The notes below the pieces were generated by a model. The model did no database searches, was not told the origin of the DNA, and worked only from the letters and a program-made list of their open reading frames with translations. The position numbers and the translations under genes are program-made. From Dyella sp. ASV24 (GTDB taxonomy: Bacteria; Pseudomonadota; Gammaproteobacteria; Xanthomonadales; Rhodanobacteraceae), in NCBI RefSeq assembly GCF_016428905.1, contig NZ_JAELTQ010000006.1, positions 1-64,000 of the forward strand: a stretch of DNA of 64,000 nucleotides, given 5' to 3'. Of the stretch, positions 1 through 64,000 are shown one piece after another; positions within the stretch are counted from its first letter, which is position 1, and each line of letters begins with the position of its first letter.

Positions 1-275
1 TTGCCGATGCGGAAATCGGGTTCGGACTTTTTGACAATCACGCGGCCGTCGGGCAGTACCTTCTTGGTTGGCCTGCCATCACCATGATGATTGATGGGGC
101 ATTTGACCTTCTTGCGCGGACCAGCGCTGATGGCGTCCTGCATGCCGGGGATGATCCCCCCCAATACAGCACCCCATCGACCCTTGAGGTTCCTCAACAG
201 CTCCTCAGTGATCTGCTTCTCTCGGTTGTAGTTCTCTTCACGCTTGCGACGAATAGCCTCTTCGCTCTGGTACAT
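1..275 (-). CDS. Primase-like protein, N-terminal part (runs off the window edge)
   Basis: Read from an ATG at 275 with AGGA seven bases upstream, this open frame stays open to the window edge, so only about 91 residues are visible. A basic, Glu/Arg-rich N-terminal helix is followed by RWGAVLGGIIPGMQDAI, then a CPINHH segment and a DFRIG segment. That order resembles the zinc-ribbon N-terminus of plasmid and P4-type primases (a W..IL..L...L..A helix, CP.H, then FR). The family call is inference from this short piece; the rest of the protein lies outside. It is the last gene of the minus-strand block in the window, 8 bp after its upstream neighbour, so the two are probably co-transcribed. Confidence 0.5.
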   Translation of the reverse strand, partial: MYQSEEAIRRKREENYNREKQITEELLRNLKGRWGAVLGGIIPGMQDAISAGPRKKVKCPINHHGDGRPTKKVLPDGRVIVKKSEPDFRIG

Positions 276-283
276 AGATTTTC

Positions 284-1006
284 CTAGTGAGCCGCGCGCG
301 AGGTTGCGTGCGCAAAGTGAGCCGTCTGTACAGCCTGGTGAACCGCAGCGCGGCGCAGACCATTGGCATACCGGAAAGACGGGGAATCCGGATCGAGATG
401 GATGGTGAGACCTTCGCAGCGAACCTCTGAGAGAGGCTCGCCGAGGGGATCGCGTACGCTTACGACCATGTCGCAGAACACTGTGTCAGCGGAAGCGAGT
501 GCTTCCAACTGCTGCAATGCGGCTCCCGAGCTTGCCCCGTGGAGGGGATCGCTCAGGCTGCTGACATATGCAACCTCAATCACGTGCCCGTCGCGGGAAG
601 CCCTACGGGCGACCTGACAGCGGTTGATCTTGAGATGGCTGGCCAAGCGGTGAAGCAAAATTTCAGCTTGGCTGTGCGCCTCGTTGAAAATGCTGGCTGC
701 CGCTGCCTTGATGGCTTCGACCTTGGCGGGATGATTGGCCGGGTGGCCAGGCATCGCGTCGCTGCAGACACCCTCGATCTCGATATCGCCGCACCAGTAC
801 TGGACGCGGGAGTTGCGAAGGAGCGATACGGCAGTGAAGCAACCCATCGTGGCCAATTGCTTGGCCAGGTGGAGCCGGGAGAACGAAGCGGTGGTGAAGC
901 TGAGGCGGAACGGCGAACGCGACGGATCGACGGTCAGGCTGTCGAGATGAATACCAAAGGCATCAAACAGCCGCAGTAGTGCGTCAGTCAGGGACTGATG
1001 GGACAT
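284..1006 (-). CDS. Hypothetical protein, 240 aa
   Basis: I do not recognise a family. The protein is soluble, with no signal peptide or membrane segment, and is evenly composed with several His and Ala-rich helices at the C-terminus. The ATG at 1006 is preceded by AGGAG at good spacing. It lies between the VWA protein gene and the primase-like gene on the same strand. A leader of about 250 bases with several hairpins separates it from the VWA gene. Confidence 0.7.
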   Translation of the reverse strand: MSHQSLTDALLRLFDAFGIHLDSLTVDPSRSPFRLSFTTASFSRLHLAKQLATMGCFTAVSLLRNSRVQYWCGDIEIEGVCSDAMPGHPANHPAKVEAIKAAAASIFNEAHSQAEILLHRLASHLKINRCQVARRASRDGHVIEVAYVSSLSDPLHGASSGAALQQLEALASADTVFCDMVVSVRDPLGEPLSEVRCEGLTIHLDPDSPSFRYANGLRRAAVHQAVQTAHFAHATSRAAH

Positions 1007-1015
1007 GGGGAACTC

Positions 1016-1228
1016 CTAGGAGGAGCGGACCAATGCCCGGACGGGCGATATGGCCCGCAGAGGGTGAGCGCCGGTGGGCGCGAGTTGGGAATGGATCCGG
1101 CGTCGCCAGATCGGATGTTGCGATTCGGACTGTGAGGTTCCGACTACCTTCTCGTGGCATGCCACGTAAAGAACATGAGGAAGGGGCTGCCCTTCCCGAT
1201 GCGCTCTAGGCCCATCATAAGAGCGAGT
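1016..1228 (-). promoter_or_regulatory. Hairpin-rich leader upstream of the 240-aa gene
   Basis: This gap lies between the stop of the VWA gene and the start of the next gene. On the minus strand it holds CACCCTCTGCGGGC, which recurs in the leader before position 8578, a CGGGC/GCCCG hairpin, and the perfect palindrome CGTGGCATGCCACG near 1153. No promoter was identified with confidence. It resembles the other hairpin leaders in the first 17 kb. Confidence 0.35.
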
Positions 1229-1256
1229 GCCGCTCCCCGGTAGTCTGGGGAGCGGC
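1229..1256 (-). terminator. Strong hairpin after the VWA gene, terminator-like
   Basis: A perfect 10-bp inverted repeat (GCCGCTCCCC / GGGGAGCGGC) with an 8-base loop starts 9 bases past the VWA gene stop. There is no clear U tract on the minus strand, so it may act as a processing or mRNA-stabilising hairpin rather than a full intrinsic terminator. Confidence 0.45.
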
Positions 1257-1264
1257 CTTCGCAA

Positions 1265-3112
1265 TCAGGCAGCGTGAAGCAAGCGCTGTCTGAGTAGTTG
1301 CATCAGTGTATTTGGCAATTCGCTCACGTCCGTGATCGAGAGCCAGTGGTTAAAGAGCCCCTTTCCTGCGTCGGTGCCGATACCGAGGCCGTAGACCTCG
1401 ACGCCGTCATTTTCTGCAGTCTCGATAGCCATCTGCGTGAGCTGGCGTGAGTCCGGTTCGCCGTCGGTGTTAACGATCAACACCATGCGGTCGCGGCCGG
1501 TTTTCAGGAGCATGCGGTGTGCGAGCGTGATGCCCTCATGCATCGGGGTTGAGTACCCGGGCGCTGCAAGGTTGAACTGGTCCATGCAATGTCGGGCCTT
1601 CTTCCCGAAAGGCTTGAGGATCTGGTTGCCAGGAAAGGTGATCGCTCCACAATCGACGCCATCAATCCCGTCCAGGGCAACGCAACTCGCGTAAAGCGCC
1701 TGCGAGCTGAGGACGATACGCTGCTGGGTTCGCATTGAACTGGAGATGTCCTCAGCAAACGCAACTGCGGTGTTGACCTCAATGACCTCCGAAAGGTGCT
1801 TGAAGATCCTTCCATCCCCTGATCCCACACGGGCCAGGTGTCGGTTGGAGATCTTGCGACCCTTGGAGTGGATGCTCGCGTTGCGGTGCGCGTTCGCCTG
1901 CATTTCGGCAGTAAGCTTCATGCGGAGCGGACCCGTCACTGCGAGCGCCTGACCCATGTCATACGGTTCAGCGGCGAGCTCGATGCCGTCCGTGGAGGAC
2001 GTGACATCGACCGTGAGCGCTTGGCCAGTCATCGGCAGCATGTCGCAGTCGCCGTCCCCATCGTCCTTTACCTCAGCGATGATCTGCTTCAGCGCGGCAC
2101 GGATGAGGTCGCCCTTGTCGCCATATGCCTGGTCGATGTCCTGACCCTGCAGTACGGCTTCCATTGCAGCAATCTGGTCTGCCAGATCATCACCGTTGGT
2201 CGGCTCCTGATCGTGGCCACCTTGCTGCTGGGCGTCACCGTCGTCCTGATCGGCCTCAGGAGAGCTGCCACCGTCGCCATCGGACGAAGGTTGCTGGTCA
2301 CCCTGACCCTGGTCATCGCCAGCGTTCCCGGCCTGGCCGGATTGACCGGCTTGCTGGGACTGCTGCTGCTTTGCCTGTTCGATTTCCTCGACGAGAAGGT
2401 CACGGATCTGCCCCGAAAGGGCATAGGCGTCTTCCGTGTCGATGAGCGATCCCACACGAGGCAGGATCGCGTCGAGACGGGTGAGGAGTGTGGCAGGGAA
2501 CATTCCTTTCACCACTTCCTCTGCAGCCATGGCTGAACTCGCCAGGGAATGGGTTCCCCGATGGTCGCACCATGCACGATGAGCCAGGTAGCTCGTGAAC
2601 GCGGTGATGGGCGCGTCCGTGGGCGTGGAGTCGGCGTAGTGCCCGGTAACGAACATGGCGTGGTTCAGCGCATCGAGGTATTTGCGAGCACCGCCGTGTT
2701 TGCGGATGTGCTCGTTCTCCTCGCGGACGTCCTCAATGATGCCAAGGATCCGAAAGGTGAGCGGATCGCCCTTCTGAGCCCTGCCGACGACTTCAAAATC
2801 GGAATCCTCGACGTGTCCCAGCTCGTGGTGGAGAAGGCCATAGGCCAACGCCAGCATGAGTACGAACGTGTCGACGTCTGTTTCGTCAGTCGGAACCGGA
2901 AGGTCCATAAGGTAGATCGTGCTTCCATCCGTCGCGCCCAGCTGGTGCCCGTGCTGGATGCGCACGGCCTTGCCAAGGTCGCCCATCAGAGCATTGGCAA
3001 GGATGGGTAGCGAGCCGAGAACGGCGCGACAGGAGCGCTTCATGTCCTCGGGCCGCAGAGCGGCACCGAGGAACACGTCACGCAGATACTGCTTGTGGTC
3101 TTGGATCTGCAT
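1265..3112 (-). CDS. CobT-like VWA-domain protein with HELGH motif
   Basis: This 615-aa protein has two recognisable ends. Residues 95-100 read HHELGH, an HExxH zinc-metallopeptidase signature, followed by GIIEDVREE at about 124-132. A low-complexity Gln/Asp/Gly-rich linker occupies roughly 240-320. The C-terminal third (about 450-610) is a von Willebrand A domain with a MIDAS motif (DISSS at 455-459) and NTDGEPD at about 548. The layout resembles CobT, the VWA partner of cobaltochelatase, and the many plasmid-borne VWA partners of MoxR/CobS AAA+ ATPases. Such an ATPase lies upstream in the same block (5112-6200), with a DUF3150-like gene between them. No cobalamin genes are near, so a cobalt-chelatase role is unlikely. 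Whether the HExxH site is catalytic is unknown. Confidence 0.8.
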   Translation of the reverse strand: MQIQDHKQYLRDVFLGAALRPEDMKRSCRAVLGSLPILANALMGDLGKAVRIQHGHQLGATDGSTIYLMDLPVPTDETDVDTFVLMLALAYGLLHHELGHVEDSDFEVVGRAQKGDPLTFRILGIIEDVREENEHIRKHGGARKYLDALNHAMFVTGHYADSTPTDAPITAFTSYLAHRAWCDHRGTHSLASSAMAAEEVVKGMFPATLLTRLDAILPRVGSLIDTEDAYALSGQIRDLLVEEIEQAKQQQSQQAGQSGQAGNAGDDQGQGDQQPSSDGDGGSSPEADQDDGDAQQQGGHDQEPTNGDDLADQIAAMEAVLQGQDIDQAYGDKGDLIRAALKQIIAEVKDDGDGDCDMLPMTGQALTVDVTSSTDGIELAAEPYDMGQALAVTGPLRMKLTAEMQANAHRNASIHSKGRKISNRHLARVGSGDGRIFKHLSEVIEVNTAVAFAEDISSSMRTQQRIVLSSQALYASCVALDGIDGVDCGAITFPGNQILKPFGKKARHCMDQFNLAAPGYSTPMHEGITLAHRMLLKTGRDRMVLIVNTDGEPDSRQLTQMAIETAENDGVEVYGLGIGTDAGKGLFNHWLSITDVSELPNTLMQLLRQRLLHAA

Positions 3113-3125
3113 GATTTGGGTCTCC

Positions 3126-4133
3126 TTACATGGTCATGGTCAGGCCACGGCGGCGAGCCGGTGCGGACACTACGGGGGTGGTGGGAGCCGGGTCGGCGAC
3201 AGTGGTGTCGTCGGTGGCCGGAATCGACAGCTCGGGTTGCACGAAGAGATCTTCCGCTTGCTGCAGGTGATCCTCGAGGGCTGCCTTGCCGTTGGCGAGC
3301 AGCTGGTGAGGGTTGGCCAACTGTTCCAGGACCGTGACGCAGAGAAGCGTGTTGGCCATGTTGAGCGTGCCTTGTACCGGCAGCTTGGTAAGCATCGAAT
3401 CCAGCGCATTCGCGGCAGGAGCGATGTCCTCGTGCAGGAAGCCAAAGGCTTTCAACTTCTTGACGAGGCGACGGACGTTGTCGAGCTGGGACTGCAACAT
3501 GCGGGACTTGCCGCGAACCTTTTCCAACAGCTTGTCCGCCCCGCTACTGATCGACTTGAGCATTTCCGGTAGAGCCTGGCCCAGCATGTCCTGGTAGTAC
3601 GCGTTACCTGCGCTACTGGGGTTCTGAGGGTCAGGCGGTGCAAGCTGGAAGATGCCAAGGCCGAATTTGCAGCGGTTGCGGATCTGCGTGTCGGTCGGTC
3701 GGGACTGAGCGAGCATGAAGGCCCAATCGGGGTACTTGTCTTCCTGAGCCTGATAGGCATCGGGGAGGCGCTTGATCAGGGTTTCTAGTGCATCCTTAAA
3801 GTCTTGTTCGAACTCGGGGGACTTGGCCATGAAGGCCTCATACCGCTCGTGCGTAACAGCAATGCCGCCGGCGCCGCGGAAGGAAAAGCCCTCCTCTTTC
3901 AAGAATCGCTCGATCGCCTTACGGACGCTCTCCATGGCGGCGAGCTCTTTCGGATCGATGAGGACCTTGCGGCCGTCGGATACCAGGGTCTTGGGCGGCA
4001 ACTTGTCTTTGTCAACGTCGGGCAGGTCCTGCTCGCGTTGAACTTTGACGGTACCGCTCCAGATCTGGAGGTTGCTGTTGATGATGACGAGGTGGTTGGA
4101 AGGGATGCTCTGGTGTGTGGTTGCGTTGATCAT
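3126..4133 (-). CDS. DUF3150-like protein
   Basis: This 335-aa soluble protein starts with an ATG at 4133. It is helical, with no signal peptide, and ends in a low-complexity Pro/Ala/Thr tail rich in Val. Its size, the central segment GAGGIAVTHERYEAFM and its position between a CobS-like ATPase and a CobT-like VWA protein match the DUF3150 family, which is repeatedly found in that trio on plasmids. It lies 13 bp before the VWA gene, so co-transcription is likely. Function is unknown; a scaffold or adaptor role within an AAA+/VWA assembly is inference. Confidence 0.65.
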   Translation of the reverse strand: MINATTHQSIPSNHLVIINSNLQIWSGTVKVQREQDLPDVDKDKLPPKTLVSDGRKVLIDPKELAAMESVRKAIERFLKEEGFSFRGAGGIAVTHERYEAFMAKSPEFEQDFKDALETLIKRLPDAYQAQEDKYPDWAFMLAQSRPTDTQIRNRCKFGLGIFQLAPPDPQNPSSAGNAYYQDMLGQALPEMLKSISSGADKLLEKVRGKSRMLQSQLDNVRRLVKKLKAFGFLHEDIAPAANALDSMLTKLPVQGTLNMANTLLCVTVLEQLANPHQLLANGKAALEDHLQQAEDLFVQPELSIPATDDTTVADPAPTTPVVSAPARRRGLTMTM

Positions 4134-4139
4134 GGTGTT

Positions 4140-4405
4140 GAACCTCTGGGATGCGCTTCCCTAGAAGAAATTGCATCCGGATGCGCGAGCCGGATGTGCC
4201 GGTCTCGGGACGAGGTTCTCCCTTATCGGGAGGAACGACTCGTCCCGATGAGGGCAAAGGTGAAATGCAGGCTGTGACCTCCTGCGTAGGTTTCTGCAAG
4301 CGACGCTTGCGAAAATCGGTCCCGCCACTGCTTGACGGTGCGCGCCACCCGGGTGCGCACTGCGAAGGAGTGAAAAGGTGGACAAAGGTGCCCGAAGGCA
4401 CCTCT
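4140..4405 (-). promoter_or_regulatory. Multi-hairpin leader of the DUF3150-like gene
   Basis: The 282-base gap is packed with stems. AGGTGCC/GGCACCT (4386-4403) has a loop that reads C(UUCG)G in minus-strand RNA. GTGCGC/GCGCAC encloses CACCCGGGTG (4338-4360). GCAAGCG/CGCTTGC has a 1-base loop (4296-4310) and is preceded, in minus sense, by CGATTTTC. A nested GGGACGAG/CTCGTCCC with inner CTCCC/GGGAG spans 4207-4246. GCATCCGGATGC is at 4173-4184. TTTCTTCTA, a GGGA/TCCC stem and AGAGG then precede the ATG. The UUCG loop supports structure in the minus-sense transcript. Confidence 0.55.
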
Positions 4406-4415
4406 GTCGCGTGGG

Positions 4416-5102
4416 TTAAAGCGTCATGCGAAGACCAGGACGACGGGCGGGTCCCCTGCCGCTGCCTACACGCATCGGCCGCTTGAGGGCGCGAGTCGTG
4501 TAGAGGCGTTCGAGGATGTCGTCTGTCAGCAGCGTGACGGCGGTCGGTGCTGCGAGGAGATCCCCGATCGTCACGCGGGAGTTGGTCCCGTCGACTATGG
4601 TGGGGGTCGTTCCCGCCGTAAGGCCGAAGAGGATGGCCACGGAGTCGGCGAACCGGCGAGGAGCCAGGCAAGTCAGCTTATGCCGTTGTGGCGTGTTGCT
4701 GTAGTTGACCATGACACCACCAACGATCCATTTCGAGTCGGTCGCGTCCCTGTTACCGGTTGTCGCCGCGTCGTGACCAAGGAGAGCCAGGCTCTCCCAG
4801 ATCGCTTCGCGGTAATCGCCGGCGGCCGGGTCATTGACCGGATCGGACCCCGTCAAAGAGAACGAGATCTGATCCTGCGGCTGGTCGTTGGTGTTGTTCA
4901 CGTAGAAACCGCGGTCCAGGAGTTCCTGGACCTTGGTTTGTACGAACTCCGCCTCCGAGCCGGTGACCAGCGAGGGTGGTGTCGTCTGGATGCGCATCTT
5001 GGTGAGGGTCGAACCCTCTCCAACACTGACGCTTCCATCGGGCTCCACCACAACGCGGGCAACGATCGGCTTGGAACCGCCTTCGTGTCGAAGTTCGATC
5101 AT
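4416..5102 (-). CDS. Hypothetical protein, 228 aa
   Basis: I do not recognise a family. The N-terminus is a beta-rich stretch (IELRHEGGSKPIVARVVVEPDG) and the C-terminus is short and basic. There is no signal peptide or membrane helix. It starts 10 bases after the stop of the AAA+ ATPase gene and is probably co-transcribed with it, while a long structured leader separates it from the DUF3150-like gene. By position it may belong to the AAA+/VWA set. Confidence 0.7.
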   Translation of the reverse strand: MIELRHEGGSKPIVARVVVEPDGSVSVGEGSTLTKMRIQTTPPSLVTGSEAEFVQTKVQELLDRGFYVNNTNDQPQDQISFSLTGSDPVNDPAAGDYREAIWESLALLGHDAATTGNRDATDSKWIVGGVMVNYSNTPQRHKLTCLAPRRFADSVAILFGLTAGTTPTIVDGTNSRVTIGDLLAAPTAVTLLTDDILERLYTTRALKRPMRVGSGRGPARRPGLRMTL

Positions 5103-5111
5103 GTCGTCCCC

Positions 5112-6200
5112 TTAGGCCGTTGCGAGGTCAAACAGCGCCTTCACGGTTTGCTGTTCGGCATCGGCGAGGACCGCAGAGTAGACAGGCTTCAGTGCATACA
5201 TCGGCACGTTGAAGCCGGGCTTCTCCAGGTAGGACATCATCTCGACCATTTCCAGCCAGTCGATCAGGTTGCGACGACCGAAGTCGAGCGTCAGCCTGTG
5301 CGTCTTGCTGTTGGTCTTGTCGACGAAGCCACTATCCCCTTTCGCCTTTCGGAGGTGATCGACGAACTTCGCATACTGCTTAGCCACGTCGGGGTCGGTG
5401 TCAGGAAACATCGTGAGGATGAAGTCCGTCTCGCGTTCCGGTGTCGCATGTTCCATCACATGCTTGTAGAAACGGTCGAGTACCGACACGTTCTGCTGAC
5501 GCGTGCCGGCGTGGCCACCATCCCGATCCTCGATGAAGCGCGAGTTGCACGTCGCGAAGACGCAGAATCCACGCTTGGCAACGACGACATCACCCGATTC
5601 CGGAATGGTGTAGGTGCCGTTGTCGATAAGTTCGTTCAGCGCAGCCAGTTCACCGGGCTGGGACAGATCGATCTCTTCGATACACACCGGGTAACCACCT
5701 TCGGCAGCCATCCAAAGCGTGCCGGGCTCGGTGACGATGTCACCGTCGATCAGTGTGCGCTGATAGATGGCGTCACCAGCGGTCATGCTCGGACCCCAGC
5801 TGATCTTGGGACAGGGAATGCCCTGACGCGCAAGACGCTGCTGGATGTACGTCGTCTTGCCGACGCCCTTGGGACCCATGAGAAGGATTCCACGGCGCGG
5901 CTGGGACGGCAGACGCTCCCACTCCCGGTTCATCACGATGCTGATGAGCCGATCAAGCTCAAGATCATCGAAGACGTAGCGGTCGTTGATGGGGCTGAGG
6001 TGCTTGTGACCCTTCGTGCCGGCGTAAACGTAGCAGCCTTGGTCGGCGTACTGTGCGATCCCCAGGGTACCGAGGTCACTCGTGGTGATCTGGTAGGGGC
6101 GGCCTTCGGAGTTGGCGGCGAACAGCTCGGGAAGGTCTTGCTGCTGAGCCTTGATTGCCGCGTCAGTGAGGGTGAGGGTGGCAAGGGCGGGGTTGTACAT
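5112..6200 (-). CDS. MoxR/CobS-like AAA+ ATPase
   Basis: This 362-aa protein has a Walker A motif GPKGVGKT (109-116), a Walker B motif VCIEEID (about 172-178) and a sensor-1 segment FATCNSRF, as in the MoxR/CobS branch of AAA+ ATPases. Such ATPases remodel or load substrates together with VWA-domain partners. Here the VWA partner is probably the CobT-like protein encoded about 2 kb downstream. The N-terminal 100 residues are not typical of CobS and may bind substrate. The ATG at 6200 has GGAGAG upstream and a GGGGAG/CTCCCC hairpin in its leader. Confidence 0.85.
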   Translation of the reverse strand: MYNPALATLTLTDAAIKAQQQDLPELFAANSEGRPYQITTSDLGTLGIAQYADQGCYVYAGTKGHKHLSPINDRYVFDDLELDRLISIVMNREWERLPSQPRRGILLMGPKGVGKTTYIQQRLARQGIPCPKISWGPSMTAGDAIYQRTLIDGDIVTEPGTLWMAAEGGYPVCIEEIDLSQPGELAALNELIDNGTYTIPESGDVVVAKRGFCVFATCNSRFIEDRDGGHAGTRQQNVSVLDRFYKHVMEHATPERETDFILTMFPDTDPDVAKQYAKFVDHLRKAKGDSGFVDKTNSKTHRLTLDFGRRNLIDWLEMVEMMSYLEKPGFNVPMYALKPVYSAVLADAEQQTVKALFDLATA

Positions 6201-6268
6201 GGTTCTCTCCAGGAATTTAGAAAGGAGAGATCACGCCCTGGTGGGGAGTAATCTCCCCGTTGGGGTTG
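6201..6268 (-). promoter_or_regulatory. Short hairpin leader of the AAA+ ATPase gene
   Basis: On the minus strand the gap contains GGGGAGATTACTCCCC, an inverted repeat, followed by CTCTCC-TTTCTAAATT-CCTGGAGAG, a second stem whose 3' arm holds the ribosome binding site. This hairpin, T-rich stretch, second hairpin and RBS order recurs before other genes in the block. Pairing of the RBS in the second stem suggests possible translational control. Confidence 0.45.
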
Positions 6269-7120
6269 TCAGGCAGCAAGAACTGCCCGGGATGAATGAC
6301 CGAACACGCGGTCGATGATGCGTTGGATGCCCGCGTCGAGCGGGTCGACGTTGAGCTCGGGTTGAGGCAAGCGGATCTCGGTGCGTGCGTTTTCAGGGTC
6401 GAAGCCAAGAGCATCGGCACATTCAACGTACGACAGCGGAGTCTGCTGATCGGACAGGATCCATTCGATTGCGTCGTGGTCACCGGATTCGGCAGCCAGG
6501 ATGGCTTCGCGGAGCACCTGGGCATGCGGCAGTGCTGCACCGTATGCGTTGGCGATCCAGCGCTTGGCCATGCTTCGAAGGATGTCCGGGTCCTGCTGGC
6601 CAACGTCGATGAGTTCGCCCGAATCAGGGTCCTTCATCTCCATGTTGAACAGCCGGCAGCACTCCTCAAACGAGAACGTGGCACCCGGTTCGTCGCGGAA
6701 CATCCAGGCGATAATTTCAGCAGCGCGAGTGGACTTCTTCTCACACATTGCCTTGAGCGATTCCATCGATTCCTTAAGAAGGATCGAATGGAGGCGGTAC
6801 ATGCCCTGCTCACTCCAGTCGTGCGCGTTGCTGGATTCTTCCTTGGTCGCGTGCGGACGGTAGGCGATCTTCCGAGGCTTGGCGCGGCACTTCAACTTCA
6901 GGCTGTACTGCTTGCCTTTGATGCGACGCTGCTTCGGAGCTGCCTTGCGTTGACGCTTCTGCTTGCCGCCTTCGCTGGCGAACAGCAGGAGCTGATGGAC
7001 TTCGATACGGTGCTGCTCGGTCGGGGTTTCTTCCAGACGGTGGGCAGCAACGATGCGGCGGGCACGGACCAGAACGGGCGTGCGAAGCCGCGCAACCACG
7101 TGGGTCGCGAACTTGAACAT
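6269..7120 (-). CDS. Hypothetical basic protein, 283 aa
   Basis: No family is recognised. The N-terminal third is strongly basic (KQKRQRKAAPKQRRIKGKQ around residues 54-72), which suggests nucleic-acid binding. The rest is a mixed acidic helical region with EECCRLFNMEMKDPDSGE and a C-terminal repeat-like helical segment. The ATG at 7120 is preceded by GAGGAGATCC. It sits between two structured leaders, in line with the ATPase gene downstream. Confidence 0.7.
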   Translation of the reverse strand: MFKFATHVVARLRTPVLVRARRIVAAHRLEETPTEQHRIEVHQLLLFASEGGKQKRQRKAAPKQRRIKGKQYSLKLKCRAKPRKIAYRPHATKEESSNAHDWSEQGMYRLHSILLKESMESLKAMCEKKSTRAAEIIAWMFRDEPGATFSFEECCRLFNMEMKDPDSGELIDVGQQDPDILRSMAKRWIANAYGAALPHAQVLREAILAAESGDHDAIEWILSDQQTPLSYVECADALGFDPENARTEIRLPQPELNVDPLDAGIQRIIDRVFGHSSRAVLAA

Positions 7121-7413
7121 GGGTGGATCTCCTCTGGCTGCAAGAACGGCCGAGAGGAGTCCCGGAGCGGGAACTCAGCCCGGCCGGGTGGGGTTACGTT
7201 GAAAAGGCTTCCAACGTGCTGACTATGACCCTCAGCGTGGGTATCACCTGCTAGGCAGGTAGAAATCGAACCGAAGCAGCCAGAGGAGGGTTGCTCGGTG
7301 GCCAAATTATTACCACATAGGCGGCGCCTGGGCAATGCATCACGCGTCCCGTTTAGGTGGCGCGGCACCGGCCGTTATCCTCGCCTGATGCAGTTCAAGG
7401 AGAAGGCCACAAC
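7121..7413. promoter_or_regulatory. Divergent intergenic region with several hairpins
   Basis: This gap separates the minus-strand 283-aa gene from the plus-strand 129-aa gene. It holds GAGTCCCG/CGGGAACTC (7157-7176), a CCTCT/AGAGG stem (7131-7157) enclosing TTCTTGCA on the minus strand, an ACGTT/AACGT stem near 7196-7218, GACCC/GGGTATC, and CCTGCTAGGCAGG near 7250. In minus sense CGATTTCTA precedes the last hairpin, as CGATTTTCG does near 4311. Promoters for both directions are expected here but none was identified with confidence. Confidence 0.45.
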
Positions 7414-7803
7414 ATGCCGCGTCAAGTAACAGTCCCTGCGCCCGATGGGTTCCCTCACTTTGGCTGGACGGAAGAGAAGGTCAAGGCGTACGTCATCGAG
7501 AAGCCTCTCGCGGTCGGTGACCACATGACCGTGGTCAATACCCACGGTGGAATAACGACATACCTCTTTGCTCAAGTCGAGGCGGTCAATGTCGGCAAGC
7601 AGCGGCGCGTTGTGCTCTCGCGCGCTGGCTTCAGCGGTGGGACGGCGTTTCACCGGTCGGGCAAAAACTGTTTCATGCCCACCGGGCAATCGAGGATGCT
7701 TCCGCCCCTTGCGGAGTTGCCCGAGCTGTCTGCGGATCAGGATGTCGTCTTAGACGCGCTGTACGGCATTCCAGGGCGCACGCGCGCACCAGGGCTGGAA
7801 TAA
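7414..7803 (+). CDS. Hypothetical protein, 129 aa
   Basis: This isolated plus-strand gene lies inside a minus-strand block. The ATG at 7414 is chosen over a GTG at 7357 because AAGGAGAAGG lies just upstream and the sequence before it looks non-coding. The protein is beta-rich (VGDHMTVVNTHGGITTYLFAQVEAVN), soluble and ends in a Pro-rich tail. No family is recognised. Confidence 0.65.
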   Translation: MPRQVTVPAPDGFPHFGWTEEKVKAYVIEKPLAVGDHMTVVNTHGGITTYLFAQVEAVNVGKQRRVVLSRAGFSGGTAFHRSGKNCFMPTGQSRMLPPLAELPELSADQDVVLDALYGIPGRTRAPGLE

Positions 7804-7915
7804 GGGCCCGGCGGAAGAACCATCGAGCTGGCCCCGGACAGAGGCCAGCTCGACGATAGGTGAATCAGGTGAGTGTCCTGCGCCGTAGATACGGCGCGGT
7901 ACGTGGGGTGAATGG

Positions 7916-8578
7916 TCAGGCGGCCCGACGGAAATACTTGGACAGAAAGTGATCCAAGTAGCCCAGACCTTCGAAGCCAACCCAGATCTTCGGGTTGTCC
8001 TTCCAGAGCTGGTAGGCCATGGCCAGGTGACGAAGAATGGAAACGCATTCATCGTCCTGAGGCGTCAGACGGATGCTGTACCCGCCGTACGCGCACGCGG
8101 TGAGAGCGCCTTCCCGCTTGAGCGCGGAGAAGTACTCCGAACCCGCAATGGCTTCCTCCGCCCCGTAGAGCGTCAGCAGCGAGTGCATCAGCGGCACAAG
8201 GGCGTCGTAGTGACCCACGGGTCGCTGCAAAGTGCGCCGATATTTTCTGATGTATGACTCAGCCGAAACGCAACCGCTGCTGCCCATATTGCCGATGGCG
8301 ATCATCATCCCCTCCGCGTCCGCAGACGCCTTGGCGATGTGCTCGATGATGTCGTCTTCGCTGCCGAAGGCACGGAGGCCCCAGGAGCGTGAGCGAACCT
8401 CGCGAGTGCGACCGTCGCTACCCCGCTGCAAAGTCGTGCAGTTGCTGTCTCCACTTTCACACAGCACCAGCAGCAGCTGGTCTTTGATCGCCGGCGGGAC
8501 GGAGCAGTCGTTGAGGTTCTGGAGTGCTGCCATGTTCAAAGACAGGGCAAGGTGCTTGTACTCGATGTGCGTGCTCAT
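7916..8578 (-). CDS. Hypothetical protein, 220 aa
   Basis: No family is recognised. The start is set at the ATG at 8578 (MSTHIEYKHLAL), which has AAGGAACC upstream. The protein has several Cys residues, a GNMGSSGC segment and an aromatic C-terminus ending FLSKYFRRAA, with no signal peptide. It belongs to the run of small unknown minus-strand genes between the AAA+ block and the nuclease block. Confidence 0.65.
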   Translation of the reverse strand: MSTHIEYKHLALSLNMAALQNLNDCSVPPAIKDQLLLVLCESGDSNCTTLQRGSDGRTREVRSRSWGLRAFGSEDDIIEHIAKASADAEGMMIAIGNMGSSGCVSAESYIRKYRRTLQRPVGHYDALVPLMHSLLTLYGAEEAIAGSEYFSALKREGALTACAYGGYSIRLTPQDDECVSILRHLAMAYQLWKDNPKIWVGFEGLGYLDHFLSKYFRRAA

Positions 8579-8665
8579 GGTGCTGGTTCCTTTGCGAGAA
8601 ATCCGCGCGCACACCCCCTTTGCGGGAGTTGGTGCCCGCAGAGGGTGGGTTGAGTTACAGGTGTT
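8579..8665 (-). promoter_or_regulatory. Hairpin leader upstream of the 220-aa gene
   Basis: In minus sense a CACCC...TGCGGG / CCCGCA...GGGTG stem is followed by TTTCTCGCA, then AAGGAACC and the ATG. TTTCTCGCA differs by one base from the TTTCTTGCA seen at the same place before 14691. CACCCTCTGCGGGC also occurs in the leader before 1006. Confidence 0.4.
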
Positions 8666-9313
8666 TTAGAACAACTGAGCCATCGTAGGCGACGCGGTCG
8701 CCTCGTCCAAACGAGCAGCGAAGCTCGGGAGCACGTTAGCCGAGAAGTCCTGATAGCTGGCCAGTTCAACGATGCCGAAGACGTCCGCGAAAAGCTCGTA
8801 GCGGTCGTCGCTCAGATTGCCGAGTTGTGCCGTCCAGGTGTGTTTCTTGAGTTCGTGAGCGACTGGAGCGGCGCCACGGTGGTTGAGCCACGCGTGAGTC
8901 AGTTCCGGAGCGTAGATGAACTCGTCGCGAAACGACACGGCGAGCGCCAGGCCACGGACCAAGTCCATTGCGGCCTGCCCTTCGATGGCATCCGAGATGC
9001 TCTTGCGATGCGAGGAGATGTAGTCCTCCGGTTGGATGACCTCGCCGGACTCGGAGAGGCCCACACGGAGATTCCCGCGCACGGTTTCAGCACTGCGGTT
9101 GCATGCACGGCGCATCAGCAGGTAGGCCCTGCCAAATTCGCCACACTCCCATCGCGCCACACCGTTCTGCTCGATCTTTGAGAAAGTCAGGTAGACCACG
9201 TTGTCGCCATAGCCAATGGAATCGGCGCGGCCTGGCCAGTACTTCGCAACAGTCGATTGAGCAGGTAGCAGGTCGAACTTCAGGATTGCGGTTTTACGTT
9301 CGATGGAAATCAA
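8666..9313 (-). CDS. Hypothetical protein, 215 aa
   Basis: No family is recognised. The best start is TTG at 9313, with GAGGA seven bases upstream. The N-terminal region is beta-rich, with WPGRADSIGYGDNVVYLTFSK near residue 26, and a middle helical region follows with HAWLNHRGAAPVAHEL. There is no signal peptide. It lies in the run of unknown minus-strand genes. Confidence 0.6.
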   Translation of the reverse strand: MISIERKTAILKFDLLPAQSTVAKYWPGRADSIGYGDNVVYLTFSKIEQNGVARWECGEFGRAYLLMRRACNRSAETVRGNLRVGLSESGEVIQPEDYISSHRKSISDAIEGQAAMDLVRGLALAVSFRDEFIYAPELTHAWLNHRGAAPVAHELKKHTWTAQLGNLSDDRYELFADVFGIVELASYQDFSANVLPSFAARLDEATASPTMAQLF

Positions 9314-9522
9314 GGTTACGTCCTCAGGTTGGTCACCGTTGGACTTCGCGCTGGAAGGCGTGAAGCCCTCGGGCGCGTGGGTAAACCCGGCTGTGAGCCC
9401 CGGATATGGCTACCTGCGTGGCAGGCGGTGAAAGGTCTTTCTGGCGGGCCCGACATGCAGACCAGCGAGGAAGACCTCTCGTGGCGAGAGGTGTGCCAAA
9501 AAGGCAATTGGAAATGACCAAG
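9314..9522 (-). promoter_or_regulatory. Intergenic stretch with hairpins
   Basis: The gap holds ACCTCTCG/CGAGAGGT (about 9474-9493) with a 3-base loop, CCTGC/GCAGG (about 9413-9425) and GGTCTT...AGACC stems. The CCTGC-NNN-GCAGG hairpin also occurs near 7250. No gene or clear promoter was seen. Confidence 0.35.
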
Positions 9523-9813
9523 TCAATCGAAAACAGGCATTTTTTCGGGAATACCGGCCTGCTCATCGTAGAAGGCCATCCAGTTGTGAATGGCGGCTTC
9601 TGCATGTTGCAGCGCTTCGGTGGGTCCGCTGTACGGACCATGCGTGTAAGCCGGGGCGAACGGCGGGCGCCCCTTTTCGCGGGCAACCACGGCCATGAAG
9701 GTAGCCAGCGCGTCGCCGCTATTCGGCAAGGGCTTCAGAGTGGTCTCGGTGGTGACTTCCCATTTGCCGTCACTGGTGGGGACCCAGTCGCCGTGGTGGT
9801 AGTTGGTGTGCAT
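9523..9813 (-). CDS. Hypothetical protein, 96 aa
   Basis: The frame stays open upstream to 10089, but the ATG at 9813 (MHTNYHHGDWVPTSDGKWEV) is preferred. AGGAG lies 8 bases upstream, and the longer reading would overlap a plausible plus-strand gene at 9925-10161. The small protein has a WVPTSDGKWEVTTE beta hairpin and a helical stretch with ALQHAEAAIHNWMAFYDEQ. No family is recognised. Confidence 0.6.
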   Translation of the reverse strand: MHTNYHHGDWVPTSDGKWEVTTETTLKPLPNSGDALATFMAVVAREKGRPPFAPAYTHGPYSGPTEALQHAEAAIHNWMAFYDEQAGIPEKMPVFD

Positions 9814-9924
9814 CTCAGGTGCTCCTGTGCGCGCGCCGGACGACCTTTGGTCGACACTGGACGACGCTTGTGGGAAGGTGATGCGGCGGGTAGGCTCCTC
9901 TGCCCTGCATGGAGGCAAGAAACC

Positions 9925-10161
9925 TTGGAACGTCTTAGTAACGGACGCATTCACCTCGACGATGCCGAATGGCAGGTCGTGAAGGCGTTCGCTCGGCCAT
10001 GGATTGGCCAGGCAACCACCGCGCTCGAACTCAACGAATGCTTGGTGGACGCCCGCAGCAGGCTTTCGCCTGAGCTGCGGGTCGACCACGCAATTGCACT
10101 CGGTCTACTCGAACAGTTCGTCTCCGAAGCCAACGAGTCAGTGCTGTCTGGAACTTGCTAG
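9925..10161 (+). CDS. Possible small protein, 78 aa, TTG start
   Basis: A plus-strand reading begins at TTG 9925, with GGAGG 9 bases upstream, and encodes a balanced helical protein (ERLSNGRIHLDDAEWQVV...ALELNECLVDARSRL). Its composition looks coding, unlike the frame upstream of it. It overlaps the 3' end of the minus-strand gene at 10138-10425 by 24 bases. No family is recognised, and the unusual start codon keeps confidence moderate. Confidence 0.45.
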   Translation: MERLSNGRIHLDDAEWQVVKAFARPWIGQATTALELNECLVDARSRLSPELRVDHAIALGLLEQFVSEANESVLSGTC

Positions 10162-10425
10162 GCCCGGTTGACACTGGGCTTTGCACTTCTCGTACAGCTC
10201 TGGGCATGCCTCCATGATCATCGGCGTGCCTTCCATAATCAGCATGACGCGCTTGGCCATGCGGATGTCGGTGGTAACCACGTCAACCAAGATCTGGATA
10301 CCCTTCTTGACGTCGTTGTGATCTCCGAAGATCACCTTGAGTAGCGCCTCCGCCAACTGGCGAGATATGGCGCCGTCGTCCCACAGTTCGTGCTGATGCA
10401 CGGGACGCTTGTTGATGTCTTTCAT
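10138..10425 (-). CDS. Hypothetical protein, 95 aa
   Basis: The ATG at 10425 (MKDINKRPVHQHELW) has AAAGGAACG upstream and is preferred to an upstream start at 10458. The protein is helical, with a Met-rich stretch RVMLIMEGTPMIMEACPELYEKCKAQC and three Cys at the C-terminus. No family is recognised. A long TAGGCGAC/GTCGCCTA stem (about 10438-10497) precedes the RBS. Confidence 0.6.
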   Translation of the reverse strand: MKDINKRPVHQHELWDDGAISRQLAEALLKVIFGDHNDVKKGIQILVDVVTTDIRMAKRVMLIMEGTPMIMEACPELYEKCKAQCQPGLASSRQH

Positions 10426-10435
10426 GGTGCGTTCC

Positions 10436-10500
10436 TTTAGGCGACGGTCCCTCCCCAACGGGAAGGGATTCCCGTCAGGGTGGTGGTGGTCGCCTATCAG
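10436..10500 (-). promoter_or_regulatory. Hairpin spanning the gap between two small genes
   Basis: TAGGCGAC at 10438-10445 pairs with GTCGCCTA at 10490-10497, enclosing a second stem made of GGGAAGG/ATTCCC-type arms. The structure starts just after the stop of the 79-aa gene and ends immediately before AAAGGAACG, the RBS of the 95-aa gene. It could be a weak terminator or could control ribosome access. Confidence 0.4.
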
Positions 10501-10736
10501 CCCGCGGTGGGCATCGAGGAACGGATTCGCTTGGTACGCAGTTCGAACTTGCCGTAGGCAGCTCGGCGGACGAGCTCCTGCTCGGCCTTGTCGAGGAGGA
10601 AGTTCGCGTCGCGGTACGACGGTGTTTCACCGCGCAAGACGGTGATCACTTCCTCCAGGCACGCGTGGCGCTGGAGCAAGTCGTCCTGGTCCATGGATTG
10701 GAACGAAGCGAGGTCGAAGTCGAGATTGATGGACAT
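10497..10736 (-). CDS. Hypothetical protein, 79 aa
   Basis: This short acidic helical protein (MSINLDFDLASFQSMDQDDLLQRHACLEE) ends in a basic tail. No family is recognised. The ATG at 10736 is preceded by GGGATGGAAACGCACAC, a weak RBS that lies just after a CCCGA/TCGGG hairpin. Its upstream region is one of two related structured leaders in the window; the other precedes position 16318. Confidence 0.6.
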   Translation of the reverse strand: MSINLDFDLASFQSMDQDDLLQRHACLEEVITVLRGETPSYRDANFLLDKAEQELVRRAAYGKFELRTKRIRSSMPTAG

Positions 10737-10739
10737 GTG

Positions 10740-11045
10740 TGCGTTTCCATCCCGATGTGCCGGTCGGGTGCAAGAAGAACGCTCCCCGTGGCACGGCGGG
10801 GAGGTGTGACACCCGCCGGAAAACGAACACGACCAACCCCATCGGGAAGGCGTATGCGTTCCCGGTGGGAGAAAGGTTGAGAAGTCCGGCGCGTGGCCAG
10901 ACTGCTTAGGTGTGATCAGAGATCACTGAGAGAGGATCGAATGGGAAACCATTCTGAGGATCTGTCTCGAAGACAGGAGCGGCCGTTTAGGCGGGCCTCG
11001 TCACCTTGAGTGGTGCGAACACACACTCGAAAAATCTTCGGCGCT
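10740..11045 (-). ncRNA. Structured leader or small RNA, copy 1 of a repeated element
   Basis: This 349-base gene-free gap holds a chain of stems: CCCGA/TCGGG (10751-10768), CTCCCCG/CGGGGAG (10782-10803), GTGATC/GATCAC (about 10911-10926), GAATGG-GAAA-CCATTC (about 10938-10953), CTGTCT/AGACAG (about 10961-10975) and GAGTG/CACTC enclosing GTG-UUCG-CAC in minus sense (about 11008-11028). The first two stems align with 16333-16387 and the last with 16855-16882, with changed but still paired stem bases. I infer a minus-sense structured transcript leading to the 79-aa gene. No known riboswitch class was recognised. Confidence 0.45.
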
Positions 11046-11085
11046 GTGGCCGTGCATGGAACCGTAGCGACAGCGCCATATCGTG

Positions 11086-12426
11086 TCAACTAGATCGCAC
11101 CACCCTGCCCACGGCAGCCGTGAGCACTTTGCGCAACTGGTTCGGATCATCGTTCGGGTGGTGCTCCACCAGGCCGACAACGCCCGGTAGTGACTTCATA
11201 CGCGGGTGGGTGATCGCCTTGGACGCGAGATAGTCGGGATCTTTGTCGAGCCCCATAGTTTCCACGATCAGGCGCTTCCCACCAGGGAGCCAGAGGACGA
11301 AGTCCGGATGGCAACTGGTGCCGTCGGCAAGGACCTCGGGGAACAGCGGCGTCTGCAGCTGCACTTCTACGTTGAGGGAATCGGGCTTGGCCCAGTACGT
11401 CATGAGCGACAGCAGGTTCTCGGCCGTCTCCCTCTCAAGTCCGCTATCGACTGCCAACAACACCGACTTGCTCAGACACGGATGCGCGTATGCGTTAACC
11501 AAGCTGAAGGCCTTCTCGCCGCGCGGCTGGGCAATCTGCGCAATCACCCAGAAGGGGCCGGCATTCCCTTTCGTGTACCCCGGCCGCTTCACAGCGCCTC
11601 GGACATTGACCACGGCGACGCGGTCCTCGCTGGTGCCCCGCCATACAAGCTGAGTCTCGTTCGGACTCACCTTGGCGATCTCGTGCACGATGCCGACGAA
11701 CAGGCCTTGCGGGCGTGTGCCTGCCGGGAAGCGGGATGCGATCGCCGGCATGTTCTGCAGCAGTTTCGGCAGTCCCGGCAGGAAGGTGCAGCCAACATCG
11801 CGTAGCTTGAGACCGGGCGCCACGGGCTGATCGAGCAATACGTCCAGGCCGGCATAGGCGTTCTTGGATTTGCTGAGCGCGTTGTGGCCCTTACGCGTGA
11901 TCACGTCGGACGGAAGCACCGTCGTGTAACCCACGTCCGTCAGCGCCGTGAAGAGAAGGCGCGCAATTGCGGGCACGTTGGAGCTTGGAGTGCGGGGAGC
12001 CTGGGAGGGTGCTGCAGGTGCGCTCTGTGAGATGTCCTGCGCTACCTGATTGAGTAGCAGCCATCGGCCTTGCCAAGGCTTCATGACGCCATCTACGCCT
12101 TCGGTTGCCGCGCGCTCGGACTCGAGTACCTCAACCCAGAAGGGACAGGTGTCGGCATGCGGTGTCGCTCCGTGCCGCCAGATGTGAATCTGCCCCTCGC
12201 GCAGGCGTGGCGCCATAAGTGGTGGCGGGTCGATGTCTGCTGGGCGGCAGCCGCATGCCAGCCAGCGCTGTTGATCACGCAGATCCATTAACCCTTTGGT
12301 CGCACGCTGTCGATCCGCCTCGCTGGGAGCCGGATGATTGCCGAAGCAACGGACCAGAGAAGCCGATAATGCAGGCTCCACTTCGCCGAGAACATTGGAA
12401 CGGTCGTGTAAGCGCAACTTGGTCAT
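11086..12426 (-). CDS. Possible DUF1173-family protein with nuclease-like C-terminus
   Basis: The protein is 446 aa from the ATG at 12426, which has GAGG five bases upstream; a GTG at 12489 lacks an RBS. The N-terminal part has LACGCRPADIDPPP followed by IHIWRHGATPHADTCPFW, a Cys/His set that may bind zinc and recalls the plasmid family DUF1173. The C-terminal part reads CHPDFVLWLPGGKRLIVETMG, a PD...(D/E)xx pattern reminiscent of PD-(D/E)XK nucleases, but the lysine of the ExK motif is absent. Function is unknown. It follows the Cas4-like nuclease gene on the same strand. Confidence 0.55.
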   Translation of the reverse strand: MTKLRLHDRSNVLGEVEPALSASLVRCFGNHPAPSEADRQRATKGLMDLRDQQRWLACGCRPADIDPPPLMAPRLREGQIHIWRHGATPHADTCPFWVEVLESERAATEGVDGVMKPWQGRWLLLNQVAQDISQSAPAAPSQAPRTPSSNVPAIARLLFTALTDVGYTTVLPSDVITRKGHNALSKSKNAYAGLDVLLDQPVAPGLKLRDVGCTFLPGLPKLLQNMPAIASRFPAGTRPQGLFVGIVHEIAKVSPNETQLVWRGTSEDRVAVVNVRGAVKRPGYTKGNAGPFWVIAQIAQPRGEKAFSLVNAYAHPCLSKSVLLAVDSGLERETAENLLSLMTYWAKPDSLNVEVQLQTPLFPEVLADGTSCHPDFVLWLPGGKRLIVETMGLDKDPDYLASKAITHPRMKSLPGVVGLVEHHPNDDPNQLRKVLTAAVGRVVRSS

Positions 12427-12552
12427 GAAGACCTCGTCAAATGGCCTGGTTCGAAGACGCGCATCAAGCATGCCCTCGAAAAAGGCCACTCAAAAGAGAG
12501 TGGCGAAAGGAACGATATAGCTGGTTGTATGGTGCGTGGATCAGGTATCCAG

Positions 12553-12605
12553 CCTTTTAGGCTCTTTATTCCCACCTTTTGGGCGCGGAATTCAAGCTTT
12601 TAGGC
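12553..12605 (-). repeat. Three short direct repeats, possible operator
   Basis: CCTTTTAGGC (12553-12562), CCTTTTGGGC (12575-12584) and GCTTTTAGGC (12596-12605) are spaced 22 and 21 bases apart, close to two helical turns. The first is also a perfect palindrome, AGCCTTTTAGGCT. They lie between the nuclease gene stop and the start of the DUF1173-like gene, a typical place for an operator. Confidence 0.4.
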
Positions 12606-13538
12606 TGTGCGGGAACGCGGGGGCCGGACATGCAGGCCATCGCGAATCTGCTTGGAACACCAGAGATGGAAATCGCACATGGTTGTGCACGGAGTGCAAT
12701 ATGAGTCCAGGCTGCGACGAGCGAACCGCTTCCGGCGAATGTCGTCGGCGATCCACAGGCGAGACTGAACATACTCCTCCACCTGCTCCGGCGTACGTGC
12801 CGGAACGAGATGCATCGGTGCAACAACCGGACCTTCAGCGTCCTTCTTCTGGGGCACCGGCCGCTTGACGGCGTTGAGGAACCCGACCTTGTCGATGCTC
12901 GTAATCCCCAAGGATTCCTTGTGGGCGTCGAGCACCAACTGCTGACCGGTGAGCTGGCCAGAGTTCAGGGCGAACAACTCCGTGGAGTCCTGGGAAGGAG
13001 TCTTCACGTCGAGGATCACCACTTCACCGTCGGGCGTCATTACAACGAGATCGAGGATCGAGCTGTAGATGACATTCCGTGGAAGGCGAACGCGCAGCTC
13101 ACGCTGCACGATCGGCATGCCTTGAAGGTCAACCATCACTTTGAGGCCAGAGGCCTTCCACCATTCAACGAAACGAGAGAGCAATAGCTCTCCCGTCGCG
13201 AGAATGTCGTCGTGACCCTTCCAGCGCGTGCTGAAGTCGACCACGCGAGTGGCCGCCCATTCCTTGTAGGCATTGACGAAGACCGCGTTGACGTCGACGG
13301 ACAAGCCGTAGAGGTCTGCGATGACGAAGGCGGAGACCGCCTGGTCGAACGCGGAGCCGAAGCCAAGGTTCACGGAACTCGTCACGGATTCGAGACGGTC
13401 ACGGTAACGGTAGGCGTATGCGGCGCCGCACTTCTCCATCAGAGTCGATGAGGAGTGGGACAGGTAGACATCGTATTCAGCCGAGACAGGTGGCCGAACC
13501 GACGCTACCGATGCTTGCGAAACAACGGCGGTAGTCAT
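12600..13538 (-). CDS. Cas4/RecB-like PD-(D/E)XK nuclease
   Basis: The protein is 312 aa from the ATG at 13538, which has AAGGAG upstream. The N-terminal LSHSSSTLMEKCGAAYAYRYRDRLE matches the LS.S....Y..C...Y.YRY start of RecB-family nucleases. A core of ILDLVV...GEVVILDVKT supplies the catalytic D and D-x-K. The C-terminal CTPCTTMCDFHLWC, with the N-terminal Cys, could bind an Fe-S cluster as in Cas4 and AddB. An exonuclease role in recombination is likely. It sits 13 bases after a 379-aa unknown gene and in line with an OB-fold protein gene. No CRISPR array was seen, so a CRISPR role is not supported. Confidence 0.75.
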   Translation of the reverse strand: MTTAVVSQASVASVRPPVSAEYDVYLSHSSSTLMEKCGAAYAYRYRDRLESVTSSVNLGFGSAFDQAVSAFVIADLYGLSVDVNAVFVNAYKEWAATRVVDFSTRWKGHDDILATGELLLSRFVEWWKASGLKVMVDLQGMPIVQRELRVRLPRNVIYSSILDLVVMTPDGEVVILDVKTPSQDSTELFALNSGQLTGQQLVLDAHKESLGITSIDKVGFLNAVKRPVPQKKDAEGPVVAPMHLVPARTPEQVEEYVQSRLWIADDIRRKRFARRSLDSYCTPCTTMCDFHLWCSKQIRDGLHVRPPRSRTA

Positions 13539-13551
13539 GGTTAGCTCCTTA

Positions 13552-14691
13552 TCAGGCTGCGGCAGATGCCTGGGTGTTGGTGCAGAGTTGCTTGTAGAAG
13601 TTTCGGAGGTGAAGTGCGGAATCGAACACGTCCGGCACGGGCACGCCCTTTGCCTGGGCGCGGTTGCGGGCTTGACGCAGCAGATTCGCATTCAGCTCCT
13701 CGCCATTGGCGGCCTTCGGCGCAGACGGAACGCCTTGGATGGCGGCCGGTACGGCGGAGGCTACCGTCGGTGTCGGAGCTTGCGTCGGGGTTCCATCGAC
13801 AACCACTTCAGCCTCGGACGCTGCGGTGACGTCGACCTTGGCGCTACCGCCCTGGTCGACCGCTTCGTTCGTTGCGTCGGTGGTCGCCGGCGTCGCAGGG
13901 TCCTTCGCGGTGCCCTTGCCTGACTTGGCGGGGGCTGCGTTGGAACGGCTCTGCTTGGCAACCGTCAATGCGGTCTCGTCGGCCTTCGGAGCTTCAGCGA
14001 CTTCGAATGCAGCGGTGTCGCTGCCGTCCCCTGTTGCTTCCTTAGCCTCGGTAACAACCTGAGCGTCACTCTGTGCCTGTGCGGTTGCAGCCTGCGCGCC
14101 TGCCTGCTTTGCCTGCTCGAGAAGAGCTTGCGCCTCAGCGGGCAGCTTGTTGCGGCTGCCTTCGGCCGGCGTCGAGATGGCCGAAACGCCATTGACGTGA
14201 GCATTGCCGACAACCGGAGCCGGTGCCTGCTTCTGCTCGCCGCGCGGTGCGTCTTCACCCAACGTGGAACCCGGAAGACCGAGTGCCTCATAGAGCTTGC
14301 CGCGCACTTGCGAGTGGCCCTCGGAGAACGACGAGGCTGAGTTGATGATCTTCAAGAACTCCGCGGTTGCGATCAGACGCTGCTCGGGGTCCCGGAGGAA
14401 CGCCTTGAACAGGACCGTCGGCTGGATGGCCATGCGCTGACCGCCATTGCCATCGTCCACGTAGGTATCCGGATCGGGCAATTCGATCTTGCCCATCTCG
14501 GAAGTCACTTCCACTGCGAAACCCTTGAGAGGGTCGAACACATCGAGGAAGCGCTGGGTGCGGTGATGAACCCCGAAGATGTGGACGGGAACGCCGTCAC
14601 GCACGATCTGGACACCAAGTCGGTCCGTCATCGGACGCAGTTCATCTTCGGTGGGTTCGACGTCCTTGAAGGGACCAAAGGCGATTTTCAT
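13552..14691 (-). CDS. Hypothetical protein, 379 aa, with Ala-rich tail
   Basis: The first 150 residues look folded (MKIAFGPFKDVEPTEDELRP...FLKIINSASSFSEGHSQVRGKLYEALGL). The remainder is a long Ala/Thr/Glu-rich low-complexity region, ending in a more ordered basic stretch with LLRQARNRAQAKGVPVPDVFDSALHLRNFYKQL. No family is recognised. The ATG at 14691 has GAGGAG upstream. Lying between an OB-fold protein and a RecB-like nuclease, it may be the third part of a recombination set; that is inference. Confidence 0.7.
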   Translation of the reverse strand: MKIAFGPFKDVEPTEDELRPMTDRLGVQIVRDGVPVHIFGVHHRTQRFLDVFDPLKGFAVEVTSEMGKIELPDPDTYVDDGNGGQRMAIQPTVLFKAFLRDPEQRLIATAEFLKIINSASSFSEGHSQVRGKLYEALGLPGSTLGEDAPRGEQKQAPAPVVGNAHVNGVSAISTPAEGSRNKLPAEAQALLEQAKQAGAQAATAQAQSDAQVVTEAKEATGDGSDTAAFEVAEAPKADETALTVAKQSRSNAAPAKSGKGTAKDPATPATTDATNEAVDQGGSAKVDVTAASEAEVVVDGTPTQAPTPTVASAVPAAIQGVPSAPKAANGEELNANLLRQARNRAQAKGVPVPDVFDSALHLRNFYKQLCTNTQASAAA

Positions 14692-14770
14692 GGGTGTACT
14701 CCTCAGTCGGGTCCGGCCAAAGGCGCGGTGTCCTGTCCCGACGTGATGCAAGAAACCCCGGACGGGGGAT
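14692..14770 (-). promoter_or_regulatory. Hairpin, T-rich motif, hairpin, RBS leader
   Basis: In minus sense CCCC-GTCC-GGGG (paired bases at 14756-14767) is followed by TTTCTTGCA, then a GTCGGG/CCCGAC stem (paired bases at 14706-14711 and 14737-14742), then GAGGAG and the ATG. The first hairpin plus T-rich run looks like a weak intrinsic terminator for the gene upstream. The same order recurs before 4133, 7120, 10736 and 16318. Confidence 0.5.
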
Positions 14771-14780
14771 TAGAGGTGGA

Positions 14781-15404
14781 TTACCAGTTGCGAGCGGTAA
14801 AGTGGGTTTCGAAGGCGTTTTCGGGCATGTGCTTGTGACGATTCTTCGTCGCGGAATCGTCCTTGGCGTCTGCAAACGACGGTGCGGAGGTTTTCAACGG
14901 CTGTTCCGGACCCTGCGCACTTTGACGTGGCGGGGGCGGCATGCGCTGCTGCGGTTCCTTCTGCACGGGAGCGTGCTGGACAGGCTGTTGGCTCTGCTGA
15001 GCCGGTTCCTGCTGGGCCGGTTCCTGGGTGCCCTCACCTGCGGTCACCGACGCCTCGACGAGAACGTTGATGGTGGTTGCGCGGATGAAGTGCCAGTAGC
15101 GACGACCAGCCGGGCCGTCGTCCTCGTCGACGAGTTGCTCGCCCGACACGAGGATGCGTGCGTCCTTCTTGAGCTTGTCCCTGTAGTAGGGAAAGCCGTC
15201 AGCCGGGACCTCGAACTTGATGTTGAACCAGGTCATGCGACTGCGAAGGTCGTTGCCACGGCGGTACAACTTGCGACTGCCAATGCGAAGCCTGAAGCGA
15301 TAGGAGGTTGGAGTGGCCGAACCTTCGGGAAATCCCTTGAACTGGGCGTCTTCCCAAACGGTGCCGGAAACGGTGTGGATGTTGGTGTCTTGAATCACGC
15401 TCAT
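14781..15404 (-). CDS. OB-fold single-stranded-DNA-binding-like protein
   Basis: The protein is 207 aa from the ATG at 15404. The first 110 residues look like an OB fold (VSGTVWEDAQFKG...YRFRLRIGSRKLYRRG...MTWFNIKFEVPADG...ILVSGEQLVDEDDGPAGRRYWHFIRA), with the strand order and aromatic residues of SSB-like proteins. A long Gln/Pro-rich linker follows and the C-terminus is basic (HFTARNW), so it lacks the acidic DDIPF tip of true SSB. A second, more canonical SSB is encoded at 38676. A role in recombination with the nearby nuclease is plausible. Confidence 0.6.
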   Translation of the reverse strand: MSVIQDTNIHTVSGTVWEDAQFKGFPEGSATPTSYRFRLRIGSRKLYRRGNDLRSRMTWFNIKFEVPADGFPYYRDKLKKDARILVSGEQLVDEDDGPAGRRYWHFIRATTINVLVEASVTAGEGTQEPAQQEPAQQSQQPVQHAPVQKEPQQRMPPPPRQSAQGPEQPLKTSAPSFADAKDDSATKNRHKHMPENAFETHFTARNW

Positions 15405-15591
15405 GGAGTCTTGCTCCGCGATGGTTCCATGGTGACCCGACGATTGATTTGGATTTATCGGCAGGCTTGGGCTCTGCTCCGTCCCAGTTGAACAGCTCTG
15501 GTGGCGAAGAGAAGTTGATGGGGGAATTGAAGGCTCCCTCTGACCCCTTTTGTGGCGATTGCCACGAAAACCTGTCGATTCGTGCATGGGT
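15405..15591 (-). other. Gap between the hairpin pair and the OB-fold gene
   Basis: No gene, promoter or repeat was recognised in this 187-base stretch. Frames are open on both strands but lack start codons with an RBS and a coding-like composition. It may be the 5' untranslated part of the OB-fold gene. Confidence 0.3.
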
Positions 15592-15657
15592 GTTCTTCGT
15601 ACAGAGCCTGCCGATCAGGCTCTCCAGGAAGAACACCCGGTGGCGTCCCACCGGGTG
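15592..15657 (-). terminator. Paired hairpins after the 59-aa gene
   Basis: CACCCGGTGG/CCACCGGGTG (15634-15657) is a perfect 10-bp stem with a 4-base loop, followed in minus sense by TTCTTCC, as in an intrinsic terminator. Immediately beyond, GTTCTTC/GAAGAAC (15592-15634) encloses GAGCCTG/CAGGCTC. Because the two stems share GAAC, they are mutually exclusive in part, which would suit an attenuator before the OB-fold gene. Confidence 0.5.
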
Positions 15658-15682
15658 ATTGGGTCAAGCGGTGCGCCTTGCG

Positions 15683-15862
15683 TCATGCGGCCGGCGCGAT
15701 CACTGCGGGTTCGCGGAGGTGATCCATGAATCCCGCGTGGCGCGCCCAGCGCATCACGACGCCCGGTTCAATGCTCTCTTCCGAAGTGCGGATCAGCTCT
15801 TCAGCACTTTGGCGAGCAAACTCTTCACGGCGCGGGGAATTCTGCGAAGTGACCATCATCAT
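15683..15862 (-). CDS. Small hypothetical protein, 59 aa
   Basis: A short frame begins with three consecutive Met codons (ATG at 15862). GGAG lies 7 bases upstream of the first and the frame ends at TGA 15683. The product begins MMMVTSQNSPRREEFARQ and continues with an amphipathic helix (ELIRTSEESIEPGVVMRWARHAGFMDHL), which looks coding. A 17-bp hairpin (15887-15936) precedes the RBS and a terminator-like hairpin follows the stop, so it may be an independently controlled unit. No family is recognised. Confidence 0.55.
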   Translation of the reverse strand: MMMVTSQNSPRREEFARQSAEELIRTSEESIEPGVVMRWARHAGFMDHLREPAVIAPAA

Positions 15863-15886
15863 TTGGAATCTCCATCGTTAACGGGG

Positions 15887-15936
15887 CCAGGTCCCCACCA
15901 AAGGAGCCGCGAGCAGCTGCTTTGGTGGGAACCTGG
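15887..15936 (-). promoter_or_regulatory. 17-bp hairpin upstream of the 59-aa gene
   Basis: CCAGGTCCCCACCAAAG (15887-15903) and CTTTGGTGGGAACCTGG (15920-15936) form a 17-bp stem with a 16-base loop. The one non-Watson-Crick position is a C.A mismatch in plus-sense RNA but a G.U wobble in minus-sense RNA. This points to selection on the minus-strand transcript that leads into the 59-aa gene. Confidence 0.5.
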
Positions 15937-16012
15937 TCGTCACCGTGGAGGTGTCGGTGAGCGCGGCTCCGGGCGAATGGATTCCATTCACCACGGAGCG
16001 GGCTGACTGCTA

Positions 16013-16318
16013 TCAGTCGTTCGAGCAAGTTGCAGCTTCCACCGGGACGTTACCGGTAGCGGCCGCTTCGACGACTGCGTCGATCTTGTTGGTCTGGCCA
16101 GAGGCATAGGCAACAAGACCCGAAACGCTGCAATTCCTGGTTGCGGCGGATTCGGCAGAGTGATGCGAGTGAATCAGCACCTTGGCGGCGCCGACGACGA
16201 GCAGAACGGTGAGAACGAACACCCAGAGAGCCGGGCTGGTCCACAGGCTGGAGCCTGCAGCAGTACGAGCGTGAGCGTTGGTGTCAGCGATCCAGAACGA
16301 ACCATTGTTACGACGCAT
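16013..16318 (-). CDS. Small single-pass membrane protein, 101 aa
   Basis: From the ATG at 16318, with GGAG upstream, the protein has a short soluble N-terminus (MRRNNGSFWIADTNAH) and one membrane helix near residues 33-51 (ALWVFVLTVLLVVGAAKVLI). A C-terminal soluble part of about 50 residues carries two Cys (NCSVSGLV... and ATCSND) that could form a disulfide outside the cytoplasm. No family is recognised. Its leader is the second copy of the structured element found before 10736. Confidence 0.6.
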   Translation of the reverse strand: MRRNNGSFWIADTNAHARTAAGSSLWTSPALWVFVLTVLLVVGAAKVLIHSHHSAESAATRNCSVSGLVAYASGQTNKIDAVVEAAATGNVPVEAATCSND

Positions 16319-17065
16319 GGGAAAACTCCAATCCCGCCGTGCCGAGCGGGTAGAAGAAAAGGCAACTCCCCGTGGCACTTCGGGAAGGAATGAGCTTCCC
16401 GGGCATGCATGCGTCATCCGTGAGGATGGCAAAGCATCCCCAGGAGGAATGGAATCTGCGCAGACGTCGCCGCGAGGGCGCGCTGTCCGAAGACAAAATC
16501 TGCGGAGGTGAATCTCGCGCGTGGGCGACCGGCGACCAGAGGTCACGTCGGGCTCGCAAACGGGAGAAATCACCTAGACCAACGCAACACTTGGCCGGAG
16601 CTGTCCGGGGTGCGCAGGTCGATGTCATACGTCGGGGGCAGCGTCATTCCCGTGGGAATGGGCGCACGCTCGCACACGTATGGCCGGCAGAGAGCCGGGC
16701 TTAAGGGCAGCAAAGCTGCACGGTCGTCACGCGACAAGGCGAAGCGACGAGAGGGATTGATCCGATGGATCGAGAGGGAGGCGTTAGAGCCTTGTAAGAC
16801 CTGTCTCTAGGAACAGGAACGGCCAGTCGAAGTGGGCCTCGTCACTTGTGAGTCGCTCATGCAATGCATGGGACTCTCGAAAATCGGTGAGGTGAGGTTA
16901 TGCGTGTGTGCCGAGAGCTGTCAAGCGCCGTGAGTGCCGCGTAACAAGTTCACGCGCGACCGTCCGCTCCGGACCGGAAACGATGGCCGATAAAGGGAGC
17001 GTTTCGAGGGGCCGTTGGCGAGAGGGGCTTTGAGAATGACCTCACCATAGCCAAGGAGTGCCCAC
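16319..17065. ncRNA. 747-base gene-free region with many hairpins, copy 2 of the repeated element
   Basis: No convincing gene lies here. Near 16318 the CCCGC/GCGGG (16333-16350) and CTCCCCG/CGGGAAG (16366-16387) stems match those at 10751-10803. The second pairs fully only in minus-sense RNA, with a G.U. Further up are CATCC-GTGA-GGATG (about 16410), CATTCCC/GGGAATG (about 16646), GCAGC-AAA-GCTGC (about 16707), GATCC/GGATC (about 16760), CCTGT/ACAGG (about 16799) and GAGTC/GACTC enclosing CATGC/GCATG (about 16850-16880). The block GTGGGCCTCGTCAC matches GCGGGCCTCGTCAC near 10990. Divergent promoters must also lie here. Confidence 0.45.
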
Positions 17066-17854
17066 GTGAGCGCTGTTCTCCAGAGTCAAGAAGAAGCGGC
17101 CGTCGCCGCTGCGCCAGCCCGCCCCAACGTCGACCGCCAAGCCGCCACCGCCGCTAAGAAGCGTCGGCGTGAAGAGGCGGCGAAGTGGCGTCCCGACCAT
17201 TCGACCCCCTACTGGACCCACAAGCTCGAGCTGAAGACGGAACAGGCCTCCTACGTCTACCACATGGCCTTGGTCATGGCTCAGCAGTCCCTGTATTTCT
17301 TCTATCACACCCTTCCCGACAACATCGACGCGATGGCCGCTGCGGAATCGGCGATCAGCACGCGCTTCGAAACCGTCGAGAAGCAGCTCAAGGACGAGAT
17401 CGGCCGCCTGAAGATCATCGTTGACAGCATCGGCGCGGATCAGCCCGCCGGCTATTCGGGTGACATCGACGTGCACGAGGTGGCCATGTACACGCCAGAG
17501 GCCAAGCGCTTCGCCACGCTGGTCGAGAGCTACGACGAAATGGTCCAGCTCCTGGACGTGTTGTGGTTTGCGGCCCACTTCAATCGCAAGGTACGCGCCC
17601 AGAAGGTTCAGGAGTACCGCAACCTTCTGGTCTCGTTCTCTCGGTGGATCTACGTCGAAAGTCGGCGCGCCAAGAACGCTGTGCGCGAGCATCGCATGCT
17701 GCGCGATGCCAGTCGCATCGAGACCGCGCGCGTCAAGGCGACTGGGCAGCGTCGCGGTGATGGCGAGGTGGTCGTGGCCGAGCCGAAGGTGGACGCCGCC
17801 CCCGCTCCCGCGAAGGCCTCCAAGCGCGGACAGGCTGCCAGCGCTGAGGCCTGA
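17066..17854 (+). CDS. Hypothetical protein, 262 aa, possibly AcaB/DUF1845-like
   Basis: This GTG-start gene has AAGGAG upstream and overlaps the helicase gene by one base (TGATG), so translation is probably coupled. The protein has an Ala-rich basic N-terminus, then a folded region with HKLELKTEQASYVYHMAL, a coiled-coil-like stretch, and SYDEMVQLLDVLWFAAHFNRK followed by a basic tail. The spacing of the L.LKT..A and YDE(M)V.LL segments is loosely like the DUF1845/AcaB family of conjugation-associated proteins. This is tentative; no DNA-binding motif is clear. Confidence 0.6.
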   Translation: MSAVLQSQEEAAVAAAPARPNVDRQAATAAKKRRREEAAKWRPDHSTPYWTHKLELKTEQASYVYHMALVMAQQSLYFFYHTLPDNIDAMAAAESAISTRFETVEKQLKDEIGRLKIIVDSIGADQPAGYSGDIDVHEVAMYTPEAKRFATLVESYDEMVQLLDVLWFAAHFNRKVRAQKVQEYRNLLVSFSRWIYVESRRAKNAVREHRMLRDASRIETARVKATGQRRGDGEVVVAEPKVDAAPAPAKASKRGQAASAEA

Positions 17855-19587
17855 TGCTTAATCCGGCCCAGCTCCAAGCTGTAAGGATGCCGGGGCACTG
17901 TCTGGTGACAGCGTGCCCGGGCTCCGGAAAGACAAAGCTGCTCGAACACCGAGCAGCTTTTTTGCTGGAACCGCCGGCAAACAAAGTGCTGGCCGTGACG
18001 TTCACGTCGGAGTCGGCCCAGGAGCTGGAGCACCGCATCCGGCATCAGGCGCCCAACGCGCGGAACCGGCTACTCACGGGCACGTTTCATGCGCTGGCCA
18101 AGCGGCAGCTGCAACAGGCGCGTAAACGCGTGCAGCTGATCAACGCCATGCGCCAGAACGACCTCCTTCGGCGCGCGTACCGCGAGACAATCAACCCCGA
18201 CGACGGCATCTCGTTCGAGGATGCCCGGGCGTTCGTCGAGGAAACGAAGGCCACCGTCGATCCCCTCCTCCCGGATCGGCGCAACAACCCAAAGGTCGAC
18301 ATGTTCCTGAAATACCAGGAGCTGCTTGACCAGACTGGCTCGTCCGACTTCGCCGACCTCCTGCTCAAAGCCGTTCGAGGCATGCGCGATGGCAGCGTCG
18401 CCCCGTTCAAGACCCCGTTCATGCTGGTCGACGAGTTTCAGGACACCGACAAAGTGCAGCTCGCATGGATTGCCGAGCACGTCAGCCAGGGCACTAAGGT
18501 CACGGTAGTCGGTGACGACGACCAGTCGATCTATGAGTGGCGGCACGCGATGGGATATGTCGGGTTTGAGGATTTCCGTCGCCTCACCGACGCCCCGCAC
18601 GTAAGTCTCGACACGACCTACCGGTGCGCTCGCGAGATCATGGAGCCAGCTTCCCTTCTCATCGCGCACAACGAAGAGCGCGTCGTGAAGTCGCTGACGA
18701 CAGCGAACACCACCCGAGGCTCCACAGTGGTGAAGCCGTGTGCCGACAAAGAGGAAGAGTGGCTCGCTATTGCCACGGCCATTGCCGCGTCGGGCTCGCC
18801 CGGCGACTGGGCTGTGCTCGCGAGAACCAACGCTCAGTTGGAGGCGTTGGAGCAGTACATCGCCGGACGCGTCCCCACCATCCGTTCCGGCGGCACCAAT
18901 TTCTGGGACCTGCGGGGCCCGGCCATCTATCTCGCCATTTGCGGCGCACTCACGAGCGGCAGCATGGCCGACCTTGACCAGGTTCTTGTCCGGGCCGGCG
19001 TCGGTGAGTCGCAGCTCGAGGCGCTGCATGAGGAGTGCCAGAGCAGACAGCCAGGCGCGGTGCATCGCTTCATCAACGGGGCGAAGAAGGCGTCCACGAA
19101 GGAGCCAGTCGAACGCTTACGAATCCTGATGCGCCAGTGGTCCGGGATGCTCGGTGGTACCGAGATCAACCTAGCTCTTCATGGGATCGCCAACTACATC
19201 AAGACGAACGTGAAGCTCTACGACAAAGAGCGCCGCGCCGATGAGATTGCCAAGGATGAGTCCCGACTGGACTCGTGTGCAGCGGCACTGAGTCGGCTTC
19301 GCGGACCGTTAGTCCAACGCATCCGCGCCGTGCTCCAGGAAGAGCGCGAGGAAGGTGGCGCCGCACGTCTGCTGACCTTTCATTCGTCGAAGGGACTGGA
19401 GTTTCCCAACGTCTGGATCATGGGCTGCGAGGAAGGCGTGATTCCCTCCACCAATAGTCCCCTCGAGGAGGAGCGGCGGCTTTTTTACGTCGGCATGACC
19501 CGAGCGAAACTCAACCTGACGATTTCGTACGTCGTGGACGAGAAGGCCCCACCGACGCGGTTCATCGCAGAGGCAGGACTGAAGTGA
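17854..19587 (+). CDS. UvrD/Rep-like superfamily 1 DNA helicase
   Basis: This 577-aa protein has the SF1A helicase motifs in order: I ACPGSGKT near residue 21, II MLVDEFQDTD near 188, III VGDDDQSIYEWR near 219, V LTFHSSKGLEFPNVWI near 505 and VI RRLFYVGMTRAK near 545. At 577 residues it is shorter than UvrD or PcrA (about 720), lacking most of the 2B region and the C-terminal tail. It is predicted to be an ATP-driven 3'-5' DNA translocase in repair or element replication. The first residues (MLNPAQLQAV) replace the usual LN..Q..AV Q-motif closely. Confidence 0.9.
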   Translation: MLNPAQLQAVRMPGHCLVTACPGSGKTKLLEHRAAFLLEPPANKVLAVTFTSESAQELEHRIRHQAPNARNRLLTGTFHALAKRQLQQARKRVQLINAMRQNDLLRRAYRETINPDDGISFEDARAFVEETKATVDPLLPDRRNNPKVDMFLKYQELLDQTGSSDFADLLLKAVRGMRDGSVAPFKTPFMLVDEFQDTDKVQLAWIAEHVSQGTKVTVVGDDDQSIYEWRHAMGYVGFEDFRRLTDAPHVSLDTTYRCAREIMEPASLLIAHNEERVVKSLTTANTTRGSTVVKPCADKEEEWLAIATAIAASGSPGDWAVLARTNAQLEALEQYIAGRVPTIRSGGTNFWDLRGPAIYLAICGALTSGSMADLDQVLVRAGVGESQLEALHEECQSRQPGAVHRFINGAKKASTKEPVERLRILMRQWSGMLGGTEINLALHGIANYIKTNVKLYDKERRADEIAKDESRLDSCAAALSRLRGPLVQRIRAVLQEEREEGGAARLLTFHSSKGLEFPNVWIMGCEEGVIPSTNSPLEEERRLFYVGMTRAKLNLTISYVVDEKAPPTRFIAEAGLK

Positions 19588-19615
19588 CGCGTCAGCCATC
19601 AGGGAGGGACACCAT

Positions 19616-20026
19616 ATGGTGATTGAGCTTGCAGCCGCGATCCTTGTCGCCGGTCTGGGCACCGCGCTCTGGTACTCGCGTAGGGAGATTCGCCGGCGCG
19701 ATGCGGTAATTACTGCGTACCGCACTCAGCTTGTCGTCTCCGAGCGATACCTGCGAGAGATCAAGCGCGCTCTTGCAGCCGACGGCGGAATCGCCCGGCC
19801 CATCTCCCACGCACGACGCATCGCAATAGACCTTGGCCAGTTCGGTGCCGCTTTCCTCAACCGATCGCCAGAGAACGCGTGGCGACTGCGTGAGATCGAT
19901 CGCTACCTGCAGGCGGTCGGCGCCACGGTTGGTCTTCCCACACAGGCCGCCATGCCTGCGAAGGACGCGAGTTTCGAGCGCACGTATGCACCCCTCGCCC
20001 GATACATCGACCACGACATCCACTAA
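19616..20026 (+). CDS. Small membrane-anchored protein, 136 aa
   Basis: An N-terminal membrane helix (VIELAAAILVAGLGTALWY) is followed by a basic, helical cytoplasmic-type region (SRREIRRRDAVITAYRTQ). The ATG at 19616 follows AGGGAGGGAC closely. No family is recognised. It lies 28 bases after the helicase gene and 24 before a multi-pass membrane protein gene, within one plus-strand operon. Confidence 0.6.
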   Translation: MVIELAAAILVAGLGTALWYSRREIRRRDAVITAYRTQLVVSERYLREIKRALAADGGIARPISHARRIAIDLGQFGAAFLNRSPENAWRLREIDRYLQAVGATVGLPTQAAMPAKDASFERTYAPLARYIDHDIH

Positions 20027-20049
20027 TCGAGCACGGAGTAGCCCGTTCC

Positions 20050-20664
20050 ATGAATCGCAGTCGCTTGGCCCTACGGTTTCTCTTCTTCTCTGCAGCTGTG
20101 CTGCCGCTAGCCCACCTGGTCTTGGCGCGGACGTCCCTTTCCGTTCCGTTGGCGCTCGTCCTCGTTGGGTTGAGCCTTGCCGGGTTCATTGGCCTGGGTT
20201 TCGTAGAAACGTCGCTCGGTGTTTGGTCCATCCGCGACCTTCTGCCCGCGCGCGGAGACATCTGCTCAGTCCCCGCCGACCCCGTCGAGCCCGAACCGGA
20301 AGGCTGGTACGCGGCCTTGGCGATCCTCGGACAGGTGCCGGCCACCTTTGCAGGGGCTGTCGTGATCGGGGCGCCGGCATTCATCCTAAGCATCATCTTT
20401 AGTCCGCTTGGCTTCACCTACGGGCACACTTTCTCCCGGCGCCTCGCCGCGAAGGTGCCCTACATATTCGCGTGCGGGGGGTTCTTCCTCGTGGCGGCGC
20501 GGGAGCAGCCCGTTTGGATGGATCTCTCTGCGCACCAGCACTGGTCCAATGCCCAGTCCACTTTGGCTGTCGCGGCCATCCTCATCACTTTCTATGGTGT
20601 CTACGCTCTTGCCCTAAGGGGCACCGCGCGTGCGCGCCGCAACCAAGGAGCTACCCATGTTTAA
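20050..20664 (+). CDS. Multi-pass membrane protein, 204 aa
   Basis: Five or so hydrophobic segments are visible: about residues 8-27, 30-52, 85-115, 130-150 and 170-190. A soluble loop, DLLPARGDICSVPADPVEPEPEG, lies between the second and third. No family is recognised. The gene ends inside the next gene (8-base overlap), so translation is likely coupled. Confidence 0.65.
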   Translation: MNRSRLALRFLFFSAAVLPLAHLVLARTSLSVPLALVLVGLSLAGFIGLGFVETSLGVWSIRDLLPARGDICSVPADPVEPEPEGWYAALAILGQVPATFAGAVVIGAPAFILSIIFSPLGFTYGHTFSRRLAAKVPYIFACGGFFLVAAREQPVWMDLSAHQHWSNAQSTLAVAAILITFYGVYALALRGTARARRNQGATHV

Positions 20665-21169
20665 GGAATTCGGCTTCATTGAAGCCCTGCCCTACTTGTG
20701 CATCGCAATCGGTGCCGTGCTCGGGAGGGGCGCGGGCGCTCTTGCGGACGCTGAGAAGGCAGGATTGCTGGCCGGCGCCGCGCCGGCGTCCAAGGACGGA
20801 GATCCTTCCATCACAGCCGCGCCTGAGGCCGCCACCACGGTTGTGGACCGCCGCGCGGACGCCGGCGAAGCTCTGCTGCGCAAGCCGGTACCGCCGCAGC
20901 GTATCGGAATGGCGCGATCGCGTGATGACAACAGGGAGGACTTCGCTACCTCCATGGTGGTGGCCGCGGCGACGCACAGCGCCGTCGCAGGCACTCTCGC
21001 CGGCGGTTCGCTGACTGGGGCGCTGGTAGGCAGCGCACTTACAGACGACGACCGTCAGAGCCGATTGAACGATCAGTGCACGACCGCCGAAGACCGCGAC
21101 AGCTGGAGCGATCAGGACAATGATTCGTGCTCGTCGTCCGCCGATTCGGACTCTTCCGACGACGACTAG
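20657..21169 (+). CDS. Hypothetical protein with acidic Ser/Asp tail, 170 aa
   Basis: The ATG at 20657 has AAGGAG upstream and overlaps the preceding gene. A short hydrophobic N-terminal segment (EALPYLCIAIGAVLGRGAGAL) is followed by an Ala-rich region and a Gly/Ala membrane-like segment (ATHSAVAGTLAGGSLTGALVGSAL). The tail is extremely acidic and Ser-rich (DQDNDSCSSSADSDSSDDD). No family is recognised. It is the last gene of the plus-strand cluster and is followed by a terminator. Confidence 0.6.
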   Translation: MFKEFGFIEALPYLCIAIGAVLGRGAGALADAEKAGLLAGAAPASKDGDPSITAAPEAATTVVDRRADAGEALLRKPVPPQRIGMARSRDDNREDFATSMVVAAATHSAVAGTLAGGSLTGALVGSALTDDDRQSRLNDQCTTAEDRDSWSDQDNDSCSSSADSDSSDDD

Positions 21170-21198
21170 CGCACGGCAAGCACGACGTGTGGCGTCCA

Positions 21199-21231
21199 GG
21201 CTCGTCAGGTCACTGACGGGCCTTTCTTATT
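21199..21231 (+). terminator. Intrinsic terminator of the plus-strand cluster
   Basis: GGCTCGTCA/TGACGGGCC forms a near-perfect stem with a 6-base loop, followed by TTTCTTATT. It starts 30 bases after the stop of the 170-aa gene. Confidence 0.7.
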
Positions 21232-21370
21232 GCTGCAGCAAATTGTGGTCTACTCGCCAGGGTTGCGCGCCGCCGGCGATCGGTCGGTGGCCTGGCGGCG
21301 CCAAGCACGCTGGCCATGGTCGAAGCGATTCCACGCAACACGCAAGTACGCCGGCGCAGGTCTGCGTGGA

Positions 21371-21406
21371 CCCACAAAGAGCGATGGGCGCCAATCGGCG
21401 CCCATC
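21371..21406 (-). terminator. Intrinsic terminator of the TraI/TraD block
   Basis: GATGGGCGCC/GGCGCCCATC is a perfect 10-bp stem with a 4-base loop, followed in minus sense by GCTCTTTG. It lies 36 bases past the stop of the DUF4400-like gene. The 140 bases between this and the plus-strand terminator hold no recognised feature. Confidence 0.6.
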
Positions 21407-21441
21407 TCAGCTTCGGTCGTGCCGCCCCGCGAGAGCCGTTC

Positions 21442-22095
21442 TCAGGCGCGCTTGGCGAACATGGAGATCGAGGTCCAGAGCGCGATGCTCATCAGCACGA
21501 TCAGGACTGGAGTGAGGGTCGCCGGCAGCTGGATAGGGGAGAGGAGAAGAAGGAAGGCAAACAGGGGCATCGCGAACATGGCGTGTCGTCCAAGGACGTA
21601 CATGTGGGGCGATGTCATGCCGAAGCCTGCAGCCTTGATCTTACGGGACACAAACGCGTCGATGATGAAGGGAACGGCCACGACCAGCGCATACGTCCAC
21701 CAGGTCGACGCCACCGCGATGCGAACAAAGAGCTGATAGAGGAGAGTCCAGCAGACCCGCAGCCGAGTTGCAGCCCAATCGCGAACGGGACTGAGGAAAC
21801 CGTTGACCTTCGCGTCGGTGTCATCGGCCTCTTTGCCAGGCTCCATGATCTTGAAGGTGGCCTCGATCACGTGGGAATGCACAAAGGTAGCCTCCCACAC
21901 CGAGCGCGCATTGCCTTCGGCACGCGCAGCCGCGCCCTCGCCGAGCACCAGGCGCGTCTGCGCCCTCTCCTCTTCCACCTGGCGCACCAGCCAGTCCTCC
22001 TTGACCAGGAAGACGTAGCCCATGGTCCAGCAGGCGATGAAGATCAGCCCCCATTTCCAAAGGGTGAGTTCGCGGCCAGTGGCTGTCGAACTCAT
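21442..22095 (-). CDS. DUF4400-like conjugative element membrane protein
   Basis: This 217-aa protein has an N-terminal membrane helix (WGLIFIACWTMGYVFLV), a soluble middle part, and two or three further hydrophobic segments (LVVAVPFIIDAFV, MFAMPLFAFLLLLSPIQL, LTPVLIVLMSIALWTSI). This layout, and the position two genes downstream of TraD, match the DUF4400 (PFL_4697-type) integrating-conjugative-element membrane protein family. Its role in conjugation is not known. The ATG overlaps the stop of the upstream gene (ATGA). Confidence 0.65.
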   Translation of the reverse strand: MSSTATGRELTLWKWGLIFIACWTMGYVFLVKEDWLVRQVEEERAQTRLVLGEGAAARAEGNARSVWEATFVHSHVIEATFKIMEPGKEADDTDAKVNGFLSPVRDWAATRLRVCWTLLYQLFVRIAVASTWWTYALVVAVPFIIDAFVSRKIKAAGFGMTSPHMYVLGRHAMFAMPLFAFLLLLSPIQLPATLTPVLIVLMSIALWTSISMFAKRA

Positions 22096-22643
22096 GCCGC
22101 TACCTCTCCGAAGACGTCGTACTGTGCGTCGTTGTCGGATGCTTCGAGCAAGTGCATGTCATCAGGTTCGAGGACCCGATAAGCGATCGCCGCCGCAAAG
22201 CGACGTGGCGACTGCAGCTCGAAGCCGTCCCCCTGCAGGAGCGAAACTGTCGGCTCACCGTTGATCTCAATCCATTCTTGTAAGGGAGCATCCGAGCGCG
22301 GGTCCCACCGTCTGCCATTGGCCGCAATCTCGAGCTCCAGCAGGCGACTGACGTTGGCGAGCACCAGGTTGATGAACGCGCGCGCCGCCGCCTCGCCCTC
22401 CTCCCTGGACGCTGCGGGGATCGCTTCCTCGAGGAAATGGCTAAGGAGGCTCTTCTGCGTGAAGGGATAAACGATGTGCGGTGGCATGAACCAGGCGAGC
22501 CGGAGCGCCACGTCCCGCAGGCGCGGTACACGACTGAAAAGGACCGCGGCAATGTCGGTCATGCGGAGCACGTCCAGCGAGCGCTTGAGCAAGATCTGAG
22601 CCTCGTCAGGCGGGACGATGGAGGTGGGTGCGGTCATTTCCAT
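22092..22643 (-). CDS. Hypothetical conjugation-block protein, 183 aa
   Basis: The start is set at the ATG at 22643 (MEMTAPTSIVPP), which has AGAGGAA upstream; an ATG at 22658 has poor spacing to any RBS. The protein is soluble and helical, with VVPP...ILLKRSLDVLRMTDIAAVLFSRVPRL at the N-terminus. No family is recognised. It lies between traD and the DUF4400-like gene and overlaps the latter by ATGA, so it is part of the same operon and may assist the coupling protein. Confidence 0.65.
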   Translation of the reverse strand: MEMTAPTSIVPPDEAQILLKRSLDVLRMTDIAAVLFSRVPRLRDVALRLAWFMPPHIVYPFTQKSLLSHFLEEAIPAASREEGEAAARAFINLVLANVSRLLELEIAANGRRWDPRSDAPLQEWIEINGEPTVSLLQGDGFELQSPRRFAAAIAYRVLEPDDMHLLEASDNDAQYDVFGEVAA

Positions 22644-22661
22644 GAAGTTCCTCTGCATTCC

Positions 22662-24578
22662 TTATGCGGCCTTCTTCAATTCGAGAGCATCTTTCAGGAT
22701 GGGGATGCGGCCCTTTACTAGCCTGCCACCTGATACCTGCGCGAAGAATTCGAGGTTGGGAAGGCAACCCAGTACGTCCGGAGCGACCATCGGTGCTTCG
22801 GTTTCCTTCATTGCCTCGGTGATCTTGTAGCCAAACGCGCCCGGCGAGTCGGACTTTGCATCGGTTGCCTGCGAGTACTCGATGTGGCGCACGACCGTGG
22901 TCGGGAACGTCTCAGCGATGTACTCCTGGGTTCCACCGTCAATGGTGCGAAGGACGATCTTGTTGTTGAGGTTTCCGAGCACCATGCGCGCCTTCGTTTC
23001 GCTGCCGACCTTGGCCGCGAAGTCAGCGAACGTCTGGGTGGCGATCACCAGGCGGATGGCCGAGCCGCCGGCCTTGTTGAGCAGCTGGATCAGCTTGTCG
23101 CTCACCAGCTCCGCCGCTTCGTCGATGATGAGGGTGACCGGCCGCAGCTTGGCGGACGAGCGCTCCCGCTCCAGCTGCTCGCCTCGGCGCTTGATGAACT
23201 CGATGAAGTCGACATTGTCTTCGTAGTTGTAGCGATCGCCGGAGACTGAGGTCATGTCGGAGATGAACATCGAGCCGATAGCCGAGGCCACCATGCTGTC
23301 GGACATTGAGTCGAGGCCCAGGTAGCACACCTGGCCGTTGCGGATGATGTTGGCGAAGTTGGTGATCGGGCGCTTGTCGTCCAGATCCGACGTATCCGGC
23401 GACAGCAAGTCACCTAGCGTGCCTGCCGTGAGCATCGTGAGCACAGGGGTAAGGCTAGCCGTCATCTTCTGCTGATGGGCTTTGTCGTGCTCAAGGTCAC
23501 TGATGAGGCCTTCAAGCACGCCGGACGGCGCCGTCTTTTGCACCAAGGCCTTGTAGAAGGCAGCGTACGCGATCGCGACGTTGAGATCGTCCGTGCCCTT
23601 GGCCTTCTTGGTGTATCCCTTAACGTCCTCTCGCCAGTTGGGAACGTGCTTGTCGAAGTAGGCTTCGCACGCGCGCACGACCAGCCAGTCCGGTCCGCTG
23701 TCGACGAAGCGCTTCAGGAGGCGAAGCGTCGGCTTGGAGTTGATCAGCAGCAGACCTTCGATCAGGTTCGTGAGGATCATCCACGAGTGCGCGGTGAACG
23801 GGTCCGCACCGGTCTCCGATGGGATAAGCGACGCGATGCGCGTGGCCAGCTCCGTCGCGCGGTTGAAGTTCTTGAGCGGATCGATGCGCCAGCTGGTTTC
23901 CGGGAAAGCAGGGTGGAAGAAGACGAAGTCGGTCGGACGGCCCTGCAGGTGGCAGGCCTGCAGCGCGGACTCGGCCAGACCCTTGTCTCCCTTCGGATCC
24001 CAGATCAGCACCGCCTCGCCGCGTGCCACGGCCTGGTGAATGATGGTGTCGAGCATTCGGCTCTTGCCGGCGCGCGTCGTGCCCACGAGAAGGATGTGGC
24101 CAGCCGTGTGGTCGAGCGGGATCTCGATGGGGCGTTCGCGCTCCATGCCGATGCCGTGGATCCATGGTTGACCCATGAAGGCATCGGCAGGCTGGTCTGG
24201 TGCCGACAGGCGCTGCGGATCCTGCCGCCTAAGCATGTGCGTCAGCTGGCACTCGGCTTGGGTCCAATCAAACCCGTAGCCCAGGAAGATTGTGCGCTGA
24301 CTCAACGCGACGCGGTCGTTTAGTTCCTGGCGCGACTGGAAGGTGACGCCCACGCCGGCGAGGAACTTCTGTTGTCGGTACCGGCGCAAGGCTTTCCGGC
24401 CGCGCACGATGAGCATCATCAGGCAGAACGAGGCGAATGCGACAAACGCCGGCGAGCGAATGTCGGACGTCGCCCCCATCAAGCCCATGATGGCAAGGGC
24501 TGCGCCCCACGCCGCGGTCGAGTAGTACTCGTAGACCGGGCGGAAGGGATCTTCAAAGCGAAATACGGCTGCGCTCAT
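22662..24578 (-). CDS. traD: TraD-type conjugative coupling protein (ICE/SXT type)
   Basis: The protein is 638 aa from the ATG at 24578, which overlaps the traI stop (ATGA). N-terminal membrane segments lie at about 22-37 and 43-58. The ATPase domain follows, with Walker A LVGTTRAGKSR at about 165-174 and Walker B TLIIDEAAEL in the last third, then RLVIATQTFADF as in the FtsK/VirD4/TraD family. It hexamerises at the inner membrane, in family terms, and hands the relaxase-bound strand to the type IV secretion channel. The pairing directly downstream of a MOBH TraI is typical of SXT/R391-type and related elements. Confidence 0.9.
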   Translation of the reverse strand: MSAAVFRFEDPFRPVYEYYSTAAWGAALAIMGLMGATSDIRSPAFVAFASFCLMMLIVRGRKALRRYRQQKFLAGVGVTFQSRQELNDRVALSQRTIFLGYGFDWTQAECQLTHMLRRQDPQRLSAPDQPADAFMGQPWIHGIGMERERPIEIPLDHTAGHILLVGTTRAGKSRMLDTIIHQAVARGEAVLIWDPKGDKGLAESALQACHLQGRPTDFVFFHPAFPETSWRIDPLKNFNRATELATRIASLIPSETGADPFTAHSWMILTNLIEGLLLINSKPTLRLLKRFVDSGPDWLVVRACEAYFDKHVPNWREDVKGYTKKAKGTDDLNVAIAYAAFYKALVQKTAPSGVLEGLISDLEHDKAHQQKMTASLTPVLTMLTAGTLGDLLSPDTSDLDDKRPITNFANIIRNGQVCYLGLDSMSDSMVASAIGSMFISDMTSVSGDRYNYEDNVDFIEFIKRRGEQLERERSSAKLRPVTLIIDEAAELVSDKLIQLLNKAGGSAIRLVIATQTFADFAAKVGSETKARMVLGNLNNKIVLRTIDGGTQEYIAETFPTTVVRHIEYSQATDAKSDSPGAFGYKITEAMKETEAPMVAPDVLGCLPNLEFFAQVSGGRLVKGRIPILKDALELKKAA

Positions 24579-27379
24579 GCATTCAGCTCCTTCACCGCGA
24601 CGTTGGCTGCGGCGGCGCGCATATCGAGCTCGCGATCCCAGCTCGGATTCTTGGTCAGGGGTACCGACGAGGGCGAGGTCATGGCATTGCCGCCGCGCGA
24701 GTCGATCAGGTATGCGTTTTCGTCGGCCGTCGCCTGCATGTGGAGCTGGAAGATCGTCCCGACAAAGTCGTGCTGCTTGGAGAACTGCTTGAGCAGCGCG
24801 CGCCATTCCTTCGGCGTGATGTCATCTACCAGCACCTGGTTCCGCTCCAGGTGCTCACCCATGAAGTCATCGAATGCAAGTCGGAGATGAGGGCCGTCGG
24901 ATGGCTCCATTGCCCTTGGGTTCTTGATGAGCGCTGCCACCGTCGCGGGAATGTACGGACCCAGCGGGAGCACGCCGGCTTGAAGCCCCTTGGAGGTCTG
25001 AACGGCAATGGGCAGCAGGAGTCGCATCGCTTCCGTGACCTCTTCAGACAGCCGAATGACATTGACGGTCTGGTTGCCGACCTGCAGCGGCACGGTGCTT
25101 CGGGTCGCAAACTTCGCGTCACGCACCATCCAGCCCTTCTTCTCGAGCAGCTTGGTCAGGTCGCCTGGCGGAATGCCCAGGTTGTTGATAGCCGCCGGAT
25201 AGGCAATGTGGAGGTGGCCGCCCTCTTCGAAGACGTGCGTGCCCTCCTTCAGCGACCCATCGCGGATGCGGTCAGCCAGCGCGAGGATGTAGATGCCGGC
25301 GGCCAAGTTGTCGGACTTCTCGAACCACGCTCGCGCCAGCTCCGGCGTTGCAGGCGGCCAGTCGGTACGCGCGGCCCGAGCCTGCGCCTGCCGGACTTCC
25401 TCATCGCGCAGGTCGCGCTCCATGCGACGGTCCCGGAGTTCACCCTGGTCACCTACTTCGGTGGTCCCAGCGCTCCCTTGCTGCGGCAGGTCGTCGTCGC
25501 TGTCTTCTGGCTCGCTGTCGAAGGTCAGCTGAGGTGGGAGTGCGCGTTCACCGGGGATGCCATCGTCGTCTGGGGCAGCCGCGCTCGCGCCCTGCGCGAC
25601 TTTAGGCGTCGCCGCATTTGAGCGCTTACTCTCCCGTGCGGGTGCATCCCTTGCCATTTCGCCAGGAGAAGGCGACGAAGCCGACGCGGTGGCCACGTCA
25701 GGGAGCGGCGTTCCGGCCGCGCCGGGAATGGGCGCGCCGCCTGCAATGATGGAGCCCCACCGGTCACGAGGCGGGTCACCGGGGACAGCATCTGCTGCCA
25801 GCGCCTTCGTGCTCGGCTCGGGCGCGACGGCCGTGTCGGCACTGGACTGTGTAGTCGCTCCGGCTTGGGTTTGGTTTGGCTCCGCAGTGGCAGGGTCTGT
25901 GCCGGCGGCCACCGCATCCGGCGCGGGCTGCACAGCGGACGCCGGTGCGGGTGCTGCTGGAGGGGCCTTCGGTGCGCCGACGGACACGCCGCCGTTAGAG
26001 ATGACTTTGCCCTGCGGATCAAGCACGTCGACCAGCAGTGCCTTCGGCTGCACGATGGAACTGGGGATGACCTCATCGCGAGCGAACACGACGCCGAGGA
26101 CCGGCGCAATGCTCGTCTTGCCGCGATCCTCGATCTGGATACCCAGATTCCAGTTCTGATACTGGCGACCGTCCGGCATGATGTTCGGGCGCACCATCCC
26201 GTGGTCCAAGAGGACGGTCACGATCTTCTGCACGTCCGTAGGCAAGGACGTCTCGCCCGCATCCTTCAGGAGGCCGATCACGTTGGCCAGCACGCCCGGA
26301 TACACGGCCACGACACCTTCCGTGGTCATGTAGATCCCGCTGTCGATGTCGTTGATGACCCAGTCGCCGCTCTCGATCTGATCGTGGATCGTGCGCACGA
26401 CTCGTGCAGCCAGGCCACGGGACCCACCCATGCCGGCCGACGCCTGGCGCTTGCGGGATTCCTTGATGTCGCGCTCAACACTCGCACTGTCGGCGGCTTT
26501 GATAATTGCGCAGAGAGGGTTGCGAGGGTCTACGCCACCGTTCAACGCCATGAGCATGGCATCGATCGCTTCCTGACCATGATGCGCGCCGAGCCAATCC
26601 AAAGTGACCTGAGGGAAGATCCGGTAGACGAGCGCGCCGGTGAACGCTTCATGGCGCTTATGACGCGCGCCCGGGCGCCAATGGATGTTGTAGTAAGGAA
26701 GATTGTGAGCTTGGAGCCAGTCGTACAGCGACGAGGTGTGCGGGTTCCAACTCAAGTTCCCGCTGGCATCCAGCGCGCCCACGTCGACGATGGGCTTGCC
26801 CATATCGTGAATCATCGCACCGAGCATCGCGGCGATACGCCAACGCGGCTCCAGCTGCTTGCGAACGACCGGGGGGTGATCGAGCGCAAAGACCGCTGAC
26901 TCGCACTTCAGCGCCGCATAGAACGCACATTCCAGACCGTGTCGAAACAGGCCGCCCTGACCGTAGTGGTGATGGGTTTCCGAGGCCGGGAGAAGGTGCA
27001 CGTATCGTGCGTACTCATATACCGCCGGCAGAAAGATGCGCTTGAACTCTTCGTGCGAGAGGCCCGAGGTTCGGTGCAGATCGTCGACCAGACCTTGCTG
27101 GCTTGCCACCAGCACCTCAGGGGGAGCCGAAGGAACCGCAAGCCCGACGTCTGGATATGTCGGGATCGGCTGGCCGTTGAACAGCGGCGCGGTCGACGCG
27201 GGGACCGCCGGAGCGAGGGTGTTTGTTGCCGCAGAGGGCGTAGCCCCGGTGGGCGGCGCACCCGTGGCTTGCACCGCGCTCGCAGGCCCGGCTGGCTGAT
27301 TTGGGTTAGGCGCTGCTGCTACCGGCGGGGCTGAGGGCCCACTGCCCTTGCCAAGCATCTTCCTCAAGAACTGAAGCAC
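24575..27379 (-). CDS. traI: MOBH-family TraI relaxase
   Basis: The protein is 934 aa, with a GTG start at 27379 and AGGAG upstream. After a Pro/Ala-rich N-terminus (about 15-70), the TraI_2 relaxase domain spans roughly 90-330. It has HHHYGQGGLFRHGLE (136-150), an HD pair in MIHDMGKP (191-192) and HRPGARHKRHEAF, the metal-binding HD-type motifs of MOBH relaxases. A low-complexity middle (about 460-640) leads to a C-terminal TraI_2_C-like domain (ARAWFEKSDNLAAGIYILALADRIRDG...). It nicks oriT and pilots the DNA strand in conjugation. No oriT was recognised with confidence in the window. Confidence 0.9.
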   Translation of the reverse strand: MLQFLRKMLGKGSGPSAPPVAAAPNPNQPAGPASAVQATGAPPTGATPSAATNTLAPAVPASTAPLFNGQPIPTYPDVGLAVPSAPPEVLVASQQGLVDDLHRTSGLSHEEFKRIFLPAVYEYARYVHLLPASETHHHYGQGGLFRHGLECAFYAALKCESAVFALDHPPVVRKQLEPRWRIAAMLGAMIHDMGKPIVDVGALDASGNLSWNPHTSSLYDWLQAHNLPYYNIHWRPGARHKRHEAFTGALVYRIFPQVTLDWLGAHHGQEAIDAMLMALNGGVDPRNPLCAIIKAADSASVERDIKESRKRQASAGMGGSRGLAARVVRTIHDQIESGDWVINDIDSGIYMTTEGVVAVYPGVLANVIGLLKDAGETSLPTDVQKIVTVLLDHGMVRPNIMPDGRQYQNWNLGIQIEDRGKTSIAPVLGVVFARDEVIPSSIVQPKALLVDVLDPQGKVISNGGVSVGAPKAPPAAPAPASAVQPAPDAVAAGTDPATAEPNQTQAGATTQSSADTAVAPEPSTKALAADAVPGDPPRDRWGSIIAGGAPIPGAAGTPLPDVATASASSPSPGEMARDAPARESKRSNAATPKVAQGASAAAPDDDGIPGERALPPQLTFDSEPEDSDDDLPQQGSAGTTEVGDQGELRDRRMERDLRDEEVRQAQARAARTDWPPATPELARAWFEKSDNLAAGIYILALADRIRDGSLKEGTHVFEEGGHLHIAYPAAINNLGIPPGDLTKLLEKKGWMVRDAKFATRSTVPLQVGNQTVNVIRLSEEVTEAMRLLLPIAVQTSKGLQAGVLPLGPYIPATVAALIKNPRAMEPSDGPHLRLAFDDFMGEHLERNQVLVDDITPKEWRALLKQFSKQHDFVGTIFQLHMQATADENAYLIDSRGGNAMTSPSSVPLTKNPSWDRELDMRAAAANVAVKELNA

Positions 27380-27479
27380 TGTCGCTCCTGCGTCGCGTCC
27401 GTCATTCAGTGCATTCTGGAATCCGGGACGCGCGTTCTAGGTTCGAAAGGACCTCGTATTGCGTAGGGGTTTCCCGTCT
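27380..27479 (-). promoter_or_regulatory. 100-base region upstream of traI
   Basis: The gap separates the HAD gene stop from the traI start. It contains AGGGGTTTCCCG (27465-27476), a motif whose core GGGTTTCC recurs near 35408, 39901 and 61350. No promoter could be placed with confidence. Confidence 0.3.
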
Positions 27480-28016
27480 CTATCGGGGTGCCAGTCTCTG
27501 CTGGAGAAAGGCGATCAGCTCGCCGCAGCGCTTACCTCCAATCCCTTCATTCGGATCTGTCCGGAACAACCAGTCGCAGCTCTCTGGAAAAGGAGCATCG
27601 TCGAGCGCAACAAATCGCTCCACGCCGCGCGAGCGCGCGAATGCCAGGACCTCGTCATGTCTCGCATAGGCCCCGCTAAGCTCAGGGCCAGTCACGTCGC
27701 GCACGCGCTCGGCCAGATGCGCGGTGTCCACGCCATTCATGTCGAGCTGCTGCAGGAGGTACGACCGGCTTCCTGTGCGCCAGTTCGTCGACAGCACGAC
27801 GTCCAACCACGGACACGCCTCAAGGACGGTGTGCAGCTCGGGCAACCAGCAGAACGTGCCCGATTGGTTATGGTGCAACACGCCGTCCCAGTCACAAAAC
27901 AGGATCGGCCTACCGCGAACGCCGGGCCACCCTCGCGTGTCGTACTTTGGCTCAAGAGCTCTCGTGTGGGGAGGTCGGGCTAAGAGGAGATCAAGAAACG
28001 ACTTCAACAGACGCAT
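27480..28016 (-). CDS. HAD-like phosphatase domain protein (HAD-SAK-like)
   Basis: The 178-aa protein has PILFCDWDGVLHH (HAD motif I, DxDGxxH), LDVVLSTNWRTG (motif II, S/T) and FVALDDAP (motif IV). This short cap-less form with a His after the DxDG matches the HAD_SAK group, related to HAD domains found in RNA-repair proteins and in many plasmids and phages. Substrate is unknown. It lies between the TraT terminator and traI. Confidence 0.7.
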   Translation of the reverse strand: MRLLKSFLDLLLARPPHTRALEPKYDTRGWPGVRGRPILFCDWDGVLHHNQSGTFCWLPELHTVLEACPWLDVVLSTNWRTGSRSYLLQQLDMNGVDTAHLAERVRDVTGPELSGAYARHDEVLAFARSRGVERFVALDDAPFPESCDWLFRTDPNEGIGGKRCGELIAFLQQRLAPR

Positions 28017-28030
28017 CTGTGAGCCTCACG

Positions 28031-28069
28031 CAAAAAGAAAGCCCGGGCGGCGCGAACGCGGCCCGGGCA
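28031..28069 (-). terminator. Intrinsic terminator after traT
   Basis: In minus sense GCCCGGGC-CGCGTTCGCGCC-GCCCGGGC forms an 8-bp stem with a further CGCG-type inner pairing, followed directly by TTTCTTTTT. It lies about 130 bases past the traT stop. The stretch 28070-28199 holds nothing else recognised. Confidence 0.8.
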
Positions 28070-28199
28070 GATTTGCAGCACTGAGGACAGGGGGAACAGC
28101 GCTGCAAAAACGGTATCGTTGAAAGTCACGGCGAGCGGAGTAAGTTGCTGTTGCAGCGAGGAATCTCTCACCTTCGCTCGCAATTGCTCCGCTTCCCGA

Positions 28200-28931
28200 T
28201 CAGAACAGGCCGCTGATGCTCTGCGTCAGCCCGCCGAGGACGACCGGCTCTGCCTCGTCCCACTTCAAGTTAACCTTGTTGGCCGTGGAGATGACGCGGG
28301 TACGGTAGCGCTTGTAGTTCGTCTGCTCGTCGTAGGTGACGCGGTCGCCGCCTGAGGTGCCCTGCTTGAGGTTCTGCTCACCGTTGACGTGCACCGGGCC
28401 CTTGGTGCGCTCGGACACCTGCACATCGACGACTGCGGAGAAGTAGACATCCTTCACCATATTGCTGGCGATAAAATCTGCGGCACCCGCTGCGATGCCC
28501 ACCGCGCCGATGCTACGGCCGCTCAGATTGCCATTCAGTGCTGCCGCCGTGGCCGCGCCAGCGATGGCACCATCCAGCGGGCTGCCGAAGCCGGTCACCG
28601 TGGCAGCCTGGGCTGCGGTCTGGCTCACCTGGCCAACCTGCAGGATGTTTGCCTGCAACTGGTACTGGGCAGCTTCGGGGTCATCCACCAGCGTATAGCC
28701 TCGACCCTGCAGCGAGGCCTTCAGCTGCGCGCCGAAATTGAAGTTCGGCTTGTCAGAGGTGTTGCGCACGTCGACGTAGACCGTCTTGGTTGCCGACGGC
28801 GTCAGGAAGACGGTTTCGGACATCTTGTTCTGGACGTCCAGGTTGCGCTTGCTGATGGCCACTGAGCCGGCGGCACAGCCGCCGAGAGAGATGAGTGCAA
28901 CGGCGAGGAGGAGGCCGCGGATCAGATTCAT
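28200..28931 (-). CDS. traT: TraT-like surface exclusion lipoprotein
   Basis: The protein is 243 aa from the ATG at 28931, with GGGGA upstream. The signal peptide ends in a lipobox, ISLGGC, at about residues 15-20, so it is a predicted lipoprotein. The remainder has the TraT pattern: AISKRNLDVQNKMSETVFL, VDVRNTSDKP, a Gly/Ala-rich central hydrophobic stretch (GAIAGAATAAALNG), and GEQNLKQGTSGG with a C-terminal RTRVISTANKVNLKW. TraT proteins sit in the outer membrane, reduce redundant mating and can confer complement resistance. It fits the conjugative context. Confidence 0.9.
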   Translation of the reverse strand: MNLIRGLLLAVALISLGGCAAGSVAISKRNLDVQNKMSETVFLTPSATKTVYVDVRNTSDKPNFNFGAQLKASLQGRGYTLVDDPEAAQYQLQANILQVGQVSQTAAQAATVTGFGSPLDGAIAGAATAAALNGNLSGRSIGAVGIAAGAADFIASNMVKDVYFSAVVDVQVSERTKGPVHVNGEQNLKQGTSGGDRVTYDEQTNYKRYRTRVISTANKVNLKWDEAEPVVLGGLTQSISGLF

Positions 28932-29263
28932 GGTAAATCCCCTTTGTGGTTTGCTGATTGCCCTCATCCCGGTCCTGGGTGAGTAGCGGTGATGCGATCG
29001 CGCCGCAGTCCTTCTCAACGCGATCGGAATTTCCAGTCGGCCCTCCTTGGACACATGCGCCGCTCCTTGCTCCGTCTTGCGTCGCAGCTCCTGCCTCGAA
29101 CGCTCGACGTATCCCGATCCCTTGGGATGCGCTTCCTCTACTTCCTGTATTCGCTGGCGTGGAGCTTTTGCCGGCAGGGCGTCCTGCCCACGTCTTGAAG
29201 CTCTCACGCGAAACGGGGCCGTCCAAAACCACGTCTGGTTCTGCACGACCGTCACTGTGAAAA
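28932..29263 (-). promoter_or_regulatory. 332-base gap between the adhesin gene and traT
   Basis: This region should hold the traT promoter. I see an ATCCC/GGGAT hairpin near 29116 and a GCGATCGC-like palindrome near 28995. No convincing sigma-70 pair or gene was found, and the open frames across it lack an RBS and a coding-like composition. Confidence 0.3.
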
Positions 29264-32200
29264 TCACAGGTCGACGCCGATACCTGCACCGACCGTGGTC
29301 ATGCCTGCCGTCGCGGCACCACCGAAGTTGATGTGCACCTTGTCGCCTACAGACGTTGCGTAGCCGACTGCCACTGCGGACTTACCACCTTGGTAGCCCA
29401 CACCAGCTGCGAGGCGGCCGTTGCCCGTTGCGCTGGCAGATGCGGCTCCCATCTGCGACATGGCGGTGGCCATCGCTCCACTGCGGTTCACTTGGATCTT
29501 CATGTCACGGAATCGGTCGTCAACCGAGCGCGCAAACGTGTTCAGTCCGGACTGCAGATTTGTCATCTGCTGGTTCGTGTAGCCGTTAGCGGTGTTGATG
29601 GCCTGCTGCACCGCTGCGTCCACCTGGCCGACGTTCGCGGCATCTGTCGTCGCGGTACCGGCGGCAACGTTTGTGATCGCGCGCTCGGCGCCAGAGGCAC
29701 CTACAGAGACGGTGTTGGCGCGATTGGCGACAGACCCACTGCCGACCGCCACGGCATTCTGTGCGTCGACCGTTGCGCCCTCGCCCACAGCCACCGAGTG
29801 ATCGGCGTTGACCGTCGTGTTAGCACCGACCGCAACGGAGTGGTCCGCCACGGCCTTGATCTGAGCATTGCTCCCCACGGCGGTGGAGTAGTCAGCTGCA
29901 ACATTAGCCTCACTTCCTACGGCGGTATCGCCATTGCCCGCGGCGAAGCTTGAAGAACCAAGAGCCGTGGCGTTCATGCCATTCGCGGAAGAACTTCCAC
30001 CGACAGCTACCGCGTTCGTATTCGGCTGAGTCTTTGCCGGAGTTCCGGTATCTCCAATCGACGAACCAGCGGCGAGCGAGCTCTCCATCGCACCCAGGCG
30101 GTTGCTGTTGCGAGACAGGACGGTGTCGATGGCGGACAGAGCGTCGGCAACGTTGTTGTATGTCTGACCTTGCAAGCGATAGCTCGGAGGGACAAAGGTG
30201 CCGAACCCAATGGATGCTCCGCCGCCAAGCCATTCACCGATGCTGCTGAGGCTGTAGCCCGCCGTCTGCTGCACCGACAAGAGTTGGCCAAGGTTCACGG
30301 CGTCTGTCGTGGCGGTACCAGCGGCTACGTTGCCAATGACGGTGCCGACCTTTCCGCCCAGCTCGACTCGCCCCTTTCCCGCGTCCGTGTACCCAACGCC
30401 GAGCGTGGACCCGGATCCCACCATGCTCGCTACAGCATCAAGCTGTGAGCGATTCACTGCATCGCTCGGTGCTTGTCCATCTGCAACGTTTGTCAGACGG
30501 ACGGACGTCCCCACGTTGCCAAACGAAATGGCGGAGTGCGACGCATCGGCGTACTGAACCGTATTTGCTGCCGCCTGACGGACCTGACCGACGTTGGCCA
30601 CGTCGGTGTCGTCCATGCCGGCGGCGACATGTGTGATTCGTGTGTCCGCACCAGCATGTGTGGCGTCGAAGACGCTACCAACCGAATCAAACTGGAGCGA
30701 GCTGCTCTGCAGGCTGCTGAGATCCCGGACCACACCCGCGATTGATGTCTGCGTAGCGGCCAAGTTGATATTGGTCGCATGGAGCTGCGAGCCATTCACG
30801 GCATCTGTGCTCGATGACGTCACGGCGCCGGACGCGACGCCCGTGACCGTTCGGTCGCCCGCTGTCCCAGCGACGCTCACGACGGCACCGTCGATTCCTG
30901 CGCCAACTGTAATAGGCTCCCCAGCAGCGGACTGCCGGACAATGCCGATACCCGAACCAGCAAGCTGCGTGTTGATTGCCGACACATCTGCTTCGACGTG
31001 GGAGACGCGGCCCGAAAGCGACGACAGTCCGCTCGCCTGAGTGCTGATGGCGTCCGCATTGGTGGTGAGCGCCGCGTCTACCTTGCCCAGCGCTTCGCCA
31101 ACAGACGACGCAGCTGCTCCCTGAATGGTGTACGAGGGGCCACTTAGCGTCCCGTCCGCTCTGACCGCTGCGCCGCCACCGAGGACGGTGGCAATCGACG
31201 CAGCCGAGTTGTAGGCCTGCCCGCCGTTGATTGCGTCCGTGCTTCCGGAGCTAAAGGCGCCTGCCGCGATACCGGTGAGGACGCGTGCCCCGGCGCTGCC
31301 GGAGAAATCAACGCTTGTTCCATCTGTGGCTGACCCGACTGTCAGGTTGGCACCCGGTGCGCGCTGCTGGACCAGGCCAACCGACGTTCCGTCGAGCTTG
31401 CCGTTGATTGTCGCGAGGTCAGATTGCAACCGGCCGATGTCACCCTTGTTAGCGGTGAGGCTCGAGTCAAGCGCCGACAGCGACGACCCGACATCGTGGT
31501 AACCGGTGCCTTGCACGGTGTAGGTCGGTGCGGAGAGCGTGGCGTTGGCATCGACAGTAGCTCCGCCGCCGAGCGCTGCTGCTAGGTCGCTCGCGTTGCC
31601 TTGCAATGACCTAACGGTCTGGCCGAGTTCGCTCACGCGAGCGCCCATGCCGGTTATGCTCGTCGCTTGGCCAGCAATCGCGGCTGCGTTTGCGGTGTTC
31701 GCCTCGTCGAGAGCCCCCAGCGCGGAACCCACGTCACCATGCGGTGTCCCGCCTATCGAATAGCTAGGCGCGAAAATCGTGCCATCCGGCTTGACCGCTG
31801 CGCCACCGCCAATGACGGTCGCAAGCGACGTAAGAGAGCCATAGATCTGGCCGCCGTTTACCCCGTCAACGCTATTGGCTGCCAGCGCGCCCGCTGCGAC
31901 ATTCGTAAGGCGGCTGCCCATAGGACCCGCGAGCGTGACCGTCGCCCGGGTTGCATCGTCGTAATGCACGGCGTTGGGATCGCTCACGTTGGCCAGCGCA
32001 GTCTGCAGCTGATGCAGATTCACCGCGTCGTACTGCCCCGTGCCGTCGGAGACGTTGATCAAGCGGCGCTGCATATCCTTGTTGCCGAAAGACACGACGG
32101 AGCTTTCCCCTCCGTCGCTCGAGCCACCGCCTATGGCCACTCCGCCGCCGGCCGCAGTGGCTTGGCCACCGATTGCGACACCACCTCCGGCGCCAGAAGC

Positions 32201-34201
32201 CTGAGCACCAAGCGCTACGCCCTGCCAACCCGTGTGGGCCTGGTATCCAATTGAGACGCCACCGTCGCCGCCTGGCTCAACGTAGGTGCCCTGCCCGACC
32301 ATGATCGCCTTATTCGCGTTCACCCCGAAGCCCGCCCTCTGGCCTACAGCAACATTCAAGTCACCGATCATGTTGCCGCCGGCAACAGAGCCCACTAACA
32401 CACTGTTGTTGCTGGTGGCGTTCGTTGCAGCGCCGTTGCCAATGACAACAGCGCTGTCGAAGGTGCCCCGCGCGCCGGCATTGGTACCAAGCAACTGGCT
32501 CTGGTTCGCTGATGTCCCTTGGCCCGCCTGGTAGCCGATCACGTCGCTGAGACTCAGCGTTGTCGCACCCATCGCCACTTGGTAGCCGACGAGAGTTGAA
32601 TCGACGACCTTCGCCGCTCCGTTGCCGGCGTTCGTTCCCAGCGCTGTAATTCCGCCGCTACTTCCCCAGGGGTCCTGCATCGTGGTGGCACCAGCAAGCA
32701 CGCCACTACCGATGGCAGTGTTGTTGCCACCCAGCAACTTTGAGTACGCCTTCTGGCCAACAATGGTGTTGTTATCCGCAAACGGATCAATGGAAATATT
32801 GTCGCCAATGGCGACGTTCTGCTTGGACCCTGCACCCTCCGTCCCAATCGCGACATTGGTGCCAATGGCGAGGTTCGATTCGCCGGTAACAGCGCCCCAT
32901 CCCACAACCGTGTTGTTGTTCCCAGTGGTATTGCCGCCCGGGCGGATTGTCGTCGCACCAGAGCACACGGCGAAATTGAATCCAGCACTGAAGTTGCCGA
33001 GTGGCCCGCAGTAACCCGCGATCACGTTCCAGCCGTACTGGGTAAACCCGGGATTCGCAGCGATAGCAGCATTCATCTGCGCGACGTTCACCGCGTCAGT
33101 GTCCTGCTTGCCCGCAGCGACATGAATCAACTGACGGTCCTGCATAGACGAGCCGATGGAGACTACGTTGTTGCGGCCGTCATCGTTAGACCAGGCTCCG
33201 ATGGCGGTGCTCTGATAGCCCGACGTAGATGCCTGGTAACCCAGCGCGCCCGACTGGTAGCCCGAAGCCTGTGCGTTCATGCCGAACGCGTTTGATCCGT
33301 TTGTGCCTGCCTTTGCGCCCGCGCCGACCGCAGTTCCATCAGTGGCACCGTCACCGGTTGCCGCGTTGTAGCCGATGACGGTGGCATTCGATCCGTTCGA
33401 TACCCTGGCGTTCCCGCCGATGAGAACCGAGTAGCTCGCGGTGCCGTACAGCCCGGCGCTCGACCCGATGACGACGCTGTTCGTGAACTGGCCCATCTGC
33501 CCAGCATTGAGACCAATCAGCTGGGACAGAGACACGTTCGACGCCACGCCCGCCCCCGAGCCAATGATCTGGCTGGACGAGATGTTTGGCGCTCCGGAGC
33601 CTGCCTGGAACCCGATGACAGTGCTTGCGCTAACGCTCTGGGCGTTGTTCGCTGCATTCGAGCCGATGATGTCGGAGATCTGGACGTTCTTTGCCTGATA
33701 GCCAGCGCGGACGCCGACGGCGACGTTATAGCTGCCGCCGGTACTCCCGTTCAGTGCTTCCCACCCGAGAGCGGTTGAGTAGCCAGCAAGACCCGAACTC
33801 AGGACCCCGTTGCCAAGGCCGGTATTGGCGAACCCTTGGACGTTGATGTTGTTACCGACGAGCACGTTCCAGTCGGCCGTGGTGCTGCCAGAATTCACCA
33901 GGGAGCTGATGTTCTGCCCAAGCAGGATGTTATTGCTGCCGGAGGCAGTCAGCGTGCCGCCGATGAGCGTGTTGTTGGTCCCATCGGTGCCGGACGCCTG
34001 GACCACCACCGATGCGTTGCTGCAGAGGGCGAAGTTGAATGTACCGCCGACGTCCGCGCACTGTCCGAGCGTCACATTGCCATTGGCATCTGGCACGCCC
34101 GCGCCTGCCACAGTTCCAGTGTCCACCGTCCCTCCTTGTGCCATCGCGTTGATGGCAAGAAGAACGGACACGGCGAGAATCGATCGAGCGAAAGTGTGCA
34201 T
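29264..34201 (-). CDS. Trimeric autotransporter adhesin (YadA family)
   Basis: The protein is 1645 aa from the ATG at 34201 (MHTFARSILAVSVLLAINAMAQ, a signal peptide). The N-terminal half is built of YadA/Hia-type head repeats (NNTLIGG, SYNVAVGVRAGY and similar). It is duplicated: GQCADVGGTFNFALCS and YCGPLGNFSAGFNFAVCS each begin a similar block. The middle has repeated neck/stalk units (DAVNGGQ, RLTNVAAG, SLSALD). The C-terminus has AVGSNAQIKA-type head repeats, a coiled coil with NTFARSVDDRFRDMK and a YadA anchor of about 70 residues ending GAGIGVDL. It should form an outer-membrane trimer mediating adhesion. The final residue is Leu rather than the usual aromatic. Confidence 0.9.
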   Translation of the reverse strand: MHTFARSILAVSVLLAINAMAQGGTVDTGTVAGAGVPDANGNVTLGQCADVGGTFNFALCSNASVVVQASGTDGTNNTLIGGTLTASGSNNILLGQNISSLVNSGSTTADWNVLVGNNINVQGFANTGLGNGVLSSGLAGYSTALGWEALNGSTGGSYNVAVGVRAGYQAKNVQISDIIGSNAANNAQSVSASTVIGFQAGSGAPNISSSQIIGSGAGVASNVSLSQLIGLNAGQMGQFTNSVVIGSSAGLYGTASYSVLIGGNARVSNGSNATVIGYNAATGDGATDGTAVGAGAKAGTNGSNAFGMNAQASGYQSGALGYQASTSGYQSTAIGAWSNDDGRNNVVSIGSSMQDRQLIHVAAGKQDTDAVNVAQMNAAIAANPGFTQYGWNVIAGYCGPLGNFSAGFNFAVCSGATTIRPGGNTTGNNNTVVGWGAVTGESNLAIGTNVAIGTEGAGSKQNVAIGDNISIDPFADNNTIVGQKAYSKLLGGNNTAIGSGVLAGATTMQDPWGSSGGITALGTNAGNGAAKVVDSTLVGYQVAMGATTLSLSDVIGYQAGQGTSANQSQLLGTNAGARGTFDSAVVIGNGAATNATSNNSVLVGSVAGGNMIGDLNVAVGQRAGFGVNANKAIMVGQGTYVEPGGDGGVSIGYQAHTGWQGVALGAQASGAGGGVAIGGQATAAGGGVAIGGGSSDGGESSVVSFGNKDMQRRLINVSDGTGQYDAVNLHQLQTALANVSDPNAVHYDDATRATVTLAGPMGSRLTNVAAGALAANSVDGVNGGQIYGSLTSLATVIGGGAAVKPDGTIFAPSYSIGGTPHGDVGSALGALDEANTANAAAIAGQATSITGMGARVSELGQTVRSLQGNASDLAAALGGGATVDANATLSAPTYTVQGTGYHDVGSSLSALDSSLTANKGDIGRLQSDLATINGKLDGTSVGLVQQRAPGANLTVGSATDGTSVDFSGSAGARVLTGIAAGAFSSGSTDAINGGQAYNSAASIATVLGGGAAVRADGTLSGPSYTIQGAAASSVGEALGKVDAALTTNADAISTQASGLSSLSGRVSHVEADVSAINTQLAGSGIGIVRQSAAGEPITVGAGIDGAVVSVAGTAGDRTVTGVASGAVTSSSTDAVNGSQLHATNINLAATQTSIAGVVRDLSSLQSSSLQFDSVGSVFDATHAGADTRITHVAAGMDDTDVANVGQVRQAAANTVQYADASHSAISFGNVGTSVRLTNVADGQAPSDAVNRSQLDAVASMVGSGSTLGVGYTDAGKGRVELGGKVGTVIGNVAAGTATTDAVNLGQLLSVQQTAGYSLSSIGEWLGGGASIGFGTFVPPSYRLQGQTYNNVADALSAIDTVLSRNSNRLGAMESSLAAGSSIGDTGTPAKTQPNTNAVAVGGSSSANGMNATALGSSSFAAGNGDTAVGSEANVAADYSTAVGSNAQIKAVADHSVAVGANTTVNADHSVAVGEGATVDAQNAVAVGSGSVANRANTVSVGASGAERAITNVAAGTATTDAANVGQVDAAVQQAINTANGYTNQQMTNLQSGLNTFARSVDDRFRDMKIQVNRSGAMATAMSQMGAASASATGNGRLAAGVGYQGGKSAVAVGYATSVGDKVHINFGGAATAGMTTVGAGIGVDL

Positions 34202-34224
34202 CGGAGGGGCTTCAAGTAGGTGGG

Positions 34225-35322
34225 TTAGAGCTGGGCGCGCAGGCGTTGCAGGGCTGCGCGGGCCTTCCCGCTGCCGAGTTCTGCGGCTCGCTTGTTCCAT
34301 CGCGTGGCCTTGGCCAAGTCGACAGCCTGGCCGGCCATGCCGTACTCGTAGAGGGTGGCCAAGTTCTCCGCGGCCACGGCGTTTCCGTCCTTCGCGGATG
34401 TTTCGAGCAGCGCGATGCCAAGACGGGCGTCCTGCGGAACGCCCGTACCGTTGAGGTACATCGCGGCGAGGTTCGCGCGCGCACTGCTGTCGCCCATCGA
34501 CGCCGCCTGCCGCATGAAGGTGACGGCGCCGTCGTAGTCGCCCATCGCCACGGCCGCGAGGCCGCGCTGATTGAGGTCTGCCGCGTTGGGCGGGGTCGGT
34601 GCGGCCTTTTGCGTGAGGCGGGCTACTTCGGCTTCCAGCTGTGCGATGCGCGCGTCTTTCGCAAGCAGCTGCTGGGACACGCTGTCCGAGGCGGCCGTCG
34701 GTGCTACCGCGGTGGGTTGGACCGTGGGAACCACCACCGGCGCGCGCAGCGGGTCGGCGTGTTGTGGCAGCTCGTAGCGAATCGGGGTGGCGCTGCTCAC
34801 CGCCGCTGGCGTCGGTGCCAGTGCTTCGGGTGTAGGGCCCTCGGGCTGCAGTCGATTCAGTGCTTCGCGTGCACCCAGGTGGCCCTGAACGGCGGCAAGC
34901 GAGAACAGCCTGATGGCTTCCTGCTGGTGGCCTTTCCTTTCCACCTCACGCGAGGCCAGCCAGTAGGCGGCCGCCGCGTCACCGCCGTCGGCGGCCACCC
35001 GAACGAGCGCCTCTCCCCGGCGGACGTCCAGCGGCAGGCCTTGGCCAGAGGCATAGAGGTACCCAAGGTGCCAGCATGCCGCTGAGTCGCCATCGGACAC
35101 GTAGGGGGCGAGCAATTCCTCGGCGCGGTGAGCATGGAGCTTTGCCGACGCGGGATCAGTGCCCTGCGCCATAGCCTCCCGCGCTTCAGCCAGGCCCTCT
35201 TGGCGCGGGGAACCCGCCGAGATCGGTGGGACTGCGGCGTCCGCTTCGTTGAGGAAAGCGCTTGCACGCGCGAAGCCCGGCAACGACAGAGTGATTGCCA
35301 AGGCGAGCAGTGTTTTCCGCAT
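34225..35322 (-). CDS. Sel1-repeat protein with signal peptide
   Basis: The protein is 365 aa, with a signal peptide MRKTLLALAITLSLPGFARAS. Helical repeats of the Sel1/TPR type occur near residues 80-150 (AACWHLGYLYASGQGLPLDVRRGEALV, AAAYWLASREVERKG) and 245-340 (ARANLAAMYLNGTGVPQDARLGIALL, NAVAAENLATLYEYG). They are separated by a Pro/Ala/Thr-rich linker and a short coiled coil with LLAKDARIAQLEAEVARL. It ends 23 bases before the adhesin gene and is probably co-transcribed. A role in adhesin assembly or periplasmic scaffolding is inference. Confidence 0.85.
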   Translation of the reverse strand: MRKTLLALAITLSLPGFARASAFLNEADAAVPPISAGSPRQEGLAEAREAMAQGTDPASAKLHAHRAEELLAPYVSDGDSAACWHLGYLYASGQGLPLDVRRGEALVRVAADGGDAAAAYWLASREVERKGHQQEAIRLFSLAAVQGHLGAREALNRLQPEGPTPEALAPTPAAVSSATPIRYELPQHADPLRAPVVVPTVQPTAVAPTAASDSVSQQLLAKDARIAQLEAEVARLTQKAAPTPPNAADLNQRGLAAVAMGDYDGAVTFMRQAASMGDSSARANLAAMYLNGTGVPQDARLGIALLETSAKDGNAVAAENLATLYEYGMAGQAVDLAKATRWNKRAAELGSGKARAALQRLRAQL

Positions 35323-35442
35323 GGGATAGCCGTGCCGAGTGGAGATTCGGCAAGGCTAGGGGTCCCGTCCTCGTCTGGAGGGCGGAAACACCTGCATCTT
35401 CGGGCTGGGTTTCCCCCTCCGTCCAGTCAAGACCCGTGGTCT
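35323..35442 (-). promoter_or_regulatory. Gap upstream of the Sel1-repeat gene
   Basis: The 120 bases contain GGAGGG and CCCTCC elements that could pair (about 35378 and 35414) and GGGTTTCCCCC (35408-35418), a motif core also seen near 27465, 39901 and 61350. No certain promoter was recognised. Confidence 0.3.
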
Positions 35443-36393
35443 TCAGAACACCCGATCGATCACCCAGTCGACCAGGCCGAATTCCACGACACGGTCAGCA
35501 ACACCGGTACCGTCCATGATGGTGACGCCATCCTCCTCCGTCCCGGCGAACTGTCCTTTCAGCGAATGGAATACCAGGAACAGCCGCGAGTATGCGAGCC
35601 ACTCTCGGCTGCGCTGGATGTACTCCTCAATCTCACTTGCGCTCGTCTGTGTCTTCACCTGCACGATTGCCTTCTCGCCGGTGAGTGGCATTTCGAGATC
35701 GAGATCCTTGTCGCGCTGAGTCTTTCCGATGTGGCCCACACGACGCCAGCCAGCTCGGGCGAACATCATGTCCACCAGCACCTCGAAGTCGATCGGGTTC
35801 AACCGCTGGATGAGAGGAATGAGCGCTTCGCGCAGTTCATGGCGCGCGACAGCCACCCTCTCCACGTCCTCCGCTCGCTCCCCATTGATCCGGCCGAGCA
35901 GACGCGAACTTCCCTCGATGGAGCAGCTCGTGCCGCGGTAGCCCGTGACCTTCGTGACATAGCCAGGTAGGTTGGATTTGCCGAGGCGCACGCCGGCGGC
36001 GTCGACGCTACGCCAACCGCCTTTGATCCGACGGAAGGTCGACAGGTCTTCTGCGTCTCCAGGCGAATACGGCTCCGGCTCACCGGGCTCGAGGAACCCC
36101 CAGCACAGATCCTCCCCAACGAACGTTACCCAGAGGATGTCGCCAGGATCAGTCCAGAACCGACGAATCTCATTGGCGTCGGTCGTTCCCCTACCCTTGC
36201 TCTTTCGTGCCGCCTGCCACGCCGCCGCCAAGTCGTCCCAGCGACCTTCGCGGCACATGGCCATGGACTCCGGATCCGCCGTCTCGAACCCGAAGCGGAT
36301 GATGCCCTCCTTTCGGCAACCCGCCTCCCACTTCCCTCCCGATCCAAGCTTGATAAAGCGAATTTCTCGCGGCCTGACCGGGAAGATGCTCAT
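35443..36393 (-). CDS. Mrr-like restriction endonuclease
   Basis: The 316-aa protein has a specific N-terminal part (MSIFPVRPREIRFIKLGSGGKWE...) and a C-terminal Mrr_cat-like domain. The latter includes LNPIDFEVLVDMMFARAGWRRVGHIGKTQRDKDLDL followed by EKAIVQVKTQ, which supplies the D...QxK of the PD-(D/E)XK fold. Mrr-type enzymes cut modified DNA in type IV restriction. No dedicated partner methyltransferase is adjacent, in keeping with type IV. A defence role is likely but unproven. Confidence 0.75.
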   Translation of the reverse strand: MSIFPVRPREIRFIKLGSGGKWEAGCRKEGIIRFGFETADPESMAMCREGRWDDLAAAWQAARKSKGRGTTDANEIRRFWTDPGDILWVTFVGEDLCWGFLEPGEPEPYSPGDAEDLSTFRRIKGGWRSVDAAGVRLGKSNLPGYVTKVTGYRGTSCSIEGSSRLLGRINGERAEDVERVAVARHELREALIPLIQRLNPIDFEVLVDMMFARAGWRRVGHIGKTQRDKDLDLEMPLTGEKAIVQVKTQTSASEIEEYIQRSREWLAYSRLFLVFHSLKGQFAGTEEDGVTIMDGTGVADRVVEFGLVDWVIDRVF

Positions 36394-36447
36394 GGGTTAC
36401 TCCGATGGTGGAGCCCCTTTCTGCCAGCCAACGCCCCTCCGGCGCAA

Positions 36448-38460
36448 CTAGTCGCCTGGCTGGCTGGACACTGACCGCCCGGAGAAGTAGTCCCAGTGCG
36501 GCATCACCGACTCGATCAGCTCCACCGTCAGGGGCACACCGAAGAGCATGGTCTGGTCCGCGCCGGACTGGGTACTGGACTCGGAGCCCAGATCGCCGGT
36601 GCCCCGCTGCTGGAGATCCATTTCGGCCAGCTTGAAGCCGTCGGTCGTGGACAGCACGGCATCCAGGCGGTCACGCGTCTTTGCCGAGATTGGGCCAGGG
36701 CACCACAGGTGGCAATGCCCCTCCCCACCGTTGCGCGCCACGCGGCCGCGCAGCTGATGGAGCGTCGTCACGCCGTACCGGTCCGGATGCACCACCACGA
36801 TGTCGAACAGGTTGGCCACCGAAATGCCCACCTCGACGACGGTTGTCGTCAGCAGTATCTGCGCCCGGCCATCGCGAATGTCATCGATCGCTGCCGCTTT
36901 GACTTCATTGAGATCCTCACCCGTCATCGCACGGACGCGACCAGGGTACTTAGCCTCCCAGCGGGGCAGAGCCTTCTCGATGCTGTGCCTGTCATCGATG
37001 CCGCCGGCCTGTGGCGTCTTCTTCCCCCTGTCCTTTCGCGCACCCTTGAGAGCGCCGTCGTCAGTGGACTCGCGCTTTGGATAGATGACCATCACCGGTC
37101 GCCCTGCATTGATAGCGCCGGCCACCTGCCGGAACATCTCCGCGCCATCGCCTTCCCAAAGGTACGTGTGGATCGTCTTGGGCGCGTGAGTCTCACGCAT
37201 CGGGAACACCGCAACCTTGCCGAACTGGATCAACGCCTGCGTCCGAGGAATGCAGGTCGCGGACATTTCCAGGAGGTGCGTGTTGGCGGCGACGTAATGC
37301 TCGCGCTGGGCGCGGGACCATCGCTGCTGCTCGTCAACGACCACCAAGTCGAACTGGCCAAGCTCTCGGGTAAGCACGGCGCTGGTTCCCACGACGACCA
37401 TTGCTGTGCTCGCATGCGTGTCGTCGTGGTTGTCGGCGACCAGGCAAGACGTGATGTCGGGATAGAGACGCGCGAACTCCTCCGCGAGCTGCACGGCCAG
37501 CGGATATGTCGGGGCCATGATGATCGTGCGGGCGCCAACATCGGCAAGCGCAGCTGCAAGAACGAGGGCGACCCAGGATTTCCCGGTACCGACATCCGCA
37601 GCGAGGATCGCGCGCATCGCCACGGGCTCTGCCAGCTTCGCTGCAATACCCTTCACCGCCGCGCGCTGATCGTTCGTCAGCGGATGTGGTAGCTGGGCTA
37701 CGCGGCGACCAAGAGAGCGCACCGTGTGCGCAGTGGCACGGCGCGACTGGTGTCCAGAGTGCTTGCGATGAATGGCAGCCAGCGCCGCCAACTCCATGTA
37801 GGCGCGGCGAGCGTGCTCACCGGACGCTGCACTCGAGGGTCGGTGCGTCTCCCAGATCAGCCCTTCGATCGTCCAGTCCGGACAGCCAACAGAGGTGAGC
37901 AAGTCTGAAATGGGTGCGATGGGTTCAAGCTGACTGATGACGTGCTGCGTGGCGCGCGGCACGTTCGGGCGCAGGTAGCCGGCGACTACCGCGCGCACTC
38001 GCTCTCGCGTATCGCCGCCCTTTCGGCCCGGATACGTTGGCCGCGCATGACCTCGCCAGTGGGCATCCACGATCTCTTTGCATGTCAGGTGGAGTCCACC
38101 TTGCCAGGGCTTCGCGACCACGAGCATCAACAGCTCAACGCCTTCCGTGATGCCCTTGCCGAGTTCTGGATCTTCCCCGTAAAGCGTGACCGTGTAGCGG
38201 CTTCCCGTCTCGTCGACGATCTTGAAGCGCACGCGATCAATGCCGCCGCTGCACCGCGTCGGTGAATCAACGGCGACAACCTCGACCGCTGTAGGCACGC
38301 CATGCTCCAATGACTCAACGGTCCGGTACGGTGCTGCAAAATCATCGTATCCAACAGGCAAGAGCAAGGGAATCTGCGAAGGCCGCTCGACGCCAAACGC
38401 CTGCAGCGCAGCGATGGCCGCACTATCCGCATTGGGCTTAGATGCAGTCGCGCTGTCCAT
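36448..38460 (-). CDS. RecG-like superfamily 2 DNA helicase
   Basis: The protein is 670 aa from the ATG at 38460, which overlaps the stop of the small membrane protein gene (TAATG). Residues 1-230 form an OB-like wedge region (TVESLEHGVPTAVEVVAVDSPT...FKIVDETGSRYTVTLYGEDPELGKGI). The SF2 motifs follow: I AADVGTGKSW, II VVVDEQQRWSR (RecG has DEQHRFG), III LEMSATCIPRT, V ILLTTTVVEVGISVANLFDIVVV and VI LHQLRGRVARNGGEGHCHL. RecG reverses and processes stalled forks and recombination intermediates. The DEQQ box and divergent wedge mark it as a plasmid variant. Confidence 0.85.
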   Translation of the reverse strand: MDSATASKPNADSAAIAALQAFGVERPSQIPLLLPVGYDDFAAPYRTVESLEHGVPTAVEVVAVDSPTRCSGGIDRVRFKIVDETGSRYTVTLYGEDPELGKGITEGVELLMLVVAKPWQGGLHLTCKEIVDAHWRGHARPTYPGRKGGDTRERVRAVVAGYLRPNVPRATQHVISQLEPIAPISDLLTSVGCPDWTIEGLIWETHRPSSAASGEHARRAYMELAALAAIHRKHSGHQSRRATAHTVRSLGRRVAQLPHPLTNDQRAAVKGIAAKLAEPVAMRAILAADVGTGKSWVALVLAAALADVGARTIIMAPTYPLAVQLAEEFARLYPDITSCLVADNHDDTHASTAMVVVGTSAVLTRELGQFDLVVVDEQQRWSRAQREHYVAANTHLLEMSATCIPRTQALIQFGKVAVFPMRETHAPKTIHTYLWEGDGAEMFRQVAGAINAGRPVMVIYPKRESTDDGALKGARKDRGKKTPQAGGIDDRHSIEKALPRWEAKYPGRVRAMTGEDLNEVKAAAIDDIRDGRAQILLTTTVVEVGISVANLFDIVVVHPDRYGVTTLHQLRGRVARNGGEGHCHLWCPGPISAKTRDRLDAVLSTTDGFKLAEMDLQQRGTGDLGSESSTQSGADQTMLFGVPLTVELIESVMPHWDYFSGRSVSSQPGD

Positions 38461-38621
38461 TACTGGCGCTTCTCGTCCTGTGGCGCGGGCGATTTGGATT
38501 GCCACGGTGCAACTGCGCCATGTGTGCGCCGATTGACTTCACGGCGCGCGAACCCGAGCAGCATGCCAATGCCGAAGATAATCAGCAGTGCCACCACGAC
38601 TACAGAGAATAGGAATGACAT
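38460..38621 (-). CDS. Small membrane protein, 53 aa, upstream of the RecG-like gene
   Basis: A frame from ATG 38621 to TAA 38460 encodes MSFLFSVVVVALLIIFGIGM..., a single membrane helix, followed by LLGFARREVNRRTHG and a polar tail ending QDEKRQ. The stop overlaps the next start (TAATG), which argues for translational coupling. No RBS is strong (AAGG lies near). It is unlike known families. It lies 55 bases from the SSB gene end, with a terminator in between. Confidence 0.55.
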   Translation of the reverse strand: MSFLFSVVVVALLIIFGIGMLLGFARREVNRRTHGAVAPWQSKSPAPQDEKRQ

Positions 38622-38636
38622 AAGGACTCACGCATG

Positions 38637-38666
38637 AAAAAGGTGCGGGCCGCGAAGCCCACACCT
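38637..38666 (-). terminator. Intrinsic terminator after the SSB gene
   Basis: In minus sense AGGTGTGGGC-TTCGCG-GCCCGCACCT forms a 10-bp stem with one mismatch, followed by TTTTTC. It begins 9 bases past the SSB stop. Confidence 0.8.
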
Positions 38667-38675
38667 AATGGATTG

Positions 38676-39380
38676 TTAGAGAACTAGCGAGCGAAAGGCA
38701 TGTTGGTGGAAGGGAATGTCGTCTTCTCCAAATCCGCCACCACCGCCACCACCGCCACCGCCGCCACTGTTGCCGTAGCGGGTGTTACCGCCGTAGTTCC
38801 CACCATCGCCATTGCCACCGCCGTTGCCACCGCGCTGCTGACCACCGCCATAGTTGTCGCCACCGCGCGTTTGGCCACCACCGTTGCCGCCACCGTTTCC
38901 ACCGCCGTAGCCACCCTGGCGCTGGTGGCCGCCATTGCCGTTGCCGTTTCCACCGCCGTTGCCGTGGCGATTGCCGCCGCCGTTGTTGCTGTGCTGCTGG
39001 CGATTGCCGCCGCCATTGCTACGCTGGCCGTCGCCGTCACCCTGGCCACCACCAAGCATCTGCATCTCATTGGCGATGATGTCAGTGCTGAAGCGCTCAA
39101 CACCGTCCTTGTCCGTGTACTTGTCAGTGCGCAGCGACCCTTCGACGTAGATCTGGCGACCCTTCTTCAAATACTCGCCAGCGATTTCAGCCAAGCGGCC
39201 GAACAGCTTCACGCGATGCCACTCGGTGCGCTCCTGCTTCTCGCCGCTCTGCTTGTCGGTCCAGTTCTCGGACGTTGCGATGCGGATGCTGGTGATCGCA
39301 GTGCCGTTCCCGGTGTAGCGCGTCTCGGGGTCCGCGCCAAGGTTGCCAACGATGATGACTTTGTTGATGCCACGCGACAT
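38676..39380 (-). CDS. ssb: Single-stranded DNA-binding protein
   Basis: The 234-aa protein starts [22 protein letters not shown], the typical SSB N-terminus, with a full OB fold to about residue 110 ([35 protein letters not shown]...). A very long Gly/Asn/Gln-rich linker, about 110 residues with many GGN repeats, follows. The C-terminus has the acidic GEDDIPF tip, but it is followed by [10 protein letters not shown], so the tip is not terminal. SSB coats single-stranded DNA and recruits repair proteins through that tip. The ATG at 39380 has an A-rich leader with GAGGAA. Confidence 0.9.
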
Positions 39381-39402
39381 AGGGATTTTTCCTCATTCGT
39401 GC

Positions 39403-39443
39403 CAATTGTTAGAGCAATGGTTACTTCCATTTGTTGGAGCAAC
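39403..39443 (-). repeat. 16-bp direct repeat in the ssb leader
   Basis: CCAATTGTTAGAGCAA (39403-39418) and CCATTTGTTGGAGCAA (39428-39443) match at 14 of 16 positions and start 25 bases apart. They lie 23-63 bases upstream of the ssb start codon, a typical place for an operator or a translational control site. Confidence 0.4.
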
Positions 39444-39562
39444 CGACGCGACCTTCTCTTGATGGAAACGGGAAAGTTCGTGCCCTAAGGACGATCCGGC
39501 ACGCCGCACCACTTGAATAGCATCGTGCGGTATCAAACCACCGCGCAAAATTCGAATCGAAA
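39444..39562 (-). promoter_or_regulatory. Probable ssb promoter region
   Basis: The gap between the ssb leader repeats and the small upstream gene is AT-richer than its surroundings (for example GATTCGAATTTTG and TGCTATTCAAG in minus sense). No clear -35/-10 pair could be fixed. No gene is seen. Confidence 0.3.
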
Positions 39563-39814
39563 CTACGCGGCCCTAGCGGCCGGCTGACGCTGGACATCGG
39601 GTCGCAGCGTGTAGTCCGTGCCATACGGCTCATCGGTTACACGAAACCCTGCAGCAGAAGCGATGGCTTCCACGTCCACGTCGTCGAGTGACGCGCGCGG
39701 CACGCCGAGCCCGTTGTCTGCCGTGCAGGCGATGCCCAGCGCCGACGCAAACTCGGCCTGGGTGGTGCAGGTCTTGGGGAGACCCGCGCGAATTACCGTG
39801 ACGCTCACTGACAT
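39563..39814 (-). CDS. Hypothetical protein, 83 aa
   Basis: This small protein has an alternating N-terminus MSVSVTVIRAGLPKTCTTQAEF, a helix, and the stretch AGFRVTDEPYGTDYTLRPD. No family is recognised. It follows the PRTRC ThiF gene, beyond a terminator-like hairpin, so it may have its own transcript. AGAGGAA precedes the ATG. Confidence 0.6.
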   Translation of the reverse strand: MSVSVTVIRAGLPKTCTTQAEFASALGIACTADNGLGVPRASLDDVDVEAIASAAGFRVTDEPYGTDYTLRPDVQRQPAARAA

Positions 39815-39880
39815 TCCTCTCTCCTCTACCTAGTCCGGAGGCGACGGCAGTATCTCCGCCGCCCCTCGTCATCCATGCCC

Positions 39881-39905
39881 AAAACTCCCCGTCCTTAAAC
39901 GGGGG
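39881..39905 (-). terminator. Terminator-like hairpin after the PRTRC ThiF gene
   Basis: In minus sense CCCCGT-TTAAGG-ACGGGG (paired bases 39887-39904) is followed by AGTTTT. It lies about 45 bases beyond the ThiF stop and would close the PRTRC transcript. Confidence 0.55.
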
Positions 39906-39945
39906 TTTCCCGTCGCGAGCCGACAGCCGCGCGGGTTGTCAGCCC

Positions 39946-40749
39946 TCAATCCTTCTTTCTTCCCTTCTTCGGCTTCGGCTGGTAGCCATAGAAGGCCCAT
40001 GCCTCCGGGTCGATCTTCATCGGCCGCGTGATGACCGCCGGGTGCGTTTCGACGTGGTAGCCGTGATGGTCGAGCTGACCGTGCCGGATCAGCGTCCACA
40101 GCATTGAGATTCCCAGCATGGCCACCTGCTGGTTGATGGGGAACTCCTGCCGGGTAATCGCCTCCTCCATTGAGCACGACGGCTCCTCGCTGTCCACCTG
40201 CTCCATGCTGGCCAGCTCGGGGTAGAGGTCGAACACGTTGGGCAAGCGCAACGGCGCTTCGCAGTCGCCAAGGTGCCCCAGCATCACCTGCCCGGTTTTC
40301 GGGCCGTTGCCGAAGTCGAGCCAGAGCAACCCTTTCCCCGCCTTCGTACCCATCTGGCCGATGGCGGCGCGCACGGCCGCCTTGTCCGTACAGGTCACGA
40401 GAAGGTCCGGCACGCGGTACGTGGTGCGCAACTCGTTCGGAGCGAAGAAGCGATGCTCCGGTTTCCACGCGAAGCCATACGCTTGGTTGATGCGCTGGAC
40501 CAAGCACATGACCTTGGATGCACCTATGTCCGCCTCGTAGAAGCGCTGACGCCCCACGTTCGCGCGCCCCACGGTGTCGCCATCCATCAGCGTCACGTCA
40601 AACCCCGGATGCCCGAGCGCCATGAGCGTGTGCTGAAGGCGCGCCAGCCCTTCCGCAAAGTGGCTACCAGTGCCACCCAGACCTACCACGGTGACACGGG
40701 TGCGCTCGCTGCCAATCAAAGACGTGGGCGCTGGAAACACGTTCGACAT
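39946..40749 (-). CDS. PRTRC system ThiF-family (E1-like) adenylyltransferase
   Basis: The protein is 267 aa from the ATG at 40749, which overlaps the PRTRC A stop (ATGA). GLGGTGS at 23-29 is the nucleotide-binding loop. LMDGDTVGRANVGRQRF (54-70) is the E1/ThiF signature of D.D.V...N..RQ, in which the Arg contacts ATP. A later VTCTDKAAVRAAI segment matches the region that binds the partner in ThiF proteins. In E1-like proteins a modifier C-terminus is adenylated and may pass to a Cys; candidate Cys residues are in LGDCEAP and SCSMEE. Here the partners are likely proteins B and C. PRTRC is known from sequence surveys but its function is, to my knowledge, undetermined. Confidence 0.85.
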   Translation of the reverse strand: MSNVFPAPTSLIGSERTRVTVVGLGGTGSHFAEGLARLQHTLMALGHPGFDVTLMDGDTVGRANVGRQRFYEADIGASKVMCLVQRINQAYGFAWKPEHRFFAPNELRTTYRVPDLLVTCTDKAAVRAAIGQMGTKAGKGLLWLDFGNGPKTGQVMLGHLGDCEAPLRLPNVFDLYPELASMEQVDSEEPSCSMEEAITRQEFPINQQVAMLGISMLWTLIRHGQLDHHGYHVETHPAVITRPMKIDPEAWAFYGYQPKPKKGRKKD

Positions 40750-41363
40750 CAGAGCACTCCGAGGCGCGTCAGATCGCCTGACGAAAGAGGAATCAGATAG
40801 GGAGGGCATACAAACCGAATGCACGATTTGAGCGTCTCACGTGATTCGCAGCGCCCAAGAACGACCGCAATGTACGGACCCTCACGGCTCAGATCGGACA
40901 GGTCGTCGGTGGCGGAGAAATACTCGGCGTGCGCGCCGTGGCTGTGCATGTCGATCAGGAGCGACTTGTCGTCGAACACGTCCATGTAGCGCACATGGCT
41001 TCCGCTAGCTGAGAGCACGGGCGGTTGCACAAGCGTCCAACCATTCGCCCCCCGCACCACGCCCGCAGCCACCTCCTGCGTGCCGTCGCGCAGAGCGATG
41101 TTCGCAAGCTGGCCAAGCCACGAGACATCCAACGGACCGCCGGTTGGGCGCAAGAACTCCTCAGTCGGCCCATAGGGAAGCGCCACTGCCGATATGCGCA
41201 GACGGGCGTGGAGCGCCTCGCTGCGAACCTCCAGATACACTCCGTCCGCCGCCAAGAGGAATCGCTTGCGACCGACTGCCAGGTCGTCCAGCGACCCGAA
41301 TCGCGGAATCGGAATGGGAGGACACACTGCGACGAGCACGTCGTCGCGCTTATCAGTCGTCAT
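40749..41363 (-). CDS. PRTRC system protein A (JAB/Mov34-type metalloprotease)
   Basis: The 204-aa protein carries a JAMM metal site: LLIDMHSHGAHAEYFSATDDLSD, with H140, H142, S150 and D153 in the HxH...SxxD order. JAB proteases remove or mature ubiquitin-like modifiers at isopeptide or peptide bonds. The N-terminal half is beta-rich and less conserved. The gene lies between PRTRC B and ThiF and overlaps ThiF by ATGA, indicating translational coupling. The intact site suggests an active enzyme. Confidence 0.85.
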   Translation of the reverse strand: MTTDKRDDVLVAVCPPIPIPRFGSLDDLAVGRKRFLLAADGVYLEVRSEALHARLRISAVALPYGPTEEFLRPTGGPLDVSWLGQLANIALRDGTQEVAAGVVRGANGWTLVQPPVLSASGSHVRYMDVFDDKSLLIDMHSHGAHAEYFSATDDLSDLSREGPYIAVVLGRCESRETLKSCIRFVCPPYLIPLSSGDLTRLGVL

Positions 41364-41373
41364 GGCGCGGCCC

Positions 41374-42147
41374 TCAGTGGTGATCCGAGGGCTTGCCGAC
41401 CAGCCAGTCTTTCAGGCGCACGCCCAACGGTGCGGGTCGATCTTCAGGGAACGGCTGATTCACACCGTCAAGCTTCGCCCAGAAGTCGCACACGTCCTGC
41501 GTGACACCCTGCTTGTCCGCTTGCAGCGCGTGGCGATTGTTCGAATGGGTGAAGGCGGTGTCGAAGATCACCGCCTCCCACTGTTCCATGTCCGCCAGCG
41601 TGCAGCCGAGTGGCAGAACCGCGTCGCCCGTGCACACTCGCCCATCGGCGTAGATGTTCGGTAGGGCCGACTGCATCAGCTCCGTCTCGCCGGTGGGACG
41701 CGTCGCACCATCCCCGGCGAACGAAGCGATGTAGAGAGTGCGCTCGACGACCTTGAACACGAGATTCGGCCAGACCACGTTGAGGGTCTTCGGGTTCCCC
41801 TCGGGGTCGCGGACGTGCATCGCGCGCTGGGTGGATGGCCACCACCAGACGAGGTTGTAGGGGTCTTTGTAAAGCAGGTAGTCGGGGAACACCGTCGCTT
41901 CTGTGATCTCGTCCAGACGGGACAGGAGAAGCTTGATGACTTCGGCCTCATCAGCGCGGGTCAGCGGGCTGCCTGGTCCAATGATCGGAGCACCGCTCAC
42001 GTCGGTCACGGTGTGCGACGTAACCAGCTCCAGGGTGTTGGTGTGGGGGCGGCAGTGAAAGAGCAGCGCGAGCTTTGTTGCGATGGACTTGGCGGCGCAG
42101 TTCTTGAACTGTTCCTCAGATGCGGTCGATACGAGGGCCTTGGGCAT
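41374..42147 (-). CDS. PRTRC system protein B (E2-like)
   Basis: The protein is 257 aa from the ATG at 42147. The segment LPNIYADGRVCTGD (162-175), followed by MEQWEAVIFDTAFTHSN, resembles the E2 core (HPN...G..C......W.......), with C172 in the place of the catalytic Cys. A preceding beta region (VWPNLVFKVVERTLYIASF) fits the E2 meander. Protein B has been regarded as E2-like in comparative work on prokaryotic ubiquitin-like systems; the motif match here is my reading. It overlaps gene F by 32 bases. Confidence 0.75.
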   Translation of the reverse strand: MPKALVSTASEEQFKNCAAKSIATKLALLFHCRPHTNTLELVTSHTVTDVSGAPIIGPGSPLTRADEAEVIKLLLSRLDEITEATVFPDYLLYKDPYNLVWWWPSTQRAMHVRDPEGNPKTLNVVWPNLVFKVVERTLYIASFAGDGATRPTGETELMQSALPNIYADGRVCTGDAVLPLGCTLADMEQWEAVIFDTAFTHSNNRHALQADKQGVTQDVCDFWAKLDGVNQPFPEDRPAPLGVRLKDWLVGKPSDHH

Positions 42148-43444
42148 ATTCAAACTCCACGAGGTAGCTGATGGCGGCAATTGCGGCTGACGCACTGATA
42201 ATTGCCGCCTTCGCCACAGCCAAAAGTTCGCTCGGTTTCTTCATGCTGCTCGGCGCGAGGTGAACCGCATGGGCTTCCTCGCCATGCCCCTGCATCGCGT
42301 GTTCATAGAGTTCGTCCAGTGCGCATTGCGTTGGGGTGATCGTGGCGTAGAACGCCATGCCGTCCGCGTGGTCGCGTATCACCCGGTCGATGCGCGTGCG
42401 CTCCGTCGCGTGCACGGCTTCCGCAACGGCGTTCAACCCCTTCAGCAATCGCGCGCCCGCCCCTCGCTTCGGCAGAGGCTTTCGGTTGGCATCAGCCGCT
42501 CGGTCAGCGGCCTTTCTGGCTGCGCGGCGAAACTTCAGGATTTCACGCAGATTGTCCCGGTCGATGTCGTCAGGGCCACCCCATCCCCAGCAGTCGGTCA
42601 GGCCCTCCAAAGCGTCGGCGTCATACGACGGCTCGCTTCCCTCCCACGTCACCTTTTGCTCAAGGTCGCTCAGACCTTCGTCCATCGAGCCAAGAACGTA
42701 ATTGGCGGCGTGCTGAGTCTCCATCATTGTCAGACCATGCCCGCCTGCGGAAATGTGGTCCCACAGGCGATGCACCTCGGCGTAGAGAGCCGGTTCAGTC
42801 GCAGGATTCACCGGGAACCCAACGAAAGGCGTGTCATCCATCAACACCACGATGCCGTCGCCCACGTCGCCCTCGCTATTGCTGAACGCCCCGTCGATGG
42901 CATAGCTGTCCTTCATGCACGCGAAAGCTCGGTGCAACGGCGCGGGCAGCACGTCGTAGCAGCTATAGACCTTCTCGGGATGAGGAATAGCGGCTTCCGT
43001 GCAAGTGCGCTCGAAGAACCTCGTCCAACCTCGCATGGCACATTCGGCCAGGTTCTGGTCCGCGCCGGACTCAACGGCTTCGGTCACCTCCTCCGCCGTC
43101 AAGTCACCCGACAGGTGGAACGCGCGCAGCCATGCCGCGAGCCCGTCCACGACCTGCTGCGTGAGTACCCTAACGTCCTTCGTCGCCTTTAGCGCCTTGC
43201 GCGGCAGCGCGGGAACCTCGGGCAGGGTTGCGTGCGCGGCCATGAGTGCGAACAGTCGATTGCCCCGCTGACGTAGGGCGCGGTCCACGTCACTCGGCTT
43301 GACCACGCCCGCGTGCAGGGCCTTGATGACCGTGCGTGCAGCCGTCGCGCGAGCGTTGTCTGAGACGCCACTGAGGACTTCCGAGGACATGCGCAGCGTG
43401 TGAACGTATGCGCCTGCGTCGAGGCGGGGGATCGACAAGAGCAT
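42116..43444 (-). CDS. PRTRC system protein F
   Basis: The 442-aa protein starts 3 bases after the PRTRC C stop, which implies coupling. It opens with MLLSIPRLDAGAYVHTLRMSSEVLSGVSDNARATAARTVIKALHAG. A helical body and a C-terminal hydrophobic segment (AVAKAAIISASAAIAAISYLVEFEYA) follow, the latter long enough to be a membrane helix. Size, order and context match the PRTRC F family. No catalytic motif is recognised. Confidence 0.75.
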   Translation of the reverse strand: MLLSIPRLDAGAYVHTLRMSSEVLSGVSDNARATAARTVIKALHAGVVKPSDVDRALRQRGNRLFALMAAHATLPEVPALPRKALKATKDVRVLTQQVVDGLAAWLRAFHLSGDLTAEEVTEAVESGADQNLAECAMRGWTRFFERTCTEAAIPHPEKVYSCYDVLPAPLHRAFACMKDSYAIDGAFSNSEGDVGDGIVVLMDDTPFVGFPVNPATEPALYAEVHRLWDHISAGGHGLTMMETQHAANYVLGSMDEGLSDLEQKVTWEGSEPSYDADALEGLTDCWGWGGPDDIDRDNLREILKFRRAARKAADRAADANRKPLPKRGAGARLLKGLNAVAEAVHATERTRIDRVIRDHADGMAFYATITPTQCALDELYEHAMQGHGEEAHAVHLAPSSMKKPSELLAVAKAAIISASAAIAAISYLVEFEYAQGPRIDRI

Positions 43445-43447
43445 GAT

Positions 43448-43861
43448 TTACACCAAGGGCAGATAGGCGGACTTGACGGGCGAAGGGGCTTCCTCGGCGA
43501 TGTGACGGCAACGGTCGAACACCGCCTTCCATGCGGAGGTTCGGGATACCTCCTGCGGCGTACCCGCCCAGTTGCTTAGGCGCGCAATGGTGTCCGCCAC
43601 GCGCTTCTTCTCGCGGCTGCCCGGTGCGCCCTTGGTCTGCACCGTGGGCTTGCGGATCGAGTAGACGAGCGCACCAGCTTCCTCGCTCGGCTCGCCGAGC
43701 GTGGCGTTCGCGAGGTAGGGATAGTTCGGGACGAACGCGGCCAGCACCTGCTCAGGCGACATGCTCGGGTCAATGTCCTCCAACGTCGTGCCGGTCGGGA
43801 GACGGAATCGGCGCGGCAGGCGCTGAATTTGGGAGAGCGTGGGGTCGATGGCGGTGTTCAT
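43448..43861 (-). CDS. PRTRC system protein C with C-terminal extension
   Basis: Residues 14-78 (LPRRFRLPTGTTLEDIDPSMSPEQVL...YPYLANATLGEPSE...LVYSIRKPTVQTKG) fit the short PRTRC C family, which usually ends about there, at roughly 65-75 residues. Here another 59 residues follow (APGSREKKR...SAYLPLV). PRTRC C is a candidate ubiquitin-like protein in this system; if so, the TKG sequence at 76-78 would be the place where a modifier tail might be exposed after cleavage. That is inference. It overlaps gene E by ATGA. Confidence 0.7.
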   Translation of the reverse strand: MNTAIDPTLSQIQRLPRRFRLPTGTTLEDIDPSMSPEQVLAAFVPNYPYLANATLGEPSEEAGALVYSIRKPTVQTKGAPGSREKKRVADTIARLSNWAGTPQEVSRTSAWKAVFDRCRHIAEEAPSPVKSAYLPLV

Positions 43862-44463
43862 TCTTCGGTCTCCTCCTCGGTGTCCTGATCGGTGCTTTCG
43901 TCCAACGACTCCGTCGCGGTTTCAGCCGGATCGGCCTCGGAGCTTTCTTTGTTGCTGGACGATTCGTTGCTGGTCGCGTCCGCCGCAGCCGGTGCCGTCG
44001 CCGCCGCGTCGGCCGCGACACTGAACAAGTCCGCTGCCGGCGGTGCGGCAGGTGCCGGTGCCGCTGCGGTGGTCTTGGCGGGTGTCGAGGCTTTGGCGGG
44101 CTTCACACCCGGCTTGGGCTTGTTCTTCGCTTCCGCCGCTGCCTTCGCTGCTGCCTCCTTGGCTTCGGCAACCTTCTGGCGATATGCCTCGATGGCCGTC
44201 AGCGCCGGTTGACGCTCTGCGTCGTACAGCGCGATGGCGGAGGCCATCTGATCGTCGAGGTCGGCGTCCTGGGGCGCGGTGATGACAAAGGGCAGCGCGA
44301 GCACTGCTTGCAGGTGAGCGAGTTCGTCGTCGTTCGTCTCCGCCTGCATGTCGGCCAGCTTCGGAATGACGAGGAGGCTGAAGCCCTTGTCGGTCGGCTT
44401 CAGCGTGATCGTGACCTCCGACTGCCCCTTGAGCAGCGGCTTGAGAGAGTTGAGAAAGGACAT
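43858..44463 (-). CDS. PRTRC system protein E
   Basis: The protein is 201 aa from the ATG at 44463 (MSFLNSLKPLLKGQSEVTITLKP). The first 100 residues are a folded region with GFSLLVIPKL and LPFVITAPQDADLDDQMASAIALYD. An Ala/Lys-rich coiled coil (YRQKVAEAKEAAAKAAAEAK) and a highly acidic Ser/Glu/Thr tail follow. This order matches PRTRC E. It is the first PRTRC gene in the transcript, with 78 bases before it. Function unknown. Confidence 0.8.
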   Translation of the reverse strand: MSFLNSLKPLLKGQSEVTITLKPTDKGFSLLVIPKLADMQAETNDDELAHLQAVLALPFVITAPQDADLDDQMASAIALYDAERQPALTAIEAYRQKVAEAKEAAAKAAAEAKNKPKPGVKPAKASTPAKTTAAAPAPAAPPAADLFSVAADAAATAPAAADATSNESSSNKESSEADPAETATESLDESTDQDTEEETEE

Positions 44464-44541
44464 GGCAAGCTCCGTTGGAAGTGTTTTGATTTCACCGCGC
44501 CGAAGCCCGGAAAAAAGATGCAAGCAAAACTGCGGAGCCGA
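44464..44541 (-). promoter_or_regulatory. Gap between the DNA ligase and PRTRC E genes
   Basis: The 78 bases hold CGGAGCTTGCC just before the ATG of PRTRC E as the likely RBS region. No strong hairpin or certain promoter is seen, so the ligase and PRTRC genes may share a transcript. Confidence 0.3.
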
Positions 44542-45636
44542 TCAGGCGGCTTGGCGCGCCTCGCCCTTGATCTTGATTTGCGCGAGCGTGCAGTCGTCAA
44601 CGGACACGTCATCGCGCTCGCCCTTGTAGACGGGCTGGTACAGCGATCCCCCCTGTCTCGCGAGGTAGAGATAGATCACCTCGACAAGCGCACCGACTGC
44701 GGGCACCTGGTGGTTCGGCGGAATGGTTACGTTGCCGATGTCGATCCAGGTCTGCCCGTCATGGACTTCGATGCCCACGCTGCGCTTAGTCGGATGGACG
44801 CTGCACACGCGCACGGTGGCAGACTCGACGAACTTCACCTTGAGCGCGTCGCCATCGGACTTGCTGATGCCGGCGATGTAGGCAGCAGAACCCCGCTTGA
44901 ACACCACGCCTTCGGCACCGCCCGCCTTGAGCGCTTCGTAGGTTCGGCGCTTGGACGCGGTGAACGTCGTCGCGTGGCTTAGCACCAGATAGTCCCCAAC
45001 CTCCCGAATCCACTGTTCCAGCTTCGCGTAGCGCGAGCGGAATGGAAGCTGGCGAATGTCCTCGCCCTGGAACTTGAGGAGGTCGAAAACGTAGATGGTC
45101 TCTCCGACCACCTCACAGTCGATGACGGTCTCACCCGTGAAGTTGAAGACCTTGGATAGCTCGACTGCCTTTGTTGGGACGATGCGCTGCTTGCCCTTCT
45201 TATTGGCGGCGAGGACTTCCCCCGGCCAGAAGCCAATCGGGCAGCGCTCGCCGTCGTGCTTCTCCTGCATCATGTAAGCCGGATCGGCGATCAGCGCTTC
45301 TGAGTCCACCGACGACGGTGCGAGCAGTTGCAGGTCAATCTGAAAGATCAGGTCTTGCATCGAAGCGGCGGGCTTCGGAATCGTGGTGGCCACACCGGCC
45401 GCGTCCGTGCGCTCGGTCTCCACGTACCCCTTGCGGACCTTGCTTTTGGCTACCTTCTCAAGCTCGCGCACCGCGTCAGCGTGGCTGGCGAAGATGCCTG
45501 CCGACCCGTGATTGGATGAACCACCGATGCGCCCGTATTCGGTTTTGACTTCGTGGCCACCGGCGACGGTCGCTATCGAAAGGCCGTAGAACTTGAAGCT
45601 GCCGTTGCTGGTATTTTCGAGGCGGACAGAGAGCAT
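44542..45636 (-). CDS. ATP-dependent DNA ligase with N-terminal WGR domain
   Basis: The protein is 364 aa from the ATG at 45636. Residues 1-75 form a WGR domain (FKFYGLSI...VKTEYGRIGG...), a DNA-binding module seen in PARPs and in some plasmid proteins. The ligase core has motif I QEKHDGER (K126 is the adenylation lysine), motif III IYVFDLLKF, motif IV GVVFKRG and motif V ALKVKFV, then an OB region. It seals nicks using ATP. The fusion of WGR to a ligase, next to PRTRC genes and a methylase-helicase, suggests a role in element maintenance or defence. It could start at 45672. Confidence 0.85.
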   Translation of the reverse strand: MLSVRLENTSNGSFKFYGLSIATVAGGHEVKTEYGRIGGSSNHGSAGIFASHADAVRELEKVAKSKVRKGYVETERTDAAGVATTIPKPAASMQDLIFQIDLQLLAPSSVDSEALIADPAYMMQEKHDGERCPIGFWPGEVLAANKKGKQRIVPTKAVELSKVFNFTGETVIDCEVVGETIYVFDLLKFQGEDIRQLPFRSRYAKLEQWIREVGDYLVLSHATTFTASKRRTYEALKAGGAEGVVFKRGSAAYIAGISKSDGDALKVKFVESATVRVCSVHPTKRSVGIEVHDGQTWIDIGNVTIPPNHQVPAVGALVEVIYLYLARQGGSLYQPVYKGERDDVSVDDCTLAQIKIKGEARQAA

Positions 45637-45691
45637 TCGCGGGCACCATGTTGCTGGGAAGTGACCCAACAATGGCCCGGCGGTGCGATTC

Positions 45692-45940
45692 TCATAGTTG
45701 AGCGAGATTCTGCAAGGGCCGCGTCAACTGCGTGACGAACGCACCCGCCGCAATCCACCCGTCACTGAATTCCGCGCCATCATCGAAGTGAACCCGGCGA
45801 TCCAGATAGATCGTCTCCGCTTCTTGTGTCGTCTCGCGACCGAGAATCTTCGCCACGTCGGGAGACGACACACCGTGGCGGTAAAAGGTGGCAGTGTCCT
45901 CGCCCAGGACGACGCGACCTGTGTTCTTCTTATGCTGCAT
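45692..45940 (-). CDS. Small hypothetical protein, 82 aa
   Basis: This small protein (MQHKKNTGRVVLGEDTATFYRHGVSSPDVAKILGRE...) overlaps the end of the methylase-helicase gene by 11 bases, so it is likely translated from the same mRNA. The middle is acidic with IYLDRRVHFDDGAEFSDGW. No family is recognised. Its position makes it a candidate accessory or regulator of the methylase-helicase or ligase. Confidence 0.6.
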   Translation of the reverse strand: MQHKKNTGRVVLGEDTATFYRHGVSSPDVAKILGRETTQEAETIYLDRRVHFDDGAEFSDGWIAAGAFVTQLTRPLQNLAQL

Positions 45941-48900
45941 GCTTCAACTTCTCCCTGAGGTCGTGAGACTTAAGCCCGCGGCGCGCGGCCAGGCCTTCGA
46001 CAAAGCGTTCAACGACGGTGTCCAAGTGAAGGAACTCGGCATCGTCGAGTTCAGGCGTGAGGTAATCGACCGCCGCACCCGAGGCGTCCTGCTTAAAGGC
46101 CAGCATCATTGCCTGATAGGTATCGAGGCTCCCCGGCAGTTCCAGCGTTTCGAACTGGCAACGCTGCGTCTGCTGCGGACGGAGCATGCGGTAGCGCGCC
46201 TGCATTTCGGTCTTTGTGGTCCAGGCACGGGAGCCGAAGATGCCTCGGGATGCCTCGGGGATATTCAGCCCCGTCTGCACCACGCCATAGGTGCACACCA
46301 ACACTTCCACTGGGCCACGCCTGAAACCCTTGGCCAGCAGCTGATTGCGTTCCGTGATCGACATCTTTCCGTGGAACGCCCGGGCCAGCGCACCCTGTTG
46401 ATTGATCGAGCGGGCCAAGCACTCGGCAAGCCCTGGGTTCTCCACGAACACCATCGTCTTGTGACCGTCCTGTGCACACGACACGGCGCGCTCCACGGTG
46501 AAGCGCTGCTTGCTGGTCATCTGACCGTACGTCGGGAACCCCTTGATGCCGTACTGCGGATAGTTGCCGGCCATCAGCACAGCGCCGATGCGCGCGAGCA
46601 GCGCCACCAGGTTGATTTGCTTGCCGCTGTCCCCCGACCTGGCGCGCATGTCGCGATACCAGGCGGCAAAGTCATCAGCGATCGTCAGCCAGTAGCCGAG
46701 ATGGTTGTCATCCCAGCTCAGTTCGTGGTGAAGCACATCGTAGGCCGGCGTTCTGATGTACGACGACACCTCCGGTTCCTGCGCAATGCGACGCTTGATG
46801 AAAGGCGCGGTCCAAGCTCGGAGGGCGGCGAGGTTGGCCAGCTTCGGAACCTCGCGCTTGCCGCCAGTGAAATCCTCCTCAAATTGCGCGGTAACCCACT
46901 CGGTGACCACGTGCTCATCACGAAAGACATCCGTGCCGCGTCGCGCCGAGTGCATCGAATGCAGGAGATCAGGCGTGAGGTAGGGGCGATAGAAGCCGAA
47001 CGGCTGGATCGCCGTACCGTCGCCGCCGACCCACTGCAACTGGGGAAGGAGGTCGCGCGGCATGTTCGCGATGGGCGTCCCGGTCATGCCGTAGCGACGC
47101 TTGGGGCTGACCATGTAGACCGCGCGCGTCTGCGCCGAGAAGCGATTGCGCAACAGGTGCGCCTCGTCGCAAACCATCGTCGCGATGCGACGGCGCAGCA
47201 AGCTTGCATAGGTGCGGCGGGCGTGCGCATCACTGATCGGCATCCGCAGGCGCGAATACGAGATCAGGTTAATTCGGCGCAGGTTTGCACAGTCCTCCGG
47301 TGACCGGATCACCTGGTACTCGTCCGCCGGCACGCCGACCGCGCGCAGCTCGGTCAGGATCTCGTCGATGAGGTGAGCCTCAACGCAGATCAGATTGCGC
47401 TTGCCGCCCGCGAGGCAAAGCGCGATCGCCGCGCGCGTCTTACCCAGGCCCATCTGAAAGGCCACGATGCCCGAACGGGCCACCAGCATTTCAACGACGT
47501 CGGCCTGCTGATAGGTCCAGCTCGCCACCGCCGCGCCACCCGTCCGCTCCAGGCGCAAGCGGATCTGCTTGGCCAGCTCCGGGTACTTGATCTCGCGGCT
47601 GTCGTGAATCGTCGTCCACTGCGGACCAGAGGAGACCTCGCTCAGCATCCGGAAGCTGCGCAAGAAGGCGCTCTCCTCGAGCGAGAGCACCTCGCCGGAG
47701 GTCGGGTGCGTGGCCGTGTAGACGCCGCCCTCATAGGCGAAGCTGACCTCCTGTCCCGGCAGGAAAAGACCGGAGCCCCAGCGAGCGGGGTTACATTGAA
47801 TGGCTTCCTTCGGGGTCGCGGTCAGGTTGCCACTGGCGCCCGGCCCATGGATCAGCGCCACACGGCCCAGAGGGGTAGCCGCGCGGTCGTAGAGTCGGCG
47901 ACGGCGGCGCAGGTACCCCAAAATGCCCGGGTCGGGGAGTGGCCGGCCGCCGGCGGCGCGGACTGCCTCGAGGATATCTCCCCACGCCGCCAGCGGATCA
48001 GGCTGGGCAAGGACGAGCTCAAGGTCAAAGACACCCTGCCCGGCATATTTCACGCCCACTGGGTAGCGGCCCTCCTCCGGCAAACGAGGCGGCAGGACGG
48101 ATCGGAGCAGGCTGTTCATCACCTTCGCCTGGACCAGACCGCAGCGGAAATGCAGCTGCAGCTTTCGGCCGCTGTGGGTCAGGCGTACAGCGTCAGTGCC
48201 AGTCGGGGCGAGGGTGATCACCGGCTCCGACGGATTTACACGGATGGATCGCAGCTCGGGCGGCCGTTCATGGGTGTTTGAGCAGCGGATCGGGAGCGGA
48301 GGCAGATCGGCGTCCAGGGAAACCAGGTCCATCATCACGGGCAGCGCCGGGCCGGCACCGAAGACAGCGACCGAAACGTCAACAACGGCGGTCTCGGACT
48401 TAAAAACTGAACCACCCAGCCGATATATCGCTTTGAGCTTCTCCCCGAACGCCGCGTGCCCCTTGAGGGTGGCGGCGAACGAGGTGGGCAGCAGGGCAAT
48501 CACCAGATCACACGCGTCAAGGGCTCGCTCGAGGGCGTAGGCGTGGCTAATGGCGGACGTATGCGGGCCAAAGCGGCCGGCGCACGTCGTCTCGCCGCCA
48601 ACCAGCAAAGGCGACTCCAGATGTACCGAAAACGGCGGGTTGATGAGACCCACCCCCCAACCAGAGGCCCGCTGATCCTCAAGGGCAAGCGTCCGCAGCT
48701 CCATCTCGAAGCCCGCGGAGGTCGCCCGGTCGACCAGCTGCTCGACGGTGGGCGCGTGAATGTCGGCGCCGCCAATGACGTGCCGCTCGGGGTCGGCGAA
48801 CTGGAGCAACCGTCCGGAGCCGACCGAGTTGTCGAACACAGCCACCCGGCTACCCGGCGCCCGCTCCAGGGCAGCCGCCATCGCGGGCTGGGCGAGGCGC

Positions 48901-49067
48901 CACATGAAGGCAGCGACGTTGTCCGGGGTGAAGAACTGGGACAGGTGCTCCTGCCGGGCCAGGTGCAGGCCGGCCAGGGAGCCCGGGCGGCGGGCCATGG
49001 AGCCGAGGGAGCGCACGTCCCGCAGCGGGGCGTACCAGTCGGAGGGGTGCGGGGCGGTCTCGTTCAT
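45930..49067 (-). CDS. DNA methyltransferase-SNF2-type helicase fusion
   Basis: The 1045-aa protein has an N6-adenine methyltransferase-like domain (1-300). Its motif I-like sequence FDNSVGSGRLLQF (78-90) has a Ser in place of the usual Pro/Ala of DPAxGSG, and its motif IV is LINPPFS (141-147). The helicase part begins near residue 530 with FQMGLGKTRAAIAL (Walker A), then VCDEAHLL (DEAH), MTGTPIAN and, at the end, FVENPGLAEC and GIFGSRAWTTKTEMQARYRML. This architecture resembles antirestriction and phage or plasmid methylase-helicase proteins such as DarB-like proteins. It may act in DNA modification or defence. RBS evidence is weak. Confidence 0.85.
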   Translation of the reverse strand: MNETAPHPSDWYAPLRDVRSLGSMARRPGSLAGLHLARQEHLSQFFTPDNVAAFMWRLAQPAMAAALERAPGSRVAVFDNSVGSGRLLQFADPERHVIGGADIHAPTVEQLVDRATSAGFEMELRTLALEDQRASGWGVGLINPPFSVHLESPLLVGGETTCAGRFGPHTSAISHAYALERALDACDLVIALLPTSFAATLKGHAAFGEKLKAIYRLGGSVFKSETAVVDVSVAVFGAGPALPVMMDLVSLDADLPPLPIRCSNTHERPPELRSIRVNPSEPVITLAPTGTDAVRLTHSGRKLQLHFRCGLVQAKVMNSLLRSVLPPRLPEEGRYPVGVKYAGQGVFDLELVLAQPDPLAAWGDILEAVRAAGGRPLPDPGILGYLRRRRRLYDRAATPLGRVALIHGPGASGNLTATPKEAIQCNPARWGSGLFLPGQEVSFAYEGGVYTATHPTSGEVLSLEESAFLRSFRMLSEVSSGPQWTTIHDSREIKYPELAKQIRLRLERTGGAAVASWTYQQADVVEMLVARSGIVAFQMGLGKTRAAIALCLAGGKRNLICVEAHLIDEILTELRAVGVPADEYQVIRSPEDCANLRRINLISYSRLRMPISDAHARRTYASLLRRRIATMVCDEAHLLRNRFSAQTRAVYMVSPKRRYGMTGTPIANMPRDLLPQLQWVGGDGTAIQPFGFYRPYLTPDLLHSMHSARRGTDVFRDEHVVTEWVTAQFEEDFTGGKREVPKLANLAALRAWTAPFIKRRIAQEPEVSSYIRTPAYDVLHHELSWDDNHLGYWLTIADDFAAWYRDMRARSGDSGKQINLVALLARIGAVLMAGNYPQYGIKGFPTYGQMTSKQRFTVERAVSCAQDGHKTMVFVENPGLAECLARSINQQGALARAFHGKMSITERNQLLAKGFRRGPVEVLVCTYGVVQTGLNIPEASRGIFGSRAWTTKTEMQARYRMLRPQQTQRCQFETLELPGSLDTYQAMMLAFKQDASGAAVDYLTPELDDAEFLHLDTVVERFVEGLAARRGLKSHDLREKLKHAA

Positions 49068-49184
49068 CCCTCAGATCATGAATCCGGGGCCCGGCGGGCA
49101 AAGTTCGGCCGGTTTTGGCGACAATGGACGCCGCGGCGGGTCCTGGCCCGCCAGGATCGCCGATGGCCGCCAAGGGAGCTGCTG
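49068..49184. promoter_or_regulatory. Divergent intergenic region, methylase-helicase / sensor kinase
   Basis: The 117-base gap separates the minus-strand methylase-helicase gene from the plus-strand kinase. CCGGGGCCCGG (about 49084-49094) is palindromic. No definite promoter pairs are seen; both transcripts should begin here. Confidence 0.35.
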
Positions 49185-50519
49185 GTGTTGGAAGGATTGA
49201 AGGCGCGGGTTCATGGCGCTCTCATGCGCTTGAACGCGACCCTGCGTCACAGCGCCCGATTCGCCGAGCGGAGAATGCCGCTTCTCGGCGCGGTGACTGT
49301 TGCCTCCTTCCCCCTCTTCTACCTGATCTGGGGCTACGTCTTCCCGCAGCCCTACGAGAACCTCGGATGGCGCCTGGTCGTGGCCGTCCTGAGTCTCCCG
49401 CTCCTTCTGGCAGGCTACCTGCCGCCGCGCTTGCGCGACCTGCTGCCCCTTTACTGGCTGCCTTGCATCATCGTCAGCCTGCCCCTCTTCACCACCTACA
49501 TGATGCTGATGAACGGCATGACCACGGTGTGGGTGATGACTCAGCTCACATCTACCTTTCTGGTCTTCCTTCTGTTTGAAGTGCGGGTGAGCATTTACGC
49601 CCTTCTGATCGGCTGGTTCCTTGCGGGGCTCTGCTGGTTCCTCGGCGGCCACCCCGACGTACCCATGCATCCGCTCGGACCACTCTTCATGGTCTGGGGG
49701 TTCGCTTTGATCACAGCCATCGTGTGTAACTTGAGCCGATCTATTGCTGAGCACTCCCGCGGCGACAGCCTACGCGCGACGAGCGCGACCATCGCCCACG
49801 AAATGCGCACGCCGCTCGCGTCCATCCGGCTGGCCGGTACCGGCCTGGCCAAACACCTCCCGGAGCTACTGGGCGGGTACGAGGCGGCGGTCAAGGCCGG
49901 CCTCATCAAGCCAAAGATGCGATCGAGCACGTTTGGTGTCATCCGCGACATGGCCGATACGGTGGCCAACGAGGCGGAGCACGCGATGGTGACCATCGAG
50001 ATGTTGCTCGCCGCGGCGCAATTTGCCGAGCGCGGGAAGGACACGGAAGTAGACGCCGGCGCGACGGTCGAGGCTGCGCTGAACCGGTACCCTTATGGAT
50101 CCGCCACAGAGCGCGATCGCGTGCGTGTGGCCGTCAAGGACACCTTCGTCTTCACCGGATCAGCGCCAGCGCTCACGAACGTTATCTTCAACCTCGTGAA
50201 GAACGCGCTTCACTACACCGCGCGCAAGCAGGAAGCGCTCGTGCATATCCAGGTCGACCGGCCCAATGCCGGCGTCGGCCGCATCACCATCTTCGACACG
50301 GGCCAAGGCATCTCTCCGGAGCTGTTGCCTCGGATTTTCCATCGCTTCGTGTCCGGTAAGGAACGACCAGAAACCGCTTTGGGGATTGGTCTCGCTTACT
50401 GCCAGGAGGCCGTGGCCCAGATGGGCGGGCAGATCAAGTGCTCCTCCAAGAGCGGGATCTTCACCCGCTTTGACATCACTTTCCCAACCTCAAACAAGGC
50501 CGACACCGGTGCTCCGTAA
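49185..50519 (+). CDS. CqsS/LqsS-like sensor histidine kinase
   Basis: The start is GTG 49185, with AAGGGAG 7 bases upstream. The 444-aa protein has about six membrane helices (30-185; for example LLGAVTVASFPLFYLIWGY and LIGWFLAGLCWFLGG). A kinase core follows: H box IAHEMRTPLASIRLAG (H205), N box NVIFNLVKNALHYTA, G1 DTGQGIS and F box RIFHRFVSG. The membrane layout and the H-box region resemble CqsS of Vibrio and LqsS of Legionella, which sense alpha-hydroxyketone signals. No receiver domain is fused; the partner regulator follows, overlapping by 11 bases. Ligand is inference. Confidence 0.75.
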   Translation: MLEGLKARVHGALMRLNATLRHSARFAERRMPLLGAVTVASFPLFYLIWGYVFPQPYENLGWRLVVAVLSLPLLLAGYLPPRLRDLLPLYWLPCIIVSLPLFTTYMMLMNGMTTVWVMTQLTSTFLVFLLFEVRVSIYALLIGWFLAGLCWFLGGHPDVPMHPLGPLFMVWGFALITAIVCNLSRSIAEHSRGDSLRATSATIAHEMRTPLASIRLAGTGLAKHLPELLGGYEAAVKAGLIKPKMRSSTFGVIRDMADTVANEAEHAMVTIEMLLAAAQFAERGKDTEVDAGATVEAALNRYPYGSATERDRVRVAVKDTFVFTGSAPALTNVIFNLVKNALHYTARKQEALVHIQVDRPNAGVGRITIFDTGQGISPELLPRIFHRFVSGKERPETALGIGLAYCQEAVAQMGGQIKCSSKSGIFTRFDITFPTSNKADTGAP

Positions 50520-51531
50520 CCTACCTAGCCCCGTCCCGCCATTCTTCTTCCCGACACGCGTCATCCACGTGGACGACCACGAGACGTACCTGCGCGTCAT
50601 GCGTCCGCACCTCGAACCTGATGTGTTCGTTGAGGGCTTCGCGTCCGCAGGCGACGCGCTCGACGCCATCGACAGCGCCCGTGGTGGTCCGGCGGCGCTC
50701 GCGGGCCTAGTCCACCACCGCAAGGACGCGCACGGCACGGACAACGAGCTCGTTCTCGATGTGGCCATGATCAAGCGCATCATGTACGACGAGCGCCGAT
50801 TCGCCATGCCGTCCGTCCTGGTCGCCGACTATGCGATGCCTGAAATGACCGGCCTCAATTTCCTACAGACCTGCGGCACCGCCAACATTGGCCGCGTGCT
50901 GCTGACTGGCCAGGCGGATAAGGCGACGGTGATCAAGGCCTTCAACGACGGTCTGATCGATCGCTACATAGAGAAGTCCGACTCCAACGCGCCCGACGTT
51001 CTGATGAAGACGATCGCTGACCTGCAGTGGCGGTACTTCGCTCGCGCCTTCTCGACTGTGAGTCATGCGCTGTCTCGTGAGGACTACCGAGTGCTCTGGG
51101 ACCGCGAGGCAATGGAGACCATCATCAAGTCCTTGAACATCGAGCCCGTCGAGATGTACCTCGTGCCAGAGCCCACCGGTCTACTGTTCCTCGACGGGCA
51201 CGGCGAAGCCGAGTTCGTTGTAGTGGTGTCCGACACGCAACTCATGAAGATGATCGACGAGGGCGAGAAGCAGTCGATGTCCGATGACGATCTCGCGCGG
51301 ATGGGCAGCGAAGAGGCTGTGCCGGTCTTGCACAATGGCGAGAAGGCGTACAGCGCCGACCCGGTCAACTACGACATGATCCCCGTGGAAACCCTCCGCA
51401 CTGGGGAGGGCAGCTACCACATAGGCCGCTTGGCGGATCTGGCACGGTTCCAGCTCGACCAAGTGATGCCCTACGAGCGCTGGCTCGACGAGCGTGAGGG
51501 TGACAACGCCGGCGACCCCGCCTTTCGCTGA
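50509..51531 (+). CDS. Response regulator, LqsR-like
   Basis: The protein is 340 aa from GTG 50509, overlapping the kinase gene. An N-terminal receiver domain has VIHVDDHETY (acidic pocket), the phosphorylatable Asp in VLVADYAMPEM (about D107), the switch residue in VLLTGQ and YIEKSD (Lys). A long insertion separates VFVEGFASAGDA from the phosphorylation site. The C-terminal part (residues 160-340) has no known output domain (LFLDGHGEAEFVVVVSDTQLMKM...), as in LqsR-type regulators. It is predicted to relay signals from the adjacent kinase. Confidence 0.7.
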   Translation: MLRNLPSPVPPFFFPTRVIHVDDHETYLRVMRPHLEPDVFVEGFASAGDALDAIDSARGGPAALAGLVHHRKDAHGTDNELVLDVAMIKRIMYDERRFAMPSVLVADYAMPEMTGLNFLQTCGTANIGRVLLTGQADKATVIKAFNDGLIDRYIEKSDSNAPDVLMKTIADLQWRYFARAFSTVSHALSREDYRVLWDREAMETIIKSLNIEPVEMYLVPEPTGLLFLDGHGEAEFVVVVSDTQLMKMIDEGEKQSMSDDDLARMGSEEAVPVLHNGEKAYSADPVNYDMIPVETLRTGEGSYHIGRLADLARFQLDQVMPYERWLDEREGDNAGDPAFR

Positions 51532-51572
51532 GCAGCCCCTGGCTTGGGCGGGAGCCTGCGCATGGGTAATCT

Positions 51573-52259
51573 ATGGCCATGCTTGAGCAACTCTCCAGCG
51601 CAGATATCCGCCACCTGCTGACCCGCGCCGGGCTCCCCGGCGTGCGAGTCATCCAGGAGGAAGGGCCAAAGGTCGTCATCGGCATCCGGTCGAGCGACTT
51701 CGTGCCAGACGGCCTTTCGCTTGCTGGGCACCCGACAGTGGCCAACGAACTCTTGGGAATCGCCGACTATCCGACCTTCGCTATCGCGTTGTCGCTACCG
51801 GACGACGCACTCGGCGGATTTGCCGCGCTCGGGGCGTGGGGTGAACTCCTGAGCGCCGCGGCGCGCGAGATCCGCCAGCGCGTTGAAGAAGTACAGGATC
51901 AGGTCGCGGACGCGCGCAAGCGCTTGGAGACCGAACCGGCGGCGCCGTGGCACATCACGGGATTCGACCCCTACACCCAGAAGATCACCCTTGGCGGGCG
52001 CACGCTGCTGGCCACAGACGCCCGCCGATCTGGCGAGCTGGAGGATCTCTCTCGTCTCTTCCTGGTGCCGCTCATTGGGACTGGGGAAAGTGCGGAGAGG
52101 ATCCAAGCGCGCGGGAGAGCGGCTCAGCGTCGGGCAACGGTCGATGCTGCAGAGCGCGGCGGCCACATCATCACGGTGATGACGGGCCGCCGGCAGTCAA
52201 GGCGGGTGCGCGTGGACTTGCTCCGGCGCGTGGTGATCAAGGGAGCCGTTACCGACTGA
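51573..52259 (+). CDS. Hypothetical protein, 228 aa
   Basis: No family is recognised. A folded N-terminal region (MAMLEQLSSADIRHLLTRAGLPGVRV) is followed by a coiled-coil helix (AAAREIRQRVEEVQDQVADARKRLE) and a basic C-terminus (GRRQSRRVRVDLLRRVVIKGAV), possibly nucleic-acid binding. It is read in the same direction as the regulator, 41 bases later. It ends in convergent overlap with the next gene (11 bases). Confidence 0.6.
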   Translation: MAMLEQLSSADIRHLLTRAGLPGVRVIQEEGPKVVIGIRSSDFVPDGLSLAGHPTVANELLGIADYPTFAIALSLPDDALGGFAALGAWGELLSAAAREIRQRVEEVQDQVADARKRLETEPAAPWHITGFDPYTQKITLGGRTLLATDARRSGELEDLSRLFLVPLIGTGESAERIQARGRAAQRRATVDAAERGGHIITVMTGRRQSRRVRVDLLRRVVIKGAVTD

Positions 52260-53313
52260 TCGGCGTAACGGCGTCCGACTTCGGGATGACGGCAAGCAGC
52301 GGCAAGCCGCGGGGCAGCGGACGGGCGATGGTCATCGGCTCGAAGTTCGGCGACTTCTTCCCGTTGCAGGCCATCAGCACCATGTTGTAGCCGCGCATCA
52401 TGTCGGCGATCACTCGGGTGGACCGGTCCATGGCATCCAAAGTGGCCGGTACCCATGCCTCCTCACCGCCTTCCAGGTCTGCCCGCTCGCATTCGGACAT
52501 CGTGTTGGCCAAGAGCTGGGCGACCAGCTGCAGCGCCACGATCTGCTGCGCCCGCGCGGTCCACGCGCCGGCAACCACCGCCTGCGCCATCACTTCGATC
52601 TGCACCGACTTGGGCGCTCGACGCTCCCAGTCGCGGTACTCGTCCTCGCCCAACGACTTGGCGGTCAGGCGGACCGCCTTGTTGTAGAACCCAACCAAGT
52701 GGGCCAGACGGCGCCACGCGGTGTTCGGGGGGCAGTTGCGCACATGCGTGTCGATATCGACCGTCATCGCCGCGAGGACGTTCTCGATAGCGGCAGTTGC
52801 CGCATGCCGGTGATCCGTGATTCGGATGAACGCCGTGCCTTCAGGAAGCGAAGCCGTTCGGACTTCGCGAAAGGGCACGGTCGGAGTGAAGGTCGTGGCG
52901 CCAGCGGCGACCGCGATCGTCAGCCCGTTGTTCCACATCCCAGCGGCACCCTCCTCAAGGTCGTTCCACACCGCCACTGGCATGCCATCGTCTGCACTGA
53001 TCTCCACCTGATCCGGCATGCCCATGGCATCTAGTGCGGAGCGCTCGGCAGGATTGGAACAGGCCTGCAGGAGAAACGAGTCCCAGGCAGTGCCCGACCG
53101 GGTATGCAGGCGCTCGATCTCGCGGCGGATGTGGCGATGCGAGTCGGTCTCCGGGCCGTCGGTCGGCAGGAGCCCGACAAGGCGAGTCGCCACTTCGCGC
53201 GAATCCATCACCTGGGCGAGGTAGTACGCCTCGGCAGGGCTGGGTATCGGCAGGCGACTTTCCCCTCGCTTGGTTTCGCCGTTCTTGTTCGTTGCACGGC
53301 TGGTCCGGGACAT
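52249..53313 (-). CDS. Hypothetical protein, 354 aa
   Basis: The ATG at 53313 (MSRTSRATNKNGETKRGESRLP) has AAGG upstream and is preferred to a far upstream start. After a basic polar N-terminus the protein is helical (AEAYYLAQVMDSREVATRLVGLL...), with acidic patches and LVAQLLANTMSECERADLEGGEEAW near the end. There is no signal peptide. No family is recognised. It is divergent from the SNase-like gene. Confidence 0.65.
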   Translation of the reverse strand: MSRTSRATNKNGETKRGESRLPIPSPAEAYYLAQVMDSREVATRLVGLLPTDGPETDSHRHIRREIERLHTRSGTAWDSFLLQACSNPAERSALDAMGMPDQVEISADDGMPVAVWNDLEEGAAGMWNNGLTIAVAAGATTFTPTVPFREVRTASLPEGTAFIRITDHRHAATAAIENVLAAMTVDIDTHVRNCPPNTAWRRLAHLVGFYNKAVRLTAKSLGEDEYRDWERRAPKSVQIEVMAQAVVAGAWTARAQQIVALQLVAQLLANTMSECERADLEGGEEAWVPATLDAMDRSTRVIADMMRGYNMVLMACNGKKSPNFEPMTIARPLPRGLPLLAVIPKSDAVTPISR

Positions 53314-53507
53314 ACCTGTCTTCCTTTGGTGAGCTTCCGTTTTGACGCGGAAAAGGCTCGCCTCGGCTTGCCTTTTCCTGAACCGATAATGCAGCAATAG
53401 TCAAACGACGACCACAGAAAAACCCCCCGAAAGAACGCGCCGTTTCGCCATTTGCCGTGGAGCCTCCGCGTCTACCCTTTCTTCACTTGGTCACAGGAAA
53501 GGACGAA
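53314..53507. promoter_or_regulatory. Divergent intergenic region
   Basis: The 194-base gap lies between the 354-aa gene (minus) and the SNase-like gene (plus). It contains AAAAACCCCCCGAAAG at 53418-53432, whose core AAACCCCCCGAAA also occurs on the opposite strand near 61345. This may be a shared regulatory site. A -35/-10 pair was not fixed. AGGAAAGGA before the plus-strand ATG is a good RBS. Confidence 0.35.
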
Positions 53508-54248
53508 ATGGCAAAGAAGTCGAAGCCCCAGAACCGGGGCCTTTTCACCGCGTTCGCGCTAGCGGGCACTGCCGTCTTTGGCTTCGTGATGTTCCAGCAA
53601 TGGACGAAGCATGACGGCTTGCCCTCGGGCGACGGCACCGTAGCGGCCGACGAACACATGCTTGACCGTATCGACGACACGAATGCCGTGGGTCGTGCCC
53701 TCAAGGATGTGGTACAGCCTGCCACCCGCAGCTCGTCGACCAGCAGCGGCGGCTCGGCGGTGACGCGCCAGGTCGCCCCACCGGCACCTGTTGACCCCAC
53801 GGACAAGCAGACGAGAGAGAACGCCAAGCGCGGCGCCATCGTTGGCCTACCGGCAGTGGTGTCGGCGAACAGCTTCCAGCTGCAGGGGCGCACCGTCGTC
53901 TTGTGGGGAGTTGCCGTGCCCCAGAGCCAGGTGCCGTGCGTGACCGGCCAGGTCTCCTGGTCGTGCGGGACCGAGTCGCTTACCGCTCTCCGCCAGTTCC
54001 TCGGCCTGCACGAAGTCGCCTGTTTCGACAAGGGCAACGACAACGCCGGCCGGATGGTCGCGCAGTGCTTCGTAGGCCCGCTGGATGTGGCCGGCGACCT
54101 GGTGCGCAACGGGTGGGCGATTGCTGATTCGAACTACACGCGGGCCTACACACCGCAGGAGTCGGACGCCAAGTTCAAGCGCCGAGGAATCTGGACGGGG
54201 AACTTCGACCGGTCGACGTTCGTCGGCGCGTTCGGTGCTCCTCTGTAA
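53508..54248 (+). CDS. SNase-like protein, membrane-anchored, catalytic residues altered
   Basis: The protein is 246 aa from ATG 53508. A membrane helix near residues 12-30 (LFTAFALAGTAVFGFVMF) is followed by a polar linker and, from about residue 105, a staphylococcal-nuclease-like fold (SFQLQGRTVVLWGVAVPQ...DLVRNGWAIADSNYTRAYTPQES...FKRRGIW). In the nuclease, the segment equivalent to WGVAVPQ is R(35)LLLVDTPE(43). Here the Arg, the metal Asp and the Glu appear replaced, while the later Arg (DNAGRMV) remains. It is probably not an active nuclease. Four Cys may form disulfides outside the cytoplasm. Confidence 0.7.
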   Translation: MAKKSKPQNRGLFTAFALAGTAVFGFVMFQQWTKHDGLPSGDGTVAADEHMLDRIDDTNAVGRALKDVVQPATRSSSTSSGGSAVTRQVAPPAPVDPTDKQTRENAKRGAIVGLPAVVSANSFQLQGRTVVLWGVAVPQSQVPCVTGQVSWSCGTESLTALRQFLGLHEVACFDKGNDNAGRMVAQCFVGPLDVAGDLVRNGWAIADSNYTRAYTPQESDAKFKRRGIWTGNFDRSTFVGAFGAPL

Positions 54249-54274
54249 ACCCAATCAATTCCGTACGTTACGAG

Positions 54275-54325
54275 CCGGACGCGGATAGCATAAATTGTAT
54301 AATAGATTTTATGCTATCCGGTCCG
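54275..54325. repeat. Long AT-rich inverted repeat between convergent genes
   Basis: GGATAGCATAAA (54283-54294) and TTTATGCTATCC (54308-54319) are perfect complements. Flanking CGGAC (54276-54280) and GTCCG (54321-54325) extend the pairing with a small bulge. The 13-base centre reads TTGTATAATAGAT and includes TATAAT. The site lies between the ends of convergent genes but lacks a T tract. It could be a protein-binding site, a recombination or partition site, or a bidirectional hairpin. It is not a dif site, as the spacer is too long. Confidence 0.55.
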
Positions 54326-54381
54326 ACTAGGACCCGCAGCTCGGCCATGATGCCCCACGAGCTGCTCACGGTCCTTCTCGA

Positions 54382-55050
54382 TTACTGCCCACCGCCCGCA
54401 CCAGCTGGCATCTCGCCGGCGGCATACTGACTCTGCTGGGCACGGTAGCGCTCAAGCTTCGCCTGGGCGATCTGGAGAACCTCCAGTGCATTTCGACCTG
54501 AGAGATCTCGGCGAGCCCCCGCGATCAATTTCTCTTGCGGCACCGTCTCGGGAAGAATGTGCTGCGCGCGCATCTGCTCGATGGGCAGGTTTGCCACCAT
54601 GATCAGCCGCACAGCCTTCTGAAATGCCTTCGACTGCGTCTCCGGCAGGGCAGCGGTGATCTGGTTGATGGAGTCGACCATGGTATCCACAGAGGAGCCA
54701 TCAATCCGGATGGACAAACCCGGTTGGTCAAGGTCGGCCCTCGACACGGATGCGTCGATGTCCCGCTCGCTAGACTCGATAACCGCCGGCGACGCCAGGC
54801 GCAAACCGCTCGCCAAGTCGACCTGCACGTCCGTGTGTTCCGCTGGCCACGGTGTGTCGCGAATCGGGCGCTCGGGCGCCGCGCTGCTCACTGCTACCGG
54901 CGCCGGGCTTGGCCAGAGCGCAATAGCGGCGCACGCAGCCACCGCCACCAACCCTGCACCGACGAGCATCCAACCGCGATTGCGGGTCGGCGCAGGCACT
55001 GCCTCCGCAGGTGACTTGACAGCCCCTTTCCGCTTCTTTCCCTTGCTCAT
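54382..55050 (-). CDS. Membrane-anchored protein, 222 aa, DUF6694-like C-terminus (tentative)
   Basis: A basic N-terminus (MSKGKKRKGAVKS) is followed by one membrane helix (WMLVGAGLVAVAACAAIALW). The extracytoplasmic region contains SIRIDGSSVDTMVDSINQITAALPETQSKAFQKAVRLIM and, later, LSGRNALEVLQIAQAKL. The IDGSS...F..A....L..G..A.E..Q pattern is loosely like DUF6694 lipoproteins, though no lipobox is present. The ATG has GGAGAGAGAG upstream. Function unknown. Confidence 0.6.
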   Translation of the reverse strand: MSKGKKRKGAVKSPAEAVPAPTRNRGWMLVGAGLVAVAACAAIALWPSPAPVAVSSAAPERPIRDTPWPAEHTDVQVDLASGLRLASPAVIESSERDIDASVSRADLDQPGLSIRIDGSSVDTMVDSINQITAALPETQSKAFQKAVRLIMVANLPIEQMRAQHILPETVPQEKLIAGARRDLSGRNALEVLQIAQAKLERYRAQQSQYAAGEMPAGAGGGQ

Positions 55051-55065
55051 CTCTCTCTCCGTCCT

Positions 55066-56826
55066 TTAGGCGATCACGCGGGCGTGTGCGACCTGAAGGT
55101 CGACGTACGTGCGCCCACGAAAAGTGTTGGCGGCCACCTGATACGTGGCCTCAATGTGCTGTCCCACGGCGACGGGCGCTTCGTGCCCCGGCTCCATCGC
55201 CCGAAACCAGATGCCGCGCTGAGCGACGCCGTCTTGATCGACGAGCTCCAACTTCAAGTGGGACCCGTCTCCCACCGGCTTGACGCTCAGCACGCGGAAC
55301 GCGTCCGTGAAGCTCGGCGACTCGAACTCACGCCCATAGGGTTCAAGCGCATCAAGCTCAGCGATGACATCAAGTGTTGGCGGGCGCCCCAAGGAGCCAT
55401 CCGACCAAACCACCGGCTGTGCGTTCGTGGTGTCCCGCTGCTTCAGCACCGCGCGACAGAAGGCTTCGTGGAATCGCTCGATGTTGGCCTCCTGCATCTG
55501 AAGGCCTCCAGCGCCGGCATGACCACCCCATCCGAGAAGGCAGCCTGGCTCAGCACGGTCCACCTCAGCGAGAGCGCTGCGCACGTGTACACCTTCGATG
55601 GTCCGCAGCGATCCGGTTACCAGGCCGGGATGCCCCTGCTTGGGCGAGAGGCAGCACACTGGACGGCCGAAGGCTTCGACAAGGCGCGAGGCGGTGATGC
55701 CGTGCACCCCGCTGTGCCCGTCGGCGAGGTGGACGACGATAGCGGGAACACCCGCTTCTGCTTGGACCTCTGCGATCTCGCGCGCGACCTTCGTCATCTC
55801 GCGCTCCACGAGCTTGCGCGACTCGTTCTCGGCCTTGAGCAGCTCAGCAAGATAGTCCGCTTGCGCCTGATCGTTGGATACGAGGAAATCGATAGACGCG
55901 ATTGCGTCCCCCATGCGGCCGCGCGCATTCACCATGGCACATAAGAAGTGGGACAAGTCCTTCGTCTTAAAAGGACCGTCGTTGCCCTGCACGCGCTTTG
56001 CCGCAATCCACGGCGCGCGCGCAGATGAATTCATGAGGTGAAGGCCATGACGAATGATGGCGCGGTTGTTCCGAGATTTGCCGAGCGATACAGCGTCAGC
56101 AGTCGTTCCTATGCAACTCCACGCCAGGAGCGGGGCGAGCGATGGCGCGCTCTGCGGAAGTGCGCCGCGTGCGATCAGCTCTCGCCGAACTGCACACATC
56201 ACCAGAAACATGACGTGGACGCCGGCAATCAATTTGTCTTGGAAAATGCTGTCCTCACGGGCTGGGTTGACGCAAGCAGCGGCAGACGGCGGCCCTTTGC
56301 CTTCAACCCCGTGGTGATCGGTCACCACAACAGGAATCCCTGCCGCCTTCAGTTGCGCAATCCGCGGCTCATCCCCCGAGCCTTGGTCTCCGGTGCACAC
56401 AACACACGGCAACTTGACTCGTTCCAGCAGTCGCTCGACCACAGATTCACTCACGCCATAGCCTTCGCGCATGCGGTGGGACTGCATGTTGACGACGCGG
56501 TGAGCAGGAACACCGAAGTAGTCGATCATCGCTAAGCGAAAAACGCTACCGCTGGTTGATCCATCGCAGTCGTGATCGGTGAGACCGACGATTGTCGTGT
56601 CGGGACACATCACCGCGTCCGCGAGCACCTTCGCGGCGATGTCGATGTCAGGCAACAGGTCCGGCGGATCAAGCGACTTCACCGCCGGATTGATCAAACC
56701 CGCCACATCCTGGACACCTGCTACTCGGCCAGCGATCACGCGTGCCTGCAACGGCGTGTAGCCCTGCTGCAGTGCTGTGTACATCACGGCTTTGTCGACG
56801 GGTCGGGTTCGAAGCTCTGCGTTCAC
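55066..56826 (-). CDS. recJ: RecJ-like DHH-family single-strand exonuclease
   Basis: The protein is 586 aa from the likely GTG start at 56826; TTG 56883 and ATG 56781 are alternatives. The DHH domain shows TIVGLTDHDCDGSTSGSVF, VVCTGDQGSGDEP and VVVTDHHG. The DHHA1 domain has GCLLGWGGHAGAGGLQM, then an OB-like C-terminus (LKLELVDQDGVAQRGIWFRAM...). RecJ degrades single-stranded DNA 5' to 3' in recombination and repair. It is close to a Holliday-junction resolvase gene of the RusA type, read in the same direction. Confidence 0.85.
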   Translation of the reverse strand: MNAELRTRPVDKAVMYTALQQGYTPLQARVIAGRVAGVQDVAGLINPAVKSLDPPDLLPDIDIAAKVLADAVMCPDTTIVGLTDHDCDGSTSGSVFRLAMIDYFGVPAHRVVNMQSHRMREGYGVSESVVERLLERVKLPCVVCTGDQGSGDEPRIAQLKAAGIPVVVTDHHGVEGKGPPSAAACVNPAREDSIFQDKLIAGVHVMFLVMCAVRRELIARGALPQSAPSLAPLLAWSCIGTTADAVSLGKSRNNRAIIRHGLHLMNSSARAPWIAAKRVQGNDGPFKTKDLSHFLCAMVNARGRMGDAIASIDFLVSNDQAQADYLAELLKAENESRKLVEREMTKVAREIAEVQAEAGVPAIVVHLADGHSGVHGITASRLVEAFGRPVCCLSPKQGHPGLVTGSLRTIEGVHVRSALAEVDRAEPGCLLGWGGHAGAGGLQMQEANIERFHEAFCRAVLKQRDTTNAQPVVWSDGSLGRPPTLDVIAELDALEPYGREFESPSFTDAFRVLSVKPVGDGSHLKLELVDQDGVAQRGIWFRAMEPGHEAPVAVGQHIEATYQVAANTFRGRTYVDLQVAHARVIA

Positions 56827-56913
56827 GGCATGGGTCTCGGGATGGCACCGAACGTCAGCTTGCCCGGCACCGCAGTTGCGCAAAGAAGGTCAGCATCGCG
56901 TTCGGTGGGCACG

Positions 56914-57531
56914 TCATTTCGCCGGCAACCACGCGGGATCGCATCTATCGGGCACTACCCACGTTGAGGCGGCGTCCCTACGCACGATGATCAACCTGGG
57001 TGCATAGCCCCAGTACTTGCACGCGGCGCCGTCCCAGATCGTCTGGTCGTTGGCCTTCAATGCGTCCGCGATGGCCTTCTCGATGTTGTCCTTGTCGGGC
57101 TTCTGCAGGTGCGGCAAGCCGTTCATGGCGGCCTTGGTCTTCTCGGACCAGGACGGCGGCATCGGGAGGATGCAGATCGCCCCAGACCGGTTCGGGACTC
57201 GAACGCGGCGCAATCGCAGCTCGTCGCAGAAGGCGCGGTACCGAAGCACGGCAGGACGCTTCTGCCAGCGATCGCGTTGGGTCATACGCGGCTTGCCCAC
57301 CACCAAAACGTCGACAACCTGGATCTCGGGGATCTCGGCGTCCTCGCGTGTCGCGCTCAAGAGGTTCGCAAGCAGCGACGAAGCGGTGGCACGACTGCGT
57401 AAGCGCTGCGGACCCGCCGTCGGGCGAACGGCCTTTACTGCCGGCTGAGGCGCGCGCGCGGCCGTGCACGTGCCATGCGACTCGCGCAGGAAATCTGCCC
57501 AGGCCTGCCGGTGTCCCGCTCGATTAGCCAT
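56914..57531 (-). CDS. RusA-family Holliday junction resolvase
   Basis: The protein is 205 aa from the ATG at 57531. After a polar N-terminus, the RusA-like core shows VDVLVVGKPRMTQRDRW, CILPMPPSWSEKTKAAMNGLPHLQKPDKDNIEKAIADAL and DQTIWDGAACKYW. The K.D.DN..KA..DAL and D..... motifs hold the metal-binding Asp residues of RusA. It cleaves four-way junctions in family terms. The N-terminal 70 residues are an addition. It overlaps the HU gene by 8 bases. Confidence 0.8.
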   Translation of the reverse strand: MANRAGHRQAWADFLRESHGTCTAARAPQPAVKAVRPTAGPQRLRSRATASSLLANLLSATREDAEIPEIQVVDVLVVGKPRMTQRDRWQKRPAVLRYRAFCDELRLRRVRVPNRSGAICILPMPPSWSEKTKAAMNGLPHLQKPDKDNIEKAIADALKANDQTIWDGAACKYWGYAPRLIIVRRDAASTWVVPDRCDPAWLPAK

Positions 57532-57829
57532 CCTCGTCCCCCGTGACCGCGTAGCCAAGGCGCACGGCCGATTTGAATTGTGCGCTGGGCTTGAACGCTG
57601 GCACTTTCGTTTCCGGGAGCCATACGGGTTCGCGCGTGCGCGGATCCTTCCCGGAACGGGCGGGCCATGCCTTGGCCTGGAACTGCCCAAAGCCGGAGAT
57701 CTGGACCGACTCACCCTCAGCGACGTGTTGCGTGATGATCCTCGTCATCGCGTTGACCACCTTCATAGCGGCGCAACGGCTCATTCCTGTTGCTGCGTGG
57801 ATCTTTTCTACTAACTCGGACTTCGTCAT
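57524..57829 (-). CDS. HU/IHF-family DNA-binding protein
   Basis: The 101-aa protein starts MTKSELVEKIHAATGMSRCAAMKVVNAMTRIITQHVAEGESVQISGFGQFQAK and continues RSGKDPRTREPVWLPETKVPAFKPSAQFKSAV. This is the full HU/IHF fold, including the GFG.F and the RNP/TREP-like arm and the final FK.S segment. It bends DNA as a homo- or heterodimer. The extension after the core is short (RLGYAVTGDEDG). Whether it is closer to HU or IHF is not settled. Confidence 0.9.
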   Translation of the reverse strand: MTKSELVEKIHAATGMSRCAAMKVVNAMTRIITQHVAEGESVQISGFGQFQAKAWPARSGKDPRTREPVWLPETKVPAFKPSAQFKSAVRLGYAVTGDEDG

Positions 57830-57883
57830 CTCTTCCCCTGAAGGCCGGCCTCCTGCGGCCTTACGGCGAACATCGGTTGATGG

Positions 57884-58609
57884 TTAGGCTCGCTGCAGAG
57901 CGACTTCTTCGAAGCCCAGTTGCACCGCGGCAAAGCCGGCCACGTGCAAGATCTCCGGCAGATCGTCCAGGCTCACTTCCAGCTGCTTGGCCCATGCAGC
58001 CATGCGCAACTGGTTGGCCTGCAGGAACTCGCTCGGGCGCGGCACGAACCCGTCAGCGACGTGCGCCGAGATCGAAGCCGTGTCGATGGCAGCCAGCTCG
58101 TACTTGTCACCCTTCGTGAACCGGATCCATTGGCGCTTGCGAGGGCGTCCGTCCTGACCCTTCTTGGTCGACGAGTCGCAGATCATCAGATCAGCCGCCG
58201 GAACCATGCGACTCAGACGCGCGAGACATTCGCGCACATAGGGGTGCAGGTCCGTCACGGACTCCGGGGTGCCGAAATCCTTTGCGGGGGCATCGGTGGT
58301 GCTTGCGCACCAGGAGCCGCGCGGGTTGAGCTTGAACAGCTCCCGTCCGGCCCAGTAGATCTCCTCCGCCGCAGCTTTGTTGAGGCTGGTTGCAGCGACG
58401 AGGCGCTCGATAGCGCGGCCTTCGTGCATGGCATGCGGCGTGAGGTCCAAGCGCAGATTCTTTGCGCCAGTCGTGCGTTGGATCGTCAGCGAGTTCTGGG
58501 ACTGGCTCACGACGTTGCCGACAATGTCGGTGGTCACCGACATTGCCTGCGGAATGTGGTGCTGGATGATGGCCAGGTGGCTCAAGATGTCAGAACGCTT
58601 ATAGGCCAT
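57884..58609 (-). CDS. Hypothetical protein, 241 aa
   Basis: The protein is soluble and begins MAYKRSDILSHLAIIQHHIPQAMSVTTDIVGNVVSQSQNS. It has the stretch MHEGRAIERLVAATSLNKAAAEEIYWAGRELFKLNP in the middle and a helical C-terminus (RMAAWAKQLEVSLDDLPEILHVAGF). No family is recognised. It follows the lytic transglycosylase gene by 2 bases, so it is in the same operon. A GGCC-type hairpin lies between it and the HU gene. Confidence 0.6.
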   Translation of the reverse strand: MAYKRSDILSHLAIIQHHIPQAMSVTTDIVGNVVSQSQNSLTIQRTTGAKNLRLDLTPHAMHEGRAIERLVAATSLNKAAAEEIYWAGRELFKLNPRGSWCASTTDAPAKDFGTPESVTDLHPYVRECLARLSRMVPAADLMICDSSTKKGQDGRPRKRQWIRFTKGDKYELAAIDTASISAHVADGFVPRPSEFLQANQLRMAAWAKQLEVSLDDLPEILHVAGFAAVQLGFEEVALQRA

Positions 58610-58611
58610 GA

Positions 58612-59304
58612 TCAAATCTTCTCCGAGGATTGCTGGGCCATCCGCGCCTGTCGGCGCTCGATGGCGTGTTCGATTAACTGCAGGTACACGGCTTGCACTT
58701 CTGGTGTCGGCGAATGGTAGAGCGCGATCGCTTCAGCCATGGTCTTGCTCCGACTCCTCCCATCCTTGTATAGCCATGCCTGGACGAAGATGTTGACGCA
58801 GAGATTGTTCCGTAGCGTCGCTTCGTCGATTCCCCGCGCTGCGAGCTTACCCAGATGCTGAGAATTGATCTGGGCCTTTCCGATGTCGTACGAGAGATCC
58901 TTGTTTAGCTTGGAGTTCTCGCCGACGGTACCGCCTTCGACGTCGAGAATGACGTAAAGCGGCATGGTCTCCACGTGGAAGATGGTCGAGGCCTTCTCCA
59001 CGCACATCCGAGTCTGGGGGTCATCCTCTGGGAACGGCCTCGGCTTGGCCGGGGGCTTCTTGGTGAGGAAGGTGATGCCCGGGACCACTTTCGGTCTCGG
59101 CTCCGTCGGGACTTGCTCGGCCGGCGGCGTTGTCAGCCTTAGGGTCTTCGGCACCGAGGCGACAAGAACCCCATTGGAGACGATCTTTTGCCCCGATCCA
59201 TCAATGACCCGCACAGTGCTTGGGACCGATTGGGCTCGCCCGACTGAGGCCACCATCAGTGCGATCCCAATGGCGCTCAAGCGAATGGCGCTCTTGCTCC
59301 TCAT
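58612..59304 (-). CDS. Lytic transglycosylase-like protein (SLT fold)
   Basis: The protein is 230 aa from ATG 59304, with GGAG upstream. The signal peptide is MRSKSAIRLSAIGIALMVASVGRAQ. The C-terminal domain shows LYVILDVEGGTVGENSKLNKDLSYDIGKAQINSQHLGKLAARGID, which fits the SLT pattern (catalytic E123; N..YD.G..QIN). A later NLCVNIFVQAWLYKDGRS segment follows. Such proteins cut peptidoglycan to let type IV secretion systems assemble. The linker is Pro/Lys-rich. The context of conjugation genes fits. Confidence 0.7.
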   Translation of the reverse strand: MRSKSAIRLSAIGIALMVASVGRAQSVPSTVRVIDGSGQKIVSNGVLVASVPKTLRLTTPPAEQVPTEPRPKVVPGITFLTKKPPAKPRPFPEDDPQTRMCVEKASTIFHVETMPLYVILDVEGGTVGENSKLNKDLSYDIGKAQINSQHLGKLAARGIDEATLRNNLCVNIFVQAWLYKDGRSRSKTMAEAIALYHSPTPEVQAVYLQLIEHAIERRQARMAQQSSEKI

Positions 59305-59445
59305 TGAAAACTCCTGTGGTGGCACCCGAGGGGTCGGTCCGTGTTCCCCTCGAGCATGCAATCCTTTGCACACGTCCATGTGCGGCGCTCTATCGCCTCG
59401 TCCGCCGGCGCGCCGTTCCTCGGCGCCCGGGCTATCCGGCGGCGA
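59305..59445 (-). promoter_or_regulatory. Leader region upstream of the transglycosylase gene
   Basis: CGAGGGG (about 59329) and CCCCTCG (about 59346) pair to form a hairpin, read in minus sense before the RBS. GGCGCC-type palindromes occur near 59420. No promoter was fixed. Confidence 0.35.
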
Positions 59446-60000
59446 CTACTGTAGGTCGGCGGCCGGGCGTCGCATCTCGGAAAGCCCCCGATTGGCGACC
59501 TTCGTTTCCGGGATCGAAGGCATGACCGGAACCTCGCCACTTATCGGAAGGGCCAGGTCGTCCAGGAGATCCGTGAGGTCGGTAATCACGACCTGCAGCT
59601 CGCGATCGTCCACAGGCGTGGGCGAAACACCGAGTGCAGACAGCAGCGCCGGCACCACGCTGCGCGCCAGGCTGGTCAGGCCGAGCCCCAGCACGCCACG
59701 GTTGCGGCGGATCAACTCTTCGGTCGTCACGAGACGCGGCCAGTAGATCTCGCCCGCCTCGGTCGTCTCGATCACAAAGAGGTCCCGATTGGCGCGCCCC
59801 ACCTTCCTGATACCCGGATAGCGCGAGGCGAGTACTTCAGTGGCCACACGCGTCACCACCCACGTAGCACTCGCCCGGATGTCGCGGGCCAGGCGGAGTG
59901 CCTGTCCGGGATCCACCGTGGCCAGCAATTCAGCGTGCGCGCCGGCCAATTGCTCGAGGCCTGCGTCGAGTCCCAAGGACTGCGAGGTCTGGTTATGCAT
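59446..60000 (-). CDS. Hypothetical protein, 184 aa
   Basis: This soluble helical protein starts MHNQTSQSLGLDAGLEQLAGAHAELLATVDPGQALRLARD. A beta segment (RANRDLFVIETTEAGEIYWPRLVTTEELI) follows. No family is recognised. It overlaps the upstream gene's end by 8 bases and is probably co-transcribed with it. Confidence 0.55.
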   Translation of the reverse strand: MHNQTSQSLGLDAGLEQLAGAHAELLATVDPGQALRLARDIRASATWVVTRVATEVLASRYPGIRKVGRANRDLFVIETTEAGEIYWPRLVTTEELIRRNRGVLGLGLTSLARSVVPALLSALGVSPTPVDDRELQVVITDLTDLLDDLALPISGEVPVMPSIPETKVANRGLSEMRRPAADLQ

Positions 60001-60481
60001 GACCCACCCCCGTGGAGGACGTGCCGTAGATCTCGTTTGCGATCATGTCGAGACCGGACTGGTACTCGCTGCGGATAGCCTTGGCCAGCGCCGGCGAGTA
60101 CGGCTCATCGAGCTCGCGCCAGTGGTCTTCGACATCACCCTTCAGCCTGAAAACCGTGTGGCTCTGGCACATCTGCTGCAGCTGGGTGTCCGCTTGTTCC
60201 GCGTCGACCAAGTCGAGCAGGAAGCAAGCGCGCATCGTGTCCTCGTCGGCGAGCTTCTCGGGGAAGAACGCCGGCGCCAGGCTCGCGAGATGCTGCTCGA
60301 AACGAAAGCGATGCGCTACCGAGGTGAACTCGTGCTCGACCGCGGCGTCGTTGTCGGGAATGCTGATCTTGGCGACGACCACGCCATCGCGCACCACGTC
60401 GGCCCGGAAACCCGGAACCTGGGCGCGCTTCGCATAGTGGATGTTCGTCGCGGAATAGGGGGCAAAGCGATCGGCGTACAT
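59993..60481 (-). CDS. Hypothetical protein, 162 aa
   Basis: The protein begins MYADRFAPYSATNIHYAKRAQVPGFRADVVRDGVVVAKISIPDND, with beta strands, then ACFLLDLVDAEQADTQLQQMCQSHTVFRLKG and DHWRELDEPYSPALAKAIRSEY. No family is recognised. A GGTGCTT/AAGCACC hairpin (60500-60518) lies 20 bases upstream of the ATG. The gene is the first of this minus-strand pair. Confidence 0.55.
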   Translation of the reverse strand: MYADRFAPYSATNIHYAKRAQVPGFRADVVRDGVVVAKISIPDNDAAVEHEFTSVAHRFRFEQHLASLAPAFFPEKLADEDTMRACFLLDLVDAEQADTQLQQMCQSHTVFRLKGDVEDHWRELDEPYSPALAKAIRSEYQSGLDMIANEIYGTSSTGVGHA

Positions 60482-60499
60482 GTGTCGGCTCTCGACCTA

Positions 60500-60518
60500 G
60501 TGGTGCTTTTATCAAGCA
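60500..60518 (-). promoter_or_regulatory. Hairpin before the 162-aa gene
   Basis: GGTGCTT at 60500-60506 and AAGCACC at 60512-60518 form a 7-bp stem with a 5-base loop. In minus sense it lies 20 bases before the ATG and is followed by ACTAGGTCGAGAG. It could be an attenuator or an RBS-shielding stem. The rest of the gap to 60628 shows no clear feature. Confidence 0.35.
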
Positions 60519-60628
60519 CCGAGAATTCGCGCCGAAAACTTCGCCTCACTTTGTCTCATGTTCTGCGACTCATCACTCAGTGAGACGCATCGCGACACGG
60601 TGCCGATCTGCGGCCGTGATGTCCGCGG

Positions 60629-61264
60629 CTAGCGCCTGCCTACGGTGCCTTTGGAGAGGCGTCCCTTGAAGAACCCAATCGGCACCGATATCCACGACTG
60701 TACGGGACGTCCCCCGATCAAGCCTGGCTCGAACTTCCACTTCGCCACGGCGGCGATGGCCGCGGCATCGATCTCCGGCGACACGCTGCGGATGACGCTT
60801 ACCCCCTCCGGCGCGCCATCAATCCCCACCAGGACTATCAAGACGACCCAACCTTGCTTCCCCTCGTCCCACGCAGCCAGTGGAAAGTCCGGCATGTCTG
60901 TGACGCGGTAGGAGGCGATCTCCTTCGGTGCAACCTCTGGGCGATGCAACGGTGAGGCGACCAGGTCCTGCGGGCGCGAAGCGATGCGGATGGTCGGCGT
61001 GTTCGACTGCTTTGGCTTCGGCGGATCCTTCCGCACCTCGGCAATGCGCGGCTCCTCGCGCGCCTTGCGCGGCTCTGGACGAACCTCAGGTTCCGCGTCC
61101 TTCACACGCGCCGGGATTACCGACACCGCGACCATCGAGACCCTCGCTGCTCCAGGCGGCGTGAACTCCGGCCGCGTCGGTGGCGAGGGCAACGTGACGT
61201 AGAGAGCAAGCGTCAGGTGAACCAGAAGAACGAGGGTCCAGGCAACAACGCGACTGGGCTTCAT
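60629..61264 (-). CDS. TonB-family energy transducer
   Basis: The protein is 211 aa from the ATG at 61264. It has an N-terminal membrane helix (VVAWTLVLLVHLTLALYVTL), a Pro/Glu/Lys/Arg-rich periplasmic linker (PEVRPEPRKAREEPRIAEVRKDPPKPKQ), and a TonB C-terminal domain with DMPDFPLAAWDEGKQGWVVLIVLVGIDGAPEGVSVIRSVSPEIDAAAIAAVAKWKFEPG. TonB transfers energy to outer-membrane transporters. ExbB and ExbD genes are not in the window, so it may use the host's motor. Its presence on a conjugative element is notable. Confidence 0.85.
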   Translation of the reverse strand: MKPSRVVAWTLVLLVHLTLALYVTLPSPPTRPEFTPPGAARVSMVAVSVIPARVKDAEPEVRPEPRKAREEPRIAEVRKDPPKPKQSNTPTIRIASRPQDLVASPLHRPEVAPKEIASYRVTDMPDFPLAAWDEGKQGWVVLIVLVGIDGAPEGVSVIRSVSPEIDAAAIAAVAKWKFEPGLIGGRPVQSWISVPIGFFKGRLSKGTVGRR

Positions 61265-61443
61265 GAGGGGCACGGGTCCATGTGGGAGTGCACACGGTAC
61301 CGGCCGCGTTGCGCTGCCGACCCGGGAAACCCCGGCTCCTTTTCGGGGGGTTTCCACGCTTGGCAGTGACGGGCGCTTCCTATGCTTTTGTCACGCGTCG
61401 ACCGTGGTGGTGGCGCTTCCTAACTCCCATGCAAGGACGGCAC
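61265..61443. promoter_or_regulatory. Divergent intergenic region, tonB / dsbC
   Basis: GGAAACCCC (61325-61333) and GGGGGTTTCC (61346-61355) form a near-perfect hairpin. This region also holds AAACCCCCCGAAA, on the minus strand, that recurs on the plus strand near 53419. TTGGCA (61360) and TATGCT (61381) might be promoter elements for the plus-strand gene, but their 15-base spacing is short. Confidence 0.4.
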
Positions 61444-62346
61444 ATGACTCTCCTCCCCCGCCCCTTCCGCTCGCGTCGCATCAGCCTGGCGCTGGCAACC
61501 GTCGGCGCGCTCACGCTGAGCTGCAGTGCCGCCTTCGCGCAGAGCGCCGCCGCCCAGCCGCAGCAGATCGCCGCGCGCCTTGTCTCGCAGCAGGTGGCGA
61601 GCAACGGTCCGGGCACGACCAGCGCGCCGATCCCAGCGGACAACCCTGCCATTCGCCAGACCGTTCGCGATATCAATCCGAACGCTGTCGTTCGCTCGAT
61701 CGACCAGATGCCCATCCAGGGCCTCAAGCGCGTGGTCGCCGACTCCACCGTTGTGTACGTGACCGACGACGGCCGGTACCTCCTATACGGGGTGCTCCTG
61801 GACACCGTGACGCATCGAAATCTCACGGATGAAGCGCTCGGCGAAGCTCGCAAGGATCTTCTGCGCAATATCCCGGCCGAGGACAAGATCGTCTTCTCGC
61901 CCAAGGATCCGAAGTACACGGTGACCATCTTCACCGACACGAGCTGCCACTACTGCCAGCTCCTGCACAAAAGCCTCAAAGGCTACCTCGACGCCGGCAT
62001 TCGCATCGAATACGTGCCGTTCCCGCGCGGCGGCCTCGAATCGCCCGAGCTCGCCAAGATGAAGTCGGTCTGGTGTTCCAGCGATCGCGCCAAGGCCTAC
62101 GAGCTCGCCATCGCTGGCCAGCAGGTCCCGTCGACCAACTGCGCGCGCGCAGGCGAGGTCGAGAAGATGTACGACCTGGGCGATAAGCTCGGCATCGAGG
62201 GCACGCCCGCGATCTTCGATCAGACCGGTCGCCAGCTCGGAGGCTTCCTCCCGCCGGCCGCCATGGTCAGCAAGCTGGCCGGCAGCGACAAGGCCACGGC
62301 ACGTGCTGCGGCCGCGCAGCAGGCAGCACCGGCGAAGTCGCCGTGA
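61444..62346 (+). CDS. DsbC-like disulfide isomerase
   Basis: The protein is 300 aa from ATG 61444. The signal peptide is within residues 1-35 (LALATVGALTLSCSAAFAQ). An N-terminal dimerisation-like region (AVVRSIDQMPIQGLKRVVADSTVVYVTDDGRYLLYGVLLDT) is followed by a thioredoxin fold with the active site TSCHYCQLLH (C168 and C171), near to the DsbC CGYC. A cis-Pro loop is likely in EGTPAIF. It is a periplasmic protein that would fold disulfide-containing conjugation proteins. The next gene overlaps by GTGA. Confidence 0.85.
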   Translation: MTLLPRPFRSRRISLALATVGALTLSCSAAFAQSAAAQPQQIAARLVSQQVASNGPGTTSAPIPADNPAIRQTVRDINPNAVVRSIDQMPIQGLKRVVADSTVVYVTDDGRYLLYGVLLDTVTHRNLTDEALGEARKDLLRNIPAEDKIVFSPKDPKYTVTIFTDTSCHYCQLLHKSLKGYLDAGIRIEYVPFPRGGLESPELAKMKSVWCSSDRAKAYELAIAGQQVPSTNCARAGEVEKMYDLGDKLGIEGTPAIFDQTGRQLGGFLPPAAMVSKLAGSDKATARAAAAQQAAPAKSP

Positions 62347-62885
62347 TCAACGTGAATATCAAGTCCAGGCTCCGCCGCCGGCGCATCGCTGTTGTACTCG
62401 GTGTGCTAGGCGTGATCGGTCTCTCCGGGTTCTTGTTCGCAACGACCCGTGAACCACAGTTCGGGGAGAAGGACATCATGCTCACGTCAACGTTCCTCCA
62501 ACTGCCGGAGGAATACGGCGCGCTGCTACAGAGCCGGTCCATCGCGGAGATCCGCGCTTCCACGGACTGCCTTCTCCGCTGCACCACAACGATCGAGGTG
62601 TCGTTTAGCGACAAGACCCCTCACCTGTCCTTCCACGGCTCCGTCGAGCACATGTACCCGAAGTTCGCCATTACGAGCACGTCGGCATACACCACGCAGC
62701 CATCAGCACCACTCCCGTACGTCGTCCGCACAACGGCCGACCACAACGAGTACAGCGTCCAGAGGGCCGCTCAGATTGCGGGCGGCATCGCGGATGAAGC
62801 GATCAAGCATGCTGACCTTCTTCGACAGCGTGATGCGAACGCGGCGTCGTGGAGCCAGCCCACCCTCCCATCCCCGGCATCTTGA
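62343..62885 (+). CDS. Membrane-anchored hypothetical protein, 180 aa
   Basis: The GTG start at 62343 overlaps the dsbC stop (GTGA), so translation is coupled. An N-terminal helix (RRIAVVLGVLGVIGLSGFLFAT) would anchor the protein in the inner membrane. The periplasmic portion has CLLRCTTTIEV, with two Cys close together that may form a disulfide. No family is recognised. Its pairing with DsbC supports an exported, disulfide-bonded protein. Confidence 0.6.
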   Translation: MINVNIKSRLRRRRIAVVLGVLGVIGLSGFLFATTREPQFGEKDIMLTSTFLQLPEEYGALLQSRSIAEIRASTDCLLRCTTTIEVSFSDKTPHLSFHGSVEHMYPKFAITSTSAYTTQPSAPLPYVVRTTADHNEYSVQRAAQIAGGIADEAIKHADLLRQRDANAASWSQPTLPSPAS

Positions 62886-62923
62886 AGCTGGCAACCAACC
62901 GTCCACAACTCAAAGGACTGAAG

Positions 62924-63223
62924 ATGAAAGGTCGTTCCCTGCTCCTCCTGGCCCTCGCCGTCGCCTCGTGCGGCACTGCCTTCGCCGCGGAGGCCAACCA
63001 CAAAATGGACGATTGCTGCCCCGAGGTGGCCGCGCAGCTGGTCGAGACCAACTCGCACCTCGCGTTGATCCAGTCTGACCTGCGCGCCTCGAGCGAGCAG
63101 ATGGACACCAAGAACATGTGCTACTACGAAGGCAAGGCCTACACCGAAGGCGCCGCGCGCAATGGCCAGGTGTGCAGCCGCATCATCAACACCCAGCCAG
63201 TCCAGTGGGTCACGCGCAGCTGA
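62924..63223 (+). CDS. Small exported protein, 99 aa, Cys-rich
   Basis: The ATG at 62924 has AAAGGA upstream. A signal peptide (MKGRSLLLLALAVASCGTAFAAE) is followed by MDDCCPEVAAQLVETNSHLALIQSDLRASSEQMDTKNMCYYEGKAYTEGAARNGQVCSRI. The mature part has four Cys (two adjacent). No family is recognised. It ends the dsbC transcript with a clear terminator. Confidence 0.65.
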   Translation: MKGRSLLLLALAVASCGTAFAAEANHKMDDCCPEVAAQLVETNSHLALIQSDLRASSEQMDTKNMCYYEGKAYTEGAARNGQVCSRIINTQPVQWVTRS

Positions 63224-63255
63224 TCGTTGCCACGCGACGTCTGGCCAAAGCAATT

Positions 63256-63284
63256 GGGGCTTGCATCGCTGCAAGCCCCTTTTT
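63256..63284 (+). terminator. Intrinsic terminator of the dsbC transcript
   Basis: GGGGCTTGC (63256-63264) and GCAAGCCCC (63271-63279) form a perfect 9-bp stem with a 6-base loop, followed by TTTTTG. It lies 33 bases after the stop of the 99-aa protein gene. Confidence 0.95.
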
Positions 63285-63329
63285 GTTGGGTCCATGAGTC
63301 GAAAACAACACCGGATCACTGGCGCGTAT

Positions 63330-63956
63330 TCAGCTCTTAGCCCTGGCAAAAGCGAGAGCCATTGTCGAGGTTGCCTGCTCCGGGGCTTCGAAGACTCGGC
63401 GACTGCGATGTTTGGCAGCTTCATTGTGAGCCGCAATCTCTCTTTGCAGCTCGGCGGCTCGGAGCTCATTCGCGCGCATCTGCTTCCTTTGCTGCTTCGA
63501 CAAGATCACTCCCGCGGGTAGTGGACGACGCTGACTGCACGCACCCGGCACCTCGCTAGGATGCACGGCGCGTCCGAGGCGTCGCTCCATCTCCTTGCGA
63601 AGGATTTTCATCTCGGCATAGCAACGATTGCATGAGTCCTGATCATTTTTGAGGTTCGCGATCTCGCTGAATGAGCGGAACCCAAATAAACCGCAACGGC
63701 AGCGCACCACCCACTGGCCCTCGTCATCGGCCGATAGCCCAATAATTGTTACGCGAGCGTAGCTAAACCCGATCAGGGGCCTGAGGTGCTTCTTCACCGC
63801 GTCGGGATGTCGCACTGCCGGAGCGGCTCGCTGGTCACGATTCTCCGTTGGCATGTACCGCGACGGCTCATATGTAACCCCCGGTCGCATCACTTTCGCG
63901 GCCTGGGCGTTTAGGGGGCGGTGCCCCTCTTGCATGACGACTCGGCTCTTCGACAC
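63330..63956 (-). CDS. Hypothetical protein with Cys motif, 208 aa
   Basis: The best start is GTG 63956; an ATG at 63935 is an alternative. The centre has WVVRCRCGLFGFRSFSEIANLKNDQDSCNRCYAEMK, with CxC...CxxC in the spacing of a zinc ribbon. The C-terminus is a basic helix (SKQQRKQMRANELRAAELQREIAAHNEAAKHRS) likely to bind nucleic acid or coil. No family is recognised. It is convergent with the dsbC transcript and close to the window edge. Confidence 0.6.
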   Translation of the reverse strand: MSKSRVVMQEGHRPLNAQAAKVMRPGVTYEPSRYMPTENRDQRAAPAVRHPDAVKKHLRPLIGFSYARVTIIGLSADDEGQWVVRCRCGLFGFRSFSEIANLKNDQDSCNRCYAEMKILRKEMERRLGRAVHPSEVPGACSQRRPLPAGVILSKQQRKQMRANELRAAELQREIAAHNEAAKHRSRRVFEAPEQATSTMALAFARAKS

Positions 63957-64000
63957 GGTTACTCAGCTCCGCTGCTCGATATCCGCCTCCCGTTGGGGCG
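63957..64000. other. Window edge, nothing recognised
   Basis: The last 44 bases lie upstream of the 208-aa gene and contain no recognised feature. They may be its leader or the end of an upstream gene that lies outside. Confidence 0.3.

Follow-up and report, generated by a model that had tools for sequence, protein, structure and literature searches.

What does the PRTRC-type cassette in a plasmid-like stretch of Dyella sp. ASV24 do? We addressed this question in 64,000 nucleotides of contig NZ_JAELTQ010000006.1, hereafter the window. Our literature search found no experimental assignment for PRTRC, in agreement with the original prediction, which had read the genes as a candidate protein-conjugation system. 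The conjugation idea is not new, since Iyer, Burroughs and Aravind predicted in 2006 that their operon type 6d is a ubiquitin-like (Ubl) conjugation system (PMC1779556). All six open reading frames were found where they had been placed, at 39946-44463 on the minus strand, in the order E-C-F-B-A-ThiF. The cassette and its immediate neighbours are as follows:

44542..45672, minus strand: WGR-domain/DNA-ligase-like gene directly upstream of the cassette (Pfam DNA_ligase_A_M and WGR)
43858..44463, minus strand: E, 201 aa; N-terminal domain, long Ala/Pro/acidic linker, internal AADLF (D145); from TIGR03741 and the tail motifs of relatives
43448..43861, minus strand: C, 137 aa; putative Ubl pro-form, with a domain up to G78 and then a 59-residue extension; from Pfam Prok_Ub, the predicted model and Foldseek
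42116..43444, minus strand: F-position protein, 442 aa; placed by gene order alone
41374..42147, minus strand: B, 257 aa; E2-like, with Asn164, Cys172 and His201 (Pfam Prok-E2_D)
40749..41363, minus strand: A, 204 aa; DUF2016 plus JAB metalloprotease, with His140, His142, Ser150 and Asp153
39946..40749, minus strand: ThiF, 267 aa; E1-like adenylating enzyme, with GLGGTGS at 23-29 and candidate catalytic Cys192 (TIGR03736)
38676..39380, minus strand: single-strand binding protein (SSB) downstream of the cassette (Pfam SSB, 6e-38)

Between adjoining cassette frames there are overlaps of 4, 32 and 1 nt or gaps of 3 and 10 nt, and the frames appear to be packed as in an operon. The surroundings hold replication and conjugation genes, with the SSB, helicases and the ligase-like gene as neighbours. 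The position upstream of the cassette, which ParB occupies in many relatives, is taken by a WGR gene in Dyella p1 and in a Rhodanobacter plasmid as well. Against the NCBIfam models, ThiF (TIGR03736, 221 bits, cut-off 145) and B (TIGR03737, 152 bits, cut-off 131; Prok-E2_D 6e-29) passed, whereas A (TIGR03735, 99.7 bits, cut-off 101.8) and E (TIGR03741, 36.4 bits, cut-off 37.95) fell just under and C (TIGR03738, 34.9 bits, cut-off 45.95) fell under; Pfam recognised DUF2016 (9e-17) and Prok-JAB (8e-6) in A and Prok_Ub (1.1e-10) in C. The F-position protein had no TIGR03742 (PRTRC_F) match even at E 10 and shares 32% identity with its positional counterpart on a Rhodanobacter plasmid. As F is thus placed by position only, the description of the cassette as complete holds for gene order but not for F as a model match.

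The residues named for B (C172) and A (H140, H142, S150 and D153) were confirmed on the translations. The E1 motif GLGGTGS was likewise present, but the second motif had been given a wrong spacing: it reads D.D.....N, with five residues rather than four before the Asn. Among the collected loci, the E1 Cys is kept in 162/162 aligned rows (2 of the 164 given have a gap), the E2-like Cys is conserved in 147/148 (4 of the 152 given have a gap), the His downstream of it (H201 in the window) is His in 136/152 rows, and the JAMM pattern of A is kept in 124 of 125. Because they are near-invariant across these loci, the E1, E2-like and JAMM motifs are not chance resemblances. The ThiF profile found NEDD8- and ubiquitin-activating enzymes as its best relatives in the PDB, ahead of ThiF and MoeB; the window ThiF as a single sequence matched only MoeB, a sulfur-carrier enzyme, and A as a single sequence gave one match, by chance. 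B belongs to an E2 family in Pfam and has its helices, strands and Cys in an order consistent with E2, and the conserved Cys sits in an Asn..Cys-x-Gly loop. However, no E2 was among the 50 of 731 Foldseek matches listed from the PDB, and the B profile against PDB sequences gave three matches, all chance racemases.

The suggestion that C is the ubiquitin-like protein gained support from its predicted fold, its conserved Gly and its relation to A. The predicted model (strands 17-20 and 26-28, helix 36-42, strands 59-61 and 64-70) is a beta-grasp, and the Foldseek matches listed for it were nearly all ubiquitin or NEDD8; the C profile against PDB sequences gave one match, by chance. Prediction of these two structures, proposed earlier as a check, supplied the beta-grasp model for C, and the Foldseek matches listed for B included no E2. 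The Gly corresponding to G78 is the single invariant column of C across 14 diverse loci, and is kept in 33/34 of a wider set. In the window it is followed by a tail modelled as two helices (81-97 and 102-124).

Whether residues follow this Gly is related to A in one direction. Among 101 loci scored, C continues beyond the Gly position in 61/70 loci with A and in 0/31 without A (naive Fisher p 3e-18). Three tailed rows were scored by hand (L102, 84 residues; L103, 2 residues; L115, fused), and without them the count is 58/67 loci with A. Hand scoring was also applied to L116 (7 residues beyond the last repeat) and to L084 and L097-L099, scored as Gly-ending where the model match stopped short; L095, without A, was scored as having no tail because it ends GTKA, with Gly replaced by Ala and nothing beyond. 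Locus L018 of Dyella sp. ASV21 was left out as a copy of the window: its E1 protein is identical to the window ThiF, and we call it only a very close relative because its contig coordinates do not map simply to the window. PRTRC_A had no match in the 22 genomes or records searched whole, which hold 25 of the 31 A-less loci, and was found in 14/14 known carriers as a control; the remaining six are viral contigs outside this whole-record search. On the tree, tail and A each change 6 times, with only 2-3 well-supported independent pairs, so a sign test of the relation cannot reach significance.

A is present in each of 46 loci related to Burkholderia phage BgVeeders33. In C, the 7 residues that end at the Gly are the same in all of them, and the tails that follow are hypervariable (0-100 residues; 8-19% ungapped identity over the first 25 positions). 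This pattern, which goes beyond the 2006 prediction, supports A as the probable protease maturing C. Because nine of the 101 loci and two of the 46 phage-type loci have A without a tail, A must have a further role. In Oscillatoria, a frame of its own encodes the tail domain, and the Ubl ends GSKGVK.

Phages supplied another form of the Ubl. A Bacillus phage gene with A-, B- and E1-like genes nearby encodes four tandem 57-residue Ubl repeats, each ending VKG, and passes the PRTRC_C cut-off; this too favours A as the protease that matures C. A Ubl-JAB fusion is probable in the Bacillota loci L115 and L167, where the N-terminal part of the JAB proteins matched Ubl weakly in profile comparison (probability 11%, E 0.003; reversed control 0.1%, E 0.5); viral-contig scans with the L115 E1 and with both fusions found no relative. 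The cassette is present on plasmids and in phages: its E1 matches 374 of 72,556 plasmid records, and random sampling of the class gave 2/369 positive genomes, the source genome included. The collection scan used a ThiF alignment of 6 loci, an alignment of 14 diverse loci being too divergent. Not every copy lies on a separate element, because the contigs of four loci (L020, L054, L085 and L087) are at least 2 Mb long.

We therefore propose, with a probability of about 0.72, that these six genes encode a plasmid-borne pathway of ubiquitin-like conjugation, of operon type 6d, in which C is matured by A. The conserved residues, the Ubl nature of C and the relation of its tail to A support this reading on the comparative side; an E2 fold of B was recognised neither among the Foldseek matches listed nor in the PDB profile search. 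The chemistry of each step, the target and the benefit are what we infer. C would be translated as a precursor, which A would cut after G78 into the modifier (residues 1-78) and the 59-residue tail. ThiF would then adenylate the freed Gly and load the modifier on C192, and B would receive it on C172 and hand it to a target lysine, perhaps with help from F. A may also strip the modifier off targets, and E would be an adaptor with a flexible tail.

Where such an adaptor would act is a weaker part of the proposal. The clamp-binding motif is described as QL[S/D]LF or QxxLF (PMC12309361). Q-x-[SDTNG]-[LIM]-F occurs in 5/43 model-found E clusters (0.15 in shuffles) and Q..[LIM]F in 6/43 (0.53 in shuffles); when three cyanobacterial genes (L102-L104) taken by position and the annotated L015 frame were added to the model matches, the former pattern occurred in 8/46 clusters (0.19 in shuffles). 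Apart from the published Q..LF consensus, these patterns were picked after the tails had been viewed. The strict Q..LF is absent from the window E, which has the internal AADLF instead. The resemblance in some lineages, together with the presence of dnaN close to the cassette in loci of three phyla, suggests that the cassette may act at the replisome through E and the clamp. That E brings the machinery to the sliding clamp, with replication or partition proteins working on the element as targets, is a guess that we consider unlikely, and slightly more so the wider picture of a plasmid and phage Ubl pathway tethered to the clamp, modifying clamp-bound replication proteins with a tag matured by its own JAB from a variable-tailed or tandem precursor. 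A stronger candidate, which we rate a little short of even, is that the C-terminal motif of E does not bind the clamp but resembles the acidic tip of SSB or is some other short linear motif. Many E tails are acidic and finish on hydrophobic residues (for example, GVDLL or GVDMY), an SSB gene adjoins the window cassette and the strict clamp motif is limited to a minority of E clusters, although the excess over shuffles and the position of dnaN argue for the clamp.

The pathway might instead stabilize the element independently of the clamp, with C marking a partition protein, ParB or another, while E recruits ParB or a different partner. PRTRC-type ParB precedes the cassette in 10/11 loci of one fetched set and matches in 70/113 main-set loci, and in 6/47 phage-type loci ThiF is immediately followed by a weak match to the ParB family (60-68 bits). 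However, ParB does not adjoin the window cassette, and the original prediction saw none in the window; the best match to its model in the same genome reached 112 bits on another contig (C302; cut-off 279), a further match reached 11 bits, and whole Dyella p1 gave none at E 1e-5. Nor was ParB beside the cassette in the Bacteroidota, Acidobacteriaceae, cyanobacterial or Bacillota loci fetched, and the loci on contigs of at least 2 Mb are not on separate elements. We regard this explanation as possible, though doubtful.

Two other readings were considered. In a sulfur-carrier pathway, ThiF would adenylate C, the Gly thiocarboxylate would pass sulfur to a small molecule or tRNA, and B would not conjugate. 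The resemblance of the E1 to ThiF and MoeB, including MoeB as the sole single-sequence PDB match, and the failure of Foldseek (in the 50 of 731 matches listed) and of the PDB profile search to recognise an E2 fold in B would fit, as would genes of the phosphoadenosine phosphosulfate reductase family in the fetched stretches of five plasmids. This pathway is nevertheless the most improbable of those considered, given that the E1 profile is closest to NEDD8- and ubiquitin-activating enzymes, B keeps its Cys in the Asn..Cys-x-Gly loop and the cassette itself contains no metabolic enzyme. Barely less improbable is a plasmid-carried module for anti-phage defence, like type II CBASS and Bil, whose Cap2/Cap3 and Bil chemistry the E1, E2 and JAB set resembles; Iyer et al. 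raised, as a speculation, a role in guarding against invasive replicons or in addiction (PMC1779556). Against defence, no CD-NTase or effector was found among the cassette proteins, PADLOC matches only a generic E1 domain, phages themselves carry the cassette and its neighbours in the window are the SSB, helicases and the ligase-like gene; even for Bub operons, protection against phage is reported as yet to be demonstrated (PMC13373217).

With type 6d as described in 2006, the window shares a JAB with an extra N-terminal domain adjoining a separate E1-like gene (DUF2016 plus Prok-JAB, and ThiF), a small Ubl with a conserved Gly and an E2-like protein with a Cys and downstream His (C172 and H201). 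From its position, DUF2016 would be the JAB-N domain of that account, and F occupies the place of its largely helical protein with conserved polar residues. The type 6d Gly is at the Ubl C-terminus, whereas G78 is internal, with 59 residues beyond; the link between tail and JAB, tandem Ubls of the PRTRC_C kind in phages and the clamp-like motif are absent from the account as available. Tandem Ubls are known in bacteria from the type 6e poly-Ubl operons, and phage KLEB27-3 has them too, whereas the repeats of the Bacillus phage match the PRTRC_C model and their E2-like neighbour keeps its Cys. The NCBIfam PRTRC set (TIGR03734-03742) shares the gene order, with ThiF and B over their cut-offs, but differs in that A, C and E of the window are under theirs, F has no match and ParB does not adjoin. 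Type II CBASS also combines E1, E2 and JAB activities, and ThiF matches the E1 part weakly. Cap2 is a fused E1 and E2, consistent with the PADLOC model name E1-E2; the window has separate E1 and E2-like proteins plus a dedicated Ubl, and no CD-NTase with a fused E1-E2 Cap2 was among the cassette proteins scanned. Bil (BilABCD) and Bub, described as known or putative immune operons, share the Ubl, E1, E2 and JAB-type protease, and BilA is processed by BilC, exposing its Gly (PMC11354881). BilA has two Ubl domains, whereas C has one Ubl and a non-Ubl tail and lies on a plasmid-like backbone.

The precursor pattern gives a concrete putative cleavage site (G78), a candidate protease (A) and grounds to expect covalent chemistry, so that the prediction of 2006 can be put to a direct test in vitro. 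Were the clamp link to hold, ubiquitin-like tagging would be tied to replication control of bacterial mobile DNA, and the clamp-tethered pathway would be a bacterial mobile-element counterpart of PCNA and replisome ubiquitination.

The original prediction placed a complete PRTRC cassette in the window, and all six of its frames were recovered on the minus strand, where neighbouring frames overlap by no more than 32 nt or are separated by no more than 10 nt; the residue numbers it had assigned were also correct on re-reading of the sequence.

44463 to 39946, - strand: E, C, F-position, B, A and ThiF frames, in this order
44542-45672: WGR domain fused to a domain resembling ATP-dependent DNA ligases, immediately upstream of E
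38676-39380: SSB
29264-34300: 1678-residue protein with the YadA stalk repeats of trimeric autotransporter adhesins

ThiF (E1-like) and B (E2-like) passed the cut-offs of their PRTRC models, A, E and C fell short by 2, 1.5 and 11 bits, respectively, and the F-position protein had no PRTRC model match. Independently of these models, Pfam recognized ThiF, DUF2016 plus Prok-JAB, Prok-E2_D and Prok_Ub in the cassette proteins. Genes for SSB, a RecG-like helicase, the WGR/ligase-like protein and an SNF2-type helicase adjoin the cassette, and a TraI_2 protein (of a relaxase family; a putative helicase according to Pfam) and a TraD-type coupling protein are encoded elsewhere in the window. Plasmid p1 of Dyella sp. 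BiH032 covered 98% of the 22-kb stretch round the cassette at 80% identity, which makes a plasmid of a Dyella-like bacterium the very probable source of the window. A WGR gene occupies the same position in Dyella and Rhodanobacter plasmids too. In the window's SSB, DDIPF, the usual SSB tip, is internal and is followed by ten residues ending in FRSLVL; the SSB of Dyella p1 has an identical ending, that of a Xanthomonas plasmid also extends beyond DDIPF, and that of a Rhodanobacter plasmid ends with it.

We also assessed the distribution of the cassette. The E1 was matched in 374 of 72,556 plasmid records and a B protein in 332, and scanning found loci on genome contigs (76), viral contigs (7, 3 and 47) and phage records (4); 30 annotated stretches were retrieved. 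Four of the genome loci lie on contigs of at least 2 Mb, and therefore not all copies reside on separate elements. Genes for E, C, B, A and ThiF are all present in Burkholderia phage BgVeeders33, and 47 related viral-contig loci are all cassette-bearing, six of them with a weak ParB-family match immediately after ThiF. At the Oscillatoria locus (L103, 6823-10020), a DncV-like nucleotidyltransferase gene and a SAVED-domain gene directly follow the cassette on the opposite strand.

The predicted catalytic residues were scored over 164 loci, leaving out L018 as a copy of the window. In the E1, 157-159 of 159 rows aligned at these positions retained the glycines of the loop and, in the second motif, D, N, R and Q; the candidate catalytic Cys was kept in 162/162 aligned rows. 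The Cys of B was present in 147 of the 148 rows aligned at that position (152 rows in all) and its downstream His in 136/152, and 124/125 A proteins showed the JAMM pattern, with a 21-bit match in L117 as the sole exception. In the E2-like proteins of three viral contigs (L097, L098 and L099), other residues replace the conserved Asn and His and the Cys is unaligned, with E1 and the ubiquitin-like protein (Ubl) retained.

C was modelled with AlphaFold from 34 sequences. The model has a mean pLDDT of 82, with block means of 93-97 for residues 11-70, and runs strand-strand-helix-strand-strand, followed by helices 81-97 and 102-124. Its best 50 Foldseek matches were nearly all ubiquitin, NEDD8 or variants; among the matches listed, the probability reached 0.99, the best E value was 0.037, with none below 0.001, and the TM score was about 0.5 on the target. 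The B model (pLDDT 86), with helix 64-76, strands 91-143, strand 156-159, Cys172 in the loop after it and helix 184-195, is in keeping with the E2 layout given by Iyer et al. (PMC1779556), a beta-meander with flanking helices. Because no E2 appeared among the best 50 of its 731 Foldseek matches, the putative E2 assignment rests on Pfam, the motif and that 2006 analysis. A profile search with the E1 ranked NEDD8-, UBA6- and ubiquitin-activating enzymes first, and MoeB was the only match of a single-sequence search.

Over 14 diverse loci, the sole invariant column of C was a Gly (G78 in the window), at which the protein terminates in nine. Among the 101 loci having both C and ThiF, a tail followed this Gly in 61 of the 70 with A and was absent from nine (58/67 without three hand-scored tailed loci), and none of the 31 without A had a tail; 30 of these terminate in Gly and the viral locus L095 in Ala at the Gly position. 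No PRTRC_A match was found in the 22 genomes or records searched whole, which account for 25 of the A-less loci, the other six being viral contigs; the same search detected 14/14 known carriers, 10 above the cut-off. The naive Fisher value (p = 3e-18) overstates the case because many loci are close Burkholderiales relatives, and with only six changes of either trait on the tree an independent-pairs test was powerless. The pattern is one-sided despite this kinship, and different kinds of observation agree with it. In the BgVeeders33-related loci, C was detected in 46 of 47, all 46 with A; their last seven positions up to the Gly are identical, and tail lengths are 0 (two loci), 1-3 (three) or 60-100 residues (41). 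Beyond the Gly, these tails vary widely even among close relatives, with 8-19% identity over positions 1-25 in an ungapped comparison, which underrates tails of unequal length. In Nostoc the tail domain is fused to C; in Oscillatoria the same domain is a separate frame and C ends two residues past the Gly.

Bacillus phage vB_BauM_KLEB27-3 (OM634661; 694-6726) encodes four 57-residue Ubl repeats in a single gene; VKG immediately precedes the next Met in repeats 1-3, and in repeat 4 it is followed by a seven-residue tail. The protein scored above the PRTRC_C cut-off with four matching stretches, and genes for E2-like (weak, E 0.001), JAB (PRTRC_A 3e-7) and E1-like proteins follow within 6 kb, making it a candidate phage polyubiquitin-like precursor. 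Two Bacillota plasmid JAB proteins (L115, 6692-7789; L167, 5572-6969) have an N-terminal part that ends in KKG and is Ubl-like in appearance; of 28 further plasmid records identified, 14 matched this stretch of about 260 residues without interruption, and the front part is probably, if on weak support, a Ubl domain. Taken together, the A/tail pattern, the phage tails, the tandem Ubls and the Oscillatoria split make A the likely maturation protease of C. Because some A-bearing loci have no tail, A would need another role as well, such as removing C from targets.

The E protein has a flexible Ala/Pro/acidic tail that closes in a short hydrophobic motif in many lineages. The clamp-binding consensus has been published as QL[S/D]LF or QxxLF (PMC12309361). 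Across 43 clusters from 140 model-found E proteins, with expectations from shuffles, Q-x-[SDTNG]-[LIM]-F occurred in five (0.15 expected; three viral contigs, one Nostoc and one Ahniella), Q..[LIM]F in six (0.53 expected) and, among the final ten residues, [SDTN]LF in 12 (0.14 expected); the figures become 8, 9 and 15 of 46 when three cyanobacterial genes, assigned to E from their position, are added. The window's own E has only an internal AADLF, and that of Dyella p1 has AQDLF. QTDIF and QGDLF (Q-x-D-[IL]-F) stand near the N-terminus of the two Bacillota JAB proteins. A dnaN lies inside the retrieved stretch at seven loci (L004, L011, L102, L104, L115 and viral L094 and L095), four of which were seeds of the dnaN search model; on the contig of the window, a second dnaN lies at 73.4-74.5 kb, the other being on a separate contig, C307. 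A dnaN match was found anywhere in 13 of 30 cassette-bearing plasmid or phage records, eight above the family cut-off, compared with 520/72,556 plasmid records in a less sensitive one-dnaN search that was not matched for plasmid size. A sliding-clamp link of E is a lead.

Iyer et al. (PMC1779556) had predicted this operon type, with the JAB protein both processing the Ubl and stripping it from targets, and a review (PMC11354881) describes a parallel in Bil, in which BilC processes BilA, as we propose A would process C. The open-licence papers listed on PRTRC and on phage polyubiquitin showed neither a functional study of PRTRC nor an account of how the tails are distributed. The suggestion that the cassette is protective was unsupported. 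The conjugation reading is supported as an already published prediction, for which a candidate precursor and protease are now defined, and the possibility that the cassette may be directed at the clamp is worth testing.
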